From Streptomyces lydicus (GTDB taxonomy: Bacteria; Actinomycetota; Actinomycetes; Streptomycetales; Streptomycetaceae): DNA of 64,000 nucleotides. The stretch lies in contig NZ_RDTE01000003.1 of the NCBI RefSeq assembly GCF_004125265.1, positions 2,976,001-3,040,000 of the forward strand. The letters are read 5' to 3'. A program made the translations under genes and the position numbers. Under the pieces are notes generated by a model that saw only the letters and a list, made by a program, of their open reading frames with translations, was not told the origin of the DNA and did no database searches. This document shows, piece after piece, positions 1 to 64,000 of the stretch. How positions within the stretch are numbered: the stretch's first letter is position 1; each line of letters begins with the position of its first letter.

Positions 1-178
1 CGTCGGCCGGGGACTCGGCGAAGAAGACCTCGGGGTCGTAGGTGCGGCACGGAACGGCGGCGCCGAGGCGGTCGATCTCGTCGTCGAGCTCGGTGAGCGG
101 AAGCAAGGAGTTCTCCTGAGGGTCGGGCGGAGGGATCAGGTCGGTGGCTACGGACGGGGTGTGCGCCTGCAGTTGCAC
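1..178 (-). CDS. wblC: WhiB-like regulator WblC/WhiB7 (5' part, runs off the window)
   Basis: Only the first 59 codons are inside the window; the 3' end lies beyond base 1. The visible part has a short variable N-terminus (VQLQAHTPSV) followed by VPCRTYDPEVFFAESPAD. That is the start of a WhiB domain, with its first iron-sulfur cysteine followed by the typical FFAES motif. WblC/WhiB7 is a [4Fe-4S] transcription factor that partners the housekeeping sigma factor to induce intrinsic resistance to translation inhibitors. I chose the GTG at 178-176 because the reading frame and the family N-terminus extend to it. A TTG at 106-104, seven nt downstream of an AGGAG, is the alternative. The gene lies downstream of uvrD2 on the same strand, as whiB7 does in mycobacteria. 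The long leader suggests transcription attenuation. The remaining cysteines and the AT-hook cannot be seen. Confidence 0.9.
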   Translation of the reverse strand, partial: MQLQAHTPSVATDLIPPPDPQENSLLPLTELDDEIDRLGAAVPCRTYDPEVFFAESPAD

Positions 179-253
179 GGTGGTGTGTTCCTCGTCTGTT
201 CGGCCCGGCTGGTGGCGGGCGCGCTTGTGGCGGTCCCCCCTAGCCGGAGGCTT

Positions 254-300
254 GGGGAAAACAAAAGGGCCGCGGATCCCGGTGTGGGTTCCGCGGCCCT
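254..300 (-). terminator. Intrinsic terminator in the wblC leader (attenuator)
   Basis: On the minus strand there is a perfect 11-bp stem (266-276 with 290-300) extended by CCC/GGG inside the loop. It is followed at once by the T-rich run TTTTGTTTT. It ends 76 nt before the wblC start, so it would stop transcription before the gene unless it is prevented from forming. Its 5' arm contains GGCCGCGG, which can pair with an upstream segment at 353-360. Confidence 0.85.
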
Positions 301-326
301 GGAAGGTGCCGACCTGATCGTGCCGA

Positions 327-650
327 TCAGGCTGGATCTCTCCAGGGTTCGTGGCCGCGGTAGGCCCACGTTTCATGCTGCGTCTGGTACTGCTTCCGGG
401 ATCCGGCACCATTGGCCGCCGCGAAGACAAAGGCATTCGCCGATGCCGCCGCTGCTACCGCAGATGCCTCGGTCGGTCGCTCGCCACGCTCGCTGCGCGT
501 CAGCACGGCGAGCGACTCGGGGCGCGCGACCCCGATACCGGACAGGCGGCCGAAGCCGGACATACCGGTACCAAGGAGCGAGGAGCCGAGCGGGCAGGTG
601 GCGATGACCGAGAGATCGGTCATTTTGTTGGTCTCGATGATGCTGATCAC
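327..650 (-). CDS. Upstream ORF in the wblC leader (putative attenuation peptide)
   Basis: A 107-codon frame starts at GTG 650-648 behind a strong AGGAGG spaced 8 nt (start MISIIETNKM) and ends 27 nt before the terminator stem at 300. It matches no family I recognise. An internal ATG (MTDLSVIATC) would give a shorter product. It sits between the probable wblC promoter and the terminator, so its translation could decide whether the terminator forms. uORF-mediated control of wblC/whiB7 is established in actinobacteria; that this exact frame is the regulatory one is inference. The middle is Ala/Ser-rich without clear domain character, so the encoded protein itself may not matter. Confidence 0.55.
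   Translation of the reverse strand: MISIIETNKMTDLSVIATCPLGSSLLGTGMSGFGRLSGIGVARPESLAVLTRSERGERPTEASAVAAAASANAFVFAAANGAGSRKQYQTQHETWAYRGHEPWRDPA
353..360 (-). promoter_or_regulatory. Candidate antiterminator segment of the wblC leader
   Basis: The minus-strand RNA here reads CCGCGGCC, inside the last codons of the upstream ORF (Tyr-Arg-Gly-His). It is complementary to GGCCGCGG in the 5' arm of the terminator at 290-300. Pairing the two would break the terminator stem. This gives two mutually exclusive structures, which is an inference from complementarity only. Confidence 0.45.
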
Positions 651-764
651 TGGGCTCGCCTCCTCTCGGCGTCTCGGTGGACCGGGAATCCCGTTCCAGG
701 GTGTTCAAGTACAGCACGGATCCATCGGATCTCGGAAAGAAACCGTTGTCTCCGTTGCTTGTGA

Positions 765-803
765 AGGCTATGGGGATGCGCTCCGCGCGCGCAAACTATT
801 TTT
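765..803 (-). promoter_or_regulatory. Probable wblC promoter, overlapping the uvrD2 stop codon
   Basis: On the minus strand an AT-rich run (AAAAATAGT, 803-795) directly precedes a -35-like TTGCGC (794-789). An 18-bp spacer and a -10-like TAGCCT (770-765) follow. WhiB7/WblC is known to need an A/T-rich patch just upstream of the -35 at its own promoter and target promoters, and this layout fits autoregulation. The AT-rich patch contains the end of uvrD2. Transcription would start near 758, giving a leader of about 580 nt. Confidence 0.5.
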
Positions 804-3024
804 CCGACGAGTTTTCCGCGGCGTCCCGGGGTCCGTCCCCCGAGCCCCCCACGAGCTCCTCGCCGGCACAGATAGCCAGCACGTCGCTGCCGTAGCGGTC
901 GAACTTCCGCCGCCCCACTCCCGAGATGACCGCAAGCTCCGCTTCGGTTCCCGGCACGGCCTCCGCGATCGCCATCAGGGTCTTGTCGGTGAAGACGCAG
1001 TAGGCGGGCTGCCGGGAACGCGCCGCCTGCTCGGCCCGCCACGCGCACAGCCGCTCGTACAGCGCCTCGTCGAGCTCCGAGGGGCAGTCCTCACACCGCA
1101 TCAGCTTCATCTCGCCCGCATCGGTGAGGGTTTTGTTGCAGACCCGGCAGCGGGCCGGGCTGCGGTGCCGGGGGCGCCGCGCCACCGCCGCCGCCCCGTC
1201 ACCGCGCTCGACGCCCCCGGAGACCGCGCCCGGTGTCCGGCGTCCGGCCGCCGCCCCGGACCCGGGTCGCAGGCCGCTGAGGAAGCGGCTGGCGCGGCGG
1301 GAGGCCCGCCCGCCGGGAGAGCGCGCCAGCGACCAGGACAGGCCCAGATGCAGCCGGGCGCGGGTGACGCCGACATAGAGCAGGCGGCGCTCCTCCTCGA
1401 TCTGCTCGTCGGTCTTGGCGTAGGTGATCGGCAGCATGCCCTCGGTGAGGCCGACCAGGAAGACGGCGTCCCACTCCAGGCCCTTGGCGGCGTGCAGGGA
1501 CGCCAGGGTCACCCCTTCGACCGTCGGGGCGTGCTGGACGTTGGCCCGCTCGTCCAGCTCGGCGACGAGGTCCGCGAGGGTGGCCGCGGGCCGGGCCCTG
1601 GCGAAGTCCTCGGCCAGCCGGACCAGGGCCGCCAGGGACTCCCAGCGGTCCCGCACCGCCCCGGAGCCGGCCGGCGGCCTGCTCGTCCAGCCCATGTCGC
1701 TGAGCACCGCCCGCACCTCGGACGGCAGGTCCAGGGCGTCATCGAGCAGCGCGTCGTTGGCACCGAAGCGGGCGGCGCCGCGCAGCTTGACGCCGGCCTC
1801 ACGCACCTCGGGCCGCTCGAAGAACCGCTCGGCGCCCCGCAGCTGATACGGCACCCCCGCGTCGGCCAGCGCCTGCTCGTAGACCTCGGACTGGGCGTTG
1901 ATACGGAAGAGCACGGCGATCTCCCCGGCAGGCACACCGGAGGCGATCAGGTCACGGATCCGGCGGGCGGTGCCCTCGGCCTCGGCGGGCTCGTCGGCGT
2001 ACTCCGTGTACCCGGGCTCGGGGCCGGCCTCGCGCTGCGAGACCAGCTCCAGTCGCTGCTCGGCGGCGCGCCCCCTGGCCTGGGAGAGCAGACCGTTGGC
2101 GAGGTGCACGACCTGGGGGCTGGAGCGGTAGTCGCGGACGAGCCTGACGACCGTCGCGTTCGGATGGCGGGTGCGGAAGTTGAGGAGGTGGTCCGGGGTG
2201 GCGCCGGTGAAGCTGTAGATCGTCTGGCCGGCGTCGCCGACCACGCAGAGGGTGTCGCGGTCCCCCAGCCACAGCTCCAGCAGCCGCTGCTGGAGCGGGC
2301 TGACGTCCTGGTACTCGTCGACGACGAAGTGCTGGTACTGGGCCCGGACCTGCTCGGCGATGTCGTGCCGGTCCTGCAGCACACCGACCGTGAGCAGCAG
2401 CACATCCTCGAAGTCGATGCTGCCGCGGTCGCGCTTGAGCTGTTCGTAGGTGCGGTAGATCTGCCCGACCTCGGCCGGGTCCCGAGGGGCCTCGCGGCCG
2501 GCCTTGGCGACGGCGGCGGGGTAGTCGGCCGGCACGGTCTGAGTGACCTTGGACCATTCGATCTCGGCCGTGACATCGCGCAGCTCATTGCGGTCCAGCC
2601 GGATGCCGCAGCGGGCGGCGGCCTCGGCGACGAGCTGGATCTTGCGCTCCAGCAGCCGCGGGACCTCACCGCCGACGGCCTTGGGCCAGAAGAACTGGAG
2701 CTGCCTTAGGGCGGCGGAGTGGAACGTCCTGGCCTGGACCCCGCCCGCGCCGAGCTGCCGCAGCCGGCCGCGCATCTCGCCGGCCGCGCGGGCCGTGAAC
2801 GTGACCGCGAGCACACTCGCGGGCTGCAGGATCCCGGCCCGCACCCCGTAGGCGATCCGGTGGGTGATCGCGCGGGTCTTGCCCGTGCCGGCACCGGCCA
2901 GCACGCAGACGGGACCGTGCAGAGCCGTGGCGACCTCGCGCTGCTCGGGGTCGAGCCCGTCGAGCACCCCGTCGGCCGAGTCAGGCACCTGCGGGAAGAG
3001 AGAGGAGTCCGTTGCTGCTGTCAC
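796..3024 (-). CDS. uvrD2: ATP-dependent DNA helicase UvrD2
   Basis: A 742-aa superfamily 1A helicase. Walker A GAGTGKT is at residues 44-50 and motif II VVDEYQD near 234. Conserved UvrD motifs extend to about residue 570 (LHAAKGLEWDAVFLVG and a C-terminal VTRAR). A four-cysteine zinc-binding segment (CRVC...CEDC) follows near 622-650, and then a C-terminal HRDC domain ending VISGVGRRKFDRYG. This motor, tetracysteine and HRDC order is the UvrD2 architecture known from mycobacteria. It unwinds DNA 3' to 5' in repair or replication. It lies directly upstream of wblC, as in mycobacteria, and diverges from the mycoredoxin gene. Length is normal and no damage is seen. Confidence 0.93.
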   Translation of the reverse strand: MTAATDSSLFPQVPDSADGVLDGLDPEQREVATALHGPVCVLAGAGTGKTRAITHRIAYGVRAGILQPASVLAVTFTARAAGEMRGRLRQLGAGGVQARTFHSAALRQLQFFWPKAVGGEVPRLLERKIQLVAEAAARCGIRLDRNELRDVTAEIEWSKVTQTVPADYPAAVAKAGREAPRDPAEVGQIYRTYEQLKRDRGSIDFEDVLLLTVGVLQDRHDIAEQVRAQYQHFVVDEYQDVSPLQQRLLELWLGDRDTLCVVGDAGQTIYSFTGATPDHLLNFRTRHPNATVVRLVRDYRSSPQVVHLANGLLSQARGRAAEQRLELVSQREAGPEPGYTEYADEPAEAEGTARRIRDLIASGVPAGEIAVLFRINAQSEVYEQALADAGVPYQLRGAERFFERPEVREAGVKLRGAARFGANDALLDDALDLPSEVRAVLSDMGWTSRPPAGSGAVRDRWESLAALVRLAEDFARARPAATLADLVAELDERANVQHAPTVEGVTLASLHAAKGLEWDAVFLVGLTEGMLPITYAKTDEQIEEERRLLYVGVTRARLHLGLSWSLARSPGGRASRRASRFLSGLRPGSGAAAGRRTPGAVSGGVERGDGAAAVARRPRHRSPARCRVCNKTLTDAGEMKLMRCEDCPSELDEALYERLCAWRAEQAARSRQPAYCVFTDKTLMAIAEAVPGTEAELAVISGVGRRKFDRYGSDVLAICAGEELVGGSGDGPRDAAENSSEK

Positions 3025-3160
3025 CCCGCCATGCTGCCAGGTCCGCGCGGCCGCCCGGAAAGCCCGTCCACAGCCACCGCACCCCGGTCGTACGCATCAC
3101 GGCCCCTGTGGACAACGGCCGGCACGCGGCCGCGGAGGGTGCTTTGCTTTTCTCAGCGGC

Positions 3161-3202
3161 GAGCGGTGAGCGGTGAGCGGTGAGCGGTGAGCGGTGAGCG
3201 GG
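3161..3202. repeat. Short tandem repeat, GAGCGGT x 6
   Basis: Five perfect copies and one final variant copy of a 7-bp unit lie head to tail in the divergent uvrD2/mycoredoxin intergenic region, preceded by a degenerate copy. Such arrays tend to vary in copy number between strains. No gene is seen between 3025 and 3422. Confidence 0.85.
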
Positions 3203-3285
3203 GCGAACGGAGAGCAGCGGGTGGACGGTAGCGCGGAGGGGCGGTGGGGCTGAGGCGGGGCCGGTGGGGGCGGTCTCGCGGGGAA

Positions 3286-3320
3286 GTGGGGAGGGGTGGG
3301 GGTGGGGGTGGGGGTGGGGA
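3286..3320 (+). repeat. G-run array (G-quadruplex-forming potential) upstream of mycoredoxin
   Basis: Six consecutive runs of four or five G are separated by single T or A bases on the plus strand, about 100 bp before the mycoredoxin start. This satisfies the usual G4 pattern of four G-runs with short loops. Whether it affects transcription is unknown. Confidence 0.7.
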
Positions 3321-3422
3321 ATGCCCCGGGCACGTCGTACGTTGTGGTGCTTGGCCGCGCCGAGTGCCGAGTACGGTGTCGGGCGGTTTCGGATCAAGAC
3401 GTAACGAAGGAGCGCAGGACGC

Positions 3423-3665
3423 ATGGCGGGCACTGTGACGATGTACAGCACGACCTGGTGCGGCTACTGCCGTCGGCTGAAGGGGCAGATGGACCGCGAG
3501 GGCATCGCGTACACCGAGATCAACATCGAGCACGACCCGGAGTCCGCGGCGTTCGTCGAGAAGGCGAACGGCGGCAACCAGACGGTGCCGACCGTGCGGT
3601 TCCCCGATGGCTCGACGCTGACCAACCCGTCCCTGGCGCAGGTCAAGGAGAAGGTCGGGGCCTGA
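3423..3665 (+). CDS. Mycoredoxin-type glutaredoxin
   Basis: An 80-aa single-domain thioredoxin-fold protein with redox motif WCGYC at about residues 12-16, a cis-proline segment TVPTVRF near 57-63, and a C-terminal helix. In actinobacteria such proteins (Mrx1) reduce mycothiol mixed disulfides. The start ATG follows AAGGAG by 10 nt. It is divergent from uvrD2 and convergent with nudC, the same neighbourhood as the mycobacterial mycoredoxin gene. The assignment rests on the motif, length and context. Confidence 0.88.
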   Translation: MAGTVTMYSTTWCGYCRRLKGQMDREGIAYTEINIEHDPESAAFVEKANGGNQTVPTVRFPDGSTLTNPSLAQVKEKVGA

Positions 3666-3743
3666 CACAGCCTGATGACCGGATGGCTGACGGCCGGATC
3701 GCTTGACGGCCGGATGGCCTGATGGCTGCGCTCCGTGTGCACG

Positions 3744-3794
3744 CGGCAGGCCGTCGTCCGGTCCCTCACAGGGGATGCGGACGACGGCCTGCCG
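3744..3794. terminator. Bidirectional hairpin between mycoredoxin and nudC
   Basis: A perfect 17-bp inverted repeat (3744-3760 with 3778-3794) and a 17-nt loop, placed between two convergent genes. There is no T-run, as is common for Streptomyces terminators. Imperfect direct copies of GACGGCCGGAT lie just before it. Confidence 0.75.
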
Positions 3795-3885
3795 ACTGCT
3801 GCGTACCGTCTGCCTGCTGCCTGCCGCCCGACGGCGTCAGGAGTGCGGCCGCCGTGCGGCCGCTCCCCCGCTCACCGTCCGGCGT

Positions 3886-4833
3886 TCACGGCTTGGGCAG
3901 CGGCTTGCCGTACCAGAGCTCGATGAGGCGGGCGGCGATGGAGATGCCGTAGGGCGGGAGGACCTCGCCGGAGTCGAAGGCGGCGCGCAGGTCCTCGCGG
4001 GAGAACCAGCGGGCCTCTTCGATCTCCTCGCCGTCGACCTGGATCTCCGAGGACGTGGCGCGCGCCATGAAGCCCAGCATCAGGCTGGAGGGGAAGGGCC
4101 AGGGCTGGCTGGCGATGTACTCGACATCGCCGACGACGACGCCCGCCTCCTCGAAGACCTCGCGCGCCACCGACTGCTCGATGGACTCACCCGGCTCGAC
4201 GAAGCCGGCGAGCGTGGAGAAGCGGCCCTCGGGCCAGTGGACCTGCCGGCCCAGGAGGGCGCGGTCCTCCTCGTCGGTGACGAGCATGATCACTGCCGGG
4301 TCGGTGCGCGGGTAGTGCTCGGCGCCGCAGGCCGGGCAGCGGCGGATGTGGCCCGCCGCGGCGATGACGGTGCGCTCGCCGCAGCGTGAGCAGAAGCGGT
4401 GCAGGCGCTGCCAGTTCTCGAGGGCGACGGCGTGCACCAGGAGGCCCGCGTCGCGGGGCGACAGCAGCAGACCGGCCTCGCGCAGGCCCGCCGGGCGCGC
4501 GGACTGGTCCATGCGGCCGGGCAGCGAGTCCTTCTGGAGGGCGAAGTAGCTGACGCCCTCGTCGTCGGTGCCGAGGTAGTAGCGGTGGGCCTCGGTCAGG
4601 GGCGCCTCGAAGGACGGCGTCATGATCAGCTCGGTGCGGCCGTCAGGGGTGTCGTCGATCAGCGCCTGTCCGCCGGACACCACGAAGACGCGCGTCGTCG
4701 GGTGGCTCCAGGCCGCCGCCAGCCATGCCTCGTCGAGCCGGTGATGGGCGGAGCGGTCAATTCCGCTCGGCGCGCCAAATGTGAGCGGCCGGCCGGCGGT
4801 GTGGTCGGTCCAGGTGGTCACTGCTGTTTCCAA
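3886..4833 (-). CDS. nudC: NAD(H) pyrophosphatase NudC
   Basis: A 315-aa Nudix hydrolase with the full NudC architecture: an N-terminal regulatory domain, a four-cysteine zinc ribbon (CSRCG...CPACG, about residues 148-170), and a Nudix box starting GFVEPGES with REVFEEAG near 209-232. The NudC-specific motif SQPWPFPSS follows it. The enzyme splits NAD(H) into NMN(H) and AMP and can remove NAD caps from RNA. The M20 peptidase gene lies just upstream on the other side of a 60-bp gap, and the mycoredoxin gene converges on it. Confidence 0.94.
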   Translation of the reverse strand: METAVTTWTDHTAGRPLTFGAPSGIDRSAHHRLDEAWLAAAWSHPTTRVFVVSGGQALIDDTPDGRTELIMTPSFEAPLTEAHRYYLGTDDEGVSYFALQKDSLPGRMDQSARPAGLREAGLLLSPRDAGLLVHAVALENWQRLHRFCSRCGERTVIAAAGHIRRCPACGAEHYPRTDPAVIMLVTDEEDRALLGRQVHWPEGRFSTLAGFVEPGESIEQSVAREVFEEAGVVVGDVEYIASQPWPFPSSLMLGFMARATSSEIQVDGEEIEEARWFSREDLRAAFDSGEVLPPYGISIAARLIELWYGKPLPKP

Positions 4834-4893
4834 CTCCCCCTGTGGCGTGGGTGATTGCTGCGTACGGGCGCGGAGCGGTCCGGGGGTGCGCGG

Positions 4894-6294
4894 TCAGGCC
4901 GGGCGCCAGGTCTCCGCGAGGTCGCCCCACAGAAGGGCGGCGGTCTCGACGCCCTTCATCAGCAGGTCGAGCTCGACCTTTTCGTTCGGTGCGTGCCAGC
5001 CGTCGGACGGCACGGAGATGCCGAGGAAGAGGACCGGGACGCCGAGGACGTCCTGGAGGTCGGCCGCCGGTCCGGAGCCGCCCTCACGGGTGAAGAGGAT
5101 CTTGTCCTCGAAGGCCCGGCCCATGGCGCGGACGAGGGACTGGAGCGCGGGGTGGTCGAGCGGGGTGAGGCAGGGGCGGGTGGCGCCCCAGAAGGTGATC
5201 TCGTGGCGGATGCCGGCCGGGAGCCGGGCGGCGACCCAGTCGCGTACGGACTGCTGCACGGCGTCCGCGCTCTGGCCCGCGACCAGCCGGAAGGACAGCT
5301 TGAGCTGTGCGGTGGACGGCACGATGGTCTTGCCGCCGGGGCCCTGGTAGCCGCCGCCGATGCCGTTGACCTCGGCGGTGGGGCGGGCCCAGATGCGTTC
5401 CAGGGTGGTGCTGCCGGCCTCGCCGAGGGGGGCGTGGGAGTGCGCGGTGCGCAGCCACTCCTCCTCGTCGAAGGGCAGCTCGGCGAAGAGTTCCCGCTCG
5501 CGGTCGGTGAGCTCGATCACGCCGTCGTAGAAGCCGGGGACGGCGACCCGGCGGTCGGCGTCGTGCAGCGCGGCGGCCAGCCGGGCGGCCTCGGTGGCGG
5601 GGTTGGGGACGGCGCCGCCGAACGAGCCGGAGTGGAGGTCCTGGTCGGGGCCGTAGAGGTCGATCTGGCAGTCCGTCAGGCCGCGCATGCCGGTGCACAC
5701 CGTGGGGGTGTCCCTGGACCACATGCCGGTGTCGGAGACGATCACCGTGTCGCAGGCGAGGCGGTCGGCGTGCTTCTCGATCAGGGCCGGGAAGTTCGGT
5801 GAGCCGGACTCCTCCTCGCCCTCGATGAGCAGCTTGAGGTTGACGGCGGGGGCGGTGCGGCCGGTGGCGGCGAGGTGCGCGCGTACGCCCAGGGTGTGGA
5901 AGAACACCTGGCCCTTGTCGTCGGCGGCGCCGCGGGCGTAGAGCTTGCCGTCGATGGTCTGGGGTGCGAAGGGGTCGGTGTGCCAGCCGTCCTCGCGGGC
6001 GGCGGGCTGTACGTCGTGGTGGCCGTAGACGAGCACGGTCGGCGCGGACGGGTCCCCCGAGGGCCACTCGGCGAAGACCGCGGGCAGGCCGTCGGTCTCC
6101 CAGATCTCGGTGGTGGGAAAGCCGGTGTCGGAGAGCTTCGCGGCGAGCCACTCGGCGCTGCGGCGTACCTCGCCGGCGCGCTCGGGGTCGGCGGACACGG
6201 AGGGGATGCGCAGCCAGTCGGCGAGGTCCGCGAGGAACGCTTCGCGGTGCAGGGTGATGTACGCGCGGACGGCGCTGTCCGGGGTTGTGCTCAT
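4894..6294 (-). CDS. M20 family dipeptidase/metallopeptidase
   Basis: A 466-aa di-zinc peptidase of the M20 family. The metal ligands are visible: YGHHDVQPA (His), the bridging Asp in GAADDKGQ, and the general-base/ligand pair in IEGEEESGS. An inserted dimerisation (lid) domain fills the middle. Members of this subgroup are annotated as dipeptidases or carnosinase-like enzymes; the exact substrate cannot be read from sequence. It follows adnB with only about 10 bp between its start at 6294 and the adnB stop at 6305, so it is probably the distal gene of the adn operon. Confidence 0.9.
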   Translation of the reverse strand: MSTTPDSAVRAYITLHREAFLADLADWLRIPSVSADPERAGEVRRSAEWLAAKLSDTGFPTTEIWETDGLPAVFAEWPSGDPSAPTVLVYGHHDVQPAAREDGWHTDPFAPQTIDGKLYARGAADDKGQVFFHTLGVRAHLAATGRTAPAVNLKLLIEGEEESGSPNFPALIEKHADRLACDTVIVSDTGMWSRDTPTVCTGMRGLTDCQIDLYGPDQDLHSGSFGGAVPNPATEAARLAAALHDADRRVAVPGFYDGVIELTDRERELFAELPFDEEEWLRTAHSHAPLGEAGSTTLERIWARPTAEVNGIGGGYQGPGGKTIVPSTAQLKLSFRLVAGQSADAVQQSVRDWVAARLPAGIRHEITFWGATRPCLTPLDHPALQSLVRAMGRAFEDKILFTREGGSGPAADLQDVLGVPVLFLGISVPSDGWHAPNEKVELDLLMKGVETAALLWGDLAETWRPA

Positions 6295-6304
6295 ACGCCC
6301 GAGC

Positions 6305-9300
6305 CTATCGGCCTTGTGGGGGAGGCCGGTCGGCGGTCTCGCCGAGCAGGATGCGTTCGAGTCCGGCGCGGCCGGGCAGCCGGGCGGGGCGGACCACCTC
6401 GCCGCTGCGGACGTAGAGGAAGGCGGCGCCGACGGCGGACGGCTCCAGGCCGTACCGCTCGGCCCAGGCGAGGCGGTAGACGGCCAGCTGGAGCGGGTCG
6501 GCGCTGTGGGCGCGGCCGGTCTTCCAGTCGACGATCTCGAAGCGGTCGCCGTCGGGGCCGGGCTCTTTGTAGACGGCGTCGATCCGGCCTCGGATGACCC
6601 GCCCCGCGAGGGTGAGCTGGAAGGGGGCTTCGACGCGGAAGGGGGTGCGGTGGGCGTAGGGAGTGCGGGCGAAGGCTTCCTTGAGGGCTTCGAGGTCGTG
6701 TTCGTCGACGATTGCGGCTTCCTCGCCCGCTTCGGCGCCGGGCAGCTCGTCGGGGCCGAGCAGGGGCAGTGTCAGCTCTTCGAAGCGGGACTCGACCCAG
6801 GCGTGGAAGCGGGTGCCCCGGCGGGTGCCGGGCTGCGGCGGGCGCGGCATGGGGCGGGCCAGTTCGCGGGCGAAGCCGTCGGGGTCGGCGGCGAGGCGGA
6901 GCAGCTGGGTGGCGCTGAGTGCGGAGGGCAGGGGGACGTCGCGGACGGTGGCGCGGGAGCGGCGCAGTTCGGCGGCGAGGGCGTCCAGATCGCGGTCCCA
7001 GGAGCCGACGGTGCGCCGCTCCTCGGGGAGGAGGGTGTGCGGCGCGGCGTCGCCGGGGTGGGGGGTGCCGGGGCCGGTGGGTGCCGTGAGGTCGGGCTCG
7101 GTGGAGCGCTGGGCGCCGATGCGGGCATGGAGCGGGGCCGCCGGGCCGGCCTCGGGGGTGTCCTGCGGCGGGGTGTTGTCGACGGGGCCGGCGGCCGGGT
7201 GGACGGAGGGCGGGGCGTCGTCGTCGGACGGGTGCTGGCGGGGCACGTCGTACGGCGGGGCGTCGTCGAGCGGACCGGGGCCGGCTTCGTCGAACGGGTC
7301 GGCCTCGTCGAACGGGTCGTCCGGCATGTCGTACCGCTCGGACTCGGGCCCGGCGAAGGGGTCGACCTCCGACCCGGCGAACGGGTCGGCGTCCGGCATG
7401 TCGTTGTCGTACGGCCCGGCTTCGGGCGCCTCGAACGGATCGGCGTCCCAGGGATCATCGGCCGGTGGCGGCGGCCAGTCGGGGTCGTGGGCGGACAGGG
7501 ACGGCGGGGCCGCGGCGAAGGCGGCGGTCTCCTCCCCCGTACGGCGCTCCAGATGGGCGCGGACCGTGGCCGCGGCGGCGCGGCGGCGGGCCGTGGCGGT
7601 GGGGTCGAGGGGCAGTGGCCAGGCCTGTTCCATGGCGGCCTCGGAGAGGGCGGGGTTCTCCTCGCCGTCCTCGGGGGCATCGGCCCAGTGCTCGATCTCG
7701 CCGTGTCCCGCCTCGCAGTGCTCGCGCAGCGCCTCCAGGAAGGCGGAGGGGCCGCGCGGCCGCTTCTGCTGGGGGCCCCACCAGTGACCGGAGCCGAGCA
7801 GCAGCGAGCGGGGGCGGGTGAAGGTGACGTAGCCGAGGCGGAGTTCTTCGGTCTCCTGGTGCTGCTTCATCGCCTCCTTGAAGGATTTCAGGCCGCGGGC
7901 GGTCCATTCCCCGACGTCGGGGAGGGTGGCGGCGTCGCCGCGCAGGGCGTGCGGGAGGACCTTGGACCGGCTGGTCCAGGACTCGCGGGCCTGTTCGCTG
8001 GGGAACTGCTTGGCGACCAGGCCGGGGACGGCGACCACATCCCATTCCAGGCCCTTGGACTTGTGGGCGGTCAGGACCTTGATGGTGTTGTCGCCGCCGG
8101 GAAGGGAGCTGTCCAGGCCCTTTTCGTGCTGGACGGCGGTGCGCAGGAAGCCCAGGAAGGCGAGCAGGGTGGCGTCACCGTCGAGGGATTCGCCGCCTTG
8201 TTTGGCCGCGAATCCGGCCGCGATGTCGAGGAAGGTGCCGAGTGTTTCGCGGCGGCGCGCGGCGAGGGCGTGCGGTGACGCGGAGAGCTCGACTTCCAGG
8301 CCGGTGGCGGCGAGCACCCGGTGGAGCACGTCCATGAGGGGGTCGCCGAGGGAGCGGCGCAGGTCGCGCAGTTCGGTGGCCAGGTAGGCGAAGCGCACCC
8401 GGGCCTCGGGGGAGAACGGGAGTCCGTCGTCGGGCCCTTCGGCCTCCAGGAAGGTGTCGAGGGCGTCGGCGAGCGAGATGGTCTCGGCCGGGTCGACGCC
8501 TTCGACGGCCTCGGCGAGGCGCTGTCCGGGGTCGTCGGAGGGGGCGGTGTGGTGGACGAGGGTGCGGGCGCGGCGGCCCAGGAGCGCCAGGTCGCGGGGG
8601 CCGATCCGCCAGCGCGGGCCGATGAGCAGGCGGACCAGGGCGGCGTTGGCCGTGGGGTCCTGGAGCACTTCGCAGACGGCGACGAGGTCGGCGATCTCGG
8701 GCAGGTGCAGCAGCCCGGAGAGGCCGACGACCTCCACGGGGAGGTCCCGGGCGACCAGTTCGCCCTGGATGCGGGCGAAATCCCCGGCGGTGCGGCACAG
8801 CACGGCGATCTCGCCGGGCGGGGTGCCGGTGCGGACGAGGTGGGCGAGGGAGTCGGCGAGCCAGCCGAGCTCTTCGGCGTGGGTCGGCAGCAGGGCGCAG
8901 CGGACGGTGCCGTCGCGCTCGGCGCCGGGGGCGGGGCGCAGCGCTTCGACGCCTTCGTGCATCCGGCGCAGTGGTGCGGCGAGGCCGTTGGCGAGGTCGA
9001 GGAGGCGGCCGCCGCTGCGGCGGTTCTCGCTGAGGGCGTAGCGGCGGGCGGGGGTGCCGTCCTGGAAGGGGAAGTGGACGGGGAAGTCGTCGAGGTTGGC
9101 CACGGAGGCACCGCGCCAGCCGTAGATGGCCTGGCAGGGGTCGCCGACGGCGGTGACGGCATGCCCGGTGACGGTGTCGCTGCCGGCACCGAAGAGGCCG
9201 GACAGCAGCAGCCGTTGGGCGACGGAGGTGTCCTGGTACTCGTCGAGCAGGACGACGCGGAATTCGTCGCGCAGGATCCGGCCGACTTCGGGGCGGGTGG

Positions 9301-10120
9301 TGGCGAGGGTGGCGCAGTGGGCGATCTGGTCGCCGAAGTCGAGGAGGTCGCGGCGGCGCTTCTCGGCCCGGTAGGCGGTCACGAGGTCGAGCAGTTCCAG
9401 GCGGCCGCGGGCGGTTTCGGGGGCTTTGCGCAGGTCGGCGTTGGTGAGTTTCACGTCGTCGAGGGCGGCCAGGAGCTCGGTGTCGTAGGTGCGGAGCGCG
9501 GCGGGGTCCACGAGGTGTTCGGCGAGCTCGGCGTCCAGGGCGAGCAGGTCCTCCACGAGGGAGGGCAGGGAGGTGGTGAGCGCGGGGTAGGGGCCGGGGG
9601 CGGCACGGAGCGTACGGGCGGCGAGCTGGAAGCGGGTGGCGTCGGCGAGGAGCCGGGCGCTGGGCTCCAGGCCGATGCGCAGGCCGTGGTCCTTGAGGAG
9701 CTGGCCGGCGAACGCGTGATAGGTGGAGATCCGCGGCTCTCCGGTGGGCTGATCGGCCAGCTGCCCGTCGGGCCGGCCGGTGGCGGCGCCGGCATCGGGC
9801 GGGGGCGCGTCGGGGTCGGTGACACCGGCGGCGAGGAGCGCGGCCCTGACGCGTTCGGCGAGCTCGCCGGCGGCCTTGTTCGTGAACGTCAGCCCGAGGA
9901 CCTGGTCGGGGGCGACCTGGCCGGTGCCGACCAGCCACACCACGCGCGCGGCCATCACCGTGGTCTTGCCGGAACCGGCTCCGGCCACGATGACCTGCGG
10001 GGCGGGCGGGGCGGTGATGCACTCCGTCTGCTCCGGCGTGAACGGGATGCCGAGAAGCTCCTTGAGCTGCTCGGGGTCGGTGAGGCGAGCTGACACAACG
10101 AAAACCGTAACGGGCACCAC
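6305..10120 (-). CDS. adnB: AdnB-type UvrD-like helicase/nuclease subunit
   Basis: A roughly 1271-aa protein with an N-terminal SF1A motor (VAGAGSGKTT near residue 48; LLDEYQDTS near 295; a C-terminal TAHKSKGLEW motif) and a C-terminal RecB-like PD-(D/E)XK nuclease (IVDWKTGRAHSADPLQLAVY near 1195). AdnAB is the actinobacterial RecBCD/AddAB counterpart that resects double-strand breaks; AdnB carries the leading motor. The frame stays open further upstream, but that part is basic and repeat-derived. The GTG at 10120-10118 follows AGGGGA by 6 nt and is the most plausible start. Between motor and nuclease, about residues 880-975, is an acidic low-complexity linker with repeated DPF motifs. Confidence 0.9.
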   Translation of the reverse strand: MVPVTVFVVSARLTDPEQLKELLGIPFTPEQTECITAPPAPQVIVAGAGSGKTTVMAARVVWLVGTGQVAPDQVLGLTFTNKAAGELAERVRAALLAAGVTDPDAPPPDAGAATGRPDGQLADQPTGEPRISTYHAFAGQLLKDHGLRIGLEPSARLLADATRFQLAARTLRAAPGPYPALTTSLPSLVEDLLALDAELAEHLVDPAALRTYDTELLAALDDVKLTNADLRKAPETARGRLELLDLVTAYRAEKRRRDLLDFGDQIAHCATLATTRPEVGRILRDEFRVVLLDEYQDTSVAQRLLLSGLFGAGSDTVTGHAVTAVGDPCQAIYGWRGASVANLDDFPVHFPFQDGTPARRYALSENRRSGGRLLDLANGLAAPLRRMHEGVEALRPAPGAERDGTVRCALLPTHAEELGWLADSLAHLVRTGTPPGEIAVLCRTAGDFARIQGELVARDLPVEVVGLSGLLHLPEIADLVAVCEVLQDPTANAALVRLLIGPRWRIGPRDLALLGRRARTLVHHTAPSDDPGQRLAEAVEGVDPAETISLADALDTFLEAEGPDDGLPFSPEARVRFAYLATELRDLRRSLGDPLMDVLHRVLAATGLEVELSASPHALAARRRETLGTFLDIAAGFAAKQGGESLDGDATLLAFLGFLRTAVQHEKGLDSSLPGGDNTIKVLTAHKSKGLEWDVVAVPGLVAKQFPSEQARESWTSRSKVLPHALRGDAATLPDVGEWTARGLKSFKEAMKQHQETEELRLGYVTFTRPRSLLLGSGHWWGPQQKRPRGPSAFLEALREHCEAGHGEIEHWADAPEDGEENPALSEAAMEQAWPLPLDPTATARRRAAAATVRAHLERRTGEETAAFAAAPPSLSAHDPDWPPPPADDPWDADPFEAPEAGPYDNDMPDADPFAGSEVDPFAGPESERYDMPDDPFDEADPFDEAGPGPLDDAPPYDVPRQHPSDDDAPPSVHPAAGPVDNTPPQDTPEAGPAAPLHARIGAQRSTEPDLTAPTGPGTPHPGDAAPHTLLPEERRTVGSWDRDLDALAAELRRSRATVRDVPLPSALSATQLLRLAADPDGFARELARPMPRPPQPGTRRGTRFHAWVESRFEELTLPLLGPDELPGAEAGEEAAIVDEHDLEALKEAFARTPYAHRTPFRVEAPFQLTLAGRVIRGRIDAVYKEPGPDGDRFEIVDWKTGRAHSADPLQLAVYRLAWAERYGLEPSAVGAAFLYVRSGEVVRPARLPGRAGLERILLGETADRPPPQGR

Positions 10121-10583
10121 TGACAATCCCCTGCGGTGGGCTTGCTTCCCACGTTGCCGGCTGTCCCGCCGTGGGGGTTTGCCGCCGTGGCGCCTGGCGG
10201 CGGGCCGGGTCCGCTGCGCGGGGCTGTGGGTGCGGTGACGGACCTCCGGGGCAGGGTGTCTGGACTGCTTCGCTTTACGCTCCGCTGCGCTCCGCCTTTG
10301 CTCTTTCTCGGAGCCTTCGGAAGCAAAGCCCACACACCAGGCCCCTCCGGCCCGTCCCCTCCCGTGGGGGGAGAGGTGAAGGACAGTGGGGGTGCACGTA
10401 AATGATCACGCGCACCCCCACCCACGTTCTTCCACCCGCTCACGGGAGGGGCCGCGCCGCAGGACGAAGTCCGGAGGAGCGGCACCGCACCCGACAACCC
10501 ACGCCCGCCGCAGGCGGAACGGCGAGAAGCCCCACGGCGGGACGGCCGACAACGTGGGAAACAAGGCAAGCGCAGCGGACCCC
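10121..10583. repeat. Nested inverted-repeat block between adnA and adnB
   Basis: This 463-bp gap holds no gene. Outer arms 10146-10178 and 10532-10564 match as an imperfect inverted repeat of about 33 bp, sharing TTCCCACGTTG and GTCCCGCCGTGGGG, with weaker similarity running further inward. Inside lie a perfect 11-bp pair (10356-10366 with 10441-10451) and a perfect 10-bp hairpin (10386-10395 with 10412-10421). The whole block could fold back on itself. It resembles a non-autonomous repeat element inserted into the operon, or an internal attenuator. Confidence 0.65.
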
Positions 10584-13500
10584 TCACTCCACGACATGCC
10601 GCCCCTCCGGCTGCGCGCTGCACGACGCGCGGAACGTGCAGTGGGTGCAGTGCGTGCCGGTGGTCGGTGTGAACCGCTCCTCCAGTACGCGGCCCGCCGC
10701 GGTGGCGAGCAGTTCGCCGATCCACTCCCCGCCGGCCTCCGCGCTGCCCGCCGCACCGGCCTCCGGACCGGCCTCCGGGGAGCCTCCCCCCTCCAGCGGC
10801 TGCTGTGCCTGGACGGCGGGCAGCGCGTCGCCGCCTTCCTTCTGGGCCGCGCCCAGCCGCAGGTGCACCAGTTCCGCGCCGCCCAGCCGCGGTGTGCGGC
10901 CGTCGAAGGCGTCGTCGACGGCGCCCTCGCGCACCGCGAGCTGGTAGACGGCGAGCTGGGGGTGGCGGGCGACCTCGGGGCCGGTCGGTTTCTGTTTGCC
11001 GGTCTTGAAGTCGACGACGTACGCGCGGCCCTGCGCGTCCCGGGAGACGTGGTCCATGCTGCCGCGGATGCGGACCTCGTAGGCGCCGGCCCGCAGGGTG
11101 AGGTCGAAGCCGTGCTCGGTGGCGGCAGTCTCCCGGCCATGGGTCTCGCGTTCCATGACGTGCCAGCGCAGGAAGCGCTCCAGGGCGGCGCGGGCGGACT
11201 CCTTCTCCTGGCGTGACTTCCAGGGGGCGTCGAAGGCGAGGGAGTCCCATACGGAGTCCAGGCGCTCCATCAGCACGGACAGGTCGGCGGGGGTACGGCC
11301 GGAGGCGACCTCGTCGGCGAGTACGTGCACCACGTTGCCGAAGCCCTGGGCGGCGGTGGCGGGGGTGTCCGCCTTGACCTCGCGGCCCAGGAACCACTGG
11401 AGGGAGCAGGTGTTGGCGAGCTGGTCGAGAGCGCTGCCGGAGAGGACGACGGGACGGTCCCGGTCGCGGAGTGGGACCGTGCTGTGGGTGGGTTCGTACA
11501 GGCCCCACCAGTTGTCGGGGTGCGCGGCCGGTACCAGGGGGTGCTGATCGTCGTCGTGCAGGGCGGCGAGTTTCGCGAGGCGCTGGGCGGCGGCCTCGCG
11601 CAGCGCGGGGGTGGCGTCCGGGTCGACGGTGGTGGCGCGCAGTTCGGCGACGAGCGCGGCCACCGAAAGGGGGCGCCGGGGGCGGCCGGTGACGTCCTGG
11701 GGGGTGACGCCCAGTTCGGTCAGGAAACGGGAGGGCTGGTCACCGTCGTCGGCTGCGGCCTTCACCGCGGTGACGACCAGGCGTTCGCGGGCGCGGGTGG
11801 CGGCGACGTAGAACAGCCGGCGTTCCTCGGCGAGCAGCGCGCCCGGGGTGAGCGGTTCGGCCAGGCCGTCGCGGCCGATCCGGTCGGCTTCCAGGAGCGA
11901 ACCGCGGCGGCGCAGGTCGGGCCAGAGGCCTTCCTGCACTCCGGCGACGACGACGAGCCGCCATTCCAGGCCCTTGGCGCGGTGCGCGGTCATCAGGCGT
12001 ACGGCGTCGGGGCGCACCGCTCGCCGGGTGAGGGTGTCGGCGGCGATGTCCTGGGCGTCGAGTTCTTCCAGGAAGTTGAGTGCACCGCGGCCGCCGGTGC
12101 GCTCCTCGGCGCGGGCGGCGGTCTCGAAGAGGGCGACGACGGCGTCCAGGTCCCGGTCGGCGTTGCGCCCGGCGGCGGCGCCGCGGTGGGCGGCCCGCTC
12201 CAGGCGCTGCGGCCAGGGGGTGCCGTTCCACAGCTCCCACAGTGCCTGTTCGGCGGTGCCGCCGCCGGCCAGCAGTTCGCGGGCCTTGCGCAGCAGCAGC
12301 CCGAGCCGCTGGGCGCCGCGGGCGTAGGCGGGGTCGTGTGCCACCAGGCGCTGCGGTTCGGCGAGCGCCCGGGCGATCAGCTCGTCGGAGGGCCGCGGCA
12401 GGGCCTGCCCGGCGGCCCGTTCCTCCTCGCGCAGGGCGCGGCCCAGCCGTCGGAGGTCGGCGGAGTCCATGCCGCCCAGAGGGGAGGTCAGCAGGTCGAG
12501 GGCGGTTTCGGCATCGAGGGCGGGGCGGGCGGTGTCGTCGGGAGCGTCGGGAGCGGCCTCGACGGACGGGGCGTCTCCGGGGGCGGCCGTACCGGAGGGG
12601 ATGTCTCCGGGGACGGCCTCACCGACGGCGCCCGCGACGGATCCCGTTTCGCCGGGACCGCCGGGACCACCAGGACCACCAGGACCGCCGGGACCACCAG
12701 GACCACCAGGACCGCCGGGACCGCCGGGACCGCCAGGACCACCAGGATCGCCGGGATCGCCGGGATCGCCGGGACCGCCGGGATCGCCACGACCGCCCGG
12801 ACCTGCCCCGTCCATCCCGGCCTCGCCCGAACCCGCCCCCTGCGCCCCGTCCCCGCCCGACCCGGCCCACGCCGGACCCTGCCCCAGCGCAGCCCGCGCC
12901 GCCGCCCGTAGCGCCGTCAGCAGAGGAGCGACCGCGGGTTCGTGGCGCAGCGGCAGATCGTCGCCGTCGATGTCCAGGGGTACCCCGGCCGAGGTGAGCG
13001 CACGGCGTACCGCCGGGAGCGAGCGCCCCCCGGCGCGTACCAGGACGGCCATCTCGCGCCAGGGCACGCCGTCTTCCAGGTGGGCGCGGCGAAGGATGTC
13101 GGCGATGTTGTCGAGTTCGCCGCCGGGTGTCGGGTACGTGTACACCTCGACGCGGCCGCCGTCCCGTACGGGCACCGGTTCTCGGTGGGCGCGTACCGTC
13201 CGGGCCGGCAGGCGGGTGAGCGGCATCCGGCGGGTCAGCAGCCGGGTGGCCGCGAGCAGGGTGGCGCCGGAGCGACGGGAGGTGCCGAGCACGGCCACCG
13301 GGGCGGGGGTGCCGTCCCCGCGGCGGAAGGTCTCGGGGAATTCGAGGATGCCGCCCACGTCGGCGCCCCGGAAGGCGTAGATCGACTGGTCGGGGTCGCC
13401 GAAGGCGACGAGCGTGCGCCCCGGGGAGCCCGGCGCCCCCGTCGCTCCGTGGTTGCCGGCGAGCGCGCGCAGCAGCCGTACCTGGGCGACGTCGGTGTCC

Positions 13501-14375
13501 TGGTACTCGTCGACGTAGACCGCATCATAGGAGGCGGCCAGGTGCGCCGCGACATCGGTGCGTTCGGCGAGCAGCACCGCGCGGTGCACCAGCTCGGCGT
13601 AGTCCAGTACGCCCTGGGCGTCCAGCACGTCGAGGTATTCGGCGAGGAAGCCGGCTGCGGCGCTCCAGTCGGGGCGGCCGGTGCGCCGGGCGAAGGCGCC
13701 CAGGGCATCCGGGCCCAGGCCCAGTTCGCGGCTGCGGGCGAGCACCGCACGGACCTCGTCGGCGAAGCCGCGGGTGGTCAGGCAGGCCCGCAGCTCGTCC
13801 GGCCAGCGCACCGCCGCACGGCCGGCGCCGGCCAGTTCCGCCTGCCCGGCCAGGAGCTCGCGGACGACGAGATCCTGCTCGGGTCCGGACAGCAGCCGCA
13901 CCGGGTCGGCGAAGAGGTCGGCGTCCTGGTGGGCGCGGACCAGGGCGTAGCAGAAGGAGTGGAAGGTCGTCGCCTGCGGGATGCCCGCCCGTGGTCCGCC
14001 GCCCGCCGGGCCGCGCGGCCCTTCGGACTGTCCCTCCAGGTCGGCCAGGCGGGCCGCGAGCCGGTCGCGGAGTTCGACGGCGGCCTTGCGGCTGAAGGTC
14101 AGCACGAGGATCCGCTCGGGGTCGCCGCCGGCCCGCACCCGGCGGGCCACCGACTCCACCAGGGTCGTGGTCTTGCCGGTGCCCGGTCCGGCCAGTACCA
14201 GCAGCGGCCCGTGCCGGTGGTCAACCACGGCGCGCTGGGCTGCGTCCAACGCAGGAGGAGTCACCCGCCCCGGCGGGGTGCGCACCAGCCGGTACGTGCC
14301 TGCGGCCCCCCGCGGCGCCACCCGGTGGGGCTGCGCCGGCGGGGTGGCCGGGAAGGCCGAGAAGGAGGAACTCAC
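10584..14375 (-). CDS. adnA: AdnA-type UvrD-like helicase/nuclease subunit
   Basis: A 1263-aa partner of AdnB: SF1A motor with LAGPGTGKTTT near residue 60 and VDEYQDTD near 288, then a PD-(D/E)XK nuclease (VVDFKTGKQKPTG near 1121). Cysteines flank the nuclease: one in NTCSLQWF near 985, and three in HCTHCTFRASC at the end. This is the pattern of an AddB/AdnA-type [4Fe-4S] staple. GTG start at 14375. A Gly-X-Y (collagen-like) tract of about 16 triplets, mostly GGP and GDP, interrupts the motor region near residues 528-575. It is encoded by 9-bp repeats at about 12655-12800 and lies within a longer Gly/Ala/Pro-rich insertion. In mycobacteria adnA and adnB abut; here they are separated. Confidence 0.9.
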   Translation of the reverse strand: MSSSFSAFPATPPAQPHRVAPRGAAGTYRLVRTPPGRVTPPALDAAQRAVVDHRHGPLLVLAGPGTGKTTTLVESVARRVRAGGDPERILVLTFSRKAAVELRDRLAARLADLEGQSEGPRGPAGGGPRAGIPQATTFHSFCYALVRAHQDADLFADPVRLLSGPEQDLVVRELLAGQAELAGAGRAAVRWPDELRACLTTRGFADEVRAVLARSRELGLGPDALGAFARRTGRPDWSAAAGFLAEYLDVLDAQGVLDYAELVHRAVLLAERTDVAAHLAASYDAVYVDEYQDTDVAQVRLLRALAGNHGATGAPGSPGRTLVAFGDPDQSIYAFRGADVGGILEFPETFRRGDGTPAPVAVLGTSRRSGATLLAATRLLTRRMPLTRLPARTVRAHREPVPVRDGGRVEVYTYPTPGGELDNIADILRRAHLEDGVPWREMAVLVRAGGRSLPAVRRALTSAGVPLDIDGDDLPLRHEPAVAPLLTALRAAARAALGQGPAWAGSGGDGAQGAGSGEAGMDGAGPGGRGDPGGPGDPGDPGDPGGPGGPGGPGGPGGPGGPGGPGGPGGPGGPGETGSVAGAVGEAVPGDIPSGTAAPGDAPSVEAAPDAPDDTARPALDAETALDLLTSPLGGMDSADLRRLGRALREEERAAGQALPRPSDELIARALAEPQRLVAHDPAYARGAQRLGLLLRKARELLAGGGTAEQALWELWNGTPWPQRLERAAHRGAAAGRNADRDLDAVVALFETAARAEERTGGRGALNFLEELDAQDIAADTLTRRAVRPDAVRLMTAHRAKGLEWRLVVVAGVQEGLWPDLRRRGSLLEADRIGRDGLAEPLTPGALLAEERRLFYVAATRARERLVVTAVKAAADDGDQPSRFLTELGVTPQDVTGRPRRPLSVAALVAELRATTVDPDATPALREAAAQRLAKLAALHDDDQHPLVPAAHPDNWWGLYEPTHSTVPLRDRDRPVVLSGSALDQLANTCSLQWFLGREVKADTPATAAQGFGNVVHVLADEVASGRTPADLSVLMERLDSVWDSLAFDAPWKSRQEKESARAALERFLRWHVMERETHGRETAATEHGFDLTLRAGAYEVRIRGSMDHVSRDAQGRAYVVDFKTGKQKPTGPEVARHPQLAVYQLAVREGAVDDAFDGRTPRLGGAELVHLRLGAAQKEGGDALPAVQAQQPLEGGGSPEAGPEAGAAGSAEAGGEWIGELLATAAGRVLEERFTPTTGTHCTHCTFRASCSAQPEGRHVVE

Positions 14376-14572
14376 GTGGATTCGCCGGTCCTGAGGAGGT
14401 GCTGGTCGTGGTGCGTGCGTGGTGCGCGGCGCCGCGGGCCGCCGGTCAGGGGTGGTCCGGCTGCACGGCGCGTGGCGGAGCCGTCGTCGTGACGGCAGTG
14501 CCCGACGCTACGCCAGGTCGCGCCCGGGCGGCCGCAGTGCCTCCCACGGCCCGTCGCGCGATGCCGCCGGCG

Positions 14573-15103
14573 CTACGGAGCCGCGTCCGCGCCGCCCTCC
14601 GCCTCGTCCTTGGCGCCGCCGTCCTGGCGCCCGTCCCAGCGGGCCCGCCGCATGTCGAGCCGCGGTATGTGGTCCTCGGCGGCGCGCGGTGCCGTACGCA
14701 GGGGGGTGCCCTCGTCGCGGTAGTGCCCCAGGGCGCGCAGTTCACTGCCGGGCAGCAGCCGGCCGTCCGCGCGCACCACCCGCCACCAGGGCACGGCGCC
14801 GCCGTAGAGGGCCATCACCCGCCCCACCTGCCGCGGGCCGCCCACCCGTCGCCCGCCACCGCCCTTCGCCGGAAGCCCTTCGGGCTGCTCCTCGCCCTGC
14901 AACCACTCCGCGACATCGCCGTACGTCATCACCCGGCCCGCCGGGATCAGCTCGGCAACGGCCAGGACCCGTTCCGCGTACTCCGGAAGGTCAGGACACG
15001 CCGGACCTCCCGGGCCTCCCGCCCTTTCCGGCCCTTCCGGCTCTTCCGGTCCTTCCGGTTCTGCGGGGAATTCACCCGCCGCCTCATCTCCGGTCCCACT
15101 CAT
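14573..15103 (-). CDS. Alkyltransferase-like (ATL) DNA repair protein
   Basis: A 176-aa protein with the DNA-binding fold of O6-alkylguanine-DNA alkyltransferase (IPAGRVMTYGDVAEWL near residues 53-68, GRVMALYGG near 94-102). The acceptor motif PCHRV is replaced by PWWRV at 105-109, so the catalytic cysteine is a tryptophan. ATL proteins bind alkylated guanines and hand them to nucleotide excision repair instead of repairing them directly. The first 40 residues are a Pro/Glu/Gly-rich tail. The start at 15103 is 8 nt after AGGA; an ATG 9 nt upstream is an alternative. It lies upstream of adnA on the same strand. Confidence 0.85.
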   Translation of the reverse strand: MSGTGDEAAGEFPAEPEGPEEPEGPERAGGPGGPACPDLPEYAERVLAVAELIPAGRVMTYGDVAEWLQGEEQPEGLPAKGGGGRRVGGPRQVGRVMALYGGAVPWWRVVRADGRLLPGSELRALGHYRDEGTPLRTAPRAAEDHIPRLDMRRARWDGRQDGGAKDEAEGGADAAP

Positions 15104-15289
15104 TCGGTCCATCCTGCCGCACGGCACCGACAATGGGAGGGGACACACGGTCCGGCGCCTTCGGGAGGTCGGCGGCACGGCGCGTCCGCCCCGGTAAGGG
15201 GAGGGCGTCCCGCTTCCCGCACCCCCGAAATGCACCCTGATGCCCCCCTCCACCGGTCGGCCGTGCCACCATCTTCCGGATGGTGACTG

Positions 15290-18200
15290 GTGATACGAGA
15301 TCAAGAAGAGACAGCCGAGCAGCAGGGTGCGGCGCCTCCACGGGAGGCGGGCACCCCTGAGGCCCTGGCCGTCGACGCCGCAGGCACCGCGTCCGTACCG
15401 GCCGCACCGACCGAGCGGCCGGAACGGCGGCAGGCGGCGCCACAGGGGACGCACCAACGGAGGCCGGGCACGGCCTCCGCTACCGAAAAGGCGAGCACGA
15501 TCGAGAAGGCCGAACGACCCGGGGCCTCCGAGAGGCCGGAAGAGCCCAAGGAGCCCGAGCCAACCGAGCGGCACGAGGAGGAGCACAGCAGCAAGGAGGA
15601 GCACAGCGGCGAGGAGCGGGCCGCCGAGGAGCCCGGGCAGGGGCAGGACGGACCGGCCGCGCGCGAGCAGCGCGAAGAGCCGGAGTCCGGCACGCCTGGC
15701 GGCACGCCCCGGGACACGCCCCGTACGGCTGTGGACCGGCCCCACACGGGCTCGCACCGTTCCGACCTGAGCTCCGACGAGTACGGCGAGTTCCACGTCG
15801 ACCGGGTCTCCGGCGACGAGCCGCTGCTGCCCGCCCGGGTGCACCGCCCCGCCGACCTGCTGCGGCTGCTGCTCGGCATCGCCGGGATCGCCCTCGTCCT
15901 GGGGCTCGCCACCTTCGCCCACGGCACCACCCAGGGCCTGGCGCGGGACATCGGCACCGGCGCGAAGGCGGCGCCCCCGCTGCTGATCAACCTGGCGGGG
16001 CTGACCTCCAGCGTCGCGGTGCTGATCGTGCCGGTGGCGTTCGCCGTGGAGCGGCTGATCAAGCGCGACGGGCTGCGGATCGCGGACGGCGTGCTGGCCG
16101 CCGTCCTCGCCCACGGGGTGTCGCTGGCCGCCGATCTGTGGGTGGCCGATGCCGCACCCGTCTCCATCCGGGACGCGCTGACCCAGCCCCTGGAGAACGG
16201 TTCGCTCTCCGCTCCGGTGCACAGCTATCTGGCACCGGTGATCGCCTATATGACGGCGGTGGGCATGTCCCGGCGGCCCCGCTGGCGGGTCGCGATGTGG
16301 TGCGTGCTGCTGCTGGACGCGTTCGCGGTGCTGGTCGGGCGGTACACCACCCCGTTCGCGATCATCACGACCGTGCTGATCGGCTGGACCGTCGCCTACG
16401 GCACCCTCTACGCGGTCGGCTCCCCCAATGTCCGCCCCACCGGCCAGAACCTCCTCGCGGGGCTGCGCCGCGTCGGCTTCCACCCGGTCTCCGCGCTGCG
16501 GGCGGAGGACGCCGGCACCACCGACCACCCCGACCGCGGCCGCCGCTACCTCGTCACGCTGGAGGACGGGCCGCCGATCGATGTCACCGTCGTCGACCGC
16601 GAGCAGCAGGCGCACGGCTTCTTCTACCGCGTGTGGCGCCGGCTCTCGCTGCGCGGCATCAACCAGCGCCGCAGTCTGCAGTCGCTGCGCCAGGCGCTGG
16701 AGCAGGAGGCGCTGCTGGCCTATGCGGCCATCGCGGCCGGCGCCCACGCACCCAAGCTGATCGCCACCTCCGAGCTCGGCCCGGACGCGGTGATGCTGGT
16801 CTACGAGCACATCGGCGGCCGCACCTTCGACTCCCTGGCCGACGAGGAGATCACCGACGCGCTGATGCACAGCGCGTGGCGGCAGGTCGAGGCGCTGCAG
16901 TCGCGGCGGATCGCGCACCGGCGGCTGGTCGGGGACGCGCTGCTGATGGATCGTTCCGGCACCATCGTCCTGACCGAGCTGCGCGGCGGCGAGATCGCGG
17001 CCGGTGACCTCGTGCTGCGGATGGACATCGCCCAGCTGCTGGCCACCTGCGGTCTGCGGGTCGGCGCCGAGCGCGCGGTGGCCGCGGCAGTCGAGGTGCT
17101 GGGCCCGGACGCGGTCGCCGACAGCCTGCCGCTGCTGCAGCCGATCGCGCTGAGCCGCACCACCCGCGCGACGCTGCACCAGCGCGCCCGCGAGCGCGCC
17201 AAGCGGGAGCGCGAGGCGGTGCTGGAGGCGTCCCAGGCGGCCAAGGAGGCGCGGGAGGCCCGTGAGGCGGAGGGGCCCAAGGACCGCAAGACGATGCGGG
17301 CCGAGCGGCATGCGGAGAAGACCGCCGAGAAGCGGGCCCTGGACGAGGCCTCGGAGGAGGCCCGCGAGGAGGACCTGCTCGCCCAGATCCGCCGGCAGGT
17401 GCTGCTGATCCGTCCGACGGCGGTGATCGAACCCGCCAAGCTGGAGCGGCTCAGCCCGCGCAAACTGATCACCTGGATCGCCGGCGCCTTCGCGGTGTAC
17501 CTGCTGTTGTCCCAGCTCACCAACTTCAACCTGGGCGACATGGTCAACAAGGCGCAGTGGGAGTGGGTGCTGGTCGCGGCCTTCTTCTCGGCGCTGACGT
17601 ACATCGCGGCGGCGATGAGCCTGCTGGGGTTCGTCACCGAGCGGGTGTCGTTCGTCCGGACGGTCATCGCGCAGATCGCGGGCAACTTCGTGAAGCTGGT
17701 GGCGCCCGCCGCGATCGGCGGAGTGGCGCTCAACACCCGCTTCCTGCAGCGCGCCGGGGTCCGGTCCGGGCTGGCGGTGGCGAGCGTCGGCGCGTCCCAG
17801 CTGTTCGGTCTGGGCAGCCATGTCCTGCTGCTGCTGGTCTTCGGCTACCTGACCGGCACCCAGGAGCAGACCCCGTCGATCTCGCCGTCCCGTACGGTCA
17901 TCGCCGGGCTGCTGACCGTGGCCGTACTGGTCCTGATCGTCACGGCGGTGCCGGCGCTGCGGAAGTTCGTCTCGACCCGGGTGCGGTCGCTGTTCGCAGG
18001 GGTGGTCCCGCGGATGCTGGACATCCTGCAGCGGCCAGGGAAGCTGGTCACCGGCATCGGCGGGATGCTGCTGCTGACGGCGGCGAACGTGATGTGCCTG
18101 GACGCCTCGATCCGGGCGTTCGGCGGCGGTGACACGATCAGCTACGCGAGCATCGCGGTGGCCTTCCTGGCCGGTAACGCGCTGGGCTCGGCCGCGCCGA

Positions 18201-18376
18201 CACCGGGCGGTGTGGGCGCCGTCGAGGGCGCGCTGATCGGTGCGCTGACGGTCTCCGGGCTCGCCGCCGATACGTCGTTCCCTGCGGTGCTGCTGTTCCG
18301 CCTGATGGTCTTCTGGCTGCCGGTGCTGCCGGGCTGGGTGGCCTTCAACTACCTCACCCACAAGGGCGAGATCTGA
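15290..18376 (+). CDS. Large membrane protein: degenerate kinase-like domain fused to flippase-like (LPG synthase TM) domain
   Basis: A 1028-aa protein. About 175 N-terminal residues are charged and disordered (Glu/Pro/Ala-rich). A multi-pass membrane section follows (LLRLLLGIAGIALVLG and later helices), then a cytosolic domain resembling aminoglycoside-phosphotransferase/ABC1 kinases, a charged coiled segment (REREAVLEASQAAKEAREAR), and a C-terminal UPF0104/LPG_synthase_TM-type membrane domain with NALGSAAPTPGGVGAVEG. In the kinase-like part the usual HGDL..N and DFG motifs are replaced by HRRLVGDALLMD and TELRGGE, so catalysis is doubtful. It probably handles lipids or lipid-linked envelope precursors. 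GTG start at 15290. It diverges from the ATL gene. Confidence 0.75.
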   Translation: MIRDQEETAEQQGAAPPREAGTPEALAVDAAGTASVPAAPTERPERRQAAPQGTHQRRPGTASATEKASTIEKAERPGASERPEEPKEPEPTERHEEEHSSKEEHSGEERAAEEPGQGQDGPAAREQREEPESGTPGGTPRDTPRTAVDRPHTGSHRSDLSSDEYGEFHVDRVSGDEPLLPARVHRPADLLRLLLGIAGIALVLGLATFAHGTTQGLARDIGTGAKAAPPLLINLAGLTSSVAVLIVPVAFAVERLIKRDGLRIADGVLAAVLAHGVSLAADLWVADAAPVSIRDALTQPLENGSLSAPVHSYLAPVIAYMTAVGMSRRPRWRVAMWCVLLLDAFAVLVGRYTTPFAIITTVLIGWTVAYGTLYAVGSPNVRPTGQNLLAGLRRVGFHPVSALRAEDAGTTDHPDRGRRYLVTLEDGPPIDVTVVDREQQAHGFFYRVWRRLSLRGINQRRSLQSLRQALEQEALLAYAAIAAGAHAPKLIATSELGPDAVMLVYEHIGGRTFDSLADEEITDALMHSAWRQVEALQSRRIAHRRLVGDALLMDRSGTIVLTELRGGEIAAGDLVLRMDIAQLLATCGLRVGAERAVAAAVEVLGPDAVADSLPLLQPIALSRTTRATLHQRARERAKREREAVLEASQAAKEAREAREAEGPKDRKTMRAERHAEKTAEKRALDEASEEAREEDLLAQIRRQVLLIRPTAVIEPAKLERLSPRKLITWIAGAFAVYLLLSQLTNFNLGDMVNKAQWEWVLVAAFFSALTYIAAAMSLLGFVTERVSFVRTVIAQIAGNFVKLVAPAAIGGVALNTRFLQRAGVRSGLAVASVGASQLFGLGSHVLLLLVFGYLTGTQEQTPSISPSRTVIAGLLTVAVLVLIVTAVPALRKFVSTRVRSLFAGVVPRMLDILQRPGKLVTGIGGMLLLTAANVMCLDASIRAFGGGDTISYASIAVAFLAGNALGSAAPTPGGVGAVEGALIGALTVSGLAADTSFPAVLLFRLMVFWLPVLPGWVAFNYLTHKGEI

Positions 18377-18440
18377 GCGGAAGCCGCCGCCGTGTACGGC
18401 CGGGCGACCCCGCCCGTACGCGCGGCGCAGCGCCACACGA

Positions 18441-18475
18441 AAGGCGCCGGTCCGTAGGGCACGGACCGGCGCCTT
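18441..18475. terminator. Terminator hairpin between convergent genes
   Basis: A perfect 15-bp stem (18441-18455 with 18461-18475) with a 5-nt loop, 64 bp after the stop of the membrane pseudokinase gene and about 100 bp after the stop of convergent moeZ. Confidence 0.85.
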
Positions 18476-18573
18476 CGCGCTGGACGGGGCGGCCTTGCGG
18501 GAGCAGGTCCCGCCGAAGACCCGGAGGCCTGGCGGACCTGCCGGACCCGGCAGGCCTCGCAGGCCCGGAAGTC

Positions 18574-19752
18574 CTAGTAGACCGGCTTCTCCGGCTCGAC
18601 GGTGTTGACCCAGCCGATGACGCCGCCGCCGACGTGCACGGCGTCGGCGAAGCCCGCGGACTTCAGTACGGCCAGGACCTCGGCGGAGCGGACGCCCGTC
18701 TTGCAGTGCAGGACGATCTTCCGGTCCTGCGGCAGATCCTGGAGGGCGGTGCCCATCAGGAACTCGTTCTTGGGGACCAGCTTGGCGCCGGGGATCGAGA
18801 CGATCTCGAACTCGTTCGGCTCGCGGACGTCGATGATCTCGATCTTCTCGTCGCCGTCGATCCACTCCTTGAGCTGCCGGGGAGTGATCGTCGAGCCGGC
18901 CGCGGCCTCCTGGGCCTCCTCGGACACGACGCCGCAGAAGGCCTCGTAGTCGATGAGCTCGGTGACGGTCGGGTTCTCACCGCAGATGGCGCAGTCGGGG
19001 TCCTTGCGGACCTTGACCTGACGGTAGGTCATCTCCAGCGCGTCGTAGATCATCAGCCGGCCGACCAGCGGGTCGCCGATCCCGGCGAGCAGCTTGATGG
19101 CCTCGTTGACCTGGATCGAGCCGATGGAGGCGCACAGCACACCGAGGACGCCGCCCTCGGCGCAGGAGGGCACCATGCCCGGCGGCGGGGGCTCCGGGTA
19201 CAGGCAGCGGTAGCAGGGGCCGTGCTCGCTCCAGAACACCGACGCCTGGCCGTCGAAGCGGTAGATCGAGCCCCAGACGTACGGCTTGTTCAGCAGCACG
19301 CAGGCGTCGTTGACCAGGTAGCGGGTGGCGAAGTTGTCGGTGCCGTCGACGATCAGGTCGTACTGGGCGAAGAGCTCCATGACGTTGGTGGAGTCGAGGC
19401 GCTCTTGGTGCAGGTTGACCGTGACGTACGGGTTGATGCCCAGGACGGTGTCCTTCGCGGACTCCGCCTTGGAGCGGCCGATGTCCGCCTGGCTGTGGAT
19501 GATCTGACGCTGCAGGTTCGACTCGTCGACCTCGTCGAACTCCACGATGCCGAGCGTGCCCACGCCGGCCGCGGCCAGATACATCAGCGCGGGCGAGCCC
19601 AGGCCACCGGCGCCGACGCACAGCACCTTGGCGTTCTTCAGCCGCTTCTGCCCGTCCATCCCGACATCGGGGATGATCAGGTGGCGGGAGTACCTGCGGA
19701 CCTCATCGACGGTGAGCTCGGAAGCGGGCTCGACCAGGGGTGGCAGCGACAC
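18574..19752 (-). CDS. moeZ: Adenylyltransferase/sulfurtransferase MoeZ
   Basis: A 392-aa two-domain protein. The ThiF/MoeB/E1-like N-terminal domain has nucleotide-binding GAGGLGSPALMYLAAAGVG near residue 47 and paired zinc cysteines (CYRCLYPEP and CAICGENP). The C-terminal rhodanese domain has an active-site loop LHCKTGVRS near 350. MoeZ adenylates and thiolates the C-terminal glycines of small sulfur carriers for molybdopterin, thioquinolobactin-type and other thio-compounds. In Streptomyces it serves several sulfur-carrier systems. GTG start at 19752, with GGAG 6-7 nt upstream. Confidence 0.93.
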   Translation of the reverse strand: MSLPPLVEPASELTVDEVRRYSRHLIIPDVGMDGQKRLKNAKVLCVGAGGLGSPALMYLAAAGVGTLGIVEFDEVDESNLQRQIIHSQADIGRSKAESAKDTVLGINPYVTVNLHQERLDSTNVMELFAQYDLIVDGTDNFATRYLVNDACVLLNKPYVWGSIYRFDGQASVFWSEHGPCYRCLYPEPPPPGMVPSCAEGGVLGVLCASIGSIQVNEAIKLLAGIGDPLVGRLMIYDALEMTYRQVKVRKDPDCAICGENPTVTELIDYEAFCGVVSEEAQEAAAGSTITPRQLKEWIDGDEKIEIIDVREPNEFEIVSIPGAKLVPKNEFLMGTALQDLPQDRKIVLHCKTGVRSAEVLAVLKSAGFADAVHVGGGVIGWVNTVEPEKPVY

Positions 19753-19782
19753 GGGAACTCCGTTGGTCGGTCTTGATGGGGT

Positions 19783-19827
19783 TCCCCCGCACGGGCGGAG
19801 CCGAGAGTGGGGGAGCTTGCTCTCCCC
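19783..19827 (-). terminator. Two overlapping hairpins between the epimerase gene and moeZ
   Basis: One hairpin pairs TCCCCCGCAC-type sequence at 19783 with GTGGGGGA ending at 19814. The other pairs 19810-19815 with 19822-19827 (GGGGAG/CTCCCC). They share bases and cannot form together. The first resembles a hairpin family often found between Streptomyces genes. It probably terminates the epimerase transcript, or modulates entry into moeZ. Confidence 0.55.
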
Positions 19828-19961
19828 GCAACACTGCCACGCCCTTCTTCATTCCGAGACACCTGTTCCGATGCGCGAGACGAATCCGTCCCAGTAACCG
19901 GGCAGTGACACCCAGGCGTCCGTGGGCGGACCGGCCGACGCCCCGGCGGCCCGGCGGCCGG

Positions 19962-20918
19962 TCAGATACGGCATGCGGCCTCCATCCAGATGTCGGCCAG
20001 GGACTCCTCCAGCCCGATCCGCGGACGCCAGCCGAGCCGGTCGCGGGCGGTGCGGACATCCGCCTGCTGCCAGGTGCCGCAGCCGTCCGGGTAGGGGTAG
20101 GTGGCGGGCGGCGAGCCGACCGGGTGCTCGGGGGACGGGCCGGGGATGACCAGGCGGGCCGGCGGGGAGTCGATCTCGTGCAGCGCGCCGCCGAAACCGG
20201 CGACCCGGGCGAGCACGGCCGCGGCCTCCCGCAGCCGTACGGCCCGGCCGGTCCCGATGTTGACGACGCCCTGCGCGGCGGACAGCGAGGCGGCGTGCAC
20301 CGCCCGCGCGACATCGCGGACATCGACGAAGTCCCGCTGAACGCCGAGCCCGCCGAGCTTGAGCTCGTTGTCGCCGGACTGCATCGCGCGGCGCATCGCC
20401 TCGGCGAGCCGGCCCAGCGGTGAACCGGCCGGGGTGCCGGGGCCGACCGGCGAGAAGATCCGCAGCACGACGGCATCGAGGCCGGAGCCCAGGACCAGTT
20501 CGGTGGCGGCGAGTTTGCTGACGCCGTACGGCCCGCCGGGCCGCGGCACCGCGTCCTCGGCGGTGGAGGAGCCGGGCTGGGAGGGCCCGTACTCGGACGC
20601 GCAGCCCAGGTGGACGAGCCGGGCGCCGCAGCTGCTGCGGCGCAGCGATTCACAGATGGTGGCGACCGCGACGGTGTTGTGCCGGGTCAGCTCGCGGGCC
20701 CCGCCACGGGTGGCCCCCGCGCAGTTGACGACGACACCGGGGTGGACCGCGTCGAGGAAGCGGGTGAGCGCACCGGGGCTGCCGGTGGCCAGGTCGAAGC
20801 GGACGTCGGCGTCGTCGCCCCGCCCGAGGGCGGTGAGCTGGACGGCGGGGTCGGCGAGCAGGCGGTCGGCGACATAACGGCCCAGGTAGCCGTTGGCGCC
20901 GATGAGCAGCACCCTCAT
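19962..20918 (-). CDS. NAD-dependent sugar epimerase/dehydratase
   Basis: A 318-aa extended short-chain dehydrogenase. The Rossmann motif GANGYLG is at residues 8-14, and the catalytic Tyr-X3-Lys is in PYGVSK near 144. A serine-containing LGCASEYG strand lies before it. Such enzymes convert nucleotide sugars (UDP- or TDP-hexoses). It is the last gene of an operon with a PelF-like glycosyltransferase and a polytopic membrane protein, so it probably supplies an activated sugar for a surface polysaccharide. Its ATG overlaps the TGA of a 16-codon upstream ORF in an ATGA junction. Confidence 0.85.
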   Translation of the reverse strand: MRVLLIGANGYLGRYVADRLLADPAVQLTALGRGDDADVRFDLATGSPGALTRFLDAVHPGVVVNCAGATRGGARELTRHNTVAVATICESLRRSSCGARLVHLGCASEYGPSQPGSSTAEDAVPRPGGPYGVSKLAATELVLGSGLDAVVLRIFSPVGPGTPAGSPLGRLAEAMRRAMQSGDNELKLGGLGVQRDFVDVRDVARAVHAASLSAAQGVVNIGTGRAVRLREAAAVLARVAGFGGALHEIDSPPARLVIPGPSPEHPVGSPPATYPYPDGCGTWQQADVRTARDRLGWRPRIGLEESLADIWMEAACRI

Positions 20919-20965
20919 CGTGCGCCCCCCCGGTCCGCGTGGCGTGTGGTCGGCTGGACGTTCAT
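20915..20965 (-). CDS. 16-aa leader ORF translationally coupled to the epimerase
   Basis: The frame MNVQPTTRHADRGGAR has a good ribosome binding site (TAGGAG, 8 nt from ATG), whereas the epimerase ATG itself has none. The stop codon TGA overlaps the epimerase start as ATGA, so ribosomes finishing the leader would re-initiate on the epimerase. The peptide is too short to assign. It could be a simple coupling ORF or a regulatory leader. Confidence 0.6.
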   Translation of the reverse strand: MNVQPTTRHADRGGAR

Positions 20966-21228
20966 ATGTCGTGCTCCTAAAGCGGATCGAGGGAAGTGCG
21001 TCGGCTTCCGCGGAGTCGGCCTCCGCCCCGGAGGCGGGGGCCAGGTGGGGGGCGAGGTCCGCGGGTCAGGGGTCGAAGCGGCCGTTTCGGGGTGCCGCTC
21101 CGGCGGTGGTACGTGGTGGGGGTGCCCATGTGGGGGAACGGGGAGTCGGGGGACGGGGAGTCCGAGGACGAAGGACCGGACGAGGGACCAGGGGCCGGGG
21201 CGTCGGGCGCCGGGGTACGTACGGAGGA

Positions 21229-22545
21229 TCACGGCCGGTGCGCCTCCGCCGGGCCGGAGGGTGCCGGCCAGTGTGCGCAGGCGCCGGTGAGCGCCCGCAG
21301 GCCGTGGACGAGGAGCCCGGCGGCGGCGGCCGTGCAGGCCACGGCGGGTACGGCGGCCGGTCCCACGGCGGTGGTGAGCGCTTCGACCGGTACGCCGAGC
21401 GGGGGCAGGCCGGGGAGCCGGGCGATGAGCACCAGGGACAGGGCGAGGGCTTCCAGGGCGGCGGCCGAGGCCAGGCCGGTCGCGGCCGCGTCGGGGAAGC
21501 CGTGCACGGCCAGCAGCCGGGCGAGGAAGAGCAGCACTCCCAGTGCGGCCGCCGCGGCCAGGGCCGTCGTGCCGTCGCTCCCGAAGACGGCGTCCGCACC
21601 GAGGAGCAGGGCCACCAGCGCGCCGAGGAAGAGCAGGGTGGCGGCGAGCAGCAACGGCCGGACGCGGGCGGCGAGTTCTCCGAGGCCGCGGCTGGCGGCC
21701 ACGCCGCGCCGCCCGCGCGCCGCGAACCAGCGGGCGCAGCCGGCCGCGGGGGCGAGGGCGAAGGCCAGGGCCACGGCGGTGGCGACGGCGGCCCGGGGCG
21801 TGCTGCCGGGCAGGTCGGGGCCGCCGGCCAGTAGCTGTCCGAGCAGCCAGTCGCCGTAGACGGCGTATCCGGCCGTCCAGCAGACCCACAGGCCGGCGGT
21901 CCACGATCCGGCGCCCCGGTGGCGCAGTCGCAGCGGCCCGGACCGGACGGCCAGCCGGACGGCGAGGGCGACCAGCGCACCGCCCGCCGCGCCGACACCG
22001 GTGCGTACGGCGGGAGTCGCCGTACCGGCCGAGGCGAGGGCGGCGACCGCCGCGACGCAGACGGCGCCGGGCAGCAGCTGCAGCACCACGCGCACGCCGC
22101 GCGAACCCCGGGCGGGGACGGGGACGGGCAGGTGAGGCTGCTCGTCCGGCCGGGCGTCCGGGGCCTCGGCGCGGGGCACCCGGGCGTAGAGCTCTTCGGC
22201 CAGTGAGAAGACGTCGCGGTGGCGGAAGCGTGCGGCCGTCCGGTCGGTGACGCCGTGCGCCTCCAGGCCGGCGGCGATCTCCAGCGCGTCGACGGCGCGT
22301 GCGCACAGCTCCTGGTGGCGGTGCATCAGGGACCGAACGGGGTCGGCGGGGCCGCGGCGCGGGGGGCGTGCGGCGGTCTCCTTGCCGGGCGGCGGGGTGC
22401 GGGTGGGGTTCCCGCTGGGATTCCCGTTCGTGTCCGGACGGGTGGTGCTCCCGTCCGTGTGTGCCGTGGCCGACGCGCTGCGGGCGGCGTCCCCGTCCGC
22501 CGTGGCCGCCGCGGCGGGGGTGGCGCCGGTGTCGGGTGTGGTCAC
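21229..22545 (-). CDS. Polytopic membrane protein of the glycosyltransferase operon
   Basis: A 438-aa protein. The N-terminal ~130 residues are soluble (Ala/Thr/Asp-rich tail, then a helical part LMHRHQELCARAVDALEI). About ten hydrophobic helices follow (for example LLPGAVCVAAVAALASAG, PLLLAATLLFLGALVALL, AALEALALSLVLIA). I do not recognise a named family. Its position after a PelF-like glycosyltransferase suggests a transporter or flippase partner, in the role PelG has in Pel systems, but no sequence similarity to PelG can be claimed. GTG start at 22545 sits in a GTGA overlap with the preceding small ORF and follows GGGGA by 7 nt. Confidence 0.75.
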   Translation of the reverse strand: MTTPDTGATPAAAATADGDAARSASATAHTDGSTTRPDTNGNPSGNPTRTPPPGKETAARPPRRGPADPVRSLMHRHQELCARAVDALEIAAGLEAHGVTDRTAARFRHRDVFSLAEELYARVPRAEAPDARPDEQPHLPVPVPARGSRGVRVVLQLLPGAVCVAAVAALASAGTATPAVRTGVGAAGGALVALAVRLAVRSGPLRLRHRGAGSWTAGLWVCWTAGYAVYGDWLLGQLLAGGPDLPGSTPRAAVATAVALAFALAPAAGCARWFAARGRRGVAASRGLGELAARVRPLLLAATLLFLGALVALLLGADAVFGSDGTTALAAAAALGVLLFLARLLAVHGFPDAAATGLASAAALEALALSLVLIARLPGLPPLGVPVEALTTAVGPAAVPAVACTAAAAGLLVHGLRALTGACAHWPAPSGPAEAHRP

Positions 22546-22811
22546 CGCCCGTCCCCTCTCCCGCGGGCCGCCGCCGCACAGCCGTCCCGGCCGGGGCGAG
22601 GGTCTGGCATACGCCGGCGGACCCGGCCGGCCCGGTCGTCGGGGGCGGCGTGGCCGGCATACACCGGGCGGCCGGGACGGCGGTCGCGCCGGAGACCGTG
22701 CCCAAGTCCGGGGCGGCTCCCGCCGTGCGCCACATCCGTCATGCCCGTCACCAGCGCCACACCCACCAGCCCCATCGCACACATCACGTCCAGCACAGCC
22801 GTCACCGTCAC
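22542..22811 (-). CDS. Small overlapping ORF between glycosyltransferase and membrane protein (89 aa)
   Basis: Its GTG start overlaps the glycosyltransferase TGA, and its TGA overlaps the membrane-protein GTG; both are 4-bp GTGA junctions. Third codon positions are strongly G/C, as in real genes here. The product has one hydrophobic N-terminal helix (VLDVMCAMGLVGVALVTGM) and an Arg/Gly/Asp-rich basic tail with two cysteines. It resembles nothing I know. The double overlap is the main evidence that it is translated. Confidence 0.6.
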   Translation of the reverse strand: MTVTAVLDVMCAMGLVGVALVTGMTDVAHGGSRPGLGHGLRRDRRPGRPVYAGHAAPDDRAGRVRRRMPDPRPGRDGCAAAARGRGDGR

Positions 22812-24820
22812 CACTGCTCTCTCTCCTTCGCTCTCTCCTTCGCTCCGGTCACGTCCGTCCGGTCGCCGGCCCCTCCCCATCTCACGGACCGTCTCACCCC
22901 TCGGACACCGGTCGCTCCCCCGCTCTCCGCACCGCCGCCGGCCGGCACCGGCGGCCCGGCGGTCCGCTCCTGCGCGGGGACGGCCCAGCTCGGCGTACGG
23001 CCGGCGGGAGCGGCGGCCGGGGTGGCCGACACGGCGTCCCTGGCGGCGGGCACGGCGGCGCGGGTGGCGGCACCGGTCGCGGCCCAGCGACCGGGGACAT
23101 GGGACTCGGCGGGACGCGCGAAGGGCCGCGGTACACCCCGGGCGTCCCGTGCACCGCAGGCGGCCGGGCGGGCCGGGGCATGGGAGATCAGCTCCAGGTA
23201 GATGCCACGAAATGCCGCGACATTCTGCTCGACGGTGAACAGCTCCAGCGCCCGCGCCCGGGCCGCCGCGCCCAGCCTGGCCCTGCGGTCCGGGTCGCCG
23301 AGCAGCGCGGTGCAGGCCTCGGCGAGGGCACGGGGGTTACGGGGCGGAACCACCAGGCCGGTGCCGCCGATGACCTCACAGACCGCACCGGCGTCGGTCG
23401 ACACCGTGGCGCGGCCGCAGAACATCGCCTCCACCAGGGAGCGCGGAAAACCCTCGATGACGCTGGAGAGCACCACCACGGCACCGGAGGCGTAGGCGTC
23501 CGCCAGGGTCGGCACCTCGGGGCTGCCGATCTCCTCGAAGCTGACCGGGCTCTCACCGACGCTGCGGGTGTCGGCCGCCTCGTCGGGGAAGAGCTGGGCG
23601 GCCAGCGCCCGGCAGTGCGCGAGATATCCGGGCGCCTGCGGGTCGCGGCCGGCGCCGCCGACGATCCGCAAGGTGGCCTCCGGTTCGGCCCTGCGGATCT
23701 CGGCGAAGGCGTGCAGCAGCGCGATGAGGTCCTTGGCGGGCTCGATGGTGCCGACCCACACCAGCGTCTTGGAGTCGTCCGCCGCCGCGTCCGCGACCGC
23801 GGCGAAGGGGGCGGCGTCCATGCCCGGGTGGACCGTACGCAGCCGGGCGCGGTCGGCGCCGCAGCGCTCCTGCCAGCGCCGGGCGTGGGTGTTGCCGGGG
23901 GTGATCAGCGCCGCCTGTGCATAGGTCTCGGCGGCCAGCGCGCCCTGGAAGGCGGCGAGCAGTGCGCGCACCGGCGCACTCAGCGGCGCGGCGGCGCGCG
24001 CGAGATAGTGCTCGCGCAGCCGTACGCCGTACTCGGTGACCAGCAGCGGGGTGGCGAAGAAGTGCTTGGCCAGCAGTCCGGGGAGGGCGGCGGCGCCGCC
24101 GGAGGTGGCATGGCAGAGGTCCACACCGCCGAGCCCGGGAGTGTGCCGGTCGCCGTACCAGTCCAGGGACAGCGGCCGCAGCGCGCGGGCGAGCCCGGCG
24201 GTGACCGCCAGCAGGTCGTTGACCTGCGCGCCCGGCGCGGCGGGCAGGGCGTGCGGCCCGTGGCAGGCGGCTTCCAGGAGGCGTACGGCGTCCTCGGAGC
24301 GCAGCAGCGCGGGCAGCCCCCGGTGTTCCCGGGCGAGTTCGGCGAGCCCGTAGAGACCGGCGGCGAAACGGTCCGCCTTACCGGTCACGAGGCCATCAGG
24401 GGCGTCACCCGGGACGGCGGGCGGATACCCGGCCGGGGCGCCCCCGGGGACGGCGCCCCGGGCAGGTACCACCGGGGTGGCCGGCGCTCCTCCTGGAGGC
24501 GCCGTGGCGAAGGCCGCCACGAGATCGCCGAAGCACTCGGCGAAGCGGCGGCGTTCGCGCCGTCCGGGGGTGCGGCCCCGGCGCGGCTCGCCGGACCGGC
24601 GGCGCCCGGCGGGAAAGCCGTCCCCCGGGGGCGCGCTGTGCACCAGCCGTACGTGGCGCGGCAGTTCGGGCCGTGGCGGCGCGTCCCGGCGGGGCTCGGC
24701 GCTCAGGGCGTAGACCTCGAAGTCATGGCCGGCGAGCCCGCGCACGAGCCGGTCGCACCACGCATGCGTCTCACCGGACGCATACGGATAACCACCTTCG
24801 GTGAGTAGTCCGATCCGCAC
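22808..24820 (-). CDS. GT4 glycosyltransferase, PelF-like (DUF3492 N-terminus)
   Basis: About 670 aa. The start VRIGLLTEGGYPYASGETHA and the later LLVTEYGVRLREHYL resemble PelF-type enzymes of exopolysaccharide clusters. The C-terminal GT-B domain has LVWVGTIEPAKDL and the EX7E motif (EGFPRSLVE) near residues 453-461. PelF is a cytosolic enzyme that builds a polysaccharide from UDP-sugars. A Pro/Gly/Arg-rich insertion follows the first strand-helix unit, and a ~120-residue Ala/Pro/Arg tail follows the catalytic domain. Both are unusual for the family. GTG at 24820 is used; an in-frame ATG at 24853 is possible. It is the first gene of the operon that ends with the epimerase. Confidence 0.85.
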   Translation of the reverse strand: MRIGLLTEGGYPYASGETHAWCDRLVRGLAGHDFEVYALSAEPRRDAPPRPELPRHVRLVHSAPPGDGFPAGRRRSGEPRRGRTPGRRERRRFAECFGDLVAAFATAPPGGAPATPVVPARGAVPGGAPAGYPPAVPGDAPDGLVTGKADRFAAGLYGLAELAREHRGLPALLRSEDAVRLLEAACHGPHALPAAPGAQVNDLLAVTAGLARALRPLSLDWYGDRHTPGLGGVDLCHATSGGAAALPGLLAKHFFATPLLVTEYGVRLREHYLARAAAPLSAPVRALLAAFQGALAAETYAQAALITPGNTHARRWQERCGADRARLRTVHPGMDAAPFAAVADAAADDSKTLVWVGTIEPAKDLIALLHAFAEIRRAEPEATLRIVGGAGRDPQAPGYLAHCRALAAQLFPDEAADTRSVGESPVSFEEIGSPEVPTLADAYASGAVVVLSSVIEGFPRSLVEAMFCGRATVSTDAGAVCEVIGGTGLVVPPRNPRALAEACTALLGDPDRRARLGAAARARALELFTVEQNVAAFRGIYLELISHAPARPAACGARDARGVPRPFARPAESHVPGRWAATGAATRAAVPAARDAVSATPAAAPAGRTPSWAVPAQERTAGPPVPAGGGAESGGATGVRGVRRSVRWGGAGDRTDVTGAKERAKEREQW

Positions 24821-24911
24821 GGGTGCACCCCCGTCCTCCCATATCAGCCACATCGGCGCCTGGCGCGCCGACCGCACGGCCGCCACCTGCGGGAAGAAGC
24901 TATGCAAAGGG

Positions 24912-24949
24912 CCGGTGGCGCGATGGACGGTTGTCCATCGCGCCACCGG
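24912..24949 (-). terminator. Terminator after the DUF3152 gene
   Basis: A perfect 17-bp stem (24912-24928 with 24933-24949) with a 4-nt loop. On the minus strand it is followed by CCCTTTGC. It separates the DUF3152 operon from the glycosyltransferase operon. Confidence 0.85.
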
Positions 24950-25050
24950 AAGGGGTGAACACACGTAACTTTCCGCCCCTGAGGGCGTTTCGACGCGCTA
25001 TGTGAGCGTCACGGGCCGCCGGCCGTAGTACCCGCCGCTGCGCCGTCCGC

Positions 25051-26505
25051 TCACTTCTGGGTGGGGAACGGCCAGGAGTTGGGCCGGCAGGTCGCGCCGT
25101 CCGTCGTCAGGAACTTCGTCTGCTGCATCATCACCGGGGCCAGTGCGCCCTGCCGGGAGCAGGCCTCGTGGTTGTGCCCGAGGCGGTGGCCGACCTCGTG
25201 ATTGATCAGCATCTGGCGGTAGGCGAACATCTTGTCGTGGCCGTAGGTCTTGGCGCCCTGCGCCCAGCGGTAGGCGTTGATCATCACCCGGTCGGTCGCC
25301 GCCGAGTCACAGGAGACGTTCTCCTCGCCGGTGTCGAGACCGGACTTGGCGCACCACTTCGCCGTGGTCCCCGGGCTCGCCAGCGTGATCACGAAATCGG
25401 CGTCCCCGGAGGCCACCCGCTGGAAGGTCCGCTGCCCGCCGTGCGCCCAACTGCGGTCGTCGTTGAGGGTCTTGTGCACCGCCTCGGCGAACAGCTTGCC
25501 GTCCAGCGGCAGCCCCTCCTCGATGTCGACGCGGTAGCGCAGCACCTTGCCGTGGCCGGGCGCCTTGGCGTCGCCGCCGGTCGGCCGGAAGCGGCCGCTG
25601 CCCGTCAGCTGCGCGTCCAGCGGGAAGACCTGCGCCATCTGTTCGTCGTAACCGGCGGGCTTGGCGTCCTGGGTGGGCCGGGAATGCGACCGGGAGGCCT
25701 CGTCGCCGACCCCGTCGGTACGGTCGTTGCCGCTGCGCGTCTGCGGGTCGCCGCTGTCCTTGTGCTGTTCGGCGACCTGGCCCGCGATGACGACGGCGAG
25801 GACGGTGGTCACCGCGGCGGCCGCCGCACCGGTGAACGTCCGGCCCATGCCGCCCTTCTTGATGCCGTGCCGCGACTCCTCCACCGCGAAACCGTCGCCG
25901 TCGGCCGGGTCCCGGTCCGCCGGGCCGCCCGGCTCGCCGCCGTCCGCGCCGGATGCGGTCAGCGGGCCGGGCCCGCCGGCCTCGTCGCGCTCGAAGACCA
26001 CCGACCGGCCCGTGAAGCGGCCGCCGGGGGGCATACCGGCCCCGCCGGCCCCGTGCGGACCGGACGCCGGCTGCGCCATCCCGGGCGCACCGGCCCGGAA
26101 CACATCGTCGTCCGGGTCGTCCGCGCCGCCCCGGCCGCCCGGGAACGACCTGGCGTCGAAGGCATCCACGTAGTCGCGCCGCGGTCCCTGGCCGGTGCCG
26201 GGCGTGGCGACCGGCGGGACACCGGGCATCTCCGCGCGCGGCCGGGGAATCCTGGGCGCGCCCTGACCGGCGGCCACCGGCGACGACGGCGCCCCGGGGA
26301 ACGCGCCCCAACCACCGCCCGGCTCACGCTGTTCGGGGTGTCCGCCGCGCACCGCATCACCGTCGAACGGTTCGCGTCTGCGGCGTCCGGAGCCCGGACC
26401 GGAGCCGGACGGGCCGTCTCCCGAGGGGGTGTTGCCGGGCGGACCTGCCGTCTCCGGGCTTTCCGCAGCGGTCTCAGGCCGGCCTCGGCGGCTATGGCGT
26501 CCCAC
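25051..26505 (-). CDS. DUF3152 membrane-anchored metzincin-like protein
   Basis: A 484-aa protein. About 225 cytosolic residues are Gly/Pro/Asp-rich and disordered. One transmembrane helix (AAAAAVTTVLAVVIAGQV) precedes an extracytoplasmic DUF3152 domain. That domain holds HEVGHRLGHNHEAC near residue 440, a metzincin-type HExxHxxGxxH-like zinc site with three histidines and a glutamate, so a secreted-side protease role is likely. Substrate unknown. The start is 8 bp after the stop of the alpha/beta hydrolase gene, so the two form an operon, as in mycobacteria. Confidence 0.85.
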   Translation of the reverse strand: MGRHSRRGRPETAAESPETAGPPGNTPSGDGPSGSGPGSGRRRREPFDGDAVRGGHPEQREPGGGWGAFPGAPSSPVAAGQGAPRIPRPRAEMPGVPPVATPGTGQGPRRDYVDAFDARSFPGGRGGADDPDDDVFRAGAPGMAQPASGPHGAGGAGMPPGGRFTGRSVVFERDEAGGPGPLTASGADGGEPGGPADRDPADGDGFAVEESRHGIKKGGMGRTFTGAAAAAVTTVLAVVIAGQVAEQHKDSGDPQTRSGNDRTDGVGDEASRSHSRPTQDAKPAGYDEQMAQVFPLDAQLTGSGRFRPTGGDAKAPGHGKVLRYRVDIEEGLPLDGKLFAEAVHKTLNDDRSWAHGGQRTFQRVASGDADFVITLASPGTTAKWCAKSGLDTGEENVSCDSAATDRVMINAYRWAQGAKTYGHDKMFAYRQMLINHEVGHRLGHNHEACSRQGALAPVMMQQTKFLTTDGATCRPNSWPFPTQK

Positions 26506-26513
26506 GGGGCGTG

Positions 26514-27545
26514 TCAGCTCCTGCCCGCATCAGCGGTCACATCGGTCACATCACTGTCGAGCAGTTCGCGGACGGCCCGCGCCACTGTCTCCGGGTATTC
26601 CATCATCGCCACATGCCCCGCCTCCGGCAGCGTCAGCAGTCGCGAACCGCGGAACGCCGCGGCCGCCCGCCGTGCCATCCGGAAGGAGACCAGGCGGTCG
26701 CGTCCACCGTAGACGAGAAGGGTGGGGGCGAGAACTCTCTCTGCCTGACGCCACAAATTGTGCTGTCCGCCCAGCGTGTAGGCGTTCACCAGACCGCGGG
26801 CCGAGCGCTCCATCACCTCCCAGAAGTACGGGAGTTCCAGCCGTCGCGCGTACTCCTCGGCCGCGGCGTTGAACCCTTCCGGGCTGACCCGGCCGGGGTC
26901 GCCGTAACAGAGCGCCAGCACCTCGCGGGTGCGGCGCTCGGGCGTCCAGTCATGGGTGAGGCGGCCGAAGAGCCCGGTGATACCGGGGACGGCGAGCAGC
27001 GCCGTGGGCACCGCGGTCAGCTGCGGCGGCACTTCGGGCAGCGCCGGGGAGATCAGCGTCAGGGTGCGGACGAGGTCGGGCCGCGCCGCCGCCACCCGGG
27101 TCGACGCGGCACCGCCCATCGAGTTGCCGATGAGGTGGACGGGGCCGCGCCCGGCCGCGTCGAGGTACCGGATGACCGCGCGGGCCTGGGCGGAGATGGA
27201 GTAGTTGCCGTCGGCGGGCGGGGGTGAGTGGCCGAAGCCGGGCAGATCGATCGCCTCGCCGTCCACCCGGTCGGCGAGCAGCGGCATCAGGTCCGACCAG
27301 TTCTGCGAGGAGCCACCGAGGCCGTGGACGTAGAGCGCGGGCTCGCGCCCGGCCGCGGCGCCGTCGCCCGCGGCCTCCTCCGCTCTGTCGTCGCGCGCGG
27401 GCCGCCCGTCCGGCGCCCGTACGGTCAGCGTCAGGCCCGGCAGGGTCACGGTGCGCACCGTCTCCGCCCCGCCGTGCCGGCCGGGGCCGGCCGGTGGCAC
27501 CGGGAGAGCGGCGGTCGCGGTGTCCGGCGACTCGGTCGAAGACAT
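26514..27545 (-). CDS. Alpha/beta hydrolase
   Basis: A 343-aa alpha/beta-fold hydrolase: oxyanion region YVHGLGGSSQNW near residue 75, nucleophile elbow GNSMGG, acid in VYGGRDRLV and catalytic histidine in EAGHVAMMEYP. It has a 70-residue variable N-terminus. Substrate unknown; similar proteins act as esterases or C-C hydrolases. The ATG at 27545 lies 7 nt after a TAACAT box with no ribosome binding site, so the transcript may be leaderless. First gene of an operon with the DUF3152 gene. Confidence 0.87.
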   Translation of the reverse strand: MSSTESPDTATAALPVPPAGPGRHGGAETVRTVTLPGLTLTVRAPDGRPARDDRAEEAAGDGAAAGREPALYVHGLGGSSQNWSDLMPLLADRVDGEAIDLPGFGHSPPPADGNYSISAQARAVIRYLDAAGRGPVHLIGNSMGGAASTRVAAARPDLVRTLTLISPALPEVPPQLTAVPTALLAVPGITGLFGRLTHDWTPERRTREVLALCYGDPGRVSPEGFNAAAEEYARRLELPYFWEVMERSARGLVNAYTLGGQHNLWRQAERVLAPTLLVYGGRDRLVSFRMARRAAAAFRGSRLLTLPEAGHVAMMEYPETVARAVRELLDSDVTDVTADAGRS

Positions 27546-27552
27546 GGGGACG

Positions 27553-27558
27553 ATGTTA
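27553..27558 (-). promoter_or_regulatory. -10 box of a probable leaderless promoter (hydrolase/DUF3152 operon)
   Basis: TAACAT on the minus strand with exactly 7 nt to the ATG at 27545 and no purine-rich site between. The TANNNT-N7-ATG arrangement is characteristic of leaderless actinobacterial genes. A palindrome CCTACG-CT-CGTAGG lies about 70 bp upstream in the shared intergenic region, near 27627. Confidence 0.5.
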
Positions 27559-27715
27559 CGAGACGATCACACCCCCGATCGTGTGTCCGCGGTCACACAC
27601 CGCATCGCGCTGCCGCGGCCACTCTCCTACGCTCGTAGGCGAGGGCAGCCGCCCCGGCCCCTGCTTTCATGCCAGGCACCAGCCGACGATCGAGCACGCG
27701 GAAAAGGGAGCCATC

Positions 27716-27934
27716 ATGCGCGTCGACCCGACAGACCCGGAGACCTTCGCGGACGAGAGCGACGCCACCGATATCGACGTCGAAGCCCCTGAAGCGGACA
27801 CCGCCGAGCAGTACGCCGATCTCGCACCGCGGCGGGACGAGACGGTGACCGTCCACGATCCGGACGCGGCGAACGAGGCAGATCTCGCCGAACAGGCCCG
27901 TGTCGTGGAGCTCAACGAAGACGAATACCGATGA
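27716..27934 (+). CDS. Small acidic protein (72 aa), function unknown
   Basis: Starts MRVDPTDPETFADE and is about one third Asp/Glu, with few hydrophobic residues, so probably disordered and cytosolic. A good AAAGGGAG lies 5 nt before the ATG. Third positions are G/C-rich as in coding DNA. It lies between the divergent hydrolase operon and the tetR gene, 148 bp before the latter. I do not recognise a family. Confidence 0.7.
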   Translation: MRVDPTDPETFADESDATDIDVEAPEADTAEQYADLAPRRDETVTVHDPDAANEADLAEQARVVELNEDEYR

Positions 27935-28082
27935 CCTGGGATGTTTTGTCGGCTTCTGAGAAGGGCGGCGGGCAGAAATTCTCGGCCTCGACCGCGCACA
28001 GCCGGGTTACCCAAAAGTACGATGGCGGGCGCGGTGCACCACCTTGTACGGACCGCGTACGGAACAACTTCTGGGAGGCAGC

Positions 28083-28724
28083 GTGAGCGCCATCGAGCAG
28101 ACCGAGGCGGCGCGCCCGCGGGGCACACGCCTGCCACGACGGGCCCGGCGCAATCAGCTTCTGGGCGCCGCCCAGGAGGTTTTCGTCGCACAGGGCTACC
28201 ACGCGGCCGCGATGGACGACATCGCCGAGCGGGCGGGCGTCAGCAAGCCCGTCCTCTACCAGCACTTCCCTGGCAAGCTGGACCTCTACCTCGCCCTGCT
28301 GGACCAGCACTGCGAGGCCCTGCTGCACTCGGTGCGCTCGGCGCTGGCGTCGACGACCGACAACAAGCAGCGGGTCGCCGCCACCATGGACGCCTACTTC
28401 GCGTACGTGGAGGACCCGGGCGGCGCCTTCCGCCTGGTGTTCGAGTCGGACCTCACCAATGAGCCGGCGGTCCGCGAGCGCGTGGACAAGGTGTCGCTGG
28501 AGTGCGCCGAGGCCATAAGCGTGGTGATCGCCGAGGACACCGGCCTGTCGCGGGACGAGTCGATGCTGCTCGCCGTGGGCATGGGCGGCGTCTCCCAGGT
28601 GGTGGCACGGTACTGGCTGTCGTCCGAGAGCACGGTTCCGCGGGACACCGCGGTGCAGCTGCTGACCTCGCTCGCGTGGAAGGGCATCGCCGGTTTCCCG
28701 CTGCACGGCAGCGACACGCACTGA
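28083..28724 (+). CDS. TetR family transcriptional regulator
   Basis: A 213-aa protein with a TetR N-terminal helix-turn-helix (RNQLLGAAQEVFVAQGYHAA, then DDIAERAGVSKPVLYQHFPG) and a ligand-binding C-terminal domain. GTG at 28083 follows GGGAGG by 4 nt. The same gene pair (TetR then DUF3107) sits in this place in mycobacteria. No ligand or target can be read from sequence. Confidence 0.92.
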   Translation: MSAIEQTEAARPRGTRLPRRARRNQLLGAAQEVFVAQGYHAAAMDDIAERAGVSKPVLYQHFPGKLDLYLALLDQHCEALLHSVRSALASTTDNKQRVAATMDAYFAYVEDPGGAFRLVFESDLTNEPAVRERVDKVSLECAEAISVVIAEDTGLSRDESMLLAVGMGGVSQVVARYWLSSESTVPRDTAVQLLTSLAWKGIAGFPLHGSDTH

Positions 28725-28863
28725 CCGTGTTCGCTGCAGGCGTGCTCCAGGGCGTCCTGCGCGTCCCCGGACCGGGCTAATGTGTGCTGCGTACGGCGCG
28801 ATGACCGCGCATCCTCCCCCAGCTGACGCTGGGGATCCCCGGACCGTCGGAGGGACAAAAGCC

Positions 28864-29091
28864 GTGGAGGTCAAGATCGGCGTGCAGCACGCACCCCGCG
28901 AGATCGTTCTGGAGAGCGGGCAGTCTGCCGAAGAGGTCGAGAGCGCGGTGTCCGACGCGCTGGGCGGCAAGTCACAACTGCTGAGCCTGGTGGACGACCA
29001 CGGTCGCAAGGTCCTGGTCCCGGCGGACCGGCTGGCCTATGTGGAGATCGGCGAGCCCACCGCCCGCAAGGTCGGGTTCGGCGCGCTCTGA
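28864..29091 (+). CDS. DUF3107 small protein
   Basis: A 75-aa protein beginning VEVKIGVQHAPREIVLESGQ, the compact DUF3107 fold found next to a TetR gene throughout actinobacteria. Function unknown. GTG start with GGAGGG about 10 nt upstream. A perfect 7-bp hairpin (CCCCAGC/GCTGGGG, 28817-28834) lies between tetR and this gene and resembles a common Streptomyces intergenic hairpin. Confidence 0.88.
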   Translation: MEVKIGVQHAPREIVLESGQSAEEVESAVSDALGGKSQLLSLVDDHGRKVLVPADRLAYVEIGEPTARKVGFGAL

Positions 29092-29125
29092 CACAGCGGG
29101 CGCCCGATGCGGCGCCCGGAGACGG

Positions 29126-29170
29126 AAAGGCGGCGGCCCCGGAGATTCAGCTCCGGGCCGCCGCCCTTTC
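29126..29170 (+). terminator. Terminator after DUF3107
   Basis: A long GC hairpin: AAAGG(C)GGCGGCC...GGAG pairs with CTCC...GGCCGCCGCCCTTT (about 18 bp with one bulge, 6-nt loop). It ends in CCCTTTC. The rest of 29171-29428 holds no gene that I can support. Confidence 0.8.
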
Positions 29171-29428
29171 CTGCGTTTCGCCCCGCGTTTTCCGTGCGTT
29201 TCCCCGGACGTCCCCCACTGCTTCGGGACATCGGCCCACCATGGTGGCATCGCCCCCTGCCGGGCCCGGTCCGCCGCTTTTCCGCAGATCAGGCCGTTCG
29301 AGTCGGTCCGGCTGGGCTGATCAGGCACGGGACCTGCGCCGGGAGGGTTGCTGCCGGTGCCCCTTGGGTACGACGGCCTGTGACCGATTTGTTCAGCTGA
29401 TCGGCATCGTCACACGGGAGGGAACAGC

Positions 29429-29719
29429 ATGATCTGGGAAACGCTCGGCGCCGTACTCATCGGCTTCGCCATCGCCCTGTCCGCCGCGCGATGGCTGCCC
29501 GACCGTTTTCCCGCAAGCAGCCTCACCCTGGCGACCGGCCCGGTCGCGGCGGTGCTCGGCGCGCTGCTGACCCGCTCGATCCTCGGCCCCGGCCACCCCG
29601 TCCAGGTGATGGTGGCCGCGATCGCCGTGGGGGCGGCCCTGCTGTCGGTGGTGGCGCGCCCGCCGCGCCGGCGCTTTCGGCGGCCGGCCACCCCTTTGAA
29701 GGGGCACCGGACGGCCTGA
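29429..29719 (+). CDS. Small membrane protein (96 aa)
   Basis: Two or three hydrophobic helices (WETLGAVLIGFAIALSAARW; LATGPVAAVLGALLTRSIL; VMVAAIAVGAALLSVVA) and a basic C-terminal tail. ATG follows GGGAGGG by about 6 nt. Family not recognised; it is convergent with the ferritin-like gene. Confidence 0.7.
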   Translation: MIWETLGAVLIGFAIALSAARWLPDRFPASSLTLATGPVAAVLGALLTRSILGPGHPVQVMVAAIAVGAALLSVVARPPRRRFRRPATPLKGHRTA

Positions 29720-29742
29720 ACCGCCCGGCGCGCCCCTCGCGG

Positions 29743-30480
29743 TCAGGCCGCGAGGCCCAGCGCGGCCATCCGCTTGGTGTGCGCCTCGGTGATCCGCGAG
29801 AACATCCGGCCCACCTCGGCCAGGTCGAAGCCGTCGGCCACCCCGCCCACCAGCATGGTGGAGAGCGCATCGCGGTCCGCGACGACCCGCTGCGCCTGCG
29901 ACAGCGCCTCGCCCATCAGACGGCGCGCCCACAGTGCGAGACGGCCGCCGACCCGCGGCTCGGCCTCGATGGCCGCGCGCACCTTCTCCACGGCGAATGT
30001 GGCGTGCCCGGTGTCGTCGAGCACGGCCAGCACCAGATCACGGGTGTCGGAGTCCAGCCGGGCCGCGACCTCGCGGTAGAAGTCACTGGCGATCGAGTCG
30101 CCGACATAGGCCTTGACCAGGCCCTCCAGCCAGTCCGACGGCGCGGTCTGGCGGTGGAACTCGTCCAGCGCGGCGGCGAACGGCTCCATCGCCTCGTTCG
30201 GCTCCGCCTCGATCTGCGCAAGCCGCTCCCGCAGCCGCTCGAAGTGGTGGAACTCGGCCGAGGCCATCTTGGCCAGCTCGGCCTTGTCGTCCATCGTCGG
30301 CGCGAGCTTGGCGTCCTCCGCCAGGCGCTCGAAGGCGGACAGCTCGCCATAGGCGAGCGCGCCGAGCAGATCGATCACGGCGGCCCGGTACTGGGGCTCG
30401 GCGGATGCCTGCGCCCAGTCCTGGGCGGCGATCCCGGTGTGTGTGCGCGCGTCAGCGGCGGCGTTGTCAGGCGTTCCCAT
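29743..30480 (-). CDS. Ferritin-like fold protein
   Basis: A 245-aa all-helical protein with the spaced Glu and ExxH motifs of a ferritin-like di-iron site: ELSAFERL, then EFHHFERL, with a later DDTGHATF and ADRDALST. From memory it corresponds to the protein encoded next to rhlE in mycobacteria. Function unknown; oxidation or iron handling is possible. The start at 30480 (MGTPDNAAAD) is preferred over one 17 codons upstream that lacks a conserved segment. Confidence 0.75.
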   Translation of the reverse strand: MGTPDNAAADARTHTGIAAQDWAQASAEPQYRAAVIDLLGALAYGELSAFERLAEDAKLAPTMDDKAELAKMASAEFHHFERLRERLAQIEAEPNEAMEPFAAALDEFHRQTAPSDWLEGLVKAYVGDSIASDFYREVAARLDSDTRDLVLAVLDDTGHATFAVEKVRAAIEAEPRVGGRLALWARRLMGEALSQAQRVVADRDALSTMLVGGVADGFDLAEVGRMFSRITEAHTKRMAALGLAA

Positions 30481-30920
30481 GACCGGCACAATAGCCCGCT
30501 CGGCCGCCCGGGGAAGGCCCTGGTCAGCCACTCCGGTTCGCCCGTACGAACGACGGTCGTAGCCCCCGTCCCGGTAGCACGGCAGGCCGTGATGTATTCC
30601 TCACTCATACAAGCCTTCGGATGGGCGCGCCATATCCGGGGTACAGTGGTATTTGGACCTGCCGAGTATCGGTGGGTCGTTCCACGAAGCGGATGCCCGG
30701 TCGGTGGCCCGATCGGCTCCAAACCGACCGCCCTCTGACGCGGCGCGCAGCAGACCTGCGCACGGCAAGAGGGACACCGCTCGCGGCAGGAGTGCCTGAG
30801 CGTTGGCAGTGGTCCCGCCCCACCGGCCGCATCATCAGGCCGGCCCGTACGAACCCGTACGAAGGTGCGGTACGACCCCCTTCGCCGCCTCACGCCGCGT
30901 CTCACAGAAGAGGCAAGATT
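30481..30920 (+). promoter_or_regulatory. 440-bp divergent region and leader of the RhlE-type helicase
   Basis: No separate gene is seen. The frame of the helicase stays open through most of this stretch, but the encoded sequence is basic and unlike any helicase N-terminus. It therefore probably holds the promoter and a long 5' leader. Long leaders are common for cold-inducible RNA helicases. An in-frame ATG at 30621 is the far upstream alternative start. Confidence 0.4.
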
Positions 30921-33242
30921 CTGTCTACATTTCGAGACCTCGGGATTTTCCCCGAGACGGCCGAGGCCCTGGAAGCCGTCGGCATCATCTCTCCCTTTCC
31001 CATCCAGGAACTGACGCTCCCCGTCGCCCTCTCCGGCAACGACGTGATCGGCCAGGCAAAGACCGGCACGGGCAAGACCCTGGGCTTCGGCCTGCCGCTC
31101 CTGGAGCGCGTCACCGTCCCCGCCGACGTCGAGGCCGGCCGCGCCAAGCCCGAGCAGCTGACCGAGGCGCCGCAGGCCCTGGTGGTCGTACCCACCCGTG
31201 AGCTGTGCCAGCAGGTCACCAACGACCTGCTCACGGCCGGCAAGGTGCGCAATGTCCGTGTCCTGGCGATCTACGGCGGCCGCGCCTACGAGCCGCAGGT
31301 CGAGGCGCTGAAGAAGGGCGTCGACGTCGTCGTCGGCACGCCCGGCCGCCTCCTCGACCTGGCGGGCCAGAAGAAGCTGAACCTCTCCCAGGTCAAGAGC
31401 CTGGTGCTGGACGAGGCCGACGAGATGCTCGACCTGGGCTTCCTGCCCGACGTCGAGAAGATCATCCAGCTGCTGCCGGTCAAGCGCCAGACGATGCTGT
31501 TCTCGGCGACCATGCCCGGCCAGGTCATCTCCCTGGCCCGCCGCTACATGTCGCAGCCCACGCACATCCGCGCCACCGCGCCGGACGACGAGGGCCAGAC
31601 CGTCCGCAACACCGCCCAGCACGTCTTCCGGGCCCACTCCATGGACAAGCCGGAGATGGTCGCCCGCATCCTGCAGGCCGAGGGCCGGGGCCTGGCGATG
31701 GTGTTCTGCCGTACGAAGCGGACCGCCGCCGATATCGCCGACCAGCTCGCGCGCCGCGGCTTCGCCTCCGGCGCGGTGCACGGCGACCTCGGCCAGGGCG
31801 CCCGTGAGCAGGCGCTGCGCGCCTTCCGCAACGGCAAGGTCGATGTCCTGGTCTGCACCGACGTCGCCGCCCGCGGTATCGACGTCGAGGGTGTGACGCA
31901 TGTCATCAACTACCAGTCGCCCGAGGAAGAGAAGACCTACCTGCACCGCATCGGCCGTACGGGCCGGGCGGGCGCCAAGGGCACCGCGGTCACCCTCGTC
32001 GACTGGGACGACATCCCGCGCTGGAAGCTGATCAACAAGGCGCTGGACCTGGCGTTCGACGAGCCGGAGGAGACCTACTCCACCTCGCCGCACCTCTACG
32101 AGCAGCTGAACATCCCCGCGGGCACCAAGGGCGTGCTGCCGCGCAACGAGCGCACCCGCGCCGGGCTGGCCGCGGAAGAGGTCGAGGACCTGGGCGAGAC
32201 CGGCGGCCGCGGCCGTGGTCCCCGTAAGGGTGCCGTCGTCGAGGAGGAGCGCCCCCAGCGCACCCGTACGCCGCGGCAGCGCCGCCGTACCCGTGGCGGT
32301 ACGCCCATGGACGGGGCGGCCGCCGCCGAGGCGCCCGCGACCGCGTCCCCCGCCGTCGCCGAGGGCACCGAAAGCGCGGAGAACACCGGGCCGCGTCAGC
32401 CGCGCCGGCGCCGCCGTACCCGCGGCAGCCAGAACTCGGCCGCAGCGGCCGTCCCGGCCCCGGCCGCCGAGGCCTCGGGCGCTCCCGCCAAGGTGACCAA
32501 GGCTGCCCCCAAGGCGACCGAGGCTGCCCCCAAGGTGGCCGAGACCGCCCCCAAGGCGACCCAGGCTGCCGCCGTGGCGACCGAGGCGGTGGCCGAGCCG
32601 GTCAGGCCGCGCCGCCGCCGGCCCCGCATCGTCCGTCCCGAGGACACCGGGAGCTTCCAGACTGTGGAGAGCGCGGCGCAGGCGCTCGCGGCGGCGAAGG
32701 GCGCGGCGGTCGTCGCCGAGTCCGCGGCCGTGGCCGAGCCCGCCGAGGCGCCGGCCAAGCCGCGCCGCCGGACCCGCAGCACCGCCAAGGCCGCCGCGGC
32801 GACGGCAACGGCACCGGCCGCGGTGACGGAGACCGTCACGGACGCCGCGGTGGAGGCTCCCGCCAAGCCGAAGCGGACCCGTAAGGCCGCGCCCAAGGCC
32901 GCCGAGGCCGTGGGCGACGCGGCCGAGGCCGCGGTGGAGGCGCCGGCCAAGCCGAAGCGGACCCGCAAGGCCGCGGCTGCCAAGCCGGCCGCCGAGAGCG
33001 CCGTCGACACCGTCGAGGACGCCCCGGCCAAGCCGAAGCGCACGCGGAAGGCCGCGGCCACCACCAAGGCCGTGGCGGACGCACCCGCCGAGGAAGCGCC
33101 GGCCAAGCCCAAGCGGACCCGCAAGGCCGCGGCCAAGCCGGCCGCGGAGGCGACGGAGACGACGGAGACCGCCGAGGCCAAGCCGGTGCGCCGCCGCACC
33201 CGCGCCAAGGCGCCCGCCGCCGAGGCGACGCCCGAGAGCTGA
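30921..33242 (+). CDS. DEAD-box RNA helicase (RhlE-like) with H1-like basic tail
   Basis: A full DEAD-box core: FRDLG and Q motif (SPFPIQ), AKTGTGKT, PTRELCQQ, LDEADEMLD, SAT, ARGIDVEGVTH and HRIGRTGRAG. The core ends at about residue 375. It is followed by ~400 residues of Ala/Lys/Pro/Arg-rich tail with four near-identical APAKPKRTRKAA units and related repeats, like histone H1 or HupS tails, suited to binding nucleic acid non-specifically. The core N-terminus begins STFRDLG; no ATG, GTG or TTG lies close by. A CTG at 30921 sits 7 nt after AGAGG and is taken as the start (773 aa). It probably remodels RNA or ribosomes. Confidence 0.88.
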   Translation: MSTFRDLGIFPETAEALEAVGIISPFPIQELTLPVALSGNDVIGQAKTGTGKTLGFGLPLLERVTVPADVEAGRAKPEQLTEAPQALVVVPTRELCQQVTNDLLTAGKVRNVRVLAIYGGRAYEPQVEALKKGVDVVVGTPGRLLDLAGQKKLNLSQVKSLVLDEADEMLDLGFLPDVEKIIQLLPVKRQTMLFSATMPGQVISLARRYMSQPTHIRATAPDDEGQTVRNTAQHVFRAHSMDKPEMVARILQAEGRGLAMVFCRTKRTAADIADQLARRGFASGAVHGDLGQGAREQALRAFRNGKVDVLVCTDVAARGIDVEGVTHVINYQSPEEEKTYLHRIGRTGRAGAKGTAVTLVDWDDIPRWKLINKALDLAFDEPEETYSTSPHLYEQLNIPAGTKGVLPRNERTRAGLAAEEVEDLGETGGRGRGPRKGAVVEEERPQRTRTPRQRRRTRGGTPMDGAAAAEAPATASPAVAEGTESAENTGPRQPRRRRRTRGSQNSAAAAVPAPAAEASGAPAKVTKAAPKATEAAPKVAETAPKATQAAAVATEAVAEPVRPRRRRPRIVRPEDTGSFQTVESAAQALAAAKGAAVVAESAAVAEPAEAPAKPRRRTRSTAKAAAATATAPAAVTETVTDAAVEAPAKPKRTRKAAPKAAEAVGDAAEAAVEAPAKPKRTRKAAAAKPAAESAVDTVEDAPAKPKRTRKAAATTKAVADAPAEEAPAKPKRTRKAAAKPAAEATETTETAEAKPVRRRTRAKAPAAEATPES

Positions 33243-33273
33243 GCCTGGCCCGGCTGACGCCGGGATCCCGGCG

Positions 33274-33314
33274 CGACGACCCGGCGCCCGCACTGTGCGG
33301 GCGCCGGGTCGTCG
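33274..33314. terminator. Terminator after the RNA helicase gene
   Basis: A perfect 19-bp palindromic stem (33274-33292 with 33296-33314) with a 3-nt loop, 32 bp after the helicase stop codon. Confidence 0.88.
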
Positions 33315-33359
33315 GCGTCCCCGGCCCGTATTGACCGCCCGCCGGATAACCTCGACCCC

Positions 33360-34226
33360 ATGAGCAGGCCGCCCACCCTCACACTCCCCCCGTGCGCCCG
33401 TGCGTACCGACTCGACACCGAGCGCGGCTCCTTCGCCGTGCAGGACGCTCGTCCCGATGCCGCGCCGATCGGGACCGCCCTGCTGGTGCCCGGATTCACC
33501 GGCAGCAAGGAGGACTTCATCGCCTTGCTGGCCCCGCTGGCCGCGGCGGGGTTCCGGGCGGTCGCCGTGGACGGGCGCGGACAGCACGAGTCCCCCGGCC
33601 CCCGCGACGAACGGTCTTATGTGCAAAGGGAGTTGGCGCTCGATGTGCTGGCCCAGGCGCGGGCCCTACGGGAGCCGGACGGCGGTCCTGTGCATCTGCT
33701 GGGGCACTCGCTGGGCGGGCTGGTCACCCGGGCCGCCGTGCTGCTCGACCCGGCCCCGTTCCGCTCGCTGACCGTGCTCAGCTCCGGTCCCGCCGCCATC
33801 GAGGCGTCCCAGCAGGCCCGGGTGCGGATGCTGATCGAGGCGCTCGGCACGCTCGACATGGAGAGCGTCTGGCGGGCGATGCGCGAGCTGGATCCCCCGG
33901 AGGCGGCGGAGGCGTCGACGCCACCGGAGATCGGCGCGTTCCTGTACCGCCGTTGGCTGAACACCGTTCCCGAGCAGCTGATCGCGACCGGCCGTCAGAT
34001 GCTGGAAGAGCCCGACCGGGTGGCGGAGCTGGCCCGTACGGGCATGGCCACCCATGTGGTCTCCGGCGCCGTCGACTATGCGTGGCCGGTGCCGTCGATG
34101 GACGCGATGGCCGAGCGGCTGTCCGCCCGGCGCACCGTCATCGAGGGCGCCGAGCACTCCCCCAATGCCGAACGGCCGCAGAAGACGGCCGAGGCGCTTG
34201 CCGGGTTCTGGAGCGGCGTGGGCTGA
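33360..34226 (+). CDS. Alpha/beta hydrolase
   Basis: A 288-aa alpha/beta hydrolase with LVPGFTGSKEDF near residue 42, nucleophile GHSLGG near 116, and a late GAEHSPNAERP that holds the catalytic histidine. Substrate unknown. A TAACCT box lies 7 nt before the ATG without a ribosome binding site, suggesting a leaderless transcript. The last codons (WSGVG) lie inside the first unit of a 35-bp tandem repeat, so the C-terminus may vary between strains. Confidence 0.86.
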   Translation: MSRPPTLTLPPCARAYRLDTERGSFAVQDARPDAAPIGTALLVPGFTGSKEDFIALLAPLAAAGFRAVAVDGRGQHESPGPRDERSYVQRELALDVLAQARALREPDGGPVHLLGHSLGGLVTRAAVLLDPAPFRSLTVLSSGPAAIEASQQARVRMLIEALGTLDMESVWRAMRELDPPEAAEASTPPEIGAFLYRRWLNTVPEQLIATGRQMLEEPDRVAELARTGMATHVVSGAVDYAWPVPSMDAMAERLSARRTVIEGAEHSPNAERPQKTAEALAGFWSGVG

Positions 34227-34315
34227 GTGCCACCCGGCCGTCGGGGAGCGGCGTGGGCTGAGTGCCACCCGGCCGTCGGGGAGCGGTGTGGGCTGAGTGC
34301 CGCCCGGCCGTCCGG
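34211..34315. repeat. 35-bp tandem repeat, three units
   Basis: Units at 34211-34245, 34246-34280 and 34281-34315 begin GAGCGGCGTGGGCTGAGTGC. The first two are identical, and the third differs at a few positions. The first unit overlaps the end of the hydrolase gene, and each unit repeats its stop codon context. Confidence 0.9.
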
Positions 34316-34445
34316 GACCGCCGCCGGCGCGTGTGGGCCGAGCGGACGGCGTCGCCAGGACAGCGCGGGGCGGTTCGGCGAGCATCGAGAAAGGCGGGCC
34401 CCCACCGGCGCCCGGCCGGCACCGCTTCGCACGAAGGGCCCGACC

Positions 34446-34925
34446 ATGACCGAGAATCCGTCGACTTCCCCGGCCGGCGCCGAGGACGCCCCTCACGGCA
34501 TCGCGCTCAACCGGACCTTCGACGCCCGCCGTGAGCTGGTCTTCGCGGCGTGGACGACGCCCGAGCACTTCGCGTACTGGTTCGGCGGGGAACTGGCGGT
34601 GCCGGTCGAGCGGATGACGATGGACGCCCGGCCGGGCGGGGTCTGGACGCTGGTCATGCGCACCCCGGACGGCGGCGAGCTGCCGTTCTCCGGGGTCTAC
34701 CGCGAGGTGGCCGCCCCGGAACGCCTGGAGTTCACCCTCAGGGACACGGCCGCGCCGAGCTCCGAGGGCGAGATCGTCCGGGTCACCCTGACCGATCTCG
34801 GTGACCGTACGGAGATGGCCTTCCGCCAGTTGGGCGGCAACCTCACCTCCGAGCAGTACCGCCAGGCGGAGGCGGGCTGGGCAGGCTTCTTCGACCGCCT
34901 CACCGAGCTGCTGGCGAGGGCCTGA
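34446..34925 (+). CDS. SRPBCC (AHSA1-type) domain protein
   Basis: A 159-aa helix-grip protein: LNRTFDARRELVFAAWTTPE, then YWFGG, GGVWTLVMRTPDGGELPFSG, and TEMAFRQ. This matches activator-of-Hsp90/START-like SRPBCC proteins, which bind hydrophobic ligands. Specific role unknown. ATG start at 34446 with AAGGG upstream. Confidence 0.85.
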   Translation: MTENPSTSPAGAEDAPHGIALNRTFDARRELVFAAWTTPEHFAYWFGGELAVPVERMTMDARPGGVWTLVMRTPDGGELPFSGVYREVAAPERLEFTLRDTAAPSSEGEIVRVTLTDLGDRTEMAFRQLGGNLTSEQYRQAEAGWAGFFDRLTELLARA

Positions 34926-35000
34926 GCGGCCCGCCCCGCGGCGCCGCGGGAGTGGTGCCGACAAGACCTGCCGCCGGCGCCTGTGCGGCCTGGTACCGGT

Positions 35001-35930
35001 CTAGTACTGCCCCTGGACGTGCTCCCAGAAGCCGTCGCGCAGGACCCGCCGCAGGTCGGCGTGGCTGCGCAGGGAGTGCCGCAGCAGCGCCTCCGCGGCG
35101 GTCAGGAGTTCCTGGTCGACGGCGCCGGGCAGATACGGGTGGCCCGGCAGCAGCCCGGCCGCCCACTCGCGGCCGCGTTCCGACAGCCACTGCGCGGCGA
35201 CCCGTGCCCCGACGAAGCGGACCTCCTCACGGCTGGGCGCGGGCCCCTCCCCCGTCATCTGGTCGCCGCACTCGACGCCGATCCGCCGGGTGACGTACGG
35301 CTTGCAGAATTCCAGGTCGAAGGTGCGCGCGCTGTCGACCTCCCACAGCAGCGGCTCGGCCTGATTGCGGCCGCCCGGGGCCTCGATGCCCCACAGATGC
35401 ACCCGTGCCCCATAGCCCTGTGCCGCCTCCACCGCGGAGACCAGGTCCTCGTCGCCGCCGATGAGCACCGCATCGCTGATCGCGCGGTGCCGGGCCAGCG
35501 ACTCCAGGTCGGAGCGGATCAGGGAGTCGACGCCCTTCTGCTGGTTGTTGGCGTTGAGGTTGCCGAGCCTGACCTTCACATCGGGCAGCTCGGCGATCCG
35601 CTGCTGTTCCTGGGTGTGGATCCGGCGGCGGGCGCCGTCGTACCAGTAGACGCGCAGCAGCCGGCTGTCCGGGAAGATCATCCGGGCCTTGTCGATAAAG
35701 GCCTCGATGATCCCTTCGGCGTCGAGATCGAACGCCTTGCGGTCCTCCGTGCCGGTGACCAGCCGTCCCGCCGCGGCGTAGACATAGCCCGCGTCCACGA
35801 AGGCCGCATGGGTGGACGGGCTGGTGGAGACCTCGGCGAGCACCCGGGTGAGCAGCTCGTTGGTGCGCTCGATCCCGGCGGCGAGCGCCGTGAGGTCGGT
35901 GTGGCCCGTGGGCTGGACGTCGTTGTTCAT
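35001..35930 (-). CDS. NYN domain (PIN-like) putative ribonuclease
   Basis: A 309-aa protein. The NYN core shows the acidic active-site pattern: AAFVDAGYVY near residue 45, a middle Asp segment (NQQKGVDSLIRSDLESLA), and LIGGDEDLVSAVEAAQGYG near 160. The C-terminal third is helical and may be a regulatory or RNA-binding part. NYN proteins are metal-dependent RNA nucleases. Start at 35930 (MNNDVQPTGH). The frame runs 40 codons further upstream into the divergent promoter region, which I treat as untranslated. Confidence 0.82.
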   Translation of the reverse strand: MNNDVQPTGHTDLTALAAGIERTNELLTRVLAEVSTSPSTHAAFVDAGYVYAAAGRLVTGTEDRKAFDLDAEGIIEAFIDKARMIFPDSRLLRVYWYDGARRRIHTQEQQRIAELPDVKVRLGNLNANNQQKGVDSLIRSDLESLARHRAISDAVLIGGDEDLVSAVEAAQGYGARVHLWGIEAPGGRNQAEPLLWEVDSARTFDLEFCKPYVTRRIGVECGDQMTGEGPAPSREEVRFVGARVAAQWLSERGREWAAGLLPGHPYLPGAVDQELLTAAEALLRHSLRSHADLRRVLRDGFWEHVQGQY

Positions 35931-36133
35931 ACCGGACCCATTCTCCGGGCGGTCACTCCGCGGGCACAACCGCGCTACCGCTCCGTACTTAGGCCGTCGA
36001 AATTTTTCTTTAGCGTAGGGAATGATTGCACTGGGCAGGTCGTTATACATGGACGGAGCGCCCGGCAGCGACGCCGGGCGGCTCGTATACCCAGAAGTTC
36101 TCCGCAGGAGGATCAGACGAAGGGAGAAGCCGT

Positions 36134-36286
36134 ATGCGCTTCGAGATCATGCGCCTGGACGATGTCGACGGCACCGCCGTGGACAGCACCGTCGTGGACG
36201 CCGCCTCCGTCAACCGGATCGTGCAGCAGGCCGCCGCAACGGGCCAGCGCATCTACATCCGCCCGGCCGGCACCGCCGTCCGTTAA
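36134..36286 (+). CDS. Small conserved-looking protein (50 aa), function unknown
   Basis: Begins MRFEIMRLDDVDGTAVDSTV and ends IYIRPAGTAVR. A single small alpha/beta-like unit with no membrane segment. A strong GGGAG lies 7 nt before the ATG, and a terminator follows 60 bp after the stop. An AT-rich patch (ATTTTTCTTTAGCGT, around 36000-36015) upstream probably holds its promoter. I cannot assign a function. Confidence 0.72.
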   Translation: MRFEIMRLDDVDGTAVDSTVVDAASVNRIVQQAAATGQRIYIRPAGTAVR

Positions 36287-36345
36287 CGCCCATCCCGCCG
36301 CCCGATGACGCGAGCACCCGGCCCGCGCACGGCCGCGCCGCACGA

Positions 36346-36389
36346 GCGCCCCCGTACGACGACTGGAATCAGCCGTCGTACGGGGGCGC
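36346..36389. terminator. Bidirectional terminator before marC
   Basis: A perfect 16-bp stem (36346-36361 with 36374-36389) with a 12-nt loop, between the convergent small-protein gene and the MarC-family gene. Confidence 0.87.
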
Positions 36390-36428
36390 TGCGGTGTCCG
36401 CGCCCGGTTCCCGGCACCCGGGCGGGCG

Positions 36429-37034
36429 TCAGGCTCCCTGGATCACCTGCAGCACGCCGTTGATGATCTGCTGCACGGCGAGCGCGGAGAGCATCATGCC
36501 CGCCAGCCGCGTCACCAGGACCACTCCGCCGTCCTTGATCACGCGGATGATCACCAGCGAGAACCGCATCACCAGATAGAGCACCACATGGATCGCCGCG
36601 ATCGCCGTCCAGACGGAGAGCTGGGCGGCGAAGCCGTGCGCGTGCTGCACCGCGAGGATCACCGACACGATCGCGCCCGGCCCGGCCAGCAGCGGCATGC
36701 CCAGCGGCACCAGCGCCACATTGACGTCCTTGGTCTGGGTCGGCTCCTCCGACTTCCCGGTCAGCAGATCCAGTGCGACCAGCAGAAGCAGCAGCCCACC
36801 CGCGATCATCAGCGCGGGCGTAGAGATGTGCAGCCGCCCCAGGATCTGCCGGCCGAAGAGGCCGAAGACGGCGATGACGCAGAACGCGACGGTGGCCGCC
36901 TGCCAGGCCATCCGGCGCTGCACCTTGGCGGGCCGGCCGGAGGTCAGGCCCAGGAAGATCGGGGTGATACCCGGCGGATCCATGATCACGAAGAGGGTGA
37001 CGAAGAGCGTACTGAAGACAGCGATGTCGAACAC
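36429..37034 (-). CDS. MarC family integral membrane protein
   Basis: A 201-aa protein with six predicted helices. It has the MarC signature MDPPGITPIFLGLTSG near residues 18-33 and PLLAGPGAIVSVILAV near 111. Family members were once linked to multiple antibiotic resistance, but their transport role is unproved. GTG start. The 226 bp between it and the PHP gene hold only a weak hairpin (around 37190-37210). Confidence 0.9.
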   Translation of the reverse strand: MFDIAVFSTLFVTLFVIMDPPGITPIFLGLTSGRPAKVQRRMAWQAATVAFCVIAVFGLFGRQILGRLHISTPALMIAGGLLLLLVALDLLTGKSEEPTQTKDVNVALVPLGMPLLAGPGAIVSVILAVQHAHGFAAQLSVWTAIAAIHVVLYLVMRFSLVIIRVIKDGGVVLVTRLAGMMLSALAVQQIINGVLQVIQGA

Positions 37035-37260
37035 GGTGAAGGCCTTGCGAGAGGTGGTACGGGACGAGCGCTCACGGGCGGCGCACGGGCGCGGATCCGT
37101 AAGGCGGCCAGGGAAGGAAAGGGGCCGGGAAAGGGGAGGAGGAGGTGGGCGGGCAGCGACGGGCGCAGGGCGGTATCCGCACCGTCGCCCGGCGGCACCG
37201 GACAGGTGCCGGTGGAGTGCCGGGATACGGGGTGTGCGCGGCGGCCGGCGGCCGCGCGGG

Positions 37261-38115
37261 TCAGCCGCCCGTGCCGGGAACGGGGAAGGCGCCGGTCGCG
37301 CGCCGCACGATCTCGCCGTAGATCTCGGGGTCGGTGGTGTATTCGCCGAGGCGGCAGGTCTTGCGGCTGCCGTGGTAGTCGCTGGAACCGGTGGTCAGCA
37401 GTCCGAGGTCGGCGGCCAGGCCGCGCAGCCGCGCGCGGGTCGGCTCCTCGTGGTCCATGTGGTCGACCTCGATGCCGTCGAGACCCGCCGCGGCGAGAGC
37501 GGCGATCGCGCTCTCGGGTACGCAGGAGCCGCGCTTGACGGCCAGCGGATGCGCGAAGACGGTGACCCCGCCGGCGGCCTTGACCAGCCGGATCGCGTCG
37601 AACGGGTCGAGCTCGTGCTTCTCCACGTACGCCCGCCCGTCGCCCGCCAGCCACTCGGAGGTGAAGGCGTCCGAGACGGAGTCGATCACGCCCAGGTCGA
37701 CGAGGGCGGTGGCGATGTGCGGCCGTCCCACGGCGCCGTCGCCGGCGATCCGGGCGACCTGCTCCCAGGTGACCGGCACACCGAGCTCCCGCAGCTTGGC
37801 GACCATCCCCCGGGCCCGCGGCACCCGGTCGTCCCGCACCAGCTCGCGCTCACGGGCGAACTCCGGCTCCTCGGGGTCGAAGAGGTAGGCGAGCATATGG
37901 AGGCTCACCCCGTCGAGCCGGCAGGAGAGTTCGGCGCCGGTGACCAGCGTCAGCCCCGCGGGCAGCGCGGCCCGCGCCTCGGCGTGCCCGCCGACGGTGT
38001 CGTGGTCGGTCAGCGCGATGACGTCCAGCCCCGCGGCCGCGGCGCCGCGCACCAGCTCCGCGGGCGTGTCCGTACCGTCGGACGCCGTGGAGTGGGTGTG
38101 CAGATCGATGCGCAC
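37261..38115 (-). CDS. PHP domain phosphoesterase
   Basis: A 284-aa PHP protein: metal-binding motifs RIDLHTHSTASDGT at the N-terminus, ALTDHDTV near 38, VTGAELS near 60, FAHPLAVKRG near 184 and SSDYHGSRK near 243. Such stand-alone PHP proteins hydrolyse 3'-phosphonucleotides or RNA 5' ends (RNase AM/TrpH-like). GTG at 38115 follows GGAG by 8 nt, and the metal motif begins at the second residue. Confidence 0.9.
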   Translation of the reverse strand: MRIDLHTHSTASDGTDTPAELVRGAAAAGLDVIALTDHDTVGGHAEARAALPAGLTLVTGAELSCRLDGVSLHMLAYLFDPEEPEFARERELVRDDRVPRARGMVAKLRELGVPVTWEQVARIAGDGAVGRPHIATALVDLGVIDSVSDAFTSEWLAGDGRAYVEKHELDPFDAIRLVKAAGGVTVFAHPLAVKRGSCVPESAIAALAAAGLDGIEVDHMDHEEPTRARLRGLAADLGLLTTGSSDYHGSRKTCRLGEYTTDPEIYGEIVRRATGAFPVPGTGG

Positions 38116-38364
38116 GACGCGGACTCCAGACTGCTGCGGGACGGACGGGACGGATGCGGGACAGATACGGGGCGGGCCCGGCAGGAGGCCGGGGGAGGTA
38201 CGCCCCAGGGGACACCGGAAGGATACCGGGCGGCCGGTAGCGCCCATGGCCCGGCGGACGGTGAGGGAGGCCACCCCGGGGTCCGCACCGCCGGGGTCCG
38301 CACCTCCGCCTCCGGCGGCCGGCCTCGACGCCGCCCCGAGCGGCCGCCCCCGAGCGGCCGGCCC

Positions 38365-39003
38365 TCAGCCCAGGATCCGCGGCGAGATGGCCCCGCACGG
38401 CAGCAGATCCACCTCGGCGCCCGCCTCGCGCAGATCGGTCAGCACCAGCTCGTCGTACAGCAGCAGCCCCGACTGCTCGGGCCAGACGATCGCCCAGAGC
38501 CACAGCCCGCGCGCCTCGCCCGCGAAGACCGCACGGTCCGCGGGCGCACCGTCGACATGCCACAAGGCGGTCGGGCGGCCGGCGGCGAGCACCTTGGCGT
38601 GCGGCGGTTTGTCCACGCACATATGGGGGCCGGGGTCGGGGCCGTCGATACCGGCGTAGCGCGCGCCGAGGCCGACGCCCAGTTCCTCGGCGATCAGCAG
38701 CAGTTCGCCGGGGCCGCCGAGCGGGCCGGGGCCCGTGCAGGCCACCGCGGTCGCGCGGCCGCCGCTGCGGTCGTCACCGGCGCAGGCCACGCCGGTGAAC
38801 AGCCAGCCGACCGGCAGCGGCCAGGGCATCCACACGGGCACCTGCGCGCGCTGCACGACAACGCCGAGCGCTTCGACGCTCGGCGGGACGACGGGCTGGA
38901 GTGGGTGCACGGTGCCGTGCAGCGCGCACTGCCAGGTGTCGGAGAAGAGACCGGGCGCCCGAACCCGGCCTCCGCACTTCGGACAACTGGGTTCGCCCCT
39001 CAT
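38365..39003 (-). CDS. DUF6758 family zinc-ribbon protein
   Basis: A 212-aa protein with an N-terminal zinc ribbon (CPKCGGRV near residue 7, with a matching CALHG near 26) and a mixed alpha/beta body rich in Trp and Pro. Known only as a conserved Streptomyces family; function unknown. ATG has GGAGGACC and GGAGGG upstream. It is followed by the PHP gene on the same strand. Confidence 0.75.
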   Translation of the reverse strand: MRGEPSCPKCGGRVRAPGLFSDTWQCALHGTVHPLQPVVPPSVEALGVVVQRAQVPVWMPWPLPVGWLFTGVACAGDDRSGGRATAVACTGPGPLGGPGELLLIAEELGVGLGARYAGIDGPDPGPHMCVDKPPHAKVLAAGRPTALWHVDGAPADRAVFAGEARGLWLWAIVWPEQSGLLLYDELVLTDLREAGAEVDLLPCGAISPRILG

Positions 39004-39138
39004 AGCCCTCCACGGTCCTCCAGCCCCGCCGCCGCGTCAAGGACGATCACGCCACCGGTGTGCCCCGAATCACCTGCCCCGCCGTGCATTTGACCACTTC
39101 CCGGCAACCCGCCCGTCCGACCGCCCACACGACCAGGA

Positions 39139-39153
39139 AAGTAGTTGCTACTT
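39139..39153. promoter_or_regulatory. Palindromic operator-like site upstream of the MFS transporter
   Basis: A perfect AAGTAG-TTG-CTACTT inverted repeat inside an AT-richer stretch that also holds a candidate promoter (TTGCAG, 17 bp, TTATTG, to about 39179). It is the right size for a MarR or other winged-helix dimer, but no such regulator gene lies in the window. Confidence 0.5.
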
Positions 39154-39290
39154 GCAGTCTTTAGCGTGTCTAACTTATTGTGTGTAAACGTCAACGATCC
39201 CGGCGGGCCGACTGGCCCCCGGCATTCACCCGCGGGCCCCGGGATCCAGGGGCACGCAACCGGCAACCCAACGGGAAGGGGATCTTCAGC

Positions 39291-40553
39291 ATGAACGGCA
39301 CGAAGGGCAGCGGCCACGGCGGCGGCGCGGACGATCCGTCCGGCGGGGGCGGCGCGTCCGTCCTCCGCCAGCCGAAGGCCGTATGGGCCACGGCGGGCGC
39401 CTCGGTCGTGGCCTTCATGGGCATCGGCCTCGTCGACCCGATCCTCCCCTCGATCGCCCGGGGCCTGCACGCCACCAACAGCCAGGTCTCCCTCCTCTTC
39501 ACCTCCTACTTCCTGATCACCGCCGTCGCGATGCTGCTCACCGGCTTCGTCTCCAGCCGCATCGGCGGCCGCAAGACGCTGCTGGCCGGCCTGGCGCTGG
39601 TGGTGGTCTTCGCCACGTTCTCCGGGATGTCGGGGTCGGTCGGCGAGCTCGTCGGCTTCCGGGCCGGCTGGGGCCTGGGCAACGCCCTGTTCGTCTCGAC
39701 GTCGCTGGCGGTCATCGTGGGCGCGGCGGCCGGCGGATCCGCGGCGGCGATCCTGCTCTACGAGTCCGCGCTGGGGCTCGGCATGGCCTGCGGCCCGCTG
39801 CTCGGCGCGATCCTCGGCGACATGAAGTGGCGCTACCCGTTCTTCGGCACCGCCGCCCTGATGGCCATCGGCTTCCTCGCCATCACGGCCTTCCTCAAGG
39901 AGCAGCCGAAGCCGGCGGCCAGGACCTCGCTTCTCGACCCGCTCAAGGCGCTCGGCCACGGTGGCCTGGCCGCCACCGCCGTGGCCGCGTTCTTCTACAA
40001 CTACGCGTTCTTCACGGTGCTGGCCTTCACCCCGTTCGTGCTGAACATGTCGCCGTACAAGTCCGGCGGGGTCTTCTTCGCCTGGGGCGTGCTGCTCGCG
40101 GTGTTCTCGGTGATCGTGGCGCCCCGGCTGCAGCACCGCTTCGGCTCGCTGAAGGTGCTGGCCGGCTCGCTGCTGCTGCTCGCGGCCGACCTGCTCGTGC
40201 TCGGCTACGGCGACCACACCACCGCCGTCGTCTGCACGGTCGCCTCCGGCGCCTTCATCGGCCTCAACAACACCGTCTTCACGGAGCTGGCCCTGGGCGT
40301 CTCCCACGCGCCCCGGCCCGTGGCGAGCGCCGGCTACAACTTCGTCCGGTGGTTCGCGGCGGCCGCCGCGCCGTTCCTCGCGCCCAAGATCGAGGAGTGG
40401 ACCGATATCCACCTCCCCTTCGTGGTCGCGGCCGCAGCAGCGGTGACCGGCGCCTGCATCGTCGCCGTCCGGCGCCGGGCACTGACCACCGGGGCCGAGG
40501 TACCGGCGCCGCGGCAGGCCGGACGGGACGCGGTCGCAGCCCTCGCCGACTGA
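39291..40553 (+). CDS. MFS transporter, drug-efflux type
   Basis: A 420-aa protein with twelve hydrophobic helices. The loop motif GFVSSRIGGRKTLL after the second helix is motif A of the major facilitator family, and ESALGLGMACGPLLGAILG resembles motif C of drug:H+ antiporters. The N-terminal 25 residues are Gly-rich and hydrophilic. ATG at 39291 with GGGAAGGGG upstream. The palindrome at 39139 suggests ligand-controlled expression. Substrate unknown. Confidence 0.88.
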   Translation: MNGTKGSGHGGGADDPSGGGGASVLRQPKAVWATAGASVVAFMGIGLVDPILPSIARGLHATNSQVSLLFTSYFLITAVAMLLTGFVSSRIGGRKTLLAGLALVVVFATFSGMSGSVGELVGFRAGWGLGNALFVSTSLAVIVGAAAGGSAAAILLYESALGLGMACGPLLGAILGDMKWRYPFFGTAALMAIGFLAITAFLKEQPKPAARTSLLDPLKALGHGGLAATAVAAFFYNYAFFTVLAFTPFVLNMSPYKSGGVFFAWGVLLAVFSVIVAPRLQHRFGSLKVLAGSLLLLAADLLVLGYGDHTTAVVCTVASGAFIGLNNTVFTELALGVSHAPRPVASAGYNFVRWFAAAAAPFLAPKIEEWTDIHLPFVVAAAAAVTGACIVAVRRRALTTGAEVPAPRQAGRDAVAALAD

Positions 40554-40628
40554 CGCGGTCGCGGTCCTCGCCGGCTGAGCCGCACCGGGCACCGCGCGCG
40601 CCACGCAGCCCGCCCCGCACCGGAACTG

Positions 40629-40666
40629 ACGCCCCGTCCGCCCTCTTCGGAGGGTGGACGGGGCGT
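40629..40666. terminator. Terminator between MFS and SUFU genes
   Basis: An 11-bp outer stem (40629-40639 with 40656-40666) is continued by CCCTC/GGAGGG around a small loop, between convergent genes. Confidence 0.82.
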
Positions 40667-40691
40667 GCACCGTCGTACCGTCGCGCGCGGC

Positions 40692-41276
40692 TCAGTCGAG
40701 CGGTACGCCCGTACGCAGCGGGTCGCGCAGATCCGTGCCGTGCTCCAGCCAGCGCTTCTCCAGGGCCTCGGCGCCGTGCACCCGCTTCCAGGCGGCCTCG
40801 TTGGGCGTCATCGGCAACAGCGGCAGAAAGCGGACCGGCTCCCTCGGCTCATCGAGTGCCAGGTCTTCGACAAGGCCCCCGGGCGAGGCGACCAGAACCG
40901 AGGTGAACGCCGCCCCCGGCCACAGCGGCTCCCCCACGTCCAGCGAGGCTCCGGGAGCCACCACCACCCCCTCGACCTGCGGCGACGCGGCGAGCACGGC
41001 GAGCGGTCTGAGCACCTTGTCGCTCTCCACACGGCCGGCGCGTACGGACAGCAGGAGTTCGGCGCGCGGACCGCGCAGCGGATCGGCCAGCACGGCGGTG
41101 GGGTCGGCCATGGGCTGCGCGGACATCCCGAGCGTGGCGTATCGCACCACCCCGTCGTCCACGAAGCGGAGGACCTCGATACGGTCGGTGCCGAGGAACG
41201 TGACGGCGGCGCGCGCGTCCGGCTCGCCCAGGGTCGTCCGCAACCGGGCCTCGACCAGCTCAAGAACGTCAGACAT
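40692..41276 (-). CDS. Suppressor-of-fused (SUFU) domain protein
   Basis: A 194-aa single-domain protein of the SUFU family (VLRFVDDGVVRYATLGMSAQ, then RAELLLSVRAG and a C-terminal LLPMTPNEAAWKR). In bacteria such domains occur as immunity proteins of contact toxins or as stand-alone proteins of unknown role. No toxin gene is adjacent. The start at 41276 (MSDVLELVEARL) begins the conserved part. Confidence 0.8.
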   Translation of the reverse strand: MSDVLELVEARLRTTLGEPDARAAVTFLGTDRIEVLRFVDDGVVRYATLGMSAQPMADPTAVLADPLRGPRAELLLSVRAGRVESDKVLRPLAVLAASPQVEGVVVAPGASLDVGEPLWPGAAFTSVLVASPGGLVEDLALDEPREPVRFLPLLPMTPNEAAWKRVHGAEALEKRWLEHGTDLRDPLRTGVPLD

Positions 41277-41394
41277 GCCGCGAGCATAGGCCGGAGCCTT
41301 CGCCCTGCCGTCACCGCTCCACGGGCTTGCCCCGGGCGCCGTCCGGGACCCCGGCGCGGTGTCCCGTTCTTCGTATGGAACGGGCAAAGCGGCG

Positions 41395-41800
41395 CTGCAA
41401 CACCGCAGGCGGCTGATAGCCTTGCCGTCTGCTCAGGGAATGACGTCGTCCCCCAACGGGGACCGGCCGGAGGAGGTGGGGCTGCGGTGGATCCGAGTCG
41501 ACCGTGCAGTACCGATAGTTCTCCTGTCGTCCCCTTCGCGCAGCGAATCTCCTGATCCGAGAGCTTCCGTACCCCGCCGCTCAGCGGCGAAACCAAGGAA
41601 GCACCTTTGCGCCGGATGTAGATGACGGAAGAGCGCCTTCGACTCTTTGTTCCGTGTTTTCTGCGAACTGCCGTCAGTGCCCTCGCACGAGCGCCGCCCG
41701 CTTTGCGGACGTACAGCCGATGACGCCTCGTACGTCCACGTTCCGGGCAGCGTTGCGCCCCGCGCTCGCCACTGACGGCCGGCCCGTGAAGGAGCCTGCC
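41395..41800 (+). promoter_or_regulatory. Promoter and ~375-nt leader of corA
   Basis: CTGCAA (41395-41400), a 16-bp spacer and TAGCCT (41417-41422) form a likely promoter. The leader then holds a hairpin GTCCCC/GGGGAC (41448-41463), a 22-codon ORF with a strong ribosome binding site (41487-41555), a GCCGCTCAGCGGC hairpin, a start-stop ATGTAG (about 41616), and a second short frame (about 33 codons from 41622). It occupies the place of Mg2+-responsive leaders in other bacteria, but I cannot match it to the M-box consensus. Confidence 0.5.
41487..41555 (+). CDS. 22-aa upstream ORF in the corA leader
   Basis: Starts GTG behind GGAGGAGG (10 nt spacing). The peptide begins MDPSRPCSTDSS and continues with a PVVPF segment, so it has three prolines and several Ser/Asp residues. 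Asp/Pro-rich leader peptides (corL, mgtL) sense Mg2+ in enteric bacteria by ribosome stalling. The analogy is suggestive only. Confidence 0.45.
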   Translation: MDPSRPCSTDSSPVVPFAQRIS

Positions 41801-42913
41801 ATGTCGATGATCCGTGACCTGCGTGCCGCCGTCCGCCCGTCCCGGCGGCGCGACAGCACCCCGTACCACTACGAGAAGTCCGCCCCGGCCTGCACCAACA
41901 GCGCCATCGTCGACTGCGGTGTGTACCGCGAGGGCCGCCGGGTGAGCGAGCACGTCACCCCGGCCGAGGCGATGGCCTCGGTCCGCTCCGAGGGCGGCTT
42001 CGCCTGGATCGGGCTGCACGAGCCCAGCGAGGCCGAATTCGCCGGTATCGCCCAGGAGTTCGGGCTGCACCCGCTCGCCGTCGAGGACGCCGTGCACGCC
42101 CACCAGCGGCCGAAGCTGGAGCGCTACGACGAGACCCTGTTCACCGTCTTCAAGACGGTCCACTACGTGGAGCACACCGAGCTGACCGCCACCAGTGAGG
42201 TGGTGGAGACCGGTGAGGTGATGTGCTTCACCGGCCGGGACTTCATCGTCACCGTGCGGCACGGCGGCCAGGGCTCGCTGCGCGCGCTGCGGCACCGGCT
42301 GCAGGACGACCCGGAGCTGATGGCCAAGGGCCCGTCCGCGGTGCTGCACGCCATCGCCGACCAGGTCGTCGACGGCTATATGGCGGTGGCCGGCGCGGTC
42401 CAGGACGACATCGACGAGGTGGAGATCGACGTCTTCAGCTCGGGCACCAACGGCAAGGGCTCTCCCAAGGGCGGCGACGCCGGGCGGATCTACCAACTCA
42501 AGCGTGAGGTGCTGGAGTTCAAGCGGGCGGTGTCGCCGCTGCTGCGGCCGATGCAGCTGCTGAGCGAGCGTCCGATGCGGCTGGTCGACTCCGACATCCA
42601 GAAGTACTTCCGGGACGTCGCCGACCACCTGGCGCGGGTCAACGAGCAGGTGCTGTCCTTCGACGATCTGCTCAACTCCATCCTGCAGGCCAACCTCGCG
42701 CAGGCGGCCGTCGCGCAGAACGAGGACATGCGCAAGATCACGGCGTGGGCGGCGATCTTCGCCGTCCCCACGATGATCGCCGGGATCTACGGCATGAACT
42801 TCGACTACATGCCCGAGCTGCACTGGAAGTTCGGCTATCCGGCGATGATGCTGGTGACGGTCGCCATCTGCTTCGGCATCCACCGCGGGTTCAAGCGCAA
42901 CGGGTGGCTCTGA
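41801..42913 (+). CDS. corA: CorA-type magnesium/cobalt transporter
   Basis: A 370-aa protein with a large N-terminal cytosolic domain, a long helix (VREVLEF-like segment KREVLEFKRAVSPLL) and two C-terminal transmembrane helices. The signature YGMNF is near residue 331, at the end of the first helix. CorA forms a pentameric channel for Mg2+ uptake, gated by cytosolic Mg2+. ATG at 41801 with GAAGGAG 7 nt upstream. Its long leader suggests post-initiation control. Confidence 0.93.
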   Translation: MSMIRDLRAAVRPSRRRDSTPYHYEKSAPACTNSAIVDCGVYREGRRVSEHVTPAEAMASVRSEGGFAWIGLHEPSEAEFAGIAQEFGLHPLAVEDAVHAHQRPKLERYDETLFTVFKTVHYVEHTELTATSEVVETGEVMCFTGRDFIVTVRHGGQGSLRALRHRLQDDPELMAKGPSAVLHAIADQVVDGYMAVAGAVQDDIDEVEIDVFSSGTNGKGSPKGGDAGRIYQLKREVLEFKRAVSPLLRPMQLLSERPMRLVDSDIQKYFRDVADHLARVNEQVLSFDDLLNSILQANLAQAAVAQNEDMRKITAWAAIFAVPTMIAGIYGMNFDYMPELHWKFGYPAMMLVTVAICFGIHRGFKRNGWL

Positions 42914-43002
42914 CGCGGGGCGGGCGACGTCCGGGACCACCGCGCTCCGGTCCGCCGCGTCCCACCGTCCGGGCGGCCCCGGAGCGCCGCGACCGCGGCC
43001 AT

Positions 43003-43008
43003 TAGGCT
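43003..43008 (+). promoter_or_regulatory. -10 box of a probable leaderless promoter
   Basis: TAGGCT with 7 nt to the ATG at 43016 and no ribosome binding site. Confidence 0.5.
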
Positions 43009-43015
43009 GGTCCGC

Positions 43016-43555
43016 ATGACGGAGACCGTGTCGCAGGCCCTGCAGGATCGGGCGCTCATCGAAGAGGCCACCAAGAAGTCCGGCCTCATCTGGGTGCGCG
43101 GGAACACCGGCCCGGCCCGGGCGCTGTGGCACCTGTGGCACGACGGAGCCGCCTGCCTCGTCGGGGGCGGGGCCGGCGAACAGCCGCTGGACGGCCTCGG
43201 GCTCACCGACGGCGGTACGGCGACGGTCACCGTACGCAGCAAGGACAAGGGCGGCCGGCTGGTCGCCTGGCAGGCCACCGTCGTCGAGCCGGCGCCCGGG
43301 AGCGAGGCCTGGCAGGCCGCCGTCGACGAGCTGAAGGGCAAGCGCCTCAACGCGCCGGATGCCGACACCCTCACGGAGCGCTGGGCGCGCGAGTGCCGGG
43401 TGCTGCGCCTGGAGCCGACCGGGGCGGCGGAGCAGCGCCCCGGACAGATGCCGGACGACTCACACGCCGCACCGCCGCTCGCGACCCCCGCGATCACCCG
43501 GCGTCCGGTCCCTGCGGCACTGCCGAAGCTGCTGCGACGGGGGCGCAAGGGCTGA
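43016..43555 (+). CDS. Hypothetical protein, possibly flavin-binding split-barrel
   Basis: A 179-aa soluble protein. The first ~130 residues read like a small beta-barrel (SGLIWVRGNTGPARALWHLW, then ACLVGGGAGEQPLDG, TVTVRSKDKGGRLVAWQATV), reminiscent of pyridoxamine-phosphate-oxidase-like barrels. The similarity is weak and no cofactor residues can be named. The C-terminus is Pro/Arg-rich. It follows corA by about 100 bp with its own leaderless-type promoter. Confidence 0.72.
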   Translation: MTETVSQALQDRALIEEATKKSGLIWVRGNTGPARALWHLWHDGAACLVGGGAGEQPLDGLGLTDGGTATVTVRSKDKGGRLVAWQATVVEPAPGSEAWQAAVDELKGKRLNAPDADTLTERWARECRVLRLEPTGAAEQRPGQMPDDSHAAPPLATPAITRRPVPAALPKLLRRGRKG

Positions 43556-43585
43556 AGCCGGGGGGTGATGGCGCAGGAAGCCGCC

Positions 43586-43650
43586 CCCGGGTGGTGACGC
43601 AAAGGGGCTGAACCCGGGTGGTGACGCAAGGTGCCGGACCCGGGTGGTGA
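43586..43650. repeat. Three direct repeats CCCGGGTGGTGACGCAA
   Basis: Two full 17-bp copies (43586-43602, 43613-43629) and a shortened third (43639-43650), spaced 26-27 bp apart, in the convergent region after the hypothetical gene. Confidence 0.8.
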
Positions 43651-43758
43651 GGGCCGCGGCCCGTCCCCGGATCTCAGCCTTTTTCCGGCCCTTTCCCGGC
43701 CTTTTCTCCGTCCGAGCGCTTGCGCGGTGCTGGGCCCGGCGCTTGCCAGGACCCTCTC

Positions 43759-44538
43759 TCAGCGCTTGCCGGAGATCTTGGAGCCGTAGTCCACGACCTG
43801 GTTCGTGGGCGGGGCCTTGAGGTCCACGCTCCGGCCCCAGTCGGCCAGCCGGACCACCCCCGCGCCGCCGGCGCGCTGGAGCCGCAGCGGGTAGGGCGTG
43901 CCCTCCAGGGAGACGTCCAGGGTGCCGCCGGAGCCCGCGCCGGCGGCCACCCGGACGGTGCGGACGCCATCGATGTCGCTGCGGTTGCCGGTGGTCAGCT
44001 TGCCGTGCAGTCCGAGGAGGCCGGCGAGCAGGGTGTCCTTGTCGGTGAAGCCGCTGAAGCGCTGGTAGACCGGGTCGCTGGCGGGCACCTTGACGTATTT
44101 GCCGTCGAGCTTGCCCGCCGCCTGGCTGGGCTTGCCCGAGCCGGCGCTCTTCTCGCCGGCCCAGAAGGCCGCGTCCGCCTTCAGATAGAGCGCGTCGCCG
44201 ACCCGCAGCAGCTGGAAGGCGGCCGCCTTCGTGGTCAGCTCCCCCTTCGCGCCGTCCTTCGCCAGCCGCATGTCGAGCTTGTAGGTGCGGCCCTGGCTGA
44301 CGACATTGCCGGAGAGGTGCACGGTGTCCGCCCGCTGGGCCGCGGCCCGCGCCTTGGATTCGATCTTCGCGGCGGGCAGCTTCCCCACGCCGTTGGTGCC
44401 GGCGTCCGGGTCTTCCCCGCCGCAGCCCGTCACCGCCACGGCCAGTACCGCACAGGCCGCCCCCACGAGCGCGGCCCGTCCCGTACGACGGGTTCCGGCC
44501 AGGGGTCGGGGGCCGGCGCCCGGGGGAATTGCGCTCAC
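43759..44538 (-). CDS. Secreted lipoprotein, LppX/LprG-like
   Basis: A 259-aa protein with a basic N-terminus, hydrophobic signal (ALVGAACAVLAVAVT) and lipobox TGC at about residue 40, so it is lipid-anchored outside the membrane. The mature part (TVHLSGNVVSQGRTYKLDMR, then LLRVGDALYLKADAAFW) has the beta-sheet pattern of LppX/LprG lipid-binding proteins, and similar proteins are common in Streptomyces. GTG at 44538 follows AGGAGG by 10 nt. Role: possibly lipid transport or an envelope sensor. Confidence 0.82.
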   Translation of the reverse strand: MSAIPPGAGPRPLAGTRRTGRAALVGAACAVLAVAVTGCGGEDPDAGTNGVGKLPAAKIESKARAAAQRADTVHLSGNVVSQGRTYKLDMRLAKDGAKGELTTKAAAFQLLRVGDALYLKADAAFWAGEKSAGSGKPSQAAGKLDGKYVKVPASDPVYQRFSGFTDKDTLLAGLLGLHGKLTTGNRSDIDGVRTVRVAAGAGSGGTLDVSLEGTPYPLRLQRAGGAGVVRLADWGRSVDLKAPPTNQVVDYGSKISGKR

Positions 44539-44735
44539 GTCGGCTGTGCCTCCTGATGCGGGTGACCTCGACAGCAGTACGGCAGCGTACCTGGGCCGCG
44601 CACGGTCTTCGGCGGGGTGCGTGGCGGTCACCCTACGGCCTCCTTCCCCGGGGCGGCGCGGGCCGGGGCGCGTTAGCCTGAACCCGCATTGATGCCCTGT
44701 TTCGGGGCCTAACGGGAGAAAGGGCGGCACTCTGC

Positions 44736-46043
44736 ATGGCAGTGGTGACTCCCCGGGTCTTCGTCTCCCATCTCGCCGGCATCGCCGTCTTCGACCCCAA
44801 CGGCGACCAGGTCGGCCGGCTGCGGGACCTCGTCGCGCTGCTCCGGGTCGGCGACCGCCCCCCGCGGGTGCTCGGGGTGGTCGTCGAGGTGATCAGCCGG
44901 CGCCGGATCTTCGTGCCCATGACGCGGGTGACCGGGGTGGAGTCCGGCCAGATCATCATCACCGGCGTGGTCAATATGCGGCGCTTCGAGCAGCGGGCGT
45001 CCGAGACGCTGGTACTCGGCGAACTGCTCGACCGGCGGGTGCGCCTGGTGGAGACCGACGAAGAGGTCACCGTCCTCGACATCGGCCTCACCCAGCTGCC
45101 GGCCCGCCGCGACTGGGAGATCGACAAGGTCTTCGTACGGAAGGGGAAGGGCGGGGCGCTGCGCCGCAAGGGCGAGACGCTGACCGTGGAGTGGTCGGCG
45201 GTGACCGGCTTCTCGCTGGAGGAGCACGGGCAGGGCGCGGAGAGCCTGCTCGCCACCTTCGAACAGCTGCGGCCCGCCGACCTCGCCGGTGTGCTGCACC
45301 ACCTCTCCGCCAAGCGGCGCGCCGAGGTCGCCGCGGCGCTCGACGACGACCGGCTGGCGGATGTCCTGGAGGAGCTGCCGGAGGACGACCAGGTCGAGAT
45401 CATCGGCAAGCTGAAGGACGAGCGGGCCGCCGACGTCCTGGAAGCGATGGACCCCGACGACGCCGCCGATCTGCTCTCCGAGCTGCCGGAGGAGGAGAAG
45501 GAACGGCTGCTGGCGCTGATGCGGCCGGAGGAGGCCGCCGATGTGCGGCGGCTGATGTCCTACGAGGAGCGGACCGCGGGCGGCCTGATGACCACCGAGC
45601 CGATCGTGCTGCGACCGGACGCGACGGTCGCGGACGCGCTGGCGCGGGTGCGCGACCCGGACCTCTCGCCCGCGCTGGCCGCCCAGATCTATGTCTGCCG
45701 GCCGCCGGACGAGACGCCCACCGGCAAATACCTGGGCCTGGTGCACTTCCAACGGCTGCTGCGCGACCCGCCCTTCACCCTCGTCAGCTCGATCGCCGAC
45801 ACCGATCTGCCGGCCCTACCGCCGGACACCCCGCTGCCGGAGGTGACCAGCTATCTGGCCGCGTACAACATGGTCGCCGCCCCCGTCGTGGACGAGAGCG
45901 GGGCGCTGCTGGGCGCGGTCACCGTCGATGACGTACTGGACCATCTGCTGCCGGACGACTGGCGGGAGGACGGGCTGCACGGCCCGGCCACGGCCGGCCT
46001 GAACGGCGACCCGCCCCTCGGGGAGAGTGCGCATGGCCGGTGA
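44736..46043 (+). CDS. Soluble MgtE N-terminal/CBS domain protein
   Basis: A 435-aa cytosolic protein. It starts with a PRC-barrel-like region (VFVSHLAGIAVFDPNGDQVG, RVLGVVVEVISRRRIFVP). A superhelical MgtE_N segment of acidic repeats follows (ADVLEELPEDDQVEIIGKL, ADLLSELPEEEKERLLALM). Then come two CBS domains (AGGLMTTEPIVLRPDATVAD; AYNMVAAPVVDESGALLGAV). The transmembrane channel of MgtE is absent, so it is a sensor rather than a transporter. In MgtE this part binds Mg2+. Context: a DUF1003 membrane protein gene overlaps it downstream. Confidence 0.88.
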   Translation: MAVVTPRVFVSHLAGIAVFDPNGDQVGRLRDLVALLRVGDRPPRVLGVVVEVISRRRIFVPMTRVTGVESGQIIITGVVNMRRFEQRASETLVLGELLDRRVRLVETDEEVTVLDIGLTQLPARRDWEIDKVFVRKGKGGALRRKGETLTVEWSAVTGFSLEEHGQGAESLLATFEQLRPADLAGVLHHLSAKRRAEVAAALDDDRLADVLEELPEDDQVEIIGKLKDERAADVLEAMDPDDAADLLSELPEEEKERLLALMRPEEAADVRRLMSYEERTAGGLMTTEPIVLRPDATVADALARVRDPDLSPALAAQIYVCRPPDETPTGKYLGLVHFQRLLRDPPFTLVSSIADTDLPALPPDTPLPEVTSYLAAYNMVAAPVVDESGALLGAVTVDDVLDHLLPDDWREDGLHGPATAGLNGDPPLGESAHGR

Positions 46044-46614
46044 GGAGCGGGAGAGCGCCAGGGAGCGGTCGCGGGCGAACGGTTCCTCGGCGCTGCGCCG
46101 GGGCGCCGCGGACCGGCCGCGGGTGCGCCTCGACCAGCCGCGCGCGCCGCGCCGTACGTTCCTGCCGGAGTACGACCCGGAGGCGTTCGGGCGGCTCTCG
46201 GAGAAGATCGCCCGCTTCCTGGGGACCGGCCGCTTCATCGTCTGGATGACCGTCACCATCATCCTGTGGGTCATCTGGAACACCACGGCGCCCAGCGGCC
46301 TGAGGTTCGATCAGTACCCGTTCATCTTCCTGACGCTGGCGCTGTCCCTGCAGGCGTCGTACGCCGCGCCGCTGATCCTGCTGGCGCAGAACCGCCAGGA
46401 CGACCGCGACCGGGTCACCCACGAGCAGGACCGCAAGCAGAACGAGCGGTCCATCGCCGATACCGAGTATCTGACCCGGGAGATCGCGGCCCTGCGGCTC
46501 GGCCTGGGCGAGGTCGCCACCCGCGACTGGATCCGCTCCGAGCTGGAGGACCTGCTGAGGGATCTGGAGCTGCGGCAGCCGGCCGGCGCGGAGAGTGACG
46601 AACGCGACCGCTGA
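46033..46614 (+). CDS. DUF1003 membrane protein
   Basis: A 193-aa protein with a basic N-terminus, two adjacent transmembrane helices (FIVWMTVTIILWVIW and FIFLTLALSLQASYAAPL), the family motif LLAQNRQDDRDR after them, and a C-terminal coiled-coil-like part. The ATG overlaps the end of the MgtE-like gene by 11 bp and follows GGGGAG, so the two are coupled. The pair may form a membrane-tethered Mg2+-linked complex (inference). Confidence 0.88.
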   Translation: MAGEERESARERSRANGSSALRRGAADRPRVRLDQPRAPRRTFLPEYDPEAFGRLSEKIARFLGTGRFIVWMTVTIILWVIWNTTAPSGLRFDQYPFIFLTLALSLQASYAAPLILLAQNRQDDRDRVTHEQDRKQNERSIADTEYLTREIAALRLGLGEVATRDWIRSELEDLLRDLELRQPAGAESDERDR

Positions 46615-46676
46615 CGGCCTTTCCGGAGGCACCCTCACCCGCCGTACCGCCCTCCCGTCGCCCGACCACCGCCCCT

Positions 46677-46705
46677 TTGGGTCGCGCTTCGCGCGGCCGT
46701 ACTAT
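46677..46705 (+). promoter_or_regulatory. Promoter of mrp, leaderless type
   Basis: TTGGGT (46677-46682), exactly 17 bp, then TACTAT (46700-46705). The mrp ATG follows after 6 nt without any ribosome binding site, so the transcript should begin at or next to the start codon. Confidence 0.65.
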
Positions 46706-46711
46706 CTCTGC

Positions 46712-47872
46712 ATGGCCATCGACACTCCCCCAGGCACCGCACCGAGCGAGGACGCGATCCGCGACGCGCTCGCGACGGTGAACGACCCCGAGATCCACCG
46801 CCCCATCACCGAGCTGGGGATGGTCAAATCGGTGGACATCGCGGCGGACGGCGCGGTGGCTGTCGTGGTCTACCTCACGGTCTCCGGCTGTCCGATGCGC
46901 GAGACGATCACCAACAACGTGCGGGAAGCCGTCGAGCGGGTCGAGGGCGTCACCTCCGTCGCCGTCGAGCTGGACGTGATGAGCGACGAGCAGCGCAAGG
47001 AGCTGGCGGCGTCGCTGCGCGGGGGCACCGCCGAGCGCGAGGTGCCGTTCGCCCAGCCCGGTTCGCTGACCCGGGTCTACGCCGTCGCCTCCGGCAAGGG
47101 CGGCGTCGGCAAGTCGTCGGTGACCGTCAACCTCGCCGCGGCGATGGCGGCCGACGGACTGAAGGTCGGTGTCGTGGACGCCGACATCTACGGCCACTCG
47201 GTGCCCCGCATGCTCGGCGCCGACGGCAAGCCCACCCAGGTCGAGAACATGATCATGCCGCCGTCGGCGAACGGCGTGAAGGTCATCTCGATCGGCATGT
47301 TCACCCCGGGCAACGCCCCGGTGGTCTGGCGCGGCCCGATGCTGCACCGCGCGCTCCAGCAGTTCCTGGCCGATGTGTACTGGGGCGACCTGGACGTCTT
47401 GCTGCTGGACCTGCCGCCCGGCACGGGTGATATCGCCATCTCGGTGGCCCAGCTCGTCCCGAACGCCGAGATCCTGGTCGTCACCACCCCGCAGCAGGCC
47501 GCGGCCGAGGTCGCCGAGCGGGCCGGTTCGATCGCCGTGCAGACCCACCAGAAGATCGTCGGCGTGGTCGAGAACATGTCCGGGCTGCCCTGCCCGCACT
47601 GCGACGAGATGGTCGACGTCTTCGGCACCGGCGGCGGCGAGCGGGTCGCCGAGGGCCTGACGAAGACGACCGGTACGCAGGTGCCGGTGCTCGGTGCCAT
47701 TCCGATCGACGTCCGGCTGCGCGAGGGCGGCGACGAGGGCAAGCCGGTCGTGCTGACCGACCCCGACTCCCCCGCCGGCGCGGCGATCCGCACGATCGCG
47801 GGCAAGCTGGGCGGCCGGCAGCGGGGCCTGCAGGGCATGTCGCTGGGCATCACCCCGCGCAACAAGTTCTGA
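46712..47872 (+). CDS. mrp: Mrp/NBP35 family Fe-S cluster carrier ATPase
   Basis: A 386-aa protein with an N-terminal MIP18/DUF59-like domain (NDPEIHRPITELGMV) and a P-loop ATPase domain with the deviant Walker A GKGGVGKSSV near residue 128. The Mrp-specific LDLPPGTGD follows, with the metal-binding CPHC near 292 that holds a bridging [4Fe-4S] cluster in the dimer. It assembles and delivers Fe-S clusters. It has its own strong promoter and terminator, so it is monocistronic. Confidence 0.94.
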   Translation: MAIDTPPGTAPSEDAIRDALATVNDPEIHRPITELGMVKSVDIAADGAVAVVVYLTVSGCPMRETITNNVREAVERVEGVTSVAVELDVMSDEQRKELAASLRGGTAEREVPFAQPGSLTRVYAVASGKGGVGKSSVTVNLAAAMAADGLKVGVVDADIYGHSVPRMLGADGKPTQVENMIMPPSANGVKVISIGMFTPGNAPVVWRGPMLHRALQQFLADVYWGDLDVLLLDLPPGTGDIAISVAQLVPNAEILVVTTPQQAAAEVAERAGSIAVQTHQKIVGVVENMSGLPCPHCDEMVDVFGTGGGERVAEGLTKTTGTQVPVLGAIPIDVRLREGGDEGKPVVLTDPDSPAGAAIRTIAGKLGGRQRGLQGMSLGITPRNKF

Positions 47873-47908
47873 GAGCGCGACCGCCGCGGACACCGGATGA
47901 CGCACAAA

Positions 47909-47938
47909 AAGGGGCGGGCCCGTGCGGGCCCGCCCCTT
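47909..47938. terminator. Terminator after mrp
   Basis: A perfect 13-bp stem (47909-47921 with 47926-47938), 4-nt loop, preceded by an A-run on the plus strand, so it works best for the minus-strand gene that converges on it. Confidence 0.88.
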
Positions 47939-47974
47939 CCGCGTTGCCGTTCAGCGCACCTGTCGCGCCGCCGT

Positions 47975-48637
47975 TCAGCCCTCGTACTCGGCCAGATCCT
48001 TGATCACCGAGAAGCCCAGCCCGTACGCGCTCATCCCCCGCCCGTAGGCGCCGATGTGGACGCCCTCAGAGCCCTCGGAGCCCTCGGGCCCCTCGCTCGC
48101 CGAGCCGGCCAGGACCCAGCCGTACTCGGACTCGCGGTAGGCGAAGGACGTCGGCACGCCGTCCACCGGCAGCATCAGCTCGCTCCAGCTCCCGCCGCCG
48201 AGATCGTCGGCCAGCTCCCAGGCGAGCATCGTCTGCTGGTCCAGCCAGTCCTGGCGCAGCGACCGGTCCATCCGGGTGGGCCAGGTCTGTGCGAGCAGGC
48301 CCGAGCCGGCGAGCCAGGCGGCCGTCGAGACCGAGGTCGCCTCCAGTACACCGGTGCCGTCGGCGCTGCGCCGTACGGGGCGGCTGGCGACCGTCACCAC
48401 GACCGCGAACCGCTCTTCCTGCGGCGGCTCCACCTTGATGGTGGGCTCCTCGCCATGCCCCGTGGCACCGTGTTCGACGGTGCCGTCCGCGGCTGCGCCG
48501 ACCTGCATCAACCAGCGCGGACCGGTGAACGCCTCGTCGAGGCCGTACCACGGGAACGCGGCCAGCAGATAGCCGTCGACCTTCCGGCCGGCCTCCGCGG
48601 ACACCCCTTGTGCCGCTGTCCGACTCGTCGTCTCCAT
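47975..48637 (-). CDS. Hypothetical protein (220 aa)
   Basis: A soluble protein without signal peptide or membrane helix. Recognisable stretches are GYLLAAFPWYGLDEAFTGPR, ERFAVVVTVASRP and a Gly/Tyr-rich end VHIGAYGRGMSAYGLGF. A short SEG repeat (EGPEGSEGSEG) lies near residue 190. I do not recognise the family. ATG is preceded by AAGGAGG. It lies upstream of mrp's terminator and downstream of the region of tatB, on its own. Confidence 0.7.
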   Translation of the reverse strand: METTSRTAAQGVSAEAGRKVDGYLLAAFPWYGLDEAFTGPRWLMQVGAAADGTVEHGATGHGEEPTIKVEPPQEERFAVVVTVASRPVRRSADGTGVLEATSVSTAAWLAGSGLLAQTWPTRMDRSLRQDWLDQQTMLAWELADDLGGGSWSELMLPVDGVPTSFAYRESEYGWVLAGSASEGPEGSEGSEGVHIGAYGRGMSAYGLGFSVIKDLAEYEG

Positions 48638-48756
48638 CTGCGCGGAGCCTCCTTGTTGCCCTGCGTCGTGGGCGGCCCGCCCCCCTCAGGCGACCGAACC
48701 CCGGACACCCGGAGCATAGCCATAGGCGTCAACACAGCCGGTCATACCGGTGTGTG

Positions 48757-49242
48757 TCAGGTGGCGTCGGCGTCGAACGGCGGACGCTCGTCCGGCTGAG
48801 GGCTCCCGGTCTTCTTCACCAGGTCGGGGCGCCCGGCGGAGGCAGCCGGGGACTCCTTGGACAGGCCGGTACCTGCCCCGTTCGAGGGCGTGGCGGAAGA
48901 GGCGCTGTCGTGGCCGTGGACGGCGTCGGTGACCTCGGCCATCTCCTTCTTCAGGTCGAAGCCGTTACGGACCTCCTGGAGGTCCTTGAGGCCGTACTCG
49001 TCCTTGTCCAGGACATGCTTGCGCACGAAGTTCTTGGGCTTGAGGTCCTCGAACTCGAAGTCCTTGAAGTCCGGCCCGAGCTCGCTGCGGATGTCTTCCT
49101 TGGCGCTGTCGGAGAACGCCCGCACCTTGCGGATGAAGCCCATGACGTCCTGGATCACCTTGGGCAGCTTGTCCGGACCGAAGACGAGCACCGCGAGGAT
49201 CACGAGCGCCACCAGCTCGAGGGGTCCTATATCGAAGAACAC
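48757..49242 (-). CDS. tatB: Sec-independent protein translocase TatB
   Basis: A 161-aa protein with the TatB layout: a short periplasmic start, one transmembrane helix (LELVALVILAVLVFGPDKLP, with the conserved FGP hinge), an amphipathic helix (KVIQDVMGFIRKVRAF) and a charged disordered tail. TatB receives twin-arginine precursors with TatC. GTG at 49242 follows AAGGAG by 7 nt. It sits downstream of htrA in the order sigE-rseA-htrA-tatB, as in mycobacteria. Confidence 0.92.
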   Translation of the reverse strand: MFFDIGPLELVALVILAVLVFGPDKLPKVIQDVMGFIRKVRAFSDSAKEDIRSELGPDFKDFEFEDLKPKNFVRKHVLDKDEYGLKDLQEVRNGFDLKKEMAEVTDAVHGHDSASSATPSNGAGTGLSKESPAASAGRPDLVKKTGSPQPDERPPFDADAT

Positions 49243-49358
49243 CTAGCAGCTCCTTGGGTAATCCGCGGCCTTCGACGGCCTATGGGCCAGGCCGCCTATC
49301 ACGGTACCTGGCCCCGTACGTCGGGCGGGAGTCGCCCGTGCCAACACCATGCAAACGA

Positions 49359-51878
49359 TCAGCCCGTACTGGAGGAACCCAGGCTGAGCCGTACGGAGCG
49401 GTCCTTGCCGCCCCGCAGGAGGGTGAGTGCCAGCGTGTCGCCGGGCCGGTGACTGCGGATCTTGACGATCAGTTCCTCACCGCTGTGCACCGGGGCACCG
49501 TCCACCTTGGTGATCACGTCACCGGCCTTGATCCCGGCCTTGGCGCCGGGGCCGTCCGGGATGACCGGCGGCTTGCCGCTCTTGCTGTGCTCGCTGACCC
49601 GCGCTCCGTCGCCGGCGTACTCCATCTCCAGGGTCACGCCGATCACCGGATGGGTCGCCCGGCCGGTGTTGATCAGCTCCTCGGCCACCCGCTTGGCCTG
49701 GTTGATCGGTATGGCGAAGCCCAGCCCTATGCTGCCGCCCTGGGCGCCGCCGACCGTGCCGCTGCCTCCGTCGGCCGCCCGGATGGCGCTGTTGATGCCG
49801 ATCACCCGCGCCTTGGCGTCCACCAGCGGGCCGCCGGAGTTACCGGGGTTGATGGGCGCATCGGTCTGCAGCGCGTCCACGTACGAGACATCGCTGCCGT
49901 CGCCCTTCTCGCCGCCCGCGGTGATCGGGCGCTGCTTGGCGCTGATGATCCCCGAGGTGACGGTGTTGGCGAGGTCGAAGGGTGCGCCGATCGCCACCAC
50001 CGGGTCGCCGACCTGCACGGAGTCGGAGTTGCCGAGGGTGAGCGGACGCAGTCCCGTGACGCCCTCCACCTGGACGACGGCGAGGTCATAACCGCCGTCC
50101 TGGCCGACGACCTTGGCCTTGGCCGTCTGGCCGCCGCTGAAGGTCACCGAGATCTCGCCCCCCTTGCCGGCCGGCTCGACGACATGGTTGTTGGTGAGGA
50201 TGTGGCCCTGGTGGTCGAGGACGAAGCCGGTGCCGGTGCCCTGCTCGGCACTGCCCCGCACATGGATCGTGACGACGCCGGGCAGCGCGGTCTGCGCGAT
50301 TCCGGCGACGCTGTCGGGCCGGCGGCCCGCCCCGTCACCGGCGGACTGCGGCAGCCTGATGTCGTTGATCCCGCCGTAGCGCTCGACATACGCGCCGATG
50401 CCGCCGCCGATGCCGCCCGCGAGCAGCGCCAGCGCCACCGCGCCGGCGACCAGTTGCCCGCGCCGACGGCGCCGGTCGTGCGGCGACGGGGCGAGGGGGC
50501 CGCCCTGCAGGGGCGCGCGCCAGGGGTCGTAGTGCTGCCAGGCACCGTGGGGGGCGGGGTGCTGCTGTGCCTGGGGAGCCGGGTGTTGTCCGTGGGCGGC
50601 GGGGTGCTGTCCCTGGGAGGTGGGGTGCTGTCCCTGGGCGGAGGACGGTCCGTGGTCGCCGGGCCGGCCGGGGTAGGGCTGGGGCTGGGCCGCGTAGGGG
50701 GCGGCGGGGGCGGCTGCCGGGCGGGGGCCGCCGTCGCCGGGGTGGGGGACGAAGGCGCCGTCCGTACCGTCCATGCCGTCCTGCACCGAGCCGTTGGGTC
50801 CGGCTGCCGCCGGTCCGGGCACGGCGCCCAGGGGGGTGGTCTGCGGGCCGGTGACTTGCGGGGCGGTGGGCTGGGGTGCGTCGGGCGGCTGGGGGCCAGG
50901 CTGTGCCGCGTCGGGCTGCGGTGCGTCGAGGCTGGGGGCGGCACCCGGAGCGGAAGGGGGCTGCGAGGGGCCGGGCTTCCGGAGTCCCGGGTGGGCGGCG
51001 GGCGGCTCGGCGGCCGGGGCGCCGTACGGGGGCTGCGGCCCGGCCGTCGGCGGAAGGACGGTGCCGTGCGCCGGGGTGGCCACCGGCCGCTGTACGGGCG
51101 GTGCGGGCGCCCACGGACCGGGACCGCCGTACGGAGGGGTGCCGTACGGGTCCTCGGCGTGCAAGGGCTGCTGACGCGGCGGTGTGGCGCTCGGGGTCCC
51201 GGATGCGGGGGCCCCGGAGTCGGGAGCCCCAGACGCAGGAGGCCCGGCGGCGGGCGTCGCGGACGCAGGGGTCCCGGCGGCGGGCGTCCCGGACGCAGGG
51301 GCAGGGGCTGTCACCCTGGTCGTGGTCGTGGTCGTCGTCGTGGCCGTGGTCGTTTCCTCCGGGGCCTCGTCTGCCCCGGGCAGCGCCTCGTCCGGCGTGG
51401 CACCCGCAGTGTCCCGCGTGGCACCGGTCACCCGGCCGAGCGTCATGGTCGACGGGGCCGGTCGCGCACCGCTCGTCCCGGCGCCCGCGGTCCTGGCCTC
51501 CTCCTCGCGCGTCCGGTCCGGGGCCGCCGTTCCGCGCGCCACCGTCAACTCATCGTTCGCGGCGTCCACTTCGGGGCTCCCGGCGCTCCCGGCGCTCCCG
51601 GAAGCAGGCTCCGGCGATATGCCCGCCCCCGAGCCCTCGCGCGGCTCCGGCGGACGGACGATCCAGTCCTGCGCGCCCGCGCCCTGCGCCTCAGAGGTGC
51701 CGGATACGCCGGATACGCCGGATGCTTCGGCCACCGTGCCGCCCGCAACGCCGCCTGCCGTGCCGTCGGCGGGCGGCAGCGCCTCCGCACCGGCCTCGGC
51801 GGACGGTTCGGTGCGCGGGGTGTCTCCCGGGCGGCTCCACCACTTCAGCTTCGGCCCGGCGGCCTTACCGTCGTCCAT
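49359..51878 (-). CDS. htrA: HtrA/DegP-type membrane-anchored serine protease
   Basis: 839 aa. The first ~470 residues are cytosolic and almost entirely Ala/Pro/Gly/Thr/Gln low complexity, including GQHP-type repeats and a threonine run. One transmembrane helix (LVAGAVALALLAGGIGGGIG) leads to a trypsin-like domain with the full triad: His in ILTNNHVVEP, Asp in YDLAVVQV, Ser in NPGNSGGPLV. A C-terminal PDZ domain (KAGIKAGDVITKVDGAPV) follows. The protease degrades misfolded envelope proteins and belongs to the sigE regulon in mycobacteria. The N-terminus is much longer than in most relatives. Confidence 0.9.
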   Translation of the reverse strand: MDDGKAAGPKLKWWSRPGDTPRTEPSAEAGAEALPPADGTAGGVAGGTVAEASGVSGVSGTSEAQGAGAQDWIVRPPEPREGSGAGISPEPASGSAGSAGSPEVDAANDELTVARGTAAPDRTREEEARTAGAGTSGARPAPSTMTLGRVTGATRDTAGATPDEALPGADEAPEETTTATTTTTTTTRVTAPAPASGTPAAGTPASATPAAGPPASGAPDSGAPASGTPSATPPRQQPLHAEDPYGTPPYGGPGPWAPAPPVQRPVATPAHGTVLPPTAGPQPPYGAPAAEPPAAHPGLRKPGPSQPPSAPGAAPSLDAPQPDAAQPGPQPPDAPQPTAPQVTGPQTTPLGAVPGPAAAGPNGSVQDGMDGTDGAFVPHPGDGGPRPAAAPAAPYAAQPQPYPGRPGDHGPSSAQGQHPTSQGQHPAAHGQHPAPQAQQHPAPHGAWQHYDPWRAPLQGGPLAPSPHDRRRRRGQLVAGAVALALLAGGIGGGIGAYVERYGGINDIRLPQSAGDGAGRRPDSVAGIAQTALPGVVTIHVRGSAEQGTGTGFVLDHQGHILTNNHVVEPAGKGGEISVTFSGGQTAKAKVVGQDGGYDLAVVQVEGVTGLRPLTLGNSDSVQVGDPVVAIGAPFDLANTVTSGIISAKQRPITAGGEKGDGSDVSYVDALQTDAPINPGNSGGPLVDAKARVIGINSAIRAADGGSGTVGGAQGGSIGLGFAIPINQAKRVAEELINTGRATHPVIGVTLEMEYAGDGARVSEHSKSGKPPVIPDGPGAKAGIKAGDVITKVDGAPVHSGEELIVKIRSHRPGDTLALTLLRGGKDRSVRLSLGSSSTG

Positions 51879-52001
51879 GCTCTCCCCAGAATTCGCCCGC
51901 GGACCTGCGCGGGCCACCACCACCTCGCGGTACGCGCCCGGTCAGGGGTGCGCCGCCCACAGGGATTCAACCAGTTCCCCATGGGGCTGCGCAGGAGACG
52001 G

Positions 52002-53042
52002 TCAGCGCTGGGCCGGGGTTGAGCCAGGGACGGAGGGGGCTGCCGCGATCGCGGAACCGGTCGGCGGACGCATGGGTTCCAGAGGCGGGGGCGCGGGCGG
52101 GTTCTTCCGCACCGGGGCCTTGCCCGGGCCGGCCACCAGGGGCGCGAGGTAGGACGCCGAGGCCGGACCCGTCGCGGCTATCAGGGGCGACAGGCCGAAG
52201 CGGCCGGCCTGGGCGGACGCCGGCGCCGGGGACTGCGGGGTGGGGGGTGCCGCGGTGGGGCCGTACAGGGTCATGGCGCTGGGGGCCGGGGCCATGGTCG
52301 GACCGCCGGACGGCCGCCAGGGGCCGGACCGGGAATTCTTGGCGGGAAATTCCCCACCACGCAGGAGAGCACCGGCGTCGGCCGCCGGGCTGACGCTGAG
52401 CGGGGTGACGGCCGTACCGCCGCCGTCGACGCGTCCGCCGGGCAGATCGACCGCCCCCTCCAGCGGGAGGGCACCGCCCAGTGCGAAGGCCGCGAGAGAG
52501 ACCGCACCGGCCGCCGCGAAGGCGAACCGGCGCCGCTGCGCGGGCCGGTAGCTCTCCTGCAGCCGGAAGCCGCGCCCGCGGGGCTGCAGGGGCACCGCCG
52601 CCATGGGATGGCCGGAGTGGCTGTCGGAGGGGACATAGCGGAACGCGTCACCGCCGCGGACGAACTCGCCGCGTCGGGCGAACTCGCCACGTCCGAATCC
52701 GCCGCGCCCGAACTCACCGCGCCCGAAGCTGCCATTGCCGAGCCTGCTGCCATTGCCGAGCCGACTGCCGTTGCCGAGGCGGCTGCCGGGCCCTTCCGGG
52801 TCGCCACCGGGCAGTTGCTGCAGTCGCGCCAGCAGCCCCTCGGAAGGACCGGGGGGTGCCGTCTCGGCGAATACGCTTTTCAGCCGACGCTGGGCGTCGG
52901 CTTCTGCCTTGCACCGTCCGCATGTCGCAAGATGCGCGAGCACCCGCTCGCGTGCGTCATGCCCCAACTCGCCGTCGACCAGGGCCGCGAGGCGGTCGCC
53001 GAGATGCTGCTCGGCGGGGGACGGACCGCCACTGCCGCTCAC
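52002..53042 (-). CDS. rseA: Zinc-binding anti-sigma factor (RseA-like)
   Basis: 346 aa. The N-terminal domain carries the ZAS motif HLATCGRC (HX3CX2C) near residues 35-42, so it is a zinc, probably redox-sensitive, anti-sigma domain for the neighbouring ECF factor. A run of RLGNGS and GRGEF-type repeats (about residues 88-125) and one transmembrane helix ([20 protein letters not shown]) follow, then a Pro/Ala-rich extracytoplasmic part. GTG at 53042 overlaps the sigE stop (GTGA), so the two are translationally coupled. Confidence 0.88.
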
Positions 53043-53842
53043 GCGATTCCGACCTCCCCCGTGGGCACCACGGCCAACGACCGCCGCTGCGCACGCTCTT
53101 CGGCACGGGTGGCCGGGGCGCGGTGCTTGAGGGCCTTGCGCAGGTGGGAGCGGCCGCGGTGGATCCGGCTGCGGACCGTGCCGAGCTTGACACCGAGCGT
53201 GGCGGCGATCTCCTCGTACGACAGGCCCTCGATGTCGCACAGGACGACGGCGGCCCGGAACTCGGGCGCGAGGGTGTCCAGCGCCTGCTGTACATCGGCG
53301 TCGAAGTGGGTGTCGTTGAAGACCTGCTGGGGCGAGGGCTCGCGGCTGGGCAGCCGCTCGGCGGCGTCGTCACCGAGCGCGTCGAAGCGGATGCGCTGAC
53401 GGCGGCGGACCATGTCCAGGAAGAGGTTGGTGGTGATCCGGTGCAGCCAGCCCTCGAAGGTGCCGGGGGTGTACGTCGACAGCGAGCGGAAGACGCGGAC
53501 GAACACCTCCTGGGTGAGGTCCTCGGCGTCGTGTTGATTGCCGGTGAGGCGGTAGGCGAGGCGGTAGACCCGCGCGCTGTGGGTGCTGACGATCTCCTCC
53601 CAGCTGGGCGGAGTCCACGCCTGCGCATCCGCGTCTGCGGCAAAGGTCGCGGTGGTTGCGGAGTCGGCGACGGGGGCCCCTCCCCTGGCCTTCTGGCCAT
53701 GGGCGCGGGAACGGTCAGCAGTGTCTGTCACGGATTTCGGCTCGGCGAACGACCTTTTCAAGCGCCTCAGCACTCCTCGGTCACCCGCCGCAGCCGCACC
53801 TCCCCTGGTGGCTCTGGTGGTGTCCAGTAGAGCCCCTACCAT
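53039..53842 (-). CDS. sigE: ECF RNA polymerase sigma factor SigE
   Basis: 267 aa from ATG 53842. Sigma region 2 ([21 protein letters not shown], then [20 protein letters not shown]) and region 4 ([32 protein letters not shown]) are intact. It probably controls envelope stress with rseA and htrA, as SigE does in mycobacteria. GAGG lies 5 nt before this start. Longer forms from GTG 53932 or an ATG at 53887 are possible and would add 15-30 mostly charged residues. An ECF-like promoter lies just upstream. Confidence 0.9.
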
Positions 53843-53966
53843 ATCCACCTCGCCCGTTAGCTCCGGATAAGCAGTTTTGACCTGCATTTGGTCCTGCTTC
53901 TGTTCATGATTCGTGTCACGCGCGGTCTTCACCGGTGCATCCCCCCGTCATCCCCTTCCCGTCTTC

Positions 53967-53992
53967 AACGTCCGGTCCCATCTGCGGGTTCC
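53967..53992 (-). promoter_or_regulatory. ECF-type promoter upstream of sigE (possible autoregulation)
   Basis: On the minus strand GGAAC (53992-53988), a 17-bp spacer and CGTT (53970-53967) match the general GGAAC-N16/17-CGTT pattern of ECF sigma factors. SigE genes are often autoregulated. Transcription would start near 53960. Confidence 0.45.
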
Positions 53993-54016
53993 CGGACGCA
54001 GCGGATACAGTCACGG

Positions 54017-54700
54017 TTGCGTCAACTACGGGGACAGGAGAGGGCCATTACCGGCAACCGGCAGACGAGCTTGGCTTTCGCCGAGGCGTACGGCGCCGGG
54101 ACCCTCGACGACAGCGCCGAGACCGCCCTGCAGTGGTCCCGCGACTGCGCGCGCGAAGCCGGCATCCGTACGGTGACGAACGGCACCGGCGCGGCCCTCC
54201 GCCTGCTCGCGGCCGCCGCCGATGCCAAGGCGGTCGCCGAGATCGGCACCGGCACGGGCGTGTCGGGCATCTATCTCCTGCACGGCATGCGGCCCGACGG
54301 GGTGCTGACCACCGTGGATCTCGAACCGGAGCGGCAGACCTTCGCCAAGCAGGCGTTCCGTGCGGCCGGCTTCGCCGGGAACCGCGCCCGCTTCATTCCG
54401 GGCCGCGCGCTGGACGTACTGCCCCGCCTCGCGGACGGCGGCTACGACCTCGTGTTCTGCGACGGCGACCTCATGGAGTGCCTGGAATACCTCGCTGAAT
54501 CGTTGCGGCTGCTGCGCCCCGGCGGCCTGGTCTGCTTCGAGGGCGTCTTCGCCGACGGCCGTACGGTCGACTCGTCGCTGCAGCCCGCCGAGGTACTGCG
54601 GCTGCGGGAACTGCTGCGGGCCGTCCGGGAGAGCACCACGCTGGTACCGGCTCTGCTACCGGTAGGCGACGGCCTGCTGTGCGCGGTCAAGCGCGGCTGA
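54017..54700 (+). CDS. O-methyltransferase (class I SAM-dependent)
   Basis: 227 aa from TTG 54017. SAM-binding motif I is VAEIGTGTGVSGIYLLHGM near residue 76, with TTVDLEPERQTFAKQAF and DLVFCDGDLMECLEYL further on. This is the catechol-O-methyltransferase-like family 3 pattern. Substrate unknown. A TACAGT box lies only 5 nt before this TTG. An ATT codon at 54047 has a strong AGGAG before it and is an alternative start, giving ITGNRQTSLAF. It diverges from sigE, as its mycobacterial counterpart does. Confidence 0.85.
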   Translation: MRQLRGQERAITGNRQTSLAFAEAYGAGTLDDSAETALQWSRDCAREAGIRTVTNGTGAALRLLAAAADAKAVAEIGTGTGVSGIYLLHGMRPDGVLTTVDLEPERQTFAKQAFRAAGFAGNRARFIPGRALDVLPRLADGGYDLVFCDGDLMECLEYLAESLRLLRPGGLVCFEGVFADGRTVDSSLQPAEVLRLRELLRAVRESTTLVPALLPVGDGLLCAVKRG

Positions 54701-54812
54701 CCGGCCCCGGCCTCCCGGCCGCCGCAAGCCACCGGCCGCAGGTCACAGGCCCGAGCCCGAACCGAGACCCGGCCCCCGCCCCGGCTCCAGCTCCAGCTCC
54801 AGGAAAGGCAAA

Positions 54813-54860
54813 CGGCCCCGGCATGTGGCGCGCGTTGGCGCGTGCCACATGCCGGGGCCG
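54813..54860. terminator. Terminator between methyltransferase and DUF3117 genes
   Basis: A perfect 17-bp stem (54813-54829 with 54844-54860) between convergent genes. Confidence 0.88.
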
Positions 54861-54921
54861 GGGTAATTCGGCTGGGGATACCGGGGTCAGCCCCGGGAAA
54901 CCGCCGGTTGCGCCGCCCTTG

Positions 54922-55089
54922 TCAGACGGTGACCTTGTCCAGGGCCTCACCCAGGGCCTTGGCTTCGTCGGGGGTCAGCTCGACGACGAGCCGCCCGCCG
55001 CCTTCGAGCGGAACGCGCATGACGATGCCCCGCCCCTCCTTGGTCACCTCGAGCGGGCCGTCGCCCGTCCGCGGCTTCATGGCCGCCAT
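54922..55089 (-). CDS. DUF3117 small protein
   Basis: A 55-aa protein beginning MAAMKPRTGDGPLEVTKEGR, a near-invariant actinobacterial family of unknown function. It probably forms a small beta-rich fold. ATG at 55089 with GGAAGGGG upstream; the frame extends 13 codons further, but the family starts here. Confidence 0.9.
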   Translation of the reverse strand: MAAMKPRTGDGPLEVTKEGRGIVMRVPLEGGGRLVVELTPDEAKALGEALDKVTV

Positions 55090-55422
55090 GCTCGTTCCCC
55101 TTCCTGAAACCAGCTCAATCAAGCTCATCTCAGCCGACGGCCCGGATAGGCACGTGTCACCGGCATCGAACAGATTGCTTCCAGGCCATTATCCCGCATC
55201 GAACGACCCGATGACCAACATCGGGCCGCATCCCTTCGGCAACCCGCTCTCGCAAACCCCCTCAATTCGGGGAGGTGGCTGCGATACTTCTCCGCCCGCC
55301 GACCTCCGACGCGCCCGCAATCTTTGATGTACGTCACATGCCGGGGCCCGATGATCTCCGGCATCCTGAGCGCTGGCTGCCGCTGACGAGCAGTCCCAGC
55401 CGCGACGGAGGGGATTCCCACT
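55090..55422. other. Divergent intergenic region DUF3117/enoyl-CoA hydratase
   Basis: 333 bp without a supported gene. It should hold both promoters; an AT-richer patch near 55200-55330 is the likeliest place. I see no strong repeats or hairpins. Confidence 0.4.
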
Positions 55423-56223
55423 ATGGCCGACACCGTGCTCTATGACGTGACCGACGGACTCGCGACGATCACTCTCAACCGCCCCGACGCGATGAACGCG
55501 CTGAACATCGAGGCGAAGGTCCTGCTGCGGGACACCCTGAAGGAGGCCGCCGCCGATCCGGCCGTACGCGCCGTTCTGCTGACCGCCACCGGGCGCGCCT
55601 TCTGCGTCGGACAGGACCTCAAGGAGCACATCGGGCTGCTGGCCGAGGACCGGGCCACCGGCTCCGGGGGCACCATGAACACCGTGCGTGAGCACTACAA
55701 CCCCATCGTGACGGCGCTGACCGAGATGCCCAAGCCCGTGGTCGCGGGGGTCAACGGGGTCGCCGCGGGCGCCGGTGCGGGCTTCGCCATGGCCGCGGAC
55801 TACCGCGTGGTCGCCGACACCGCGTCCTTCAACACCTCCTTCGCGGGCGTCGCGCTGACCGCCGACTCCGGGGTGTCCTGGACGCTGCCGCGGCTGATCG
55901 GCCACGGCCGGGCCGCCGATCTGCTGCTCTTCCCTCGCAACATCAGCGCCCAGGAGGCCTACGACCTGGGCATCGCCAACAAGGTGGTGCCGGCCGACGA
56001 GCTGGCCACGGCGGCCGCGGACATCGCCCGCCGGCTGGCCCAGGGCCCGACCGCCGCCTATGCCGCGATCAAGGAGTCGCTGGCCTACGGGGCGGGGCAC
56101 TCGCTCGCCGAAACCCTCGGCAAGGAGGACGAGCTGCAGGGCCGGGCGGGGGCGTCGGAGGACCACGCGATCGCGGTCGAGGCGTTCGTGAAGAAGGAGA
56201 AGCCGGTCTTCCTGGGACGCTGA
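55423..56223 (+). CDS. Enoyl-CoA hydratase/isomerase family protein
   Basis: A 266-aa crotonase-fold enzyme. Oxyanion-hole segments are AFCVGQDLKEH near residue 60 and GVAAGAGAGFAMAAD near 110. The catalytic stretch is ADSGVSWTLPRLIG near 146, with Asp but no hydratase Glu pair. That resembles PaaG-type isomerases of phenylacetate degradation more than simple hydratases. Substrate not provable. No paa genes are adjacent. ATG has GGAGGGG upstream. Confidence 0.85.
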   Translation: MADTVLYDVTDGLATITLNRPDAMNALNIEAKVLLRDTLKEAAADPAVRAVLLTATGRAFCVGQDLKEHIGLLAEDRATGSGGTMNTVREHYNPIVTALTEMPKPVVAGVNGVAAGAGAGFAMAADYRVVADTASFNTSFAGVALTADSGVSWTLPRLIGHGRAADLLLFPRNISAQEAYDLGIANKVVPADELATAAADIARRLAQGPTAAYAAIKESLAYGAGHSLAETLGKEDELQGRAGASEDHAIAVEAFVKKEKPVFLGR

Positions 56224-56356
56224 CCCGGCGTCGGCGGCCGGGGGCCGGCGACCCGGCGCCGACGGACCGGTGCAGCCGACCCGGCTGCCGGCGGACCGGC
56301 CCCGCCGGACTCGTCGGCCGGCCGTCCGACCGGCGGCCCGTGCCGTCCCGGCCGGG

Positions 56357-56965
56357 TCAGCCGGCCGCCGCCGCTTCCACGGCGCGGCGGACATGGCAGT
56401 CCGCCAGATGGTCGTTGACCAGGCCGCAGGCCTGCATCATCGCGTAGGCGGTGGTCGGGCCGACGAAGCGGAAGCCGCGCTTCTTGAGGTCCTTGGCGAG
56501 CGCCGTCGACTCCGGGGTCACCGGCTGCAGATCGCTCACGGTCCGCGGCACCGGCCGGCCTGCCCGGTCGGGGGCGTAGGACCAGATCAGCGCGTCGAGC
56601 TCGCCCGCGGCCAGCTCGGCGGCGATCCTGGCGTTGTTGATCGTCGCGGCGATCTTGGCGCGGTTGCGGATGATGCCCGGGTCGGCGAGCAGCCGCTCGG
56701 CGTCCGCGTCGGTGAACCGCGCCACCTCGGCGATCCGGAAGCCGGCGAACGCGGCGCGGAAGCCGGGGCGGCGGCGCAGGATCGTGATCCAGGAGAGCCC
56801 GGACTGGAACGCCTCCAGGCTCATCCGCTCGAAGAGCGCGTCGTCGCCGTGGACCGGCAGGCCCCATTCGGTGTCGTGGTAGGCGCGGTAGTCGGCCATC
56901 TGCGCCGACTCCATCCCCCACGGGCAGCGCGGGATGCCGTCCGGTTCGGTCACCACACCGCTCAT
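56357..56965 (-). CDS. tag: DNA-3-methyladenine glycosylase I
   Basis: A 202-aa Tag protein: N-terminal RCPWG and YHDTEWGLPVHGDDALFERM, the glutamate-containing LEAFQSGLSWITIL, the helix-hairpin-helix region, and the C-terminal zinc-binding GLVNDHLADCHVR. It removes 3-methyladenine from DNA. Its ATG overlaps the stop of the DivIVA-like gene (ATGA), so they are coupled. Confidence 0.94.
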   Translation of the reverse strand: MSGVVTEPDGIPRCPWGMESAQMADYRAYHDTEWGLPVHGDDALFERMSLEAFQSGLSWITILRRRPGFRAAFAGFRIAEVARFTDADAERLLADPGIIRNRAKIAATINNARIAAELAAGELDALIWSYAPDRAGRPVPRTVSDLQPVTPESTALAKDLKKRGFRFVGPTTAYAMMQACGLVNDHLADCHVRRAVEAAAAG

Positions 56966-57420
56966 GCCCCCTCCCCGCCTTCCCGTGTCGCCCCGGAGCC
57001 TTCGGACGGCTGCCGGTCGTTCTCCGGGGCGCGCCGCTTCTCCTCCGGGGCGAGCCGCTTCTCCTCCAACGGCCCGAGCAGGGGCGGGCCGTCCTGTATC
57101 AGTCCCGGGCCGCCCATGGCGGAGGCGTGCACACCGGCCAGCGCCGCCTCCAGCTCGGCGATCCGGGCGTCACGCTCGGCCAGCTCGGCGCCCAGGCGGT
57201 CCAGGGCGTCGTCGACCTCGTTCATCCGGTATCCGCGGACGGTCACCGGGAAGCGCACGGCTTCCACATCGGCGCGGGCCACCGGGCGGTCTTCCGGCAG
57301 CGGGTCGTACAGCTGGTCCGGCTCGGAATCCCGCAGCCCACCGCCGTCACCGCCGCCGACGACCACGAGGGTGACGGCCGCCACCACCACGACCATCGCG
57401 ATCAGCAAGAACCAGAACAC
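56962..57420 (-). CDS. DivIVA-like membrane-anchored protein
   Basis: A 152-aa protein with an N-terminal transmembrane helix (FWFLLIAMVVVVAAVTLVVV), the DivIVA-type motif FPVTVRGYRMNEVDDALDRL near residue 58, a coiled coil (AELAERDARIAELEAAL) and a charged tail. GTG at 57420 is 6 nt after GGGGAG; a TTG two codons upstream would be too close to it. It may mark curved or polar membrane and help link tag expression with growth. Function not established. Confidence 0.78.
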   Translation of the reverse strand: MFWFLLIAMVVVVAAVTLVVVGGGDGGGLRDSEPDQLYDPLPEDRPVARADVEAVRFPVTVRGYRMNEVDDALDRLGAELAERDARIAELEAALAGVHASAMGGPGLIQDGPPLLGPLEEKRLAPEEKRRAPENDRQPSEGSGATREGGEGA

Positions 57421-57512
57421 GACCAACTCCCCGGACTATGTGCCTGCACTGATCGTGCCATGCGGGTGTGACAGTTAGGGTCGCTCCCGGACCACGGAGA
57501 GGGAGTGCGGGA

Positions 57513-58412
57513 ATGCTGCGGCTGGGGAATCGCGAGTTCGGGGCGCACGAGCCGGTGATCATGGCGATCGTCAACAGGACGCCGGACTCGTTCTACGACC
57601 AGGGCGCCACCTTCCGTGACGAACCCGCGCTGGCCCGCGTGGAACAGGCGGTGGCCGACGGTGCCGCGATCATCGACATCGGCGGCGTCAAGGCCGGCCC
57701 CGGCGAGGAGGTCAGCGCCGAGGAGGAGGCCCGCCGCACGGTCGGGTTCGTGGCCGAGGTCCGCAAGCGCTTCCCCGACGTGGTGATCAGCGTCGACACC
57801 TGGCGCCACGAGGTCGGCGAGGCGGTGTGCGAGGCCGGCGCGGATCTGCTCAACGACGCCTGGGGCGGGGCCGATCCGCGGCTCGCCGAGGTCGCCGCGC
57901 GCTACGACGTGGGCCTGGTGTGCACACACGCGGGCGGCGCCGAGCCGCGTACCCGCCCGCACCGGGTGACCTACGACGACGTGATGGACGACATCCTGCG
58001 GGTGACGCTCGGCCTCGCGGAGCGGGCCGTGGAGCTGGGCGTCCGGCGCGACGCGATCATGATCGATCCGGGGCACGACTTCGGGAAGAACACCCGGCAC
58101 AGCCTGGAGGCGACCCGCCGGCTGGACGAGATGGCGCGGGCCGTTCCCCGGGAGCTCGGCTTCCCCGGGGCAGGGGATACGCCGTTCCCGGTGCTGGTCT
58201 CGCTGTCCAACAAGGACTTCGTCGGCGAGACGCTGGACCGGCCGGTCAAGGAGCGGGTGCTCGGCACCCTCGCGACCACCGCCGTCTCGGCCTGGCTGGG
58301 CGCCCGGGTCTACCGGGTCCACGAGGTCGCCGAGACCCGGCAGGTGCTGGACATGGTGGCCTCGATCACCGGCCACCGGCCCCCGGCGGTCGCCCGCCGG
58401 GGACTGGCCTGA
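57513..58412 (+). CDS. Dihydropteroate synthase paralogue, FolP2 type
   Basis: A 299-aa DHPS-like TIM barrel. It keeps IMAIVNRTPDSFYDQG near residue 19, the pterin-site Asp in VVISVDTWRHEV, and NDAWGG and IDPGHDFGK. The usual DIGGEST-RPG loop reads DIGGVKAGPG instead, so the p-aminobenzoate/sulfonamide loop is altered. FolP2 proteins of actinobacteria do not complement folP, so a folate role is unlikely. ATG has GGGAG upstream. It diverges from the DivIVA-like gene. Confidence 0.85.
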   Translation: MLRLGNREFGAHEPVIMAIVNRTPDSFYDQGATFRDEPALARVEQAVADGAAIIDIGGVKAGPGEEVSAEEEARRTVGFVAEVRKRFPDVVISVDTWRHEVGEAVCEAGADLLNDAWGGADPRLAEVAARYDVGLVCTHAGGAEPRTRPHRVTYDDVMDDILRVTLGLAERAVELGVRRDAIMIDPGHDFGKNTRHSLEATRRLDEMARAVPRELGFPGAGDTPFPVLVSLSNKDFVGETLDRPVKERVLGTLATTAVSAWLGARVYRVHEVAETRQVLDMVASITGHRPPAVARRGLA

Positions 58413-58446
58413 GGAATCCGGGCCGGGCGGATTCGGCGGACCCGCC

Positions 58447-59196
58447 TCAGATCCCGACCTCCTTGGTCACCAGCGCGATCGCCTCGTCCACGTCGTCGCT
58501 GAGGTGGAAGAGCTCCAGGTCGTGCATCGACGCCTTGCCCTCGGCGATGAGGGTGTCGCGCAGCCAGTCGACCAGTCCGCTCCAGTAGGACGTGCCGAAC
58601 AGCACGATCGGGAAGCGGGTGACCTTACGGGTCTGGACGAGGGTGAGCGCTTCGAAGAGCTCGTCGAGGGTGCCGAGCCCGCCGGGGAGCACCACGAACC
58701 CGCGGGCGTACTTCACAAAACACGTCTTGCGGACGAAGAAGTACCGGAAGTCGACGCCGAGGTTCACATACTCGTTCATGCCCTGCTCGAAGGGCAGCTC
58801 GATGCCCAGCCCGACAGAGGTGCCACCGGCCTCGTTGGCGCCCTTGTTGACGGCCTCCATGGCGCCGGGGCCGCCGCCGGTGATCACCGCGAAACCGGCG
58901 TCGACCAGGGCCCGGCCGATCCGCACGCCGGCGTCGTACTCCTTGGAGTCACGCGGCGTACGGGCCGAGCCGAAGACGCTGACGGCCGGGCCCAGCTCGG
59001 CCAGCGCGCCGAATCCCTCGACGAACTCCGACTGGATGCGCATCACGCGCCAGGGGTCGGTGTGCACCCACTCGGAGGGGCCCTCGGAGTCCAGCAGACG
59101 CTGGTCCGTGGTGCCGGTCCGCACCTGGTCCTGGCGGCGCAGTACGGGACCCAGCCGCTGCTCCTCGGGGACCGGTGCTCCCTCGGGACTGGCCAT
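58447..59196 (-). CDS. LOG family cytokinin-type phosphoribohydrolase
   Basis: A 249-aa Rossmann-like TIGR00730/LOG protein: VSVFGSARTPR, GRALVDAGFAVITGGGPGAMEAVN and the catalytic PGGLGTLDELFE (PGGxGTxxE). LOG enzymes split nucleoside 5'-monophosphates, releasing the base or cytokinin. ATG follows GGGAG by 6 nt. It lies 122 bp downstream of dapE and may be co-transcribed. Confidence 0.88.
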   Translation of the reverse strand: MASPEGAPVPEEQRLGPVLRRQDQVRTGTTDQRLLDSEGPSEWVHTDPWRVMRIQSEFVEGFGALAELGPAVSVFGSARTPRDSKEYDAGVRIGRALVDAGFAVITGGGPGAMEAVNKGANEAGGTSVGLGIELPFEQGMNEYVNLGVDFRYFFVRKTCFVKYARGFVVLPGGLGTLDELFEALTLVQTRKVTRFPIVLFGTSYWSGLVDWLRDTLIAEGKASMHDLELFHLSDDVDEAIALVTKEVGI

Positions 59197-59318
59197 GTCG
59201 TGCTCCCTCCGCTGGCAGATCGTTTGCCGTTTCAGCGTAGATCCGCGGACGTGAAGCGCAGGGGAATTCGGTGCGGAGGCGTACGGCCGGGCCCGCTCCC
59301 GTGGGGGCAACCGGGCCC

Positions 59319-60410
59319 TCAGGCGGTCAGCCAGGCGCGCAGCCGCTCCTCACAGTGGAGGATGCGGTCGATTTCAACCCGTTCGTCCTTCTTGTGCGCC
59401 AGCAGCGAGTAACCGGGGCCGTAGTTGACGGCCGGGACGCCCAGCGCACTGAAGCGCGAGACGTCGGTCCAGCCGAACTTGGGCATCGCGCTGCCGCCGA
59501 CGGCCGCCATGAAGGCCTTGGCCGCCGGGTGGGACAGTCCGGGCAGCGCGCCCGGGGAGTGGTCGTCGACGACGAACTCGTCCACCGGGCAGTCGGCGAA
59601 GACCTCGCGTACATGGGCCAGCGCCTCGTCGGGGGTGCGGTCCGGCGCGTAGCGGAAGTTCACGGTGACCGTGCAGGCGTCGGGGATGACGTTGTTGGCG
59701 ACGCCGCCCTCGACGCGTACGGCGTTGAGGCCTTCGCGGTATTCGAGGCCGTCGATGACCGGGCGGCGCGGCTCGTAGGCGGCGAGCTTCGCCAGGATCG
59801 GCGCGGCGGCGTGGATCGCGTTGCCGCCCATCCAGCTGCGGGCCGAGTGCGCGCGCTCACCGGTGGTGCGCAGCAGGACCCGCAGGGTGCCCTGGCAGCC
59901 GCCCTCCACCTGGCCGTCGGAGGGCTCCAGGAGGACGGCGAAGTCACCGGCGAGCCAGTCGGGGTGGGCGTCGGCGACATGTCCGAGCCCGTTGAGGTGC
60001 GCGGCGACCTCTTCCTGGTCGTAGAAGACGAAGGTCAGGTCGCGGTTGGGCGCCGGGACCGTGGCGGCCATCCGCAGCTGGACGGCGACGCCGGACTTCA
60101 TGTCGCAGGTGCCGCAGCCCCACAGGACGCCGTTCTCGTCCAGCCGGGAGGGGACGTTGCCGGCGATCGGCACGGTGTCGAGGTGCCCGGCGAGCACCAC
60201 CCGCTCGTCGCGGCCCAGGTCGGTGCGGGCCACGACGTTGTTGCCATGGCGGTCGACGGTCAGGTGCCCGAGTCCGCGCAGGGCGTGCTCGACGGCGTCG
60301 GCGAGGTCCTTCTCGTTGCCGCTCTCGGAAGGGAAGTCGACGAGCTGCGCGGTGAGCGCGGCGGCATCGAGCGACAGGTCGAGGGCGGGGTGGTCTGTGC
60401 GGCGCTCCAT
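59319..60410 (-). CDS. dapE: Succinyl-diaminopimelate desuccinylase DapE
   Basis: A 363-aa M20 metallopeptidase: LAGHLDTVPI (His ligand), the bridging Asp in GCGTCDMKSG, YDQEEVAAHLNGL with the catalytic Glu, and a C-terminal GYSLLAHKKDERV. It releases LL-diaminopimelate in lysine and cell-wall synthesis. The other succinylase-branch gene, dapC, is nearby. The ATG lies 7 nt after a TAGGGT box without a ribosome binding site, so the mRNA may be leaderless. Confidence 0.93.
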   Translation of the reverse strand: MERRTDHPALDLSLDAAALTAQLVDFPSESGNEKDLADAVEHALRGLGHLTVDRHGNNVVARTDLGRDERVVLAGHLDTVPIAGNVPSRLDENGVLWGCGTCDMKSGVAVQLRMAATVPAPNRDLTFVFYDQEEVAAHLNGLGHVADAHPDWLAGDFAVLLEPSDGQVEGGCQGTLRVLLRTTGERAHSARSWMGGNAIHAAAPILAKLAAYEPRRPVIDGLEYREGLNAVRVEGGVANNVIPDACTVTVNFRYAPDRTPDEALAHVREVFADCPVDEFVVDDHSPGALPGLSHPAAKAFMAAVGGSAMPKFGWTDVSRFSALGVPAVNYGPGYSLLAHKKDERVEIDRILHCEERLRAWLTA

Positions 60411-60417
60411 GGATCCG

Positions 60418-60444
60418 ACCCTATCCGCAGCACTCCAGTACGGT
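60418..60444. promoter_or_regulatory. Two divergent, near-overlapping leaderless promoters
   Basis: TAGGGT (60418-60423, minus) serves dapE, with 7 nt to its ATG. TACGGT (60439-60444, plus) serves the gene at 60451, with 6 nt to its GTG. The boxes are 15 bp apart, so each -35 region lies on or past the other gene's start and only one polymerase can bind at a time. Neither gene has a ribosome binding site. Confidence 0.55.
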
Positions 60445-60450
60445 AGGCGC

Positions 60451-61380
60451 GTGTCCGCGCAGCCCTCACCCTCCGTCCGCCGCACCCGCCCGTGGCGTAT
60501 CGCCGCGGCCGTCGCCGTGCTCATCGGACTGGCCTGCTATGTCGCGGTGCAGTACATCACCGGCGGCCCGGGAGCACCGCGCTGCACGGTGCGCGGCGCG
60601 GGCGACGCCGATGCCTACGAGCTCTCCCCCGAGCAGGCCGCGAACGCCGCGACGATCGCGGCCGTGGCGTCCTCGCGCGGGCTGCCGGAGCGGGCGGTGA
60701 CCATCGCGCTGGCGACCGCGATGCAGGAGTCGGGGCTGCGCAATCTCGAATTCGGTGACCGGGATTCGGTCGGGCTCTTCCAGCAGCGGCCGTCGCAGGA
60801 CTGGGGCACCGTGCAGAAGATCATGGATCCGGTCTACTCGGCCGGGGAGTTCTACCGGCATCTGGAGCATGTGCCCGGCTACTCCCGGCTCCCGCTGACC
60901 GTCGCCGCACAGCGGGTGCAGCACAGCGGCTACCCGCAGGCCTACGCCAAGCACGAGGCGAACGCGGCACAGTTGACCGGGGCTCTCACCGGCCGCGACG
61001 AGGGCGCGATGACCTGCACCGAGAGCCGCCCGGTGGACAGCAGGGCGGCGGGCGGCGCCGCGAAGGTGCGGGAGAAGCTGGTGCGGGAGTTCGGCCCCCG
61101 GGTGCTGCCGCGGGCGGGCGCCGGCGGGAGCGCCGCGGGCGGCGGGCGCGGGGTGACGATACCGGTGCGGGCGGCCGGCGCGATGGCCGTGGGCGATACC
61201 CCGCGGCGCGGCTGGGAGCTGGCGACGTGGGCGATGGCGCACTCCGCCGAGCTGCACATCGAACAGATCTCTTACGCCGGCCGGACGTGGACCGCGGCCG
61301 ATTCGGGGAACGGCTGGCAGCAGAAGCCGGCCGCCTCCGCGGCGGCCGCGCGCGACGTTCGTATCATCACCGGGCAATAG
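60451..61380 (+). CDS. Membrane-anchored lysozyme-fold-like protein, function unproved
   Basis: A 309-aa protein with a short basic N-terminus, one transmembrane helix (WRIAAAVAVLIGLACYVAVQ) and an extracytoplasmic domain. ALATAMQESGLRNLEFGDRD and SVGLFQQRPSQDWG look like the catalytic Glu region of transglycosylase/lysozyme-like domains. A Gly/Ala linker and a small C-terminal domain (GWELATWAMAHSAELHIEQI, resembling a peptidoglycan-related hydrophobic fold) follow. Related proteins are often annotated misleadingly as heavy-metal transporters. GTG start with leaderless-type promoter. Confidence 0.75.
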   Translation: MSAQPSPSVRRTRPWRIAAAVAVLIGLACYVAVQYITGGPGAPRCTVRGAGDADAYELSPEQAANAATIAAVASSRGLPERAVTIALATAMQESGLRNLEFGDRDSVGLFQQRPSQDWGTVQKIMDPVYSAGEFYRHLEHVPGYSRLPLTVAAQRVQHSGYPQAYAKHEANAAQLTGALTGRDEGAMTCTESRPVDSRAAGGAAKVREKLVREFGPRVLPRAGAGGSAAGGGRGVTIPVRAAGAMAVGDTPRRGWELATWAMAHSAELHIEQISYAGRTWTAADSGNGWQQKPAASAAAARDVRIITGQ

Positions 61381-61680
61381 TTTGCCGGTTCCCCCGGGAG
61401 GAGTGCGGGGCAGCAATTCGCCTGCGCCGTAAGGGAGTTGGCCCAGCACTTTCGCGCACTCCGGTAATTCCCTTGTCCGCAAAGGGGCGTGACGTTTCCG
61501 CGGCCCGTCGAGCCGTGCGCATATTGCCCTTTTTTCCGAGCCCGATTATGTGACGCGTTACCAACTCTTTACCGGAGTTCACCGCAACCTTCGGGGTTCT
61601 GACGCGGTAGTCAGTGCGTCCGCCAGGCGGATATGGCACATCTGTCAGAAGTACGAGTCCTTCTCCGTAAAAGGAGCACC
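61381..61680 (+). promoter_or_regulatory. 300-bp upstream region of the secreted protein gene
   Basis: No gene is seen. The stretch is unusually AT-rich for this genome, especially 61520-61600 (TTGCCCTTTTTTCC, TTACCAACTCTTTACC). It probably holds a regulated promoter and a long leader for the gene at 61681. Confidence 0.45.
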
Positions 61681-62139
61681 ATGTCCCACCCCGTTACGCG
61701 TCGGATCGCCCGAGCCGCCCTGCTCGTTGCAGCGGGTGCCGCTCCCGTGGTCGCTGCGGCCGGCTCCGCGAGCGCCGCGGATCTGCCCGCCAAGACACTC
61801 GGCGGGCTGACGGCGCCCCTGGACTCCCAGAACACCAGCCGGACCCTGGACCACACCGCGCGCCACGGCGTCGGCCTGGTGAACGAGGCCGGCAACAAGG
61901 CGGCGACGAAGCTCGCCCCGGCGCTCGTGGAGACCGCCGGCCCGGTCGTGAAGAAGGCCATGCCGACCACCCAGGGTGCCGCGGACAAGGCGGAGGGCAT
62001 GGTCCGCCCGATCGCCAAGCACGGCGTCTCGACCAACACGCTGCCACTCGAGGCGGCCAAGGGCCTGGTCGGGTCCTCCAAGGGCCTGCTCGCACCGGCT
62101 CAGGGCCTGCTCGGCGGCCTTCCGCTCGGCGGCCGCTGA
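61681..62139 (+). CDS. Small secreted protein (152 aa)
   Basis: A clear Sec signal peptide: basic start, hydrophobic core (ALLVAAGAAPVVAAAGSASA) and cleavage after ASA. The mature protein is Ala/Lys/Thr/Gly-rich and amphipathic (LVETAGPVVKKAMPTTQG, LLAPAQGLLGGLPLGG), with no cysteine. Not a chaplin. Function unknown; it may act at the cell surface. ATG has AAAAGGAG 4 nt upstream. A terminator follows. Confidence 0.82.
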   Translation: MSHPVTRRIARAALLVAAGAAPVVAAAGSASAADLPAKTLGGLTAPLDSQNTSRTLDHTARHGVGLVNEAGNKAATKLAPALVETAGPVVKKAMPTTQGAADKAEGMVRPIAKHGVSTNTLPLEAAKGLVGSSKGLLAPAQGLLGGLPLGGR

Positions 62140-62160
62140 CCGGCCGTCCGCCCGCGGACG

Positions 62161-62200
62161 CGCAGGGGCCCGGGGAGTTCGCTCTCCCCGGGCCCCTGCG
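62161..62200. terminator. Terminator between secreted protein gene and dapC
   Basis: A perfect 17-bp stem (62161-62177 with 62184-62200), 6-nt loop, between convergent genes. Confidence 0.88.
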
Positions 62201-62216
62201 CGTGGTCAGACGCGGC

Positions 62217-63347
62217 TCACTGCGCCAGCCGGCGCACCGCGGCGGCCACCCGCTCGTCGGTGGCGGTGAAGGCGATCCGTACGAACCGCTCCCCCGCCTC
62301 GCCGTAGAAGTCGCCGGGGGCGACGAGGATGCCGCGCTTGGCGAGGTCGCCGACGGTGTCCCAGCAGGACTCGTCGCGGGTCGCCCAGAGGTAGAGCGAG
62401 GCCTCGCTGTGCTCGATGCGGAAGCCCGCGGCCTCGAAGGCGCCGCGCAGTGCGGTACGGCGGCGGGCGTAGCGCTCGCGCTGTTCGGCGACATGGGCGG
62501 TGTCGCCCAGCGCCGCGACGGTGGCGGCCTGCACCGGGGCCCCGATCATCATGCCGCCGTGCTTGCGGATCTGCAGCAGGTCGCCGAGGACCGCGGCGTC
62601 GCCGACGAGGAAGGCGGAGCGGTAGCCGGCCAGGTTGGAGCGCTTGGAGAGGGAGTGCACGGCGACGAGGCCGTCGTGGGAGCCGCCGCAGATGTCCGGG
62701 TGCAGCACGGAGACCGGGTCGGCCTCCCAGCCCAGCTCCAGGTAGCACTCGTCGCTGACGACCAGCACCCCGTGCTCGCGCGCCCAGGCGACGGCGCGGC
62801 GCAGCTCGTCGGCGCCGAGCACCCGGCCGGTGGGGTTGGACGGCGAGTTCAGCCAGAGCAGCTTCAGGCCGCTGGGGTCCAGCTCCCAGGGATCGTCGTA
62901 GGCGACCGGCTCGGCGCCGGCCAGGCGGGCACCGACCTCGTACGTCGGGTAGGCCAGGCGCGGGTGGGCGACCTTGTCGCCGGGGCCCAGGCCCAGCTGG
63001 GTCGGCAGCCAGGCCACCAGCTCCTTGGAGCCGACGACCGGCAGCACATTGGTGTGCTCCAGCCCCCGGGCGCCGAGCCGGTCGGCCGCCCAGCCGGTGA
63101 GCGCGTCACGCAGCGCGGCCGTCCCCCACACCGTCGGATAGCCGGGGCTGTCGGCCGCCGCGGTCAGTGCCTGCTGGACCAGCGCGGGGACCGGGTCGAC
63201 CGGGGTGCCGACGGACAGGTCGACGATGCCGTCGGCGTGTGCGGCGGCAGTGGCCTTGTACGGCTCCAGCCGGTCCCAGGGGAAGTCCGGAAGACGGTCA
63301 CGGAGCGACCCCCGCGAGACGGGCCGGGAGGAAGGTGCTGCGCCCAC
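62217..63347 (-). CDS. dapC: Succinyl-diaminopimelate aminotransferase DapC
   Basis: A 376-aa fold-type I PLP aminotransferase: NSPSNPTGRVL near residue 170, VVSDECYLELGW near 200, and SLSKRSNLAGYR with the PLP lysine near 237. The class I/II C-terminal Arg region RIAFT is present. Genes placed next to an actinobacterial 7Fe ferredoxin in this order encode DapC. It transaminates N-succinyl-amino-ketopimelate in lysine synthesis. GTG start. Its upstream region holds overlapping hairpins. Confidence 0.87.
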   Translation of the reverse strand: MGAAPSSRPVSRGSLRDRLPDFPWDRLEPYKATAAAHADGIVDLSVGTPVDPVPALVQQALTAAADSPGYPTVWGTAALRDALTGWAADRLGARGLEHTNVLPVVGSKELVAWLPTQLGLGPGDKVAHPRLAYPTYEVGARLAGAEPVAYDDPWELDPSGLKLLWLNSPSNPTGRVLGADELRRAVAWAREHGVLVVSDECYLELGWEADPVSVLHPDICGGSHDGLVAVHSLSKRSNLAGYRSAFLVGDAAVLGDLLQIRKHGGMMIGAPVQAATVAALGDTAHVAEQRERYARRRTALRGAFEAAGFRIEHSEASLYLWATRDESCWDTVGDLAKRGILVAPGDFYGEAGERFVRIAFTATDERVAAAVRRLAQ

Positions 63348-63376
63348 GGTGCTCTCTTTCTCGGTGGTGCCGGAAC

Positions 63377-63433
63377 CCGGCGCACAACGCGCCGGTCCCG
63401 TACGGCGGGCTGGCCGTACAGGACCGGTTGGCG
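63377..63433 (-). terminator. Overlapping hairpins between fdxA and dapC
   Basis: A ~17-bp stem with mismatches (63390-63406 with 63413-63433) shares bases with a perfect 7-bp stem (63377-63383 with 63389-63395), so they exclude each other. A further hairpin lies at about 63440-63470. They may terminate the fdxA transcript or attenuate dapC. Confidence 0.5.
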
Positions 63434-63529
63434 CCGTGCGACCTCTCCCGGCTCACACCGGGAGGTGCCCCCGACGACATCGGAGGCGAGAGGGAGCGGG
63501 TGGGCTGCTCCCCCTTGGGCCTCGCGTCG

Positions 63530-63850
63530 TTACTGGTTCTGCGGCGGAAGGGCCGCGATGAAGGAGTGGTCGCGCTCGATCAGGCCGAGCTTGCTGGCGC
63601 CACCGGGCGAGCCGAGCTCGTCGAAGAACTCCACATTGGCCTTGTAGTAGTCCTTCCACTCCTCCGGGGTGTCGTCCTCGTAGAAGATCGCCTCGACCGG
63701 GCAGACCGGCTCACAGGCACCACAGTCGACGCATTCGTCCGGGTGGATGTACAAGGACCGCTTGCCCTCGTAGATGCAGTCGACCGGGCACTCCTCGATG
63801 CACGCCTTGTCCTTGACGTCGACACAAGGCTGCGCGATGACGTAGGTCAC
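63530..63850 (-). CDS. fdxA: 7Fe ferredoxin
   Basis: A 106-aa protein. The first cluster ligands lie in CVDVKDKACIEECPVDC and the second set in CVDCGACEPVCP, the pattern of a [3Fe-4S][4Fe-4S] ferredoxin of the mycobacterial FdxC/FdxA type. A ~40-residue C-terminal extension (YYKANVEFFDELGSPGGASK) is normal for it. It donates electrons to cytochromes P450 and other oxidoreductases. GTG at 63850 follows GAGGAGG by 9 nt. Confidence 0.93.
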   Translation of the reverse strand: MTYVIAQPCVDVKDKACIEECPVDCIYEGKRSLYIHPDECVDCGACEPVCPVEAIFYEDDTPEEWKDYYKANVEFFDELGSPGGASKLGLIERDHSFIAALPPQNQ

Positions 63851-63990
63851 GCTGTCGTTCCTCCTCGGTAGGGCCGGCGGACCGATTGGCAGTACCGCCG
63901 CTGGGCGCGCGGGAGCGCGGCGTCGTCGATGCCCGCCATCTAGTATCTCCGTTCCCGGGCGCGAGACGAACAAGAGGGGCGGTTTGAGCG

Positions 63991-64000
63991 ATGGAATTCC
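63991..64000 (+). CDS. Start of a further gene at the window edge
   Basis: ATG at 63991 with AAGAGGGGC upstream and a TAGTAT box at 63941 are the only visible parts. Only three codons (Met-Glu-Phe) are inside the window, so no product can be named. Confidence 0.35.

Follow-up and report, generated by a model that had tools for sequence, protein, structure and literature searches.

The wblC leader and its parts

The DNA analysed here is a window of 64,000 nucleotides from Streptomyces lydicus, and on the minus strand of its positions 1 to 803 we found the end of a UvrD/HRDC helicase gene, a promoter core, an upstream open reading frame (uORF), a terminator, and the start of wblC. The helicase gene occupies positions 3024-796 (minus strand), upstream of the leader. 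The leader has the location expected of a WhiB7/WblC leader, in that the product encoded downstream matched Pfam Whib (E 9.3e-16), and the wblC frame, starting at GTG 178-176, is open up to its stop in L002. In the genus, WblC gave a single match at E <= 1e-30 in 148 of 150 genomes; the genomes G113 and G132 (100 and 99% complete, respectively) had no match at that threshold. The parts of the leader, in the direction of transcription, are as follows:

765-805, minus strand: promoter core, with GGAAAAATAG at 805-796, the -35-like TTTGCG at 795-790, and the -10-like TAGCCT at 770-765
659-664, minus strand: uORF Shine-Dalgarno AGGAGG, from the sequence and the Streptomyces-group comparison
327-650, minus strand: uORF of 107 codons, with a GTG start at 650-648 and a TGA stop at 329-327
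405-467, minus strand: Ala-rich uORF segment, codons -46 to -26, from composition
266-300, minus strand: Rho-independent terminator hairpin, arms 300-290 and 276-266, -30.0 kcal/mol
258-266, minus strand: terminator T-run TTTTGTTTT, from the sequence
1-178, minus strand: 5' part of wblC (Pfam Whib), GTG start at 178-176, the remainder of the gene lying beyond the window

The initial annotation had named a promoter, a uORF preceded by AGGAGG, and an 11-bp terminator with a T-run, and all of these were present when both strands of the sequence were read. The promoter core, GGAAAAATAGTTTGCGC...CCCATAG, was conserved across 142 distinct sequences, with most columns at 90% or more. Near 795-770 on the minus strand, it overlaps the last codon and the stop (798-796) of the helicase gene, and therefore its conservation there is partly coding. 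The WblC promoter motif is given in a figure legend of PMC7157823 as GAAAWY three bases before the -35; in the leaders, GAAAAA-TAG-TTTGCG was present and conserved, departing from GAAAWY in the last base. This promoter was not listed by a generic scan, which gave no sigma-70-type match to it, and the terminator between the uORF and wblC was likewise not listed, probably because of an A-A mismatch and a long loop.

When the best site in range was taken, all 153 leaders of the Streptomyces group (defined below) had a start codon preceded by a Shine-Dalgarno-like site, which was AGGAGG in 126 of them. A hairpin, ATGACCGA-TCTC-TCGGTCAT, lies early in the uORF (window 624-603, minus strand). Of 86 distinct segments from the Streptomyces group, 46 had a perfect stem of at least five pairs with a four-base loop near the uORF start, compared to 38 of 765 control windows, and the Asp codon at this hairpin was GAT in 73 cases versus GAC in 5. 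It is perhaps a hairpin at which RNA polymerase pauses.

The terminator stem consists of AGGGCCGCGGA at 300-290 paired with TCCGCGGCCCT at 276-266, a perfect helix of 11 bp, with CCC/GGG pairing within the loop. The T-run (266-258) would place the 3' end of the RNA at about 263-258, and the end near 254 that had been proposed is a few bases too far downstream. Among the first-round leaders, a terminator was found in 137 of 138, and L028, which had failed the T-run filter, was recovered with a laxer one. A terminator candidate was present in 256 of 259 leaders, that of L208 being of another type and 255 having the expected core; by a lenient rule, an ORF ended 10-75 nt ahead of the terminator arm in 255 of the 256. 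A comparison of window 1-3000 with Rfam identified no described family; the three matches obtained were to unrelated families and scored far under the gathering scores of these.

Competing folds of the leader RNA

The minimum-energy fold of the nascent RNA 380-279 was a single long antiterminator hairpin (-49.0 kcal/mol), in which GUGGG 369-365 paired with 288-284, CCGCGGCC 360-353 with 298-291, and CUGGAG 345-340 with 304-299, in addition to a hairpin over the stop codon. The elements involved are:

365-369, minus strand: GTGGG, which pairs with CCCAC 288-284 as the outermost part of the antiterminator, from the fold only
353-360, minus strand: CCGCGGCC, antiterminator extension and the segment named in the initial annotation, from pair conservation
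340-345, minus strand: CTGGAG, antiterminator core on the uORF side (Trp codon -5)
332-345, minus strand: local hairpin CUGGA-GAGA-UCCAG, putative competitor of the antiterminator core, -6.2 kcal/mol, from conservation
313-331, minus strand: stop-codon hairpin of the uORF, in which 331-324 pairs with 320-313, from folding
299-304, minus strand: TTCCAG, foot of the terminator arm, forming the antiterminator core with 345-340
291-298, minus strand: GGCCGCGG in the terminator 5' arm, partner of 360-353, from folding

When the RNA was extended to 380-262, the terminator fold was obtained (-60.8 kcal/mol), and the same RNA with a forced antiterminator had -52.8 kcal/mol. Because the terminator fold is more stable by 8 kcal/mol, the switch would have to be kinetic, with the antiterminator winning by forming first. 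Blocking of 347-317 allowed the terminator to form without the antiterminator (-42.8 kcal/mol), the block standing for a ribosome at the uORF stop. The footprint 347-317 for a ribosome at the stop codon is an assumption; passages of PMC13236596 use a footprint of 26 nt in a comparable case.

The segment CCGCGGCC at 360-353 and the bases 298-291 are exact reverse complements, and the pairing of 353-360 with the terminator arm had been put forward as the antiterminator. What holds of this proposal is that the last uORF codons pair with the 5' arm; the segment itself proved to be an extension belonging to the Streptomyces group, the core being 345-340 with 304-299. Similarly, the idea that a stalled or absent ribosome frees the antiterminator is retained, but the control would not run through 353-360: a ribosome on the stop codon would, with the assumed footprint, cover about 347-317 and hence both the stop hairpin and the core helix, leaving 353-360 uncovered. 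Folding and the covariation described below point to an antiterminator that would be mutually exclusive with the terminator.

Base pairing across related leaders

Leaders were compared from genus and order matches, 80 named records, and class-level matches. The Streptomyces group comprises L003-L155, or 153 leaders including the window's own, with a few near relatives and some species present twice, and counts over 143 in this group are of distinct sequences. Outside the group, the 106 loci L156-L261 represent part of the order- and class-level matches. A non-redundant set contained 112 leaders, 97 of which are outside the Streptomyces group. L191, L246, and L253, which had no terminator candidate, and L208, which had no anchor in the arm, were left out, and 18 loci that failed the motif pattern were recovered through their known orientation. 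Assignment of the uORF outside the group was automatic and looked doubtful for L218, L245, L248, L254, and L259, all of which were kept. Related leader sequences are not independent events.

RNAalifold predicted zero pairs on a gappy MAFFT alignment of 109 leaders. Because the spacers were badly gapped in this alignment, helix counts were anchored on the Trp and stop codons and on the terminator arm, with swap and recoding controls. An alignment of 25 leaders, in which GGG-type and GG-type arms were offset by one column, was excluded from the counts.

Outside the Streptomyces group, the recurrent helix joins CCTGGAG of the uORF, whose Trp codon is usually the fifth ahead of the stop, to CTCCAGG, which lies at the foot of the terminator arm. 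It encloses the stop-codon hairpin, and its equivalent in the window is 345-340 with 304-299. Compensated examples are:

L232: CCTTTGAG with CTCAAAGG
L207: CCTCGAGG with CCTCGAGG
L163: CCTCGGGT with ACTTGAGG

In a fixed register, the 97 non-redundant leaders outside the group had 5.30 of eight pairs versus 4.89 for permuted partners (sd 0.084, highest of 5000 permutations 5.20), and a one-base slide reduced the value to 4.22 or 3.71. Seven or eight pairs were formed in 42 of the 97 leaders, and fewer than five of the eight in 32, including L242 and L243, the two leaders fetched from class-level family f6, in which the core helix was not seen in the fixed register. Changes on both sides were found in 61 of 776 cells, at pairs 3 to 8. 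It was also observed that L212, L216, L223, L224, and L261 encode uORF C-termini with DPL near the end in place of W-x-P-P, and that their core helix is off the usual register and their CCGCGG-like terminator is retained.

The swap control on the same 97 leaders gave -41.4 kcal/mol for native, -34.3 for swapped, and -31.9 for shuffled uORF ends, a cost of about 7 kcal/mol on average for the swap. Of the 97 leaders, 92 folded better with the native end than the swap mean and 96 better than the shuffle mean, and in 97 of 102 leaders outside the group the native fold was lower in energy than synonymous recodings were on average. A narrower test of helix energy with a wide search window gave a weaker result, the native end being better than swapped ends in 68 of 102. 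In the minimum-energy fold, the uORF end formed at least six pairs with the arm region in 100 of 102 leaders, which is weak when taken alone because shuffled ends average 7.8 such pairs.

Within the Streptomyces group, exact CCGCGGCC was present in 16 of 143 distinct leaders; all eight pairs of 353-360 with the arm could form in 21, and the first six in 136. The Arg codon at -10 was CGT in 102 and CGC in 41 of these leaders and in none was it CGG or CGA, two codons that specify 307 of the 811 Arg residues encoded by the uORF bodies. The Gly codon at -9 was GGG in 115 of 143 leaders (versus 8 of 1087 Gly codons in the bodies), and the Pro codon at -2 was CCA in 141 of 143 (versus 7 of 582 Pro codons). 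Synonymous change in ten comparisons with the window was 0.057 in the last 16 codons versus 0.178 in the body. When the final 48 coding bases were dinucleotide-shuffled, the pairs with the CCGCGG arm decreased from 7.5 to 3.6 on average, and the native end formed more of these pairs than shuffled ends in 15 of 15 non-redundant leaders of the group. Synonymous recoding left the fold unweakened in this group (-43.5 vs -43.4; native lower in 60 of 113), and a swap of uORF ends had little effect (native better in 9 of 15). The sequence evidence for the predicted pairing within the Streptomyces group is codon choice and the reduced synonymous change in the last 16 codons. A hairpin CTGGA-GNRA-TCCAG (window 345-332, minus strand), which as RNA would compete with the antiterminator core, was found in 127 of the 143 leaders.

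A lack of covariation of 353-360 with the arm had been set beforehand as refuting the pairing, but covariation was found: in L010, L262, and L263, a three-way compensatory change alters both terminator arms along with the uORF base. L010 was the sole arm variant, and when 392 genus genomes were searched by pattern, the variant arm was detected in two, that of L010 included. The two variant-arm leaders are identical at 442 of 450 positions, and therefore this covariation represents one evolutionary event.

The probable attenuator, its alternatives, and related systems

Attenuation of whiB7/wblC by a uORF, with a Rho-independent terminator, an antiterminator, and antibiotics or amino-acid depletion as signals, is described in passages of PMC11550727, PMC12421871, PMC13393426, and PMC9618640, which cite Lee, Lee & Roe 2022 (doi 10.1111/mmi.14834) for wblC/whiB7 attenuation. 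Because these accounts state it, the mechanism is already known; our sequence comparison supports it, including the control by uORF translation claimed in the initial annotation, and indicates more exactly which bases would pair. We consider it very likely that the locus is a wblC (whiB7) leader attenuator in which the ribosome controls a switch between antiterminator and terminator. This reading is based on the parts, their conservation, the predicted mutually exclusive folds, and covariation; from these we infer the start site, the ribosome positions, the kinetics, and the sensing of alanine in Streptomyces.

In this mechanism, transcription would start near 758, and RNA polymerase would transcribe the uORF followed by the strong intrinsic terminator. 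The last codons and the stop of the uORF would form the antiterminator, consisting of CTGGAG 345-340 with 304-299 round the stop hairpin and extended by CCGCGGCC 360-353 with 298-291, which would capture the terminator 5' arm before the 3' arm exists. A ribosome completing the uORF would occupy about 347-317 and disrupt the antiterminator, resulting in termination near 263-258. With the ribosome absent or stalled upstream, the antiterminator would form first and wblC would be transcribed. The upstream stall could come from a drug or an uncharged tRNA, perhaps within the Ala-rich segment.

Over the final 90 codons of 138 Streptomyces-group uORFs, the share of Ala was 19.4%, compared to 8.4 and 9.1% in the two alternative frames, with the Ala codons lying mostly at -26 to -47. 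The share in the final 60 codons of 102 leaders outside the group was 16.1%, and the 12-codon window with the most Ala contained 4.7 versus 3.6 and 3.3 in the other frames. Streptomyces may respond to alanine supply via this stretch. Judging from the title of work by Poulton in 2024, a response to alanine starvation has reportedly been found in mycobacteria, and a conserved Ala-rich stretch in Streptomyces would fit such a response.

A narrower version of the attenuator, in which the antiterminator consists of the eight bases 353-360 paired with the arm and the outcome depends on whether a ribosome sits on those bases, draws on the perfect 8-bp complement in the window and its presence in the nascent fold, on the restriction of the Arg codon to CGC/CGT, and on the compensatory change in the L010 lineage. 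We regard it as unlikely, given that the exact segment and all eight pairs occur in only 16 and 21 of 143 Streptomyces-group leaders, respectively, that the recurrent partner outside the group is CCTGGAG, and that a ribosome at the stop codon would not reach 353-360. The conserved C-terminus of the uORF product, WAFRGxEPWSDPA in the Streptomyces group and W-S-P-P-V in many others, could instead indicate a peptide that acts in trans or as an arrest peptide, with the RNA pairing secondary. However, the synonymous constraint on the last 16 codons (0.057 versus 0.178), with codons rare elsewhere in the uORF, a pN/pS of 0.70 in the uORF body, weak for a functional peptide, and a product without a Pfam or NCBIfam family match make this very improbable. 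Less probable still is that the promoter is the main control, through WblC autoregulation, and that the leader terminates a constant fraction of transcripts. WblC autoregulation is described in a figure legend of PMC7157823 and the promoter core is conserved, but class-wide covariation of the antiterminator would then serve no purpose, and passages of PMC7157823 and PMC13393426 assign both layers of control.

As a broader form of the ribosome-controlled attenuator, we tentatively suggest, with considerable doubt, a dual-coded antiterminator hairpin of the uORF's last and stop codons throughout the Actinomycetes. To this would be added a CCGYGG extension in the Streptomyces group, a competing CUGGA-GNRA-UCCAG hairpin that perhaps sets the threshold, and an early-uORF hairpin that perhaps pauses RNA polymerase until a ribosome loads; the uORF would sense alanine supply as well as ribosome stress in a graded manner. 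WblC/WhiB7 governs intrinsic resistance to ribosome-targeting drugs in actinomycetes, and the published model now has named base pairs that can be tested through compensatory mutation; the antiterminator pairing could also explain why the codons at the uORF end are unusual.

In the E. coli trp attenuator, as here, the position of the ribosome selects the antiterminator or the terminator. The trp leader has a dedicated anti-antiterminator, so that its untranslated RNA terminates, whereas untranslated wblC leader RNA would be expected to read through. The closest systems are the leaders of S. coelicolor wblC and of whiB7, which belong to the same gene family and, as far as the published excerpts go, have a uORF, a Rho-independent terminator, and an antiterminator that forms upon disturbed uORF translation, with antibiotics and amino-acid starvation as signals. 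For whiB7 of two mycobacteria, passages of PMC4128351 describe a uORF with a Shine-Dalgarno sequence and a drop of transcription past the uORF, near a stem-loop with a T-rich tail, and the layout is the same here. The M. tuberculosis ilvB1 attenuator, in the portions of PMC13236596 that describe it, shares a uORF, masking of the antiterminator by a ribosome at the stop codon, and stalling at amino-acid codons that permits it; it has a short leader with BCAA codons, whereas the wblC leader has a long uORF with an Ala-rich stretch. The Streptomyces ARE ABCF attenuators, as presented in parts of PMC12421871, share an antibiotic-responsive uORF, a terminator, and an antiterminator, but their uORFs are very short (e.g., MLV) and stalling is at the start codon.

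A minor observation concerns the wblC frame, which has no stop from ATG 436 to GTG 178 (window 436-178, minus strand) and thus runs through the terminator; a longer WblC N-terminus from this upstream ATG is formally possible.
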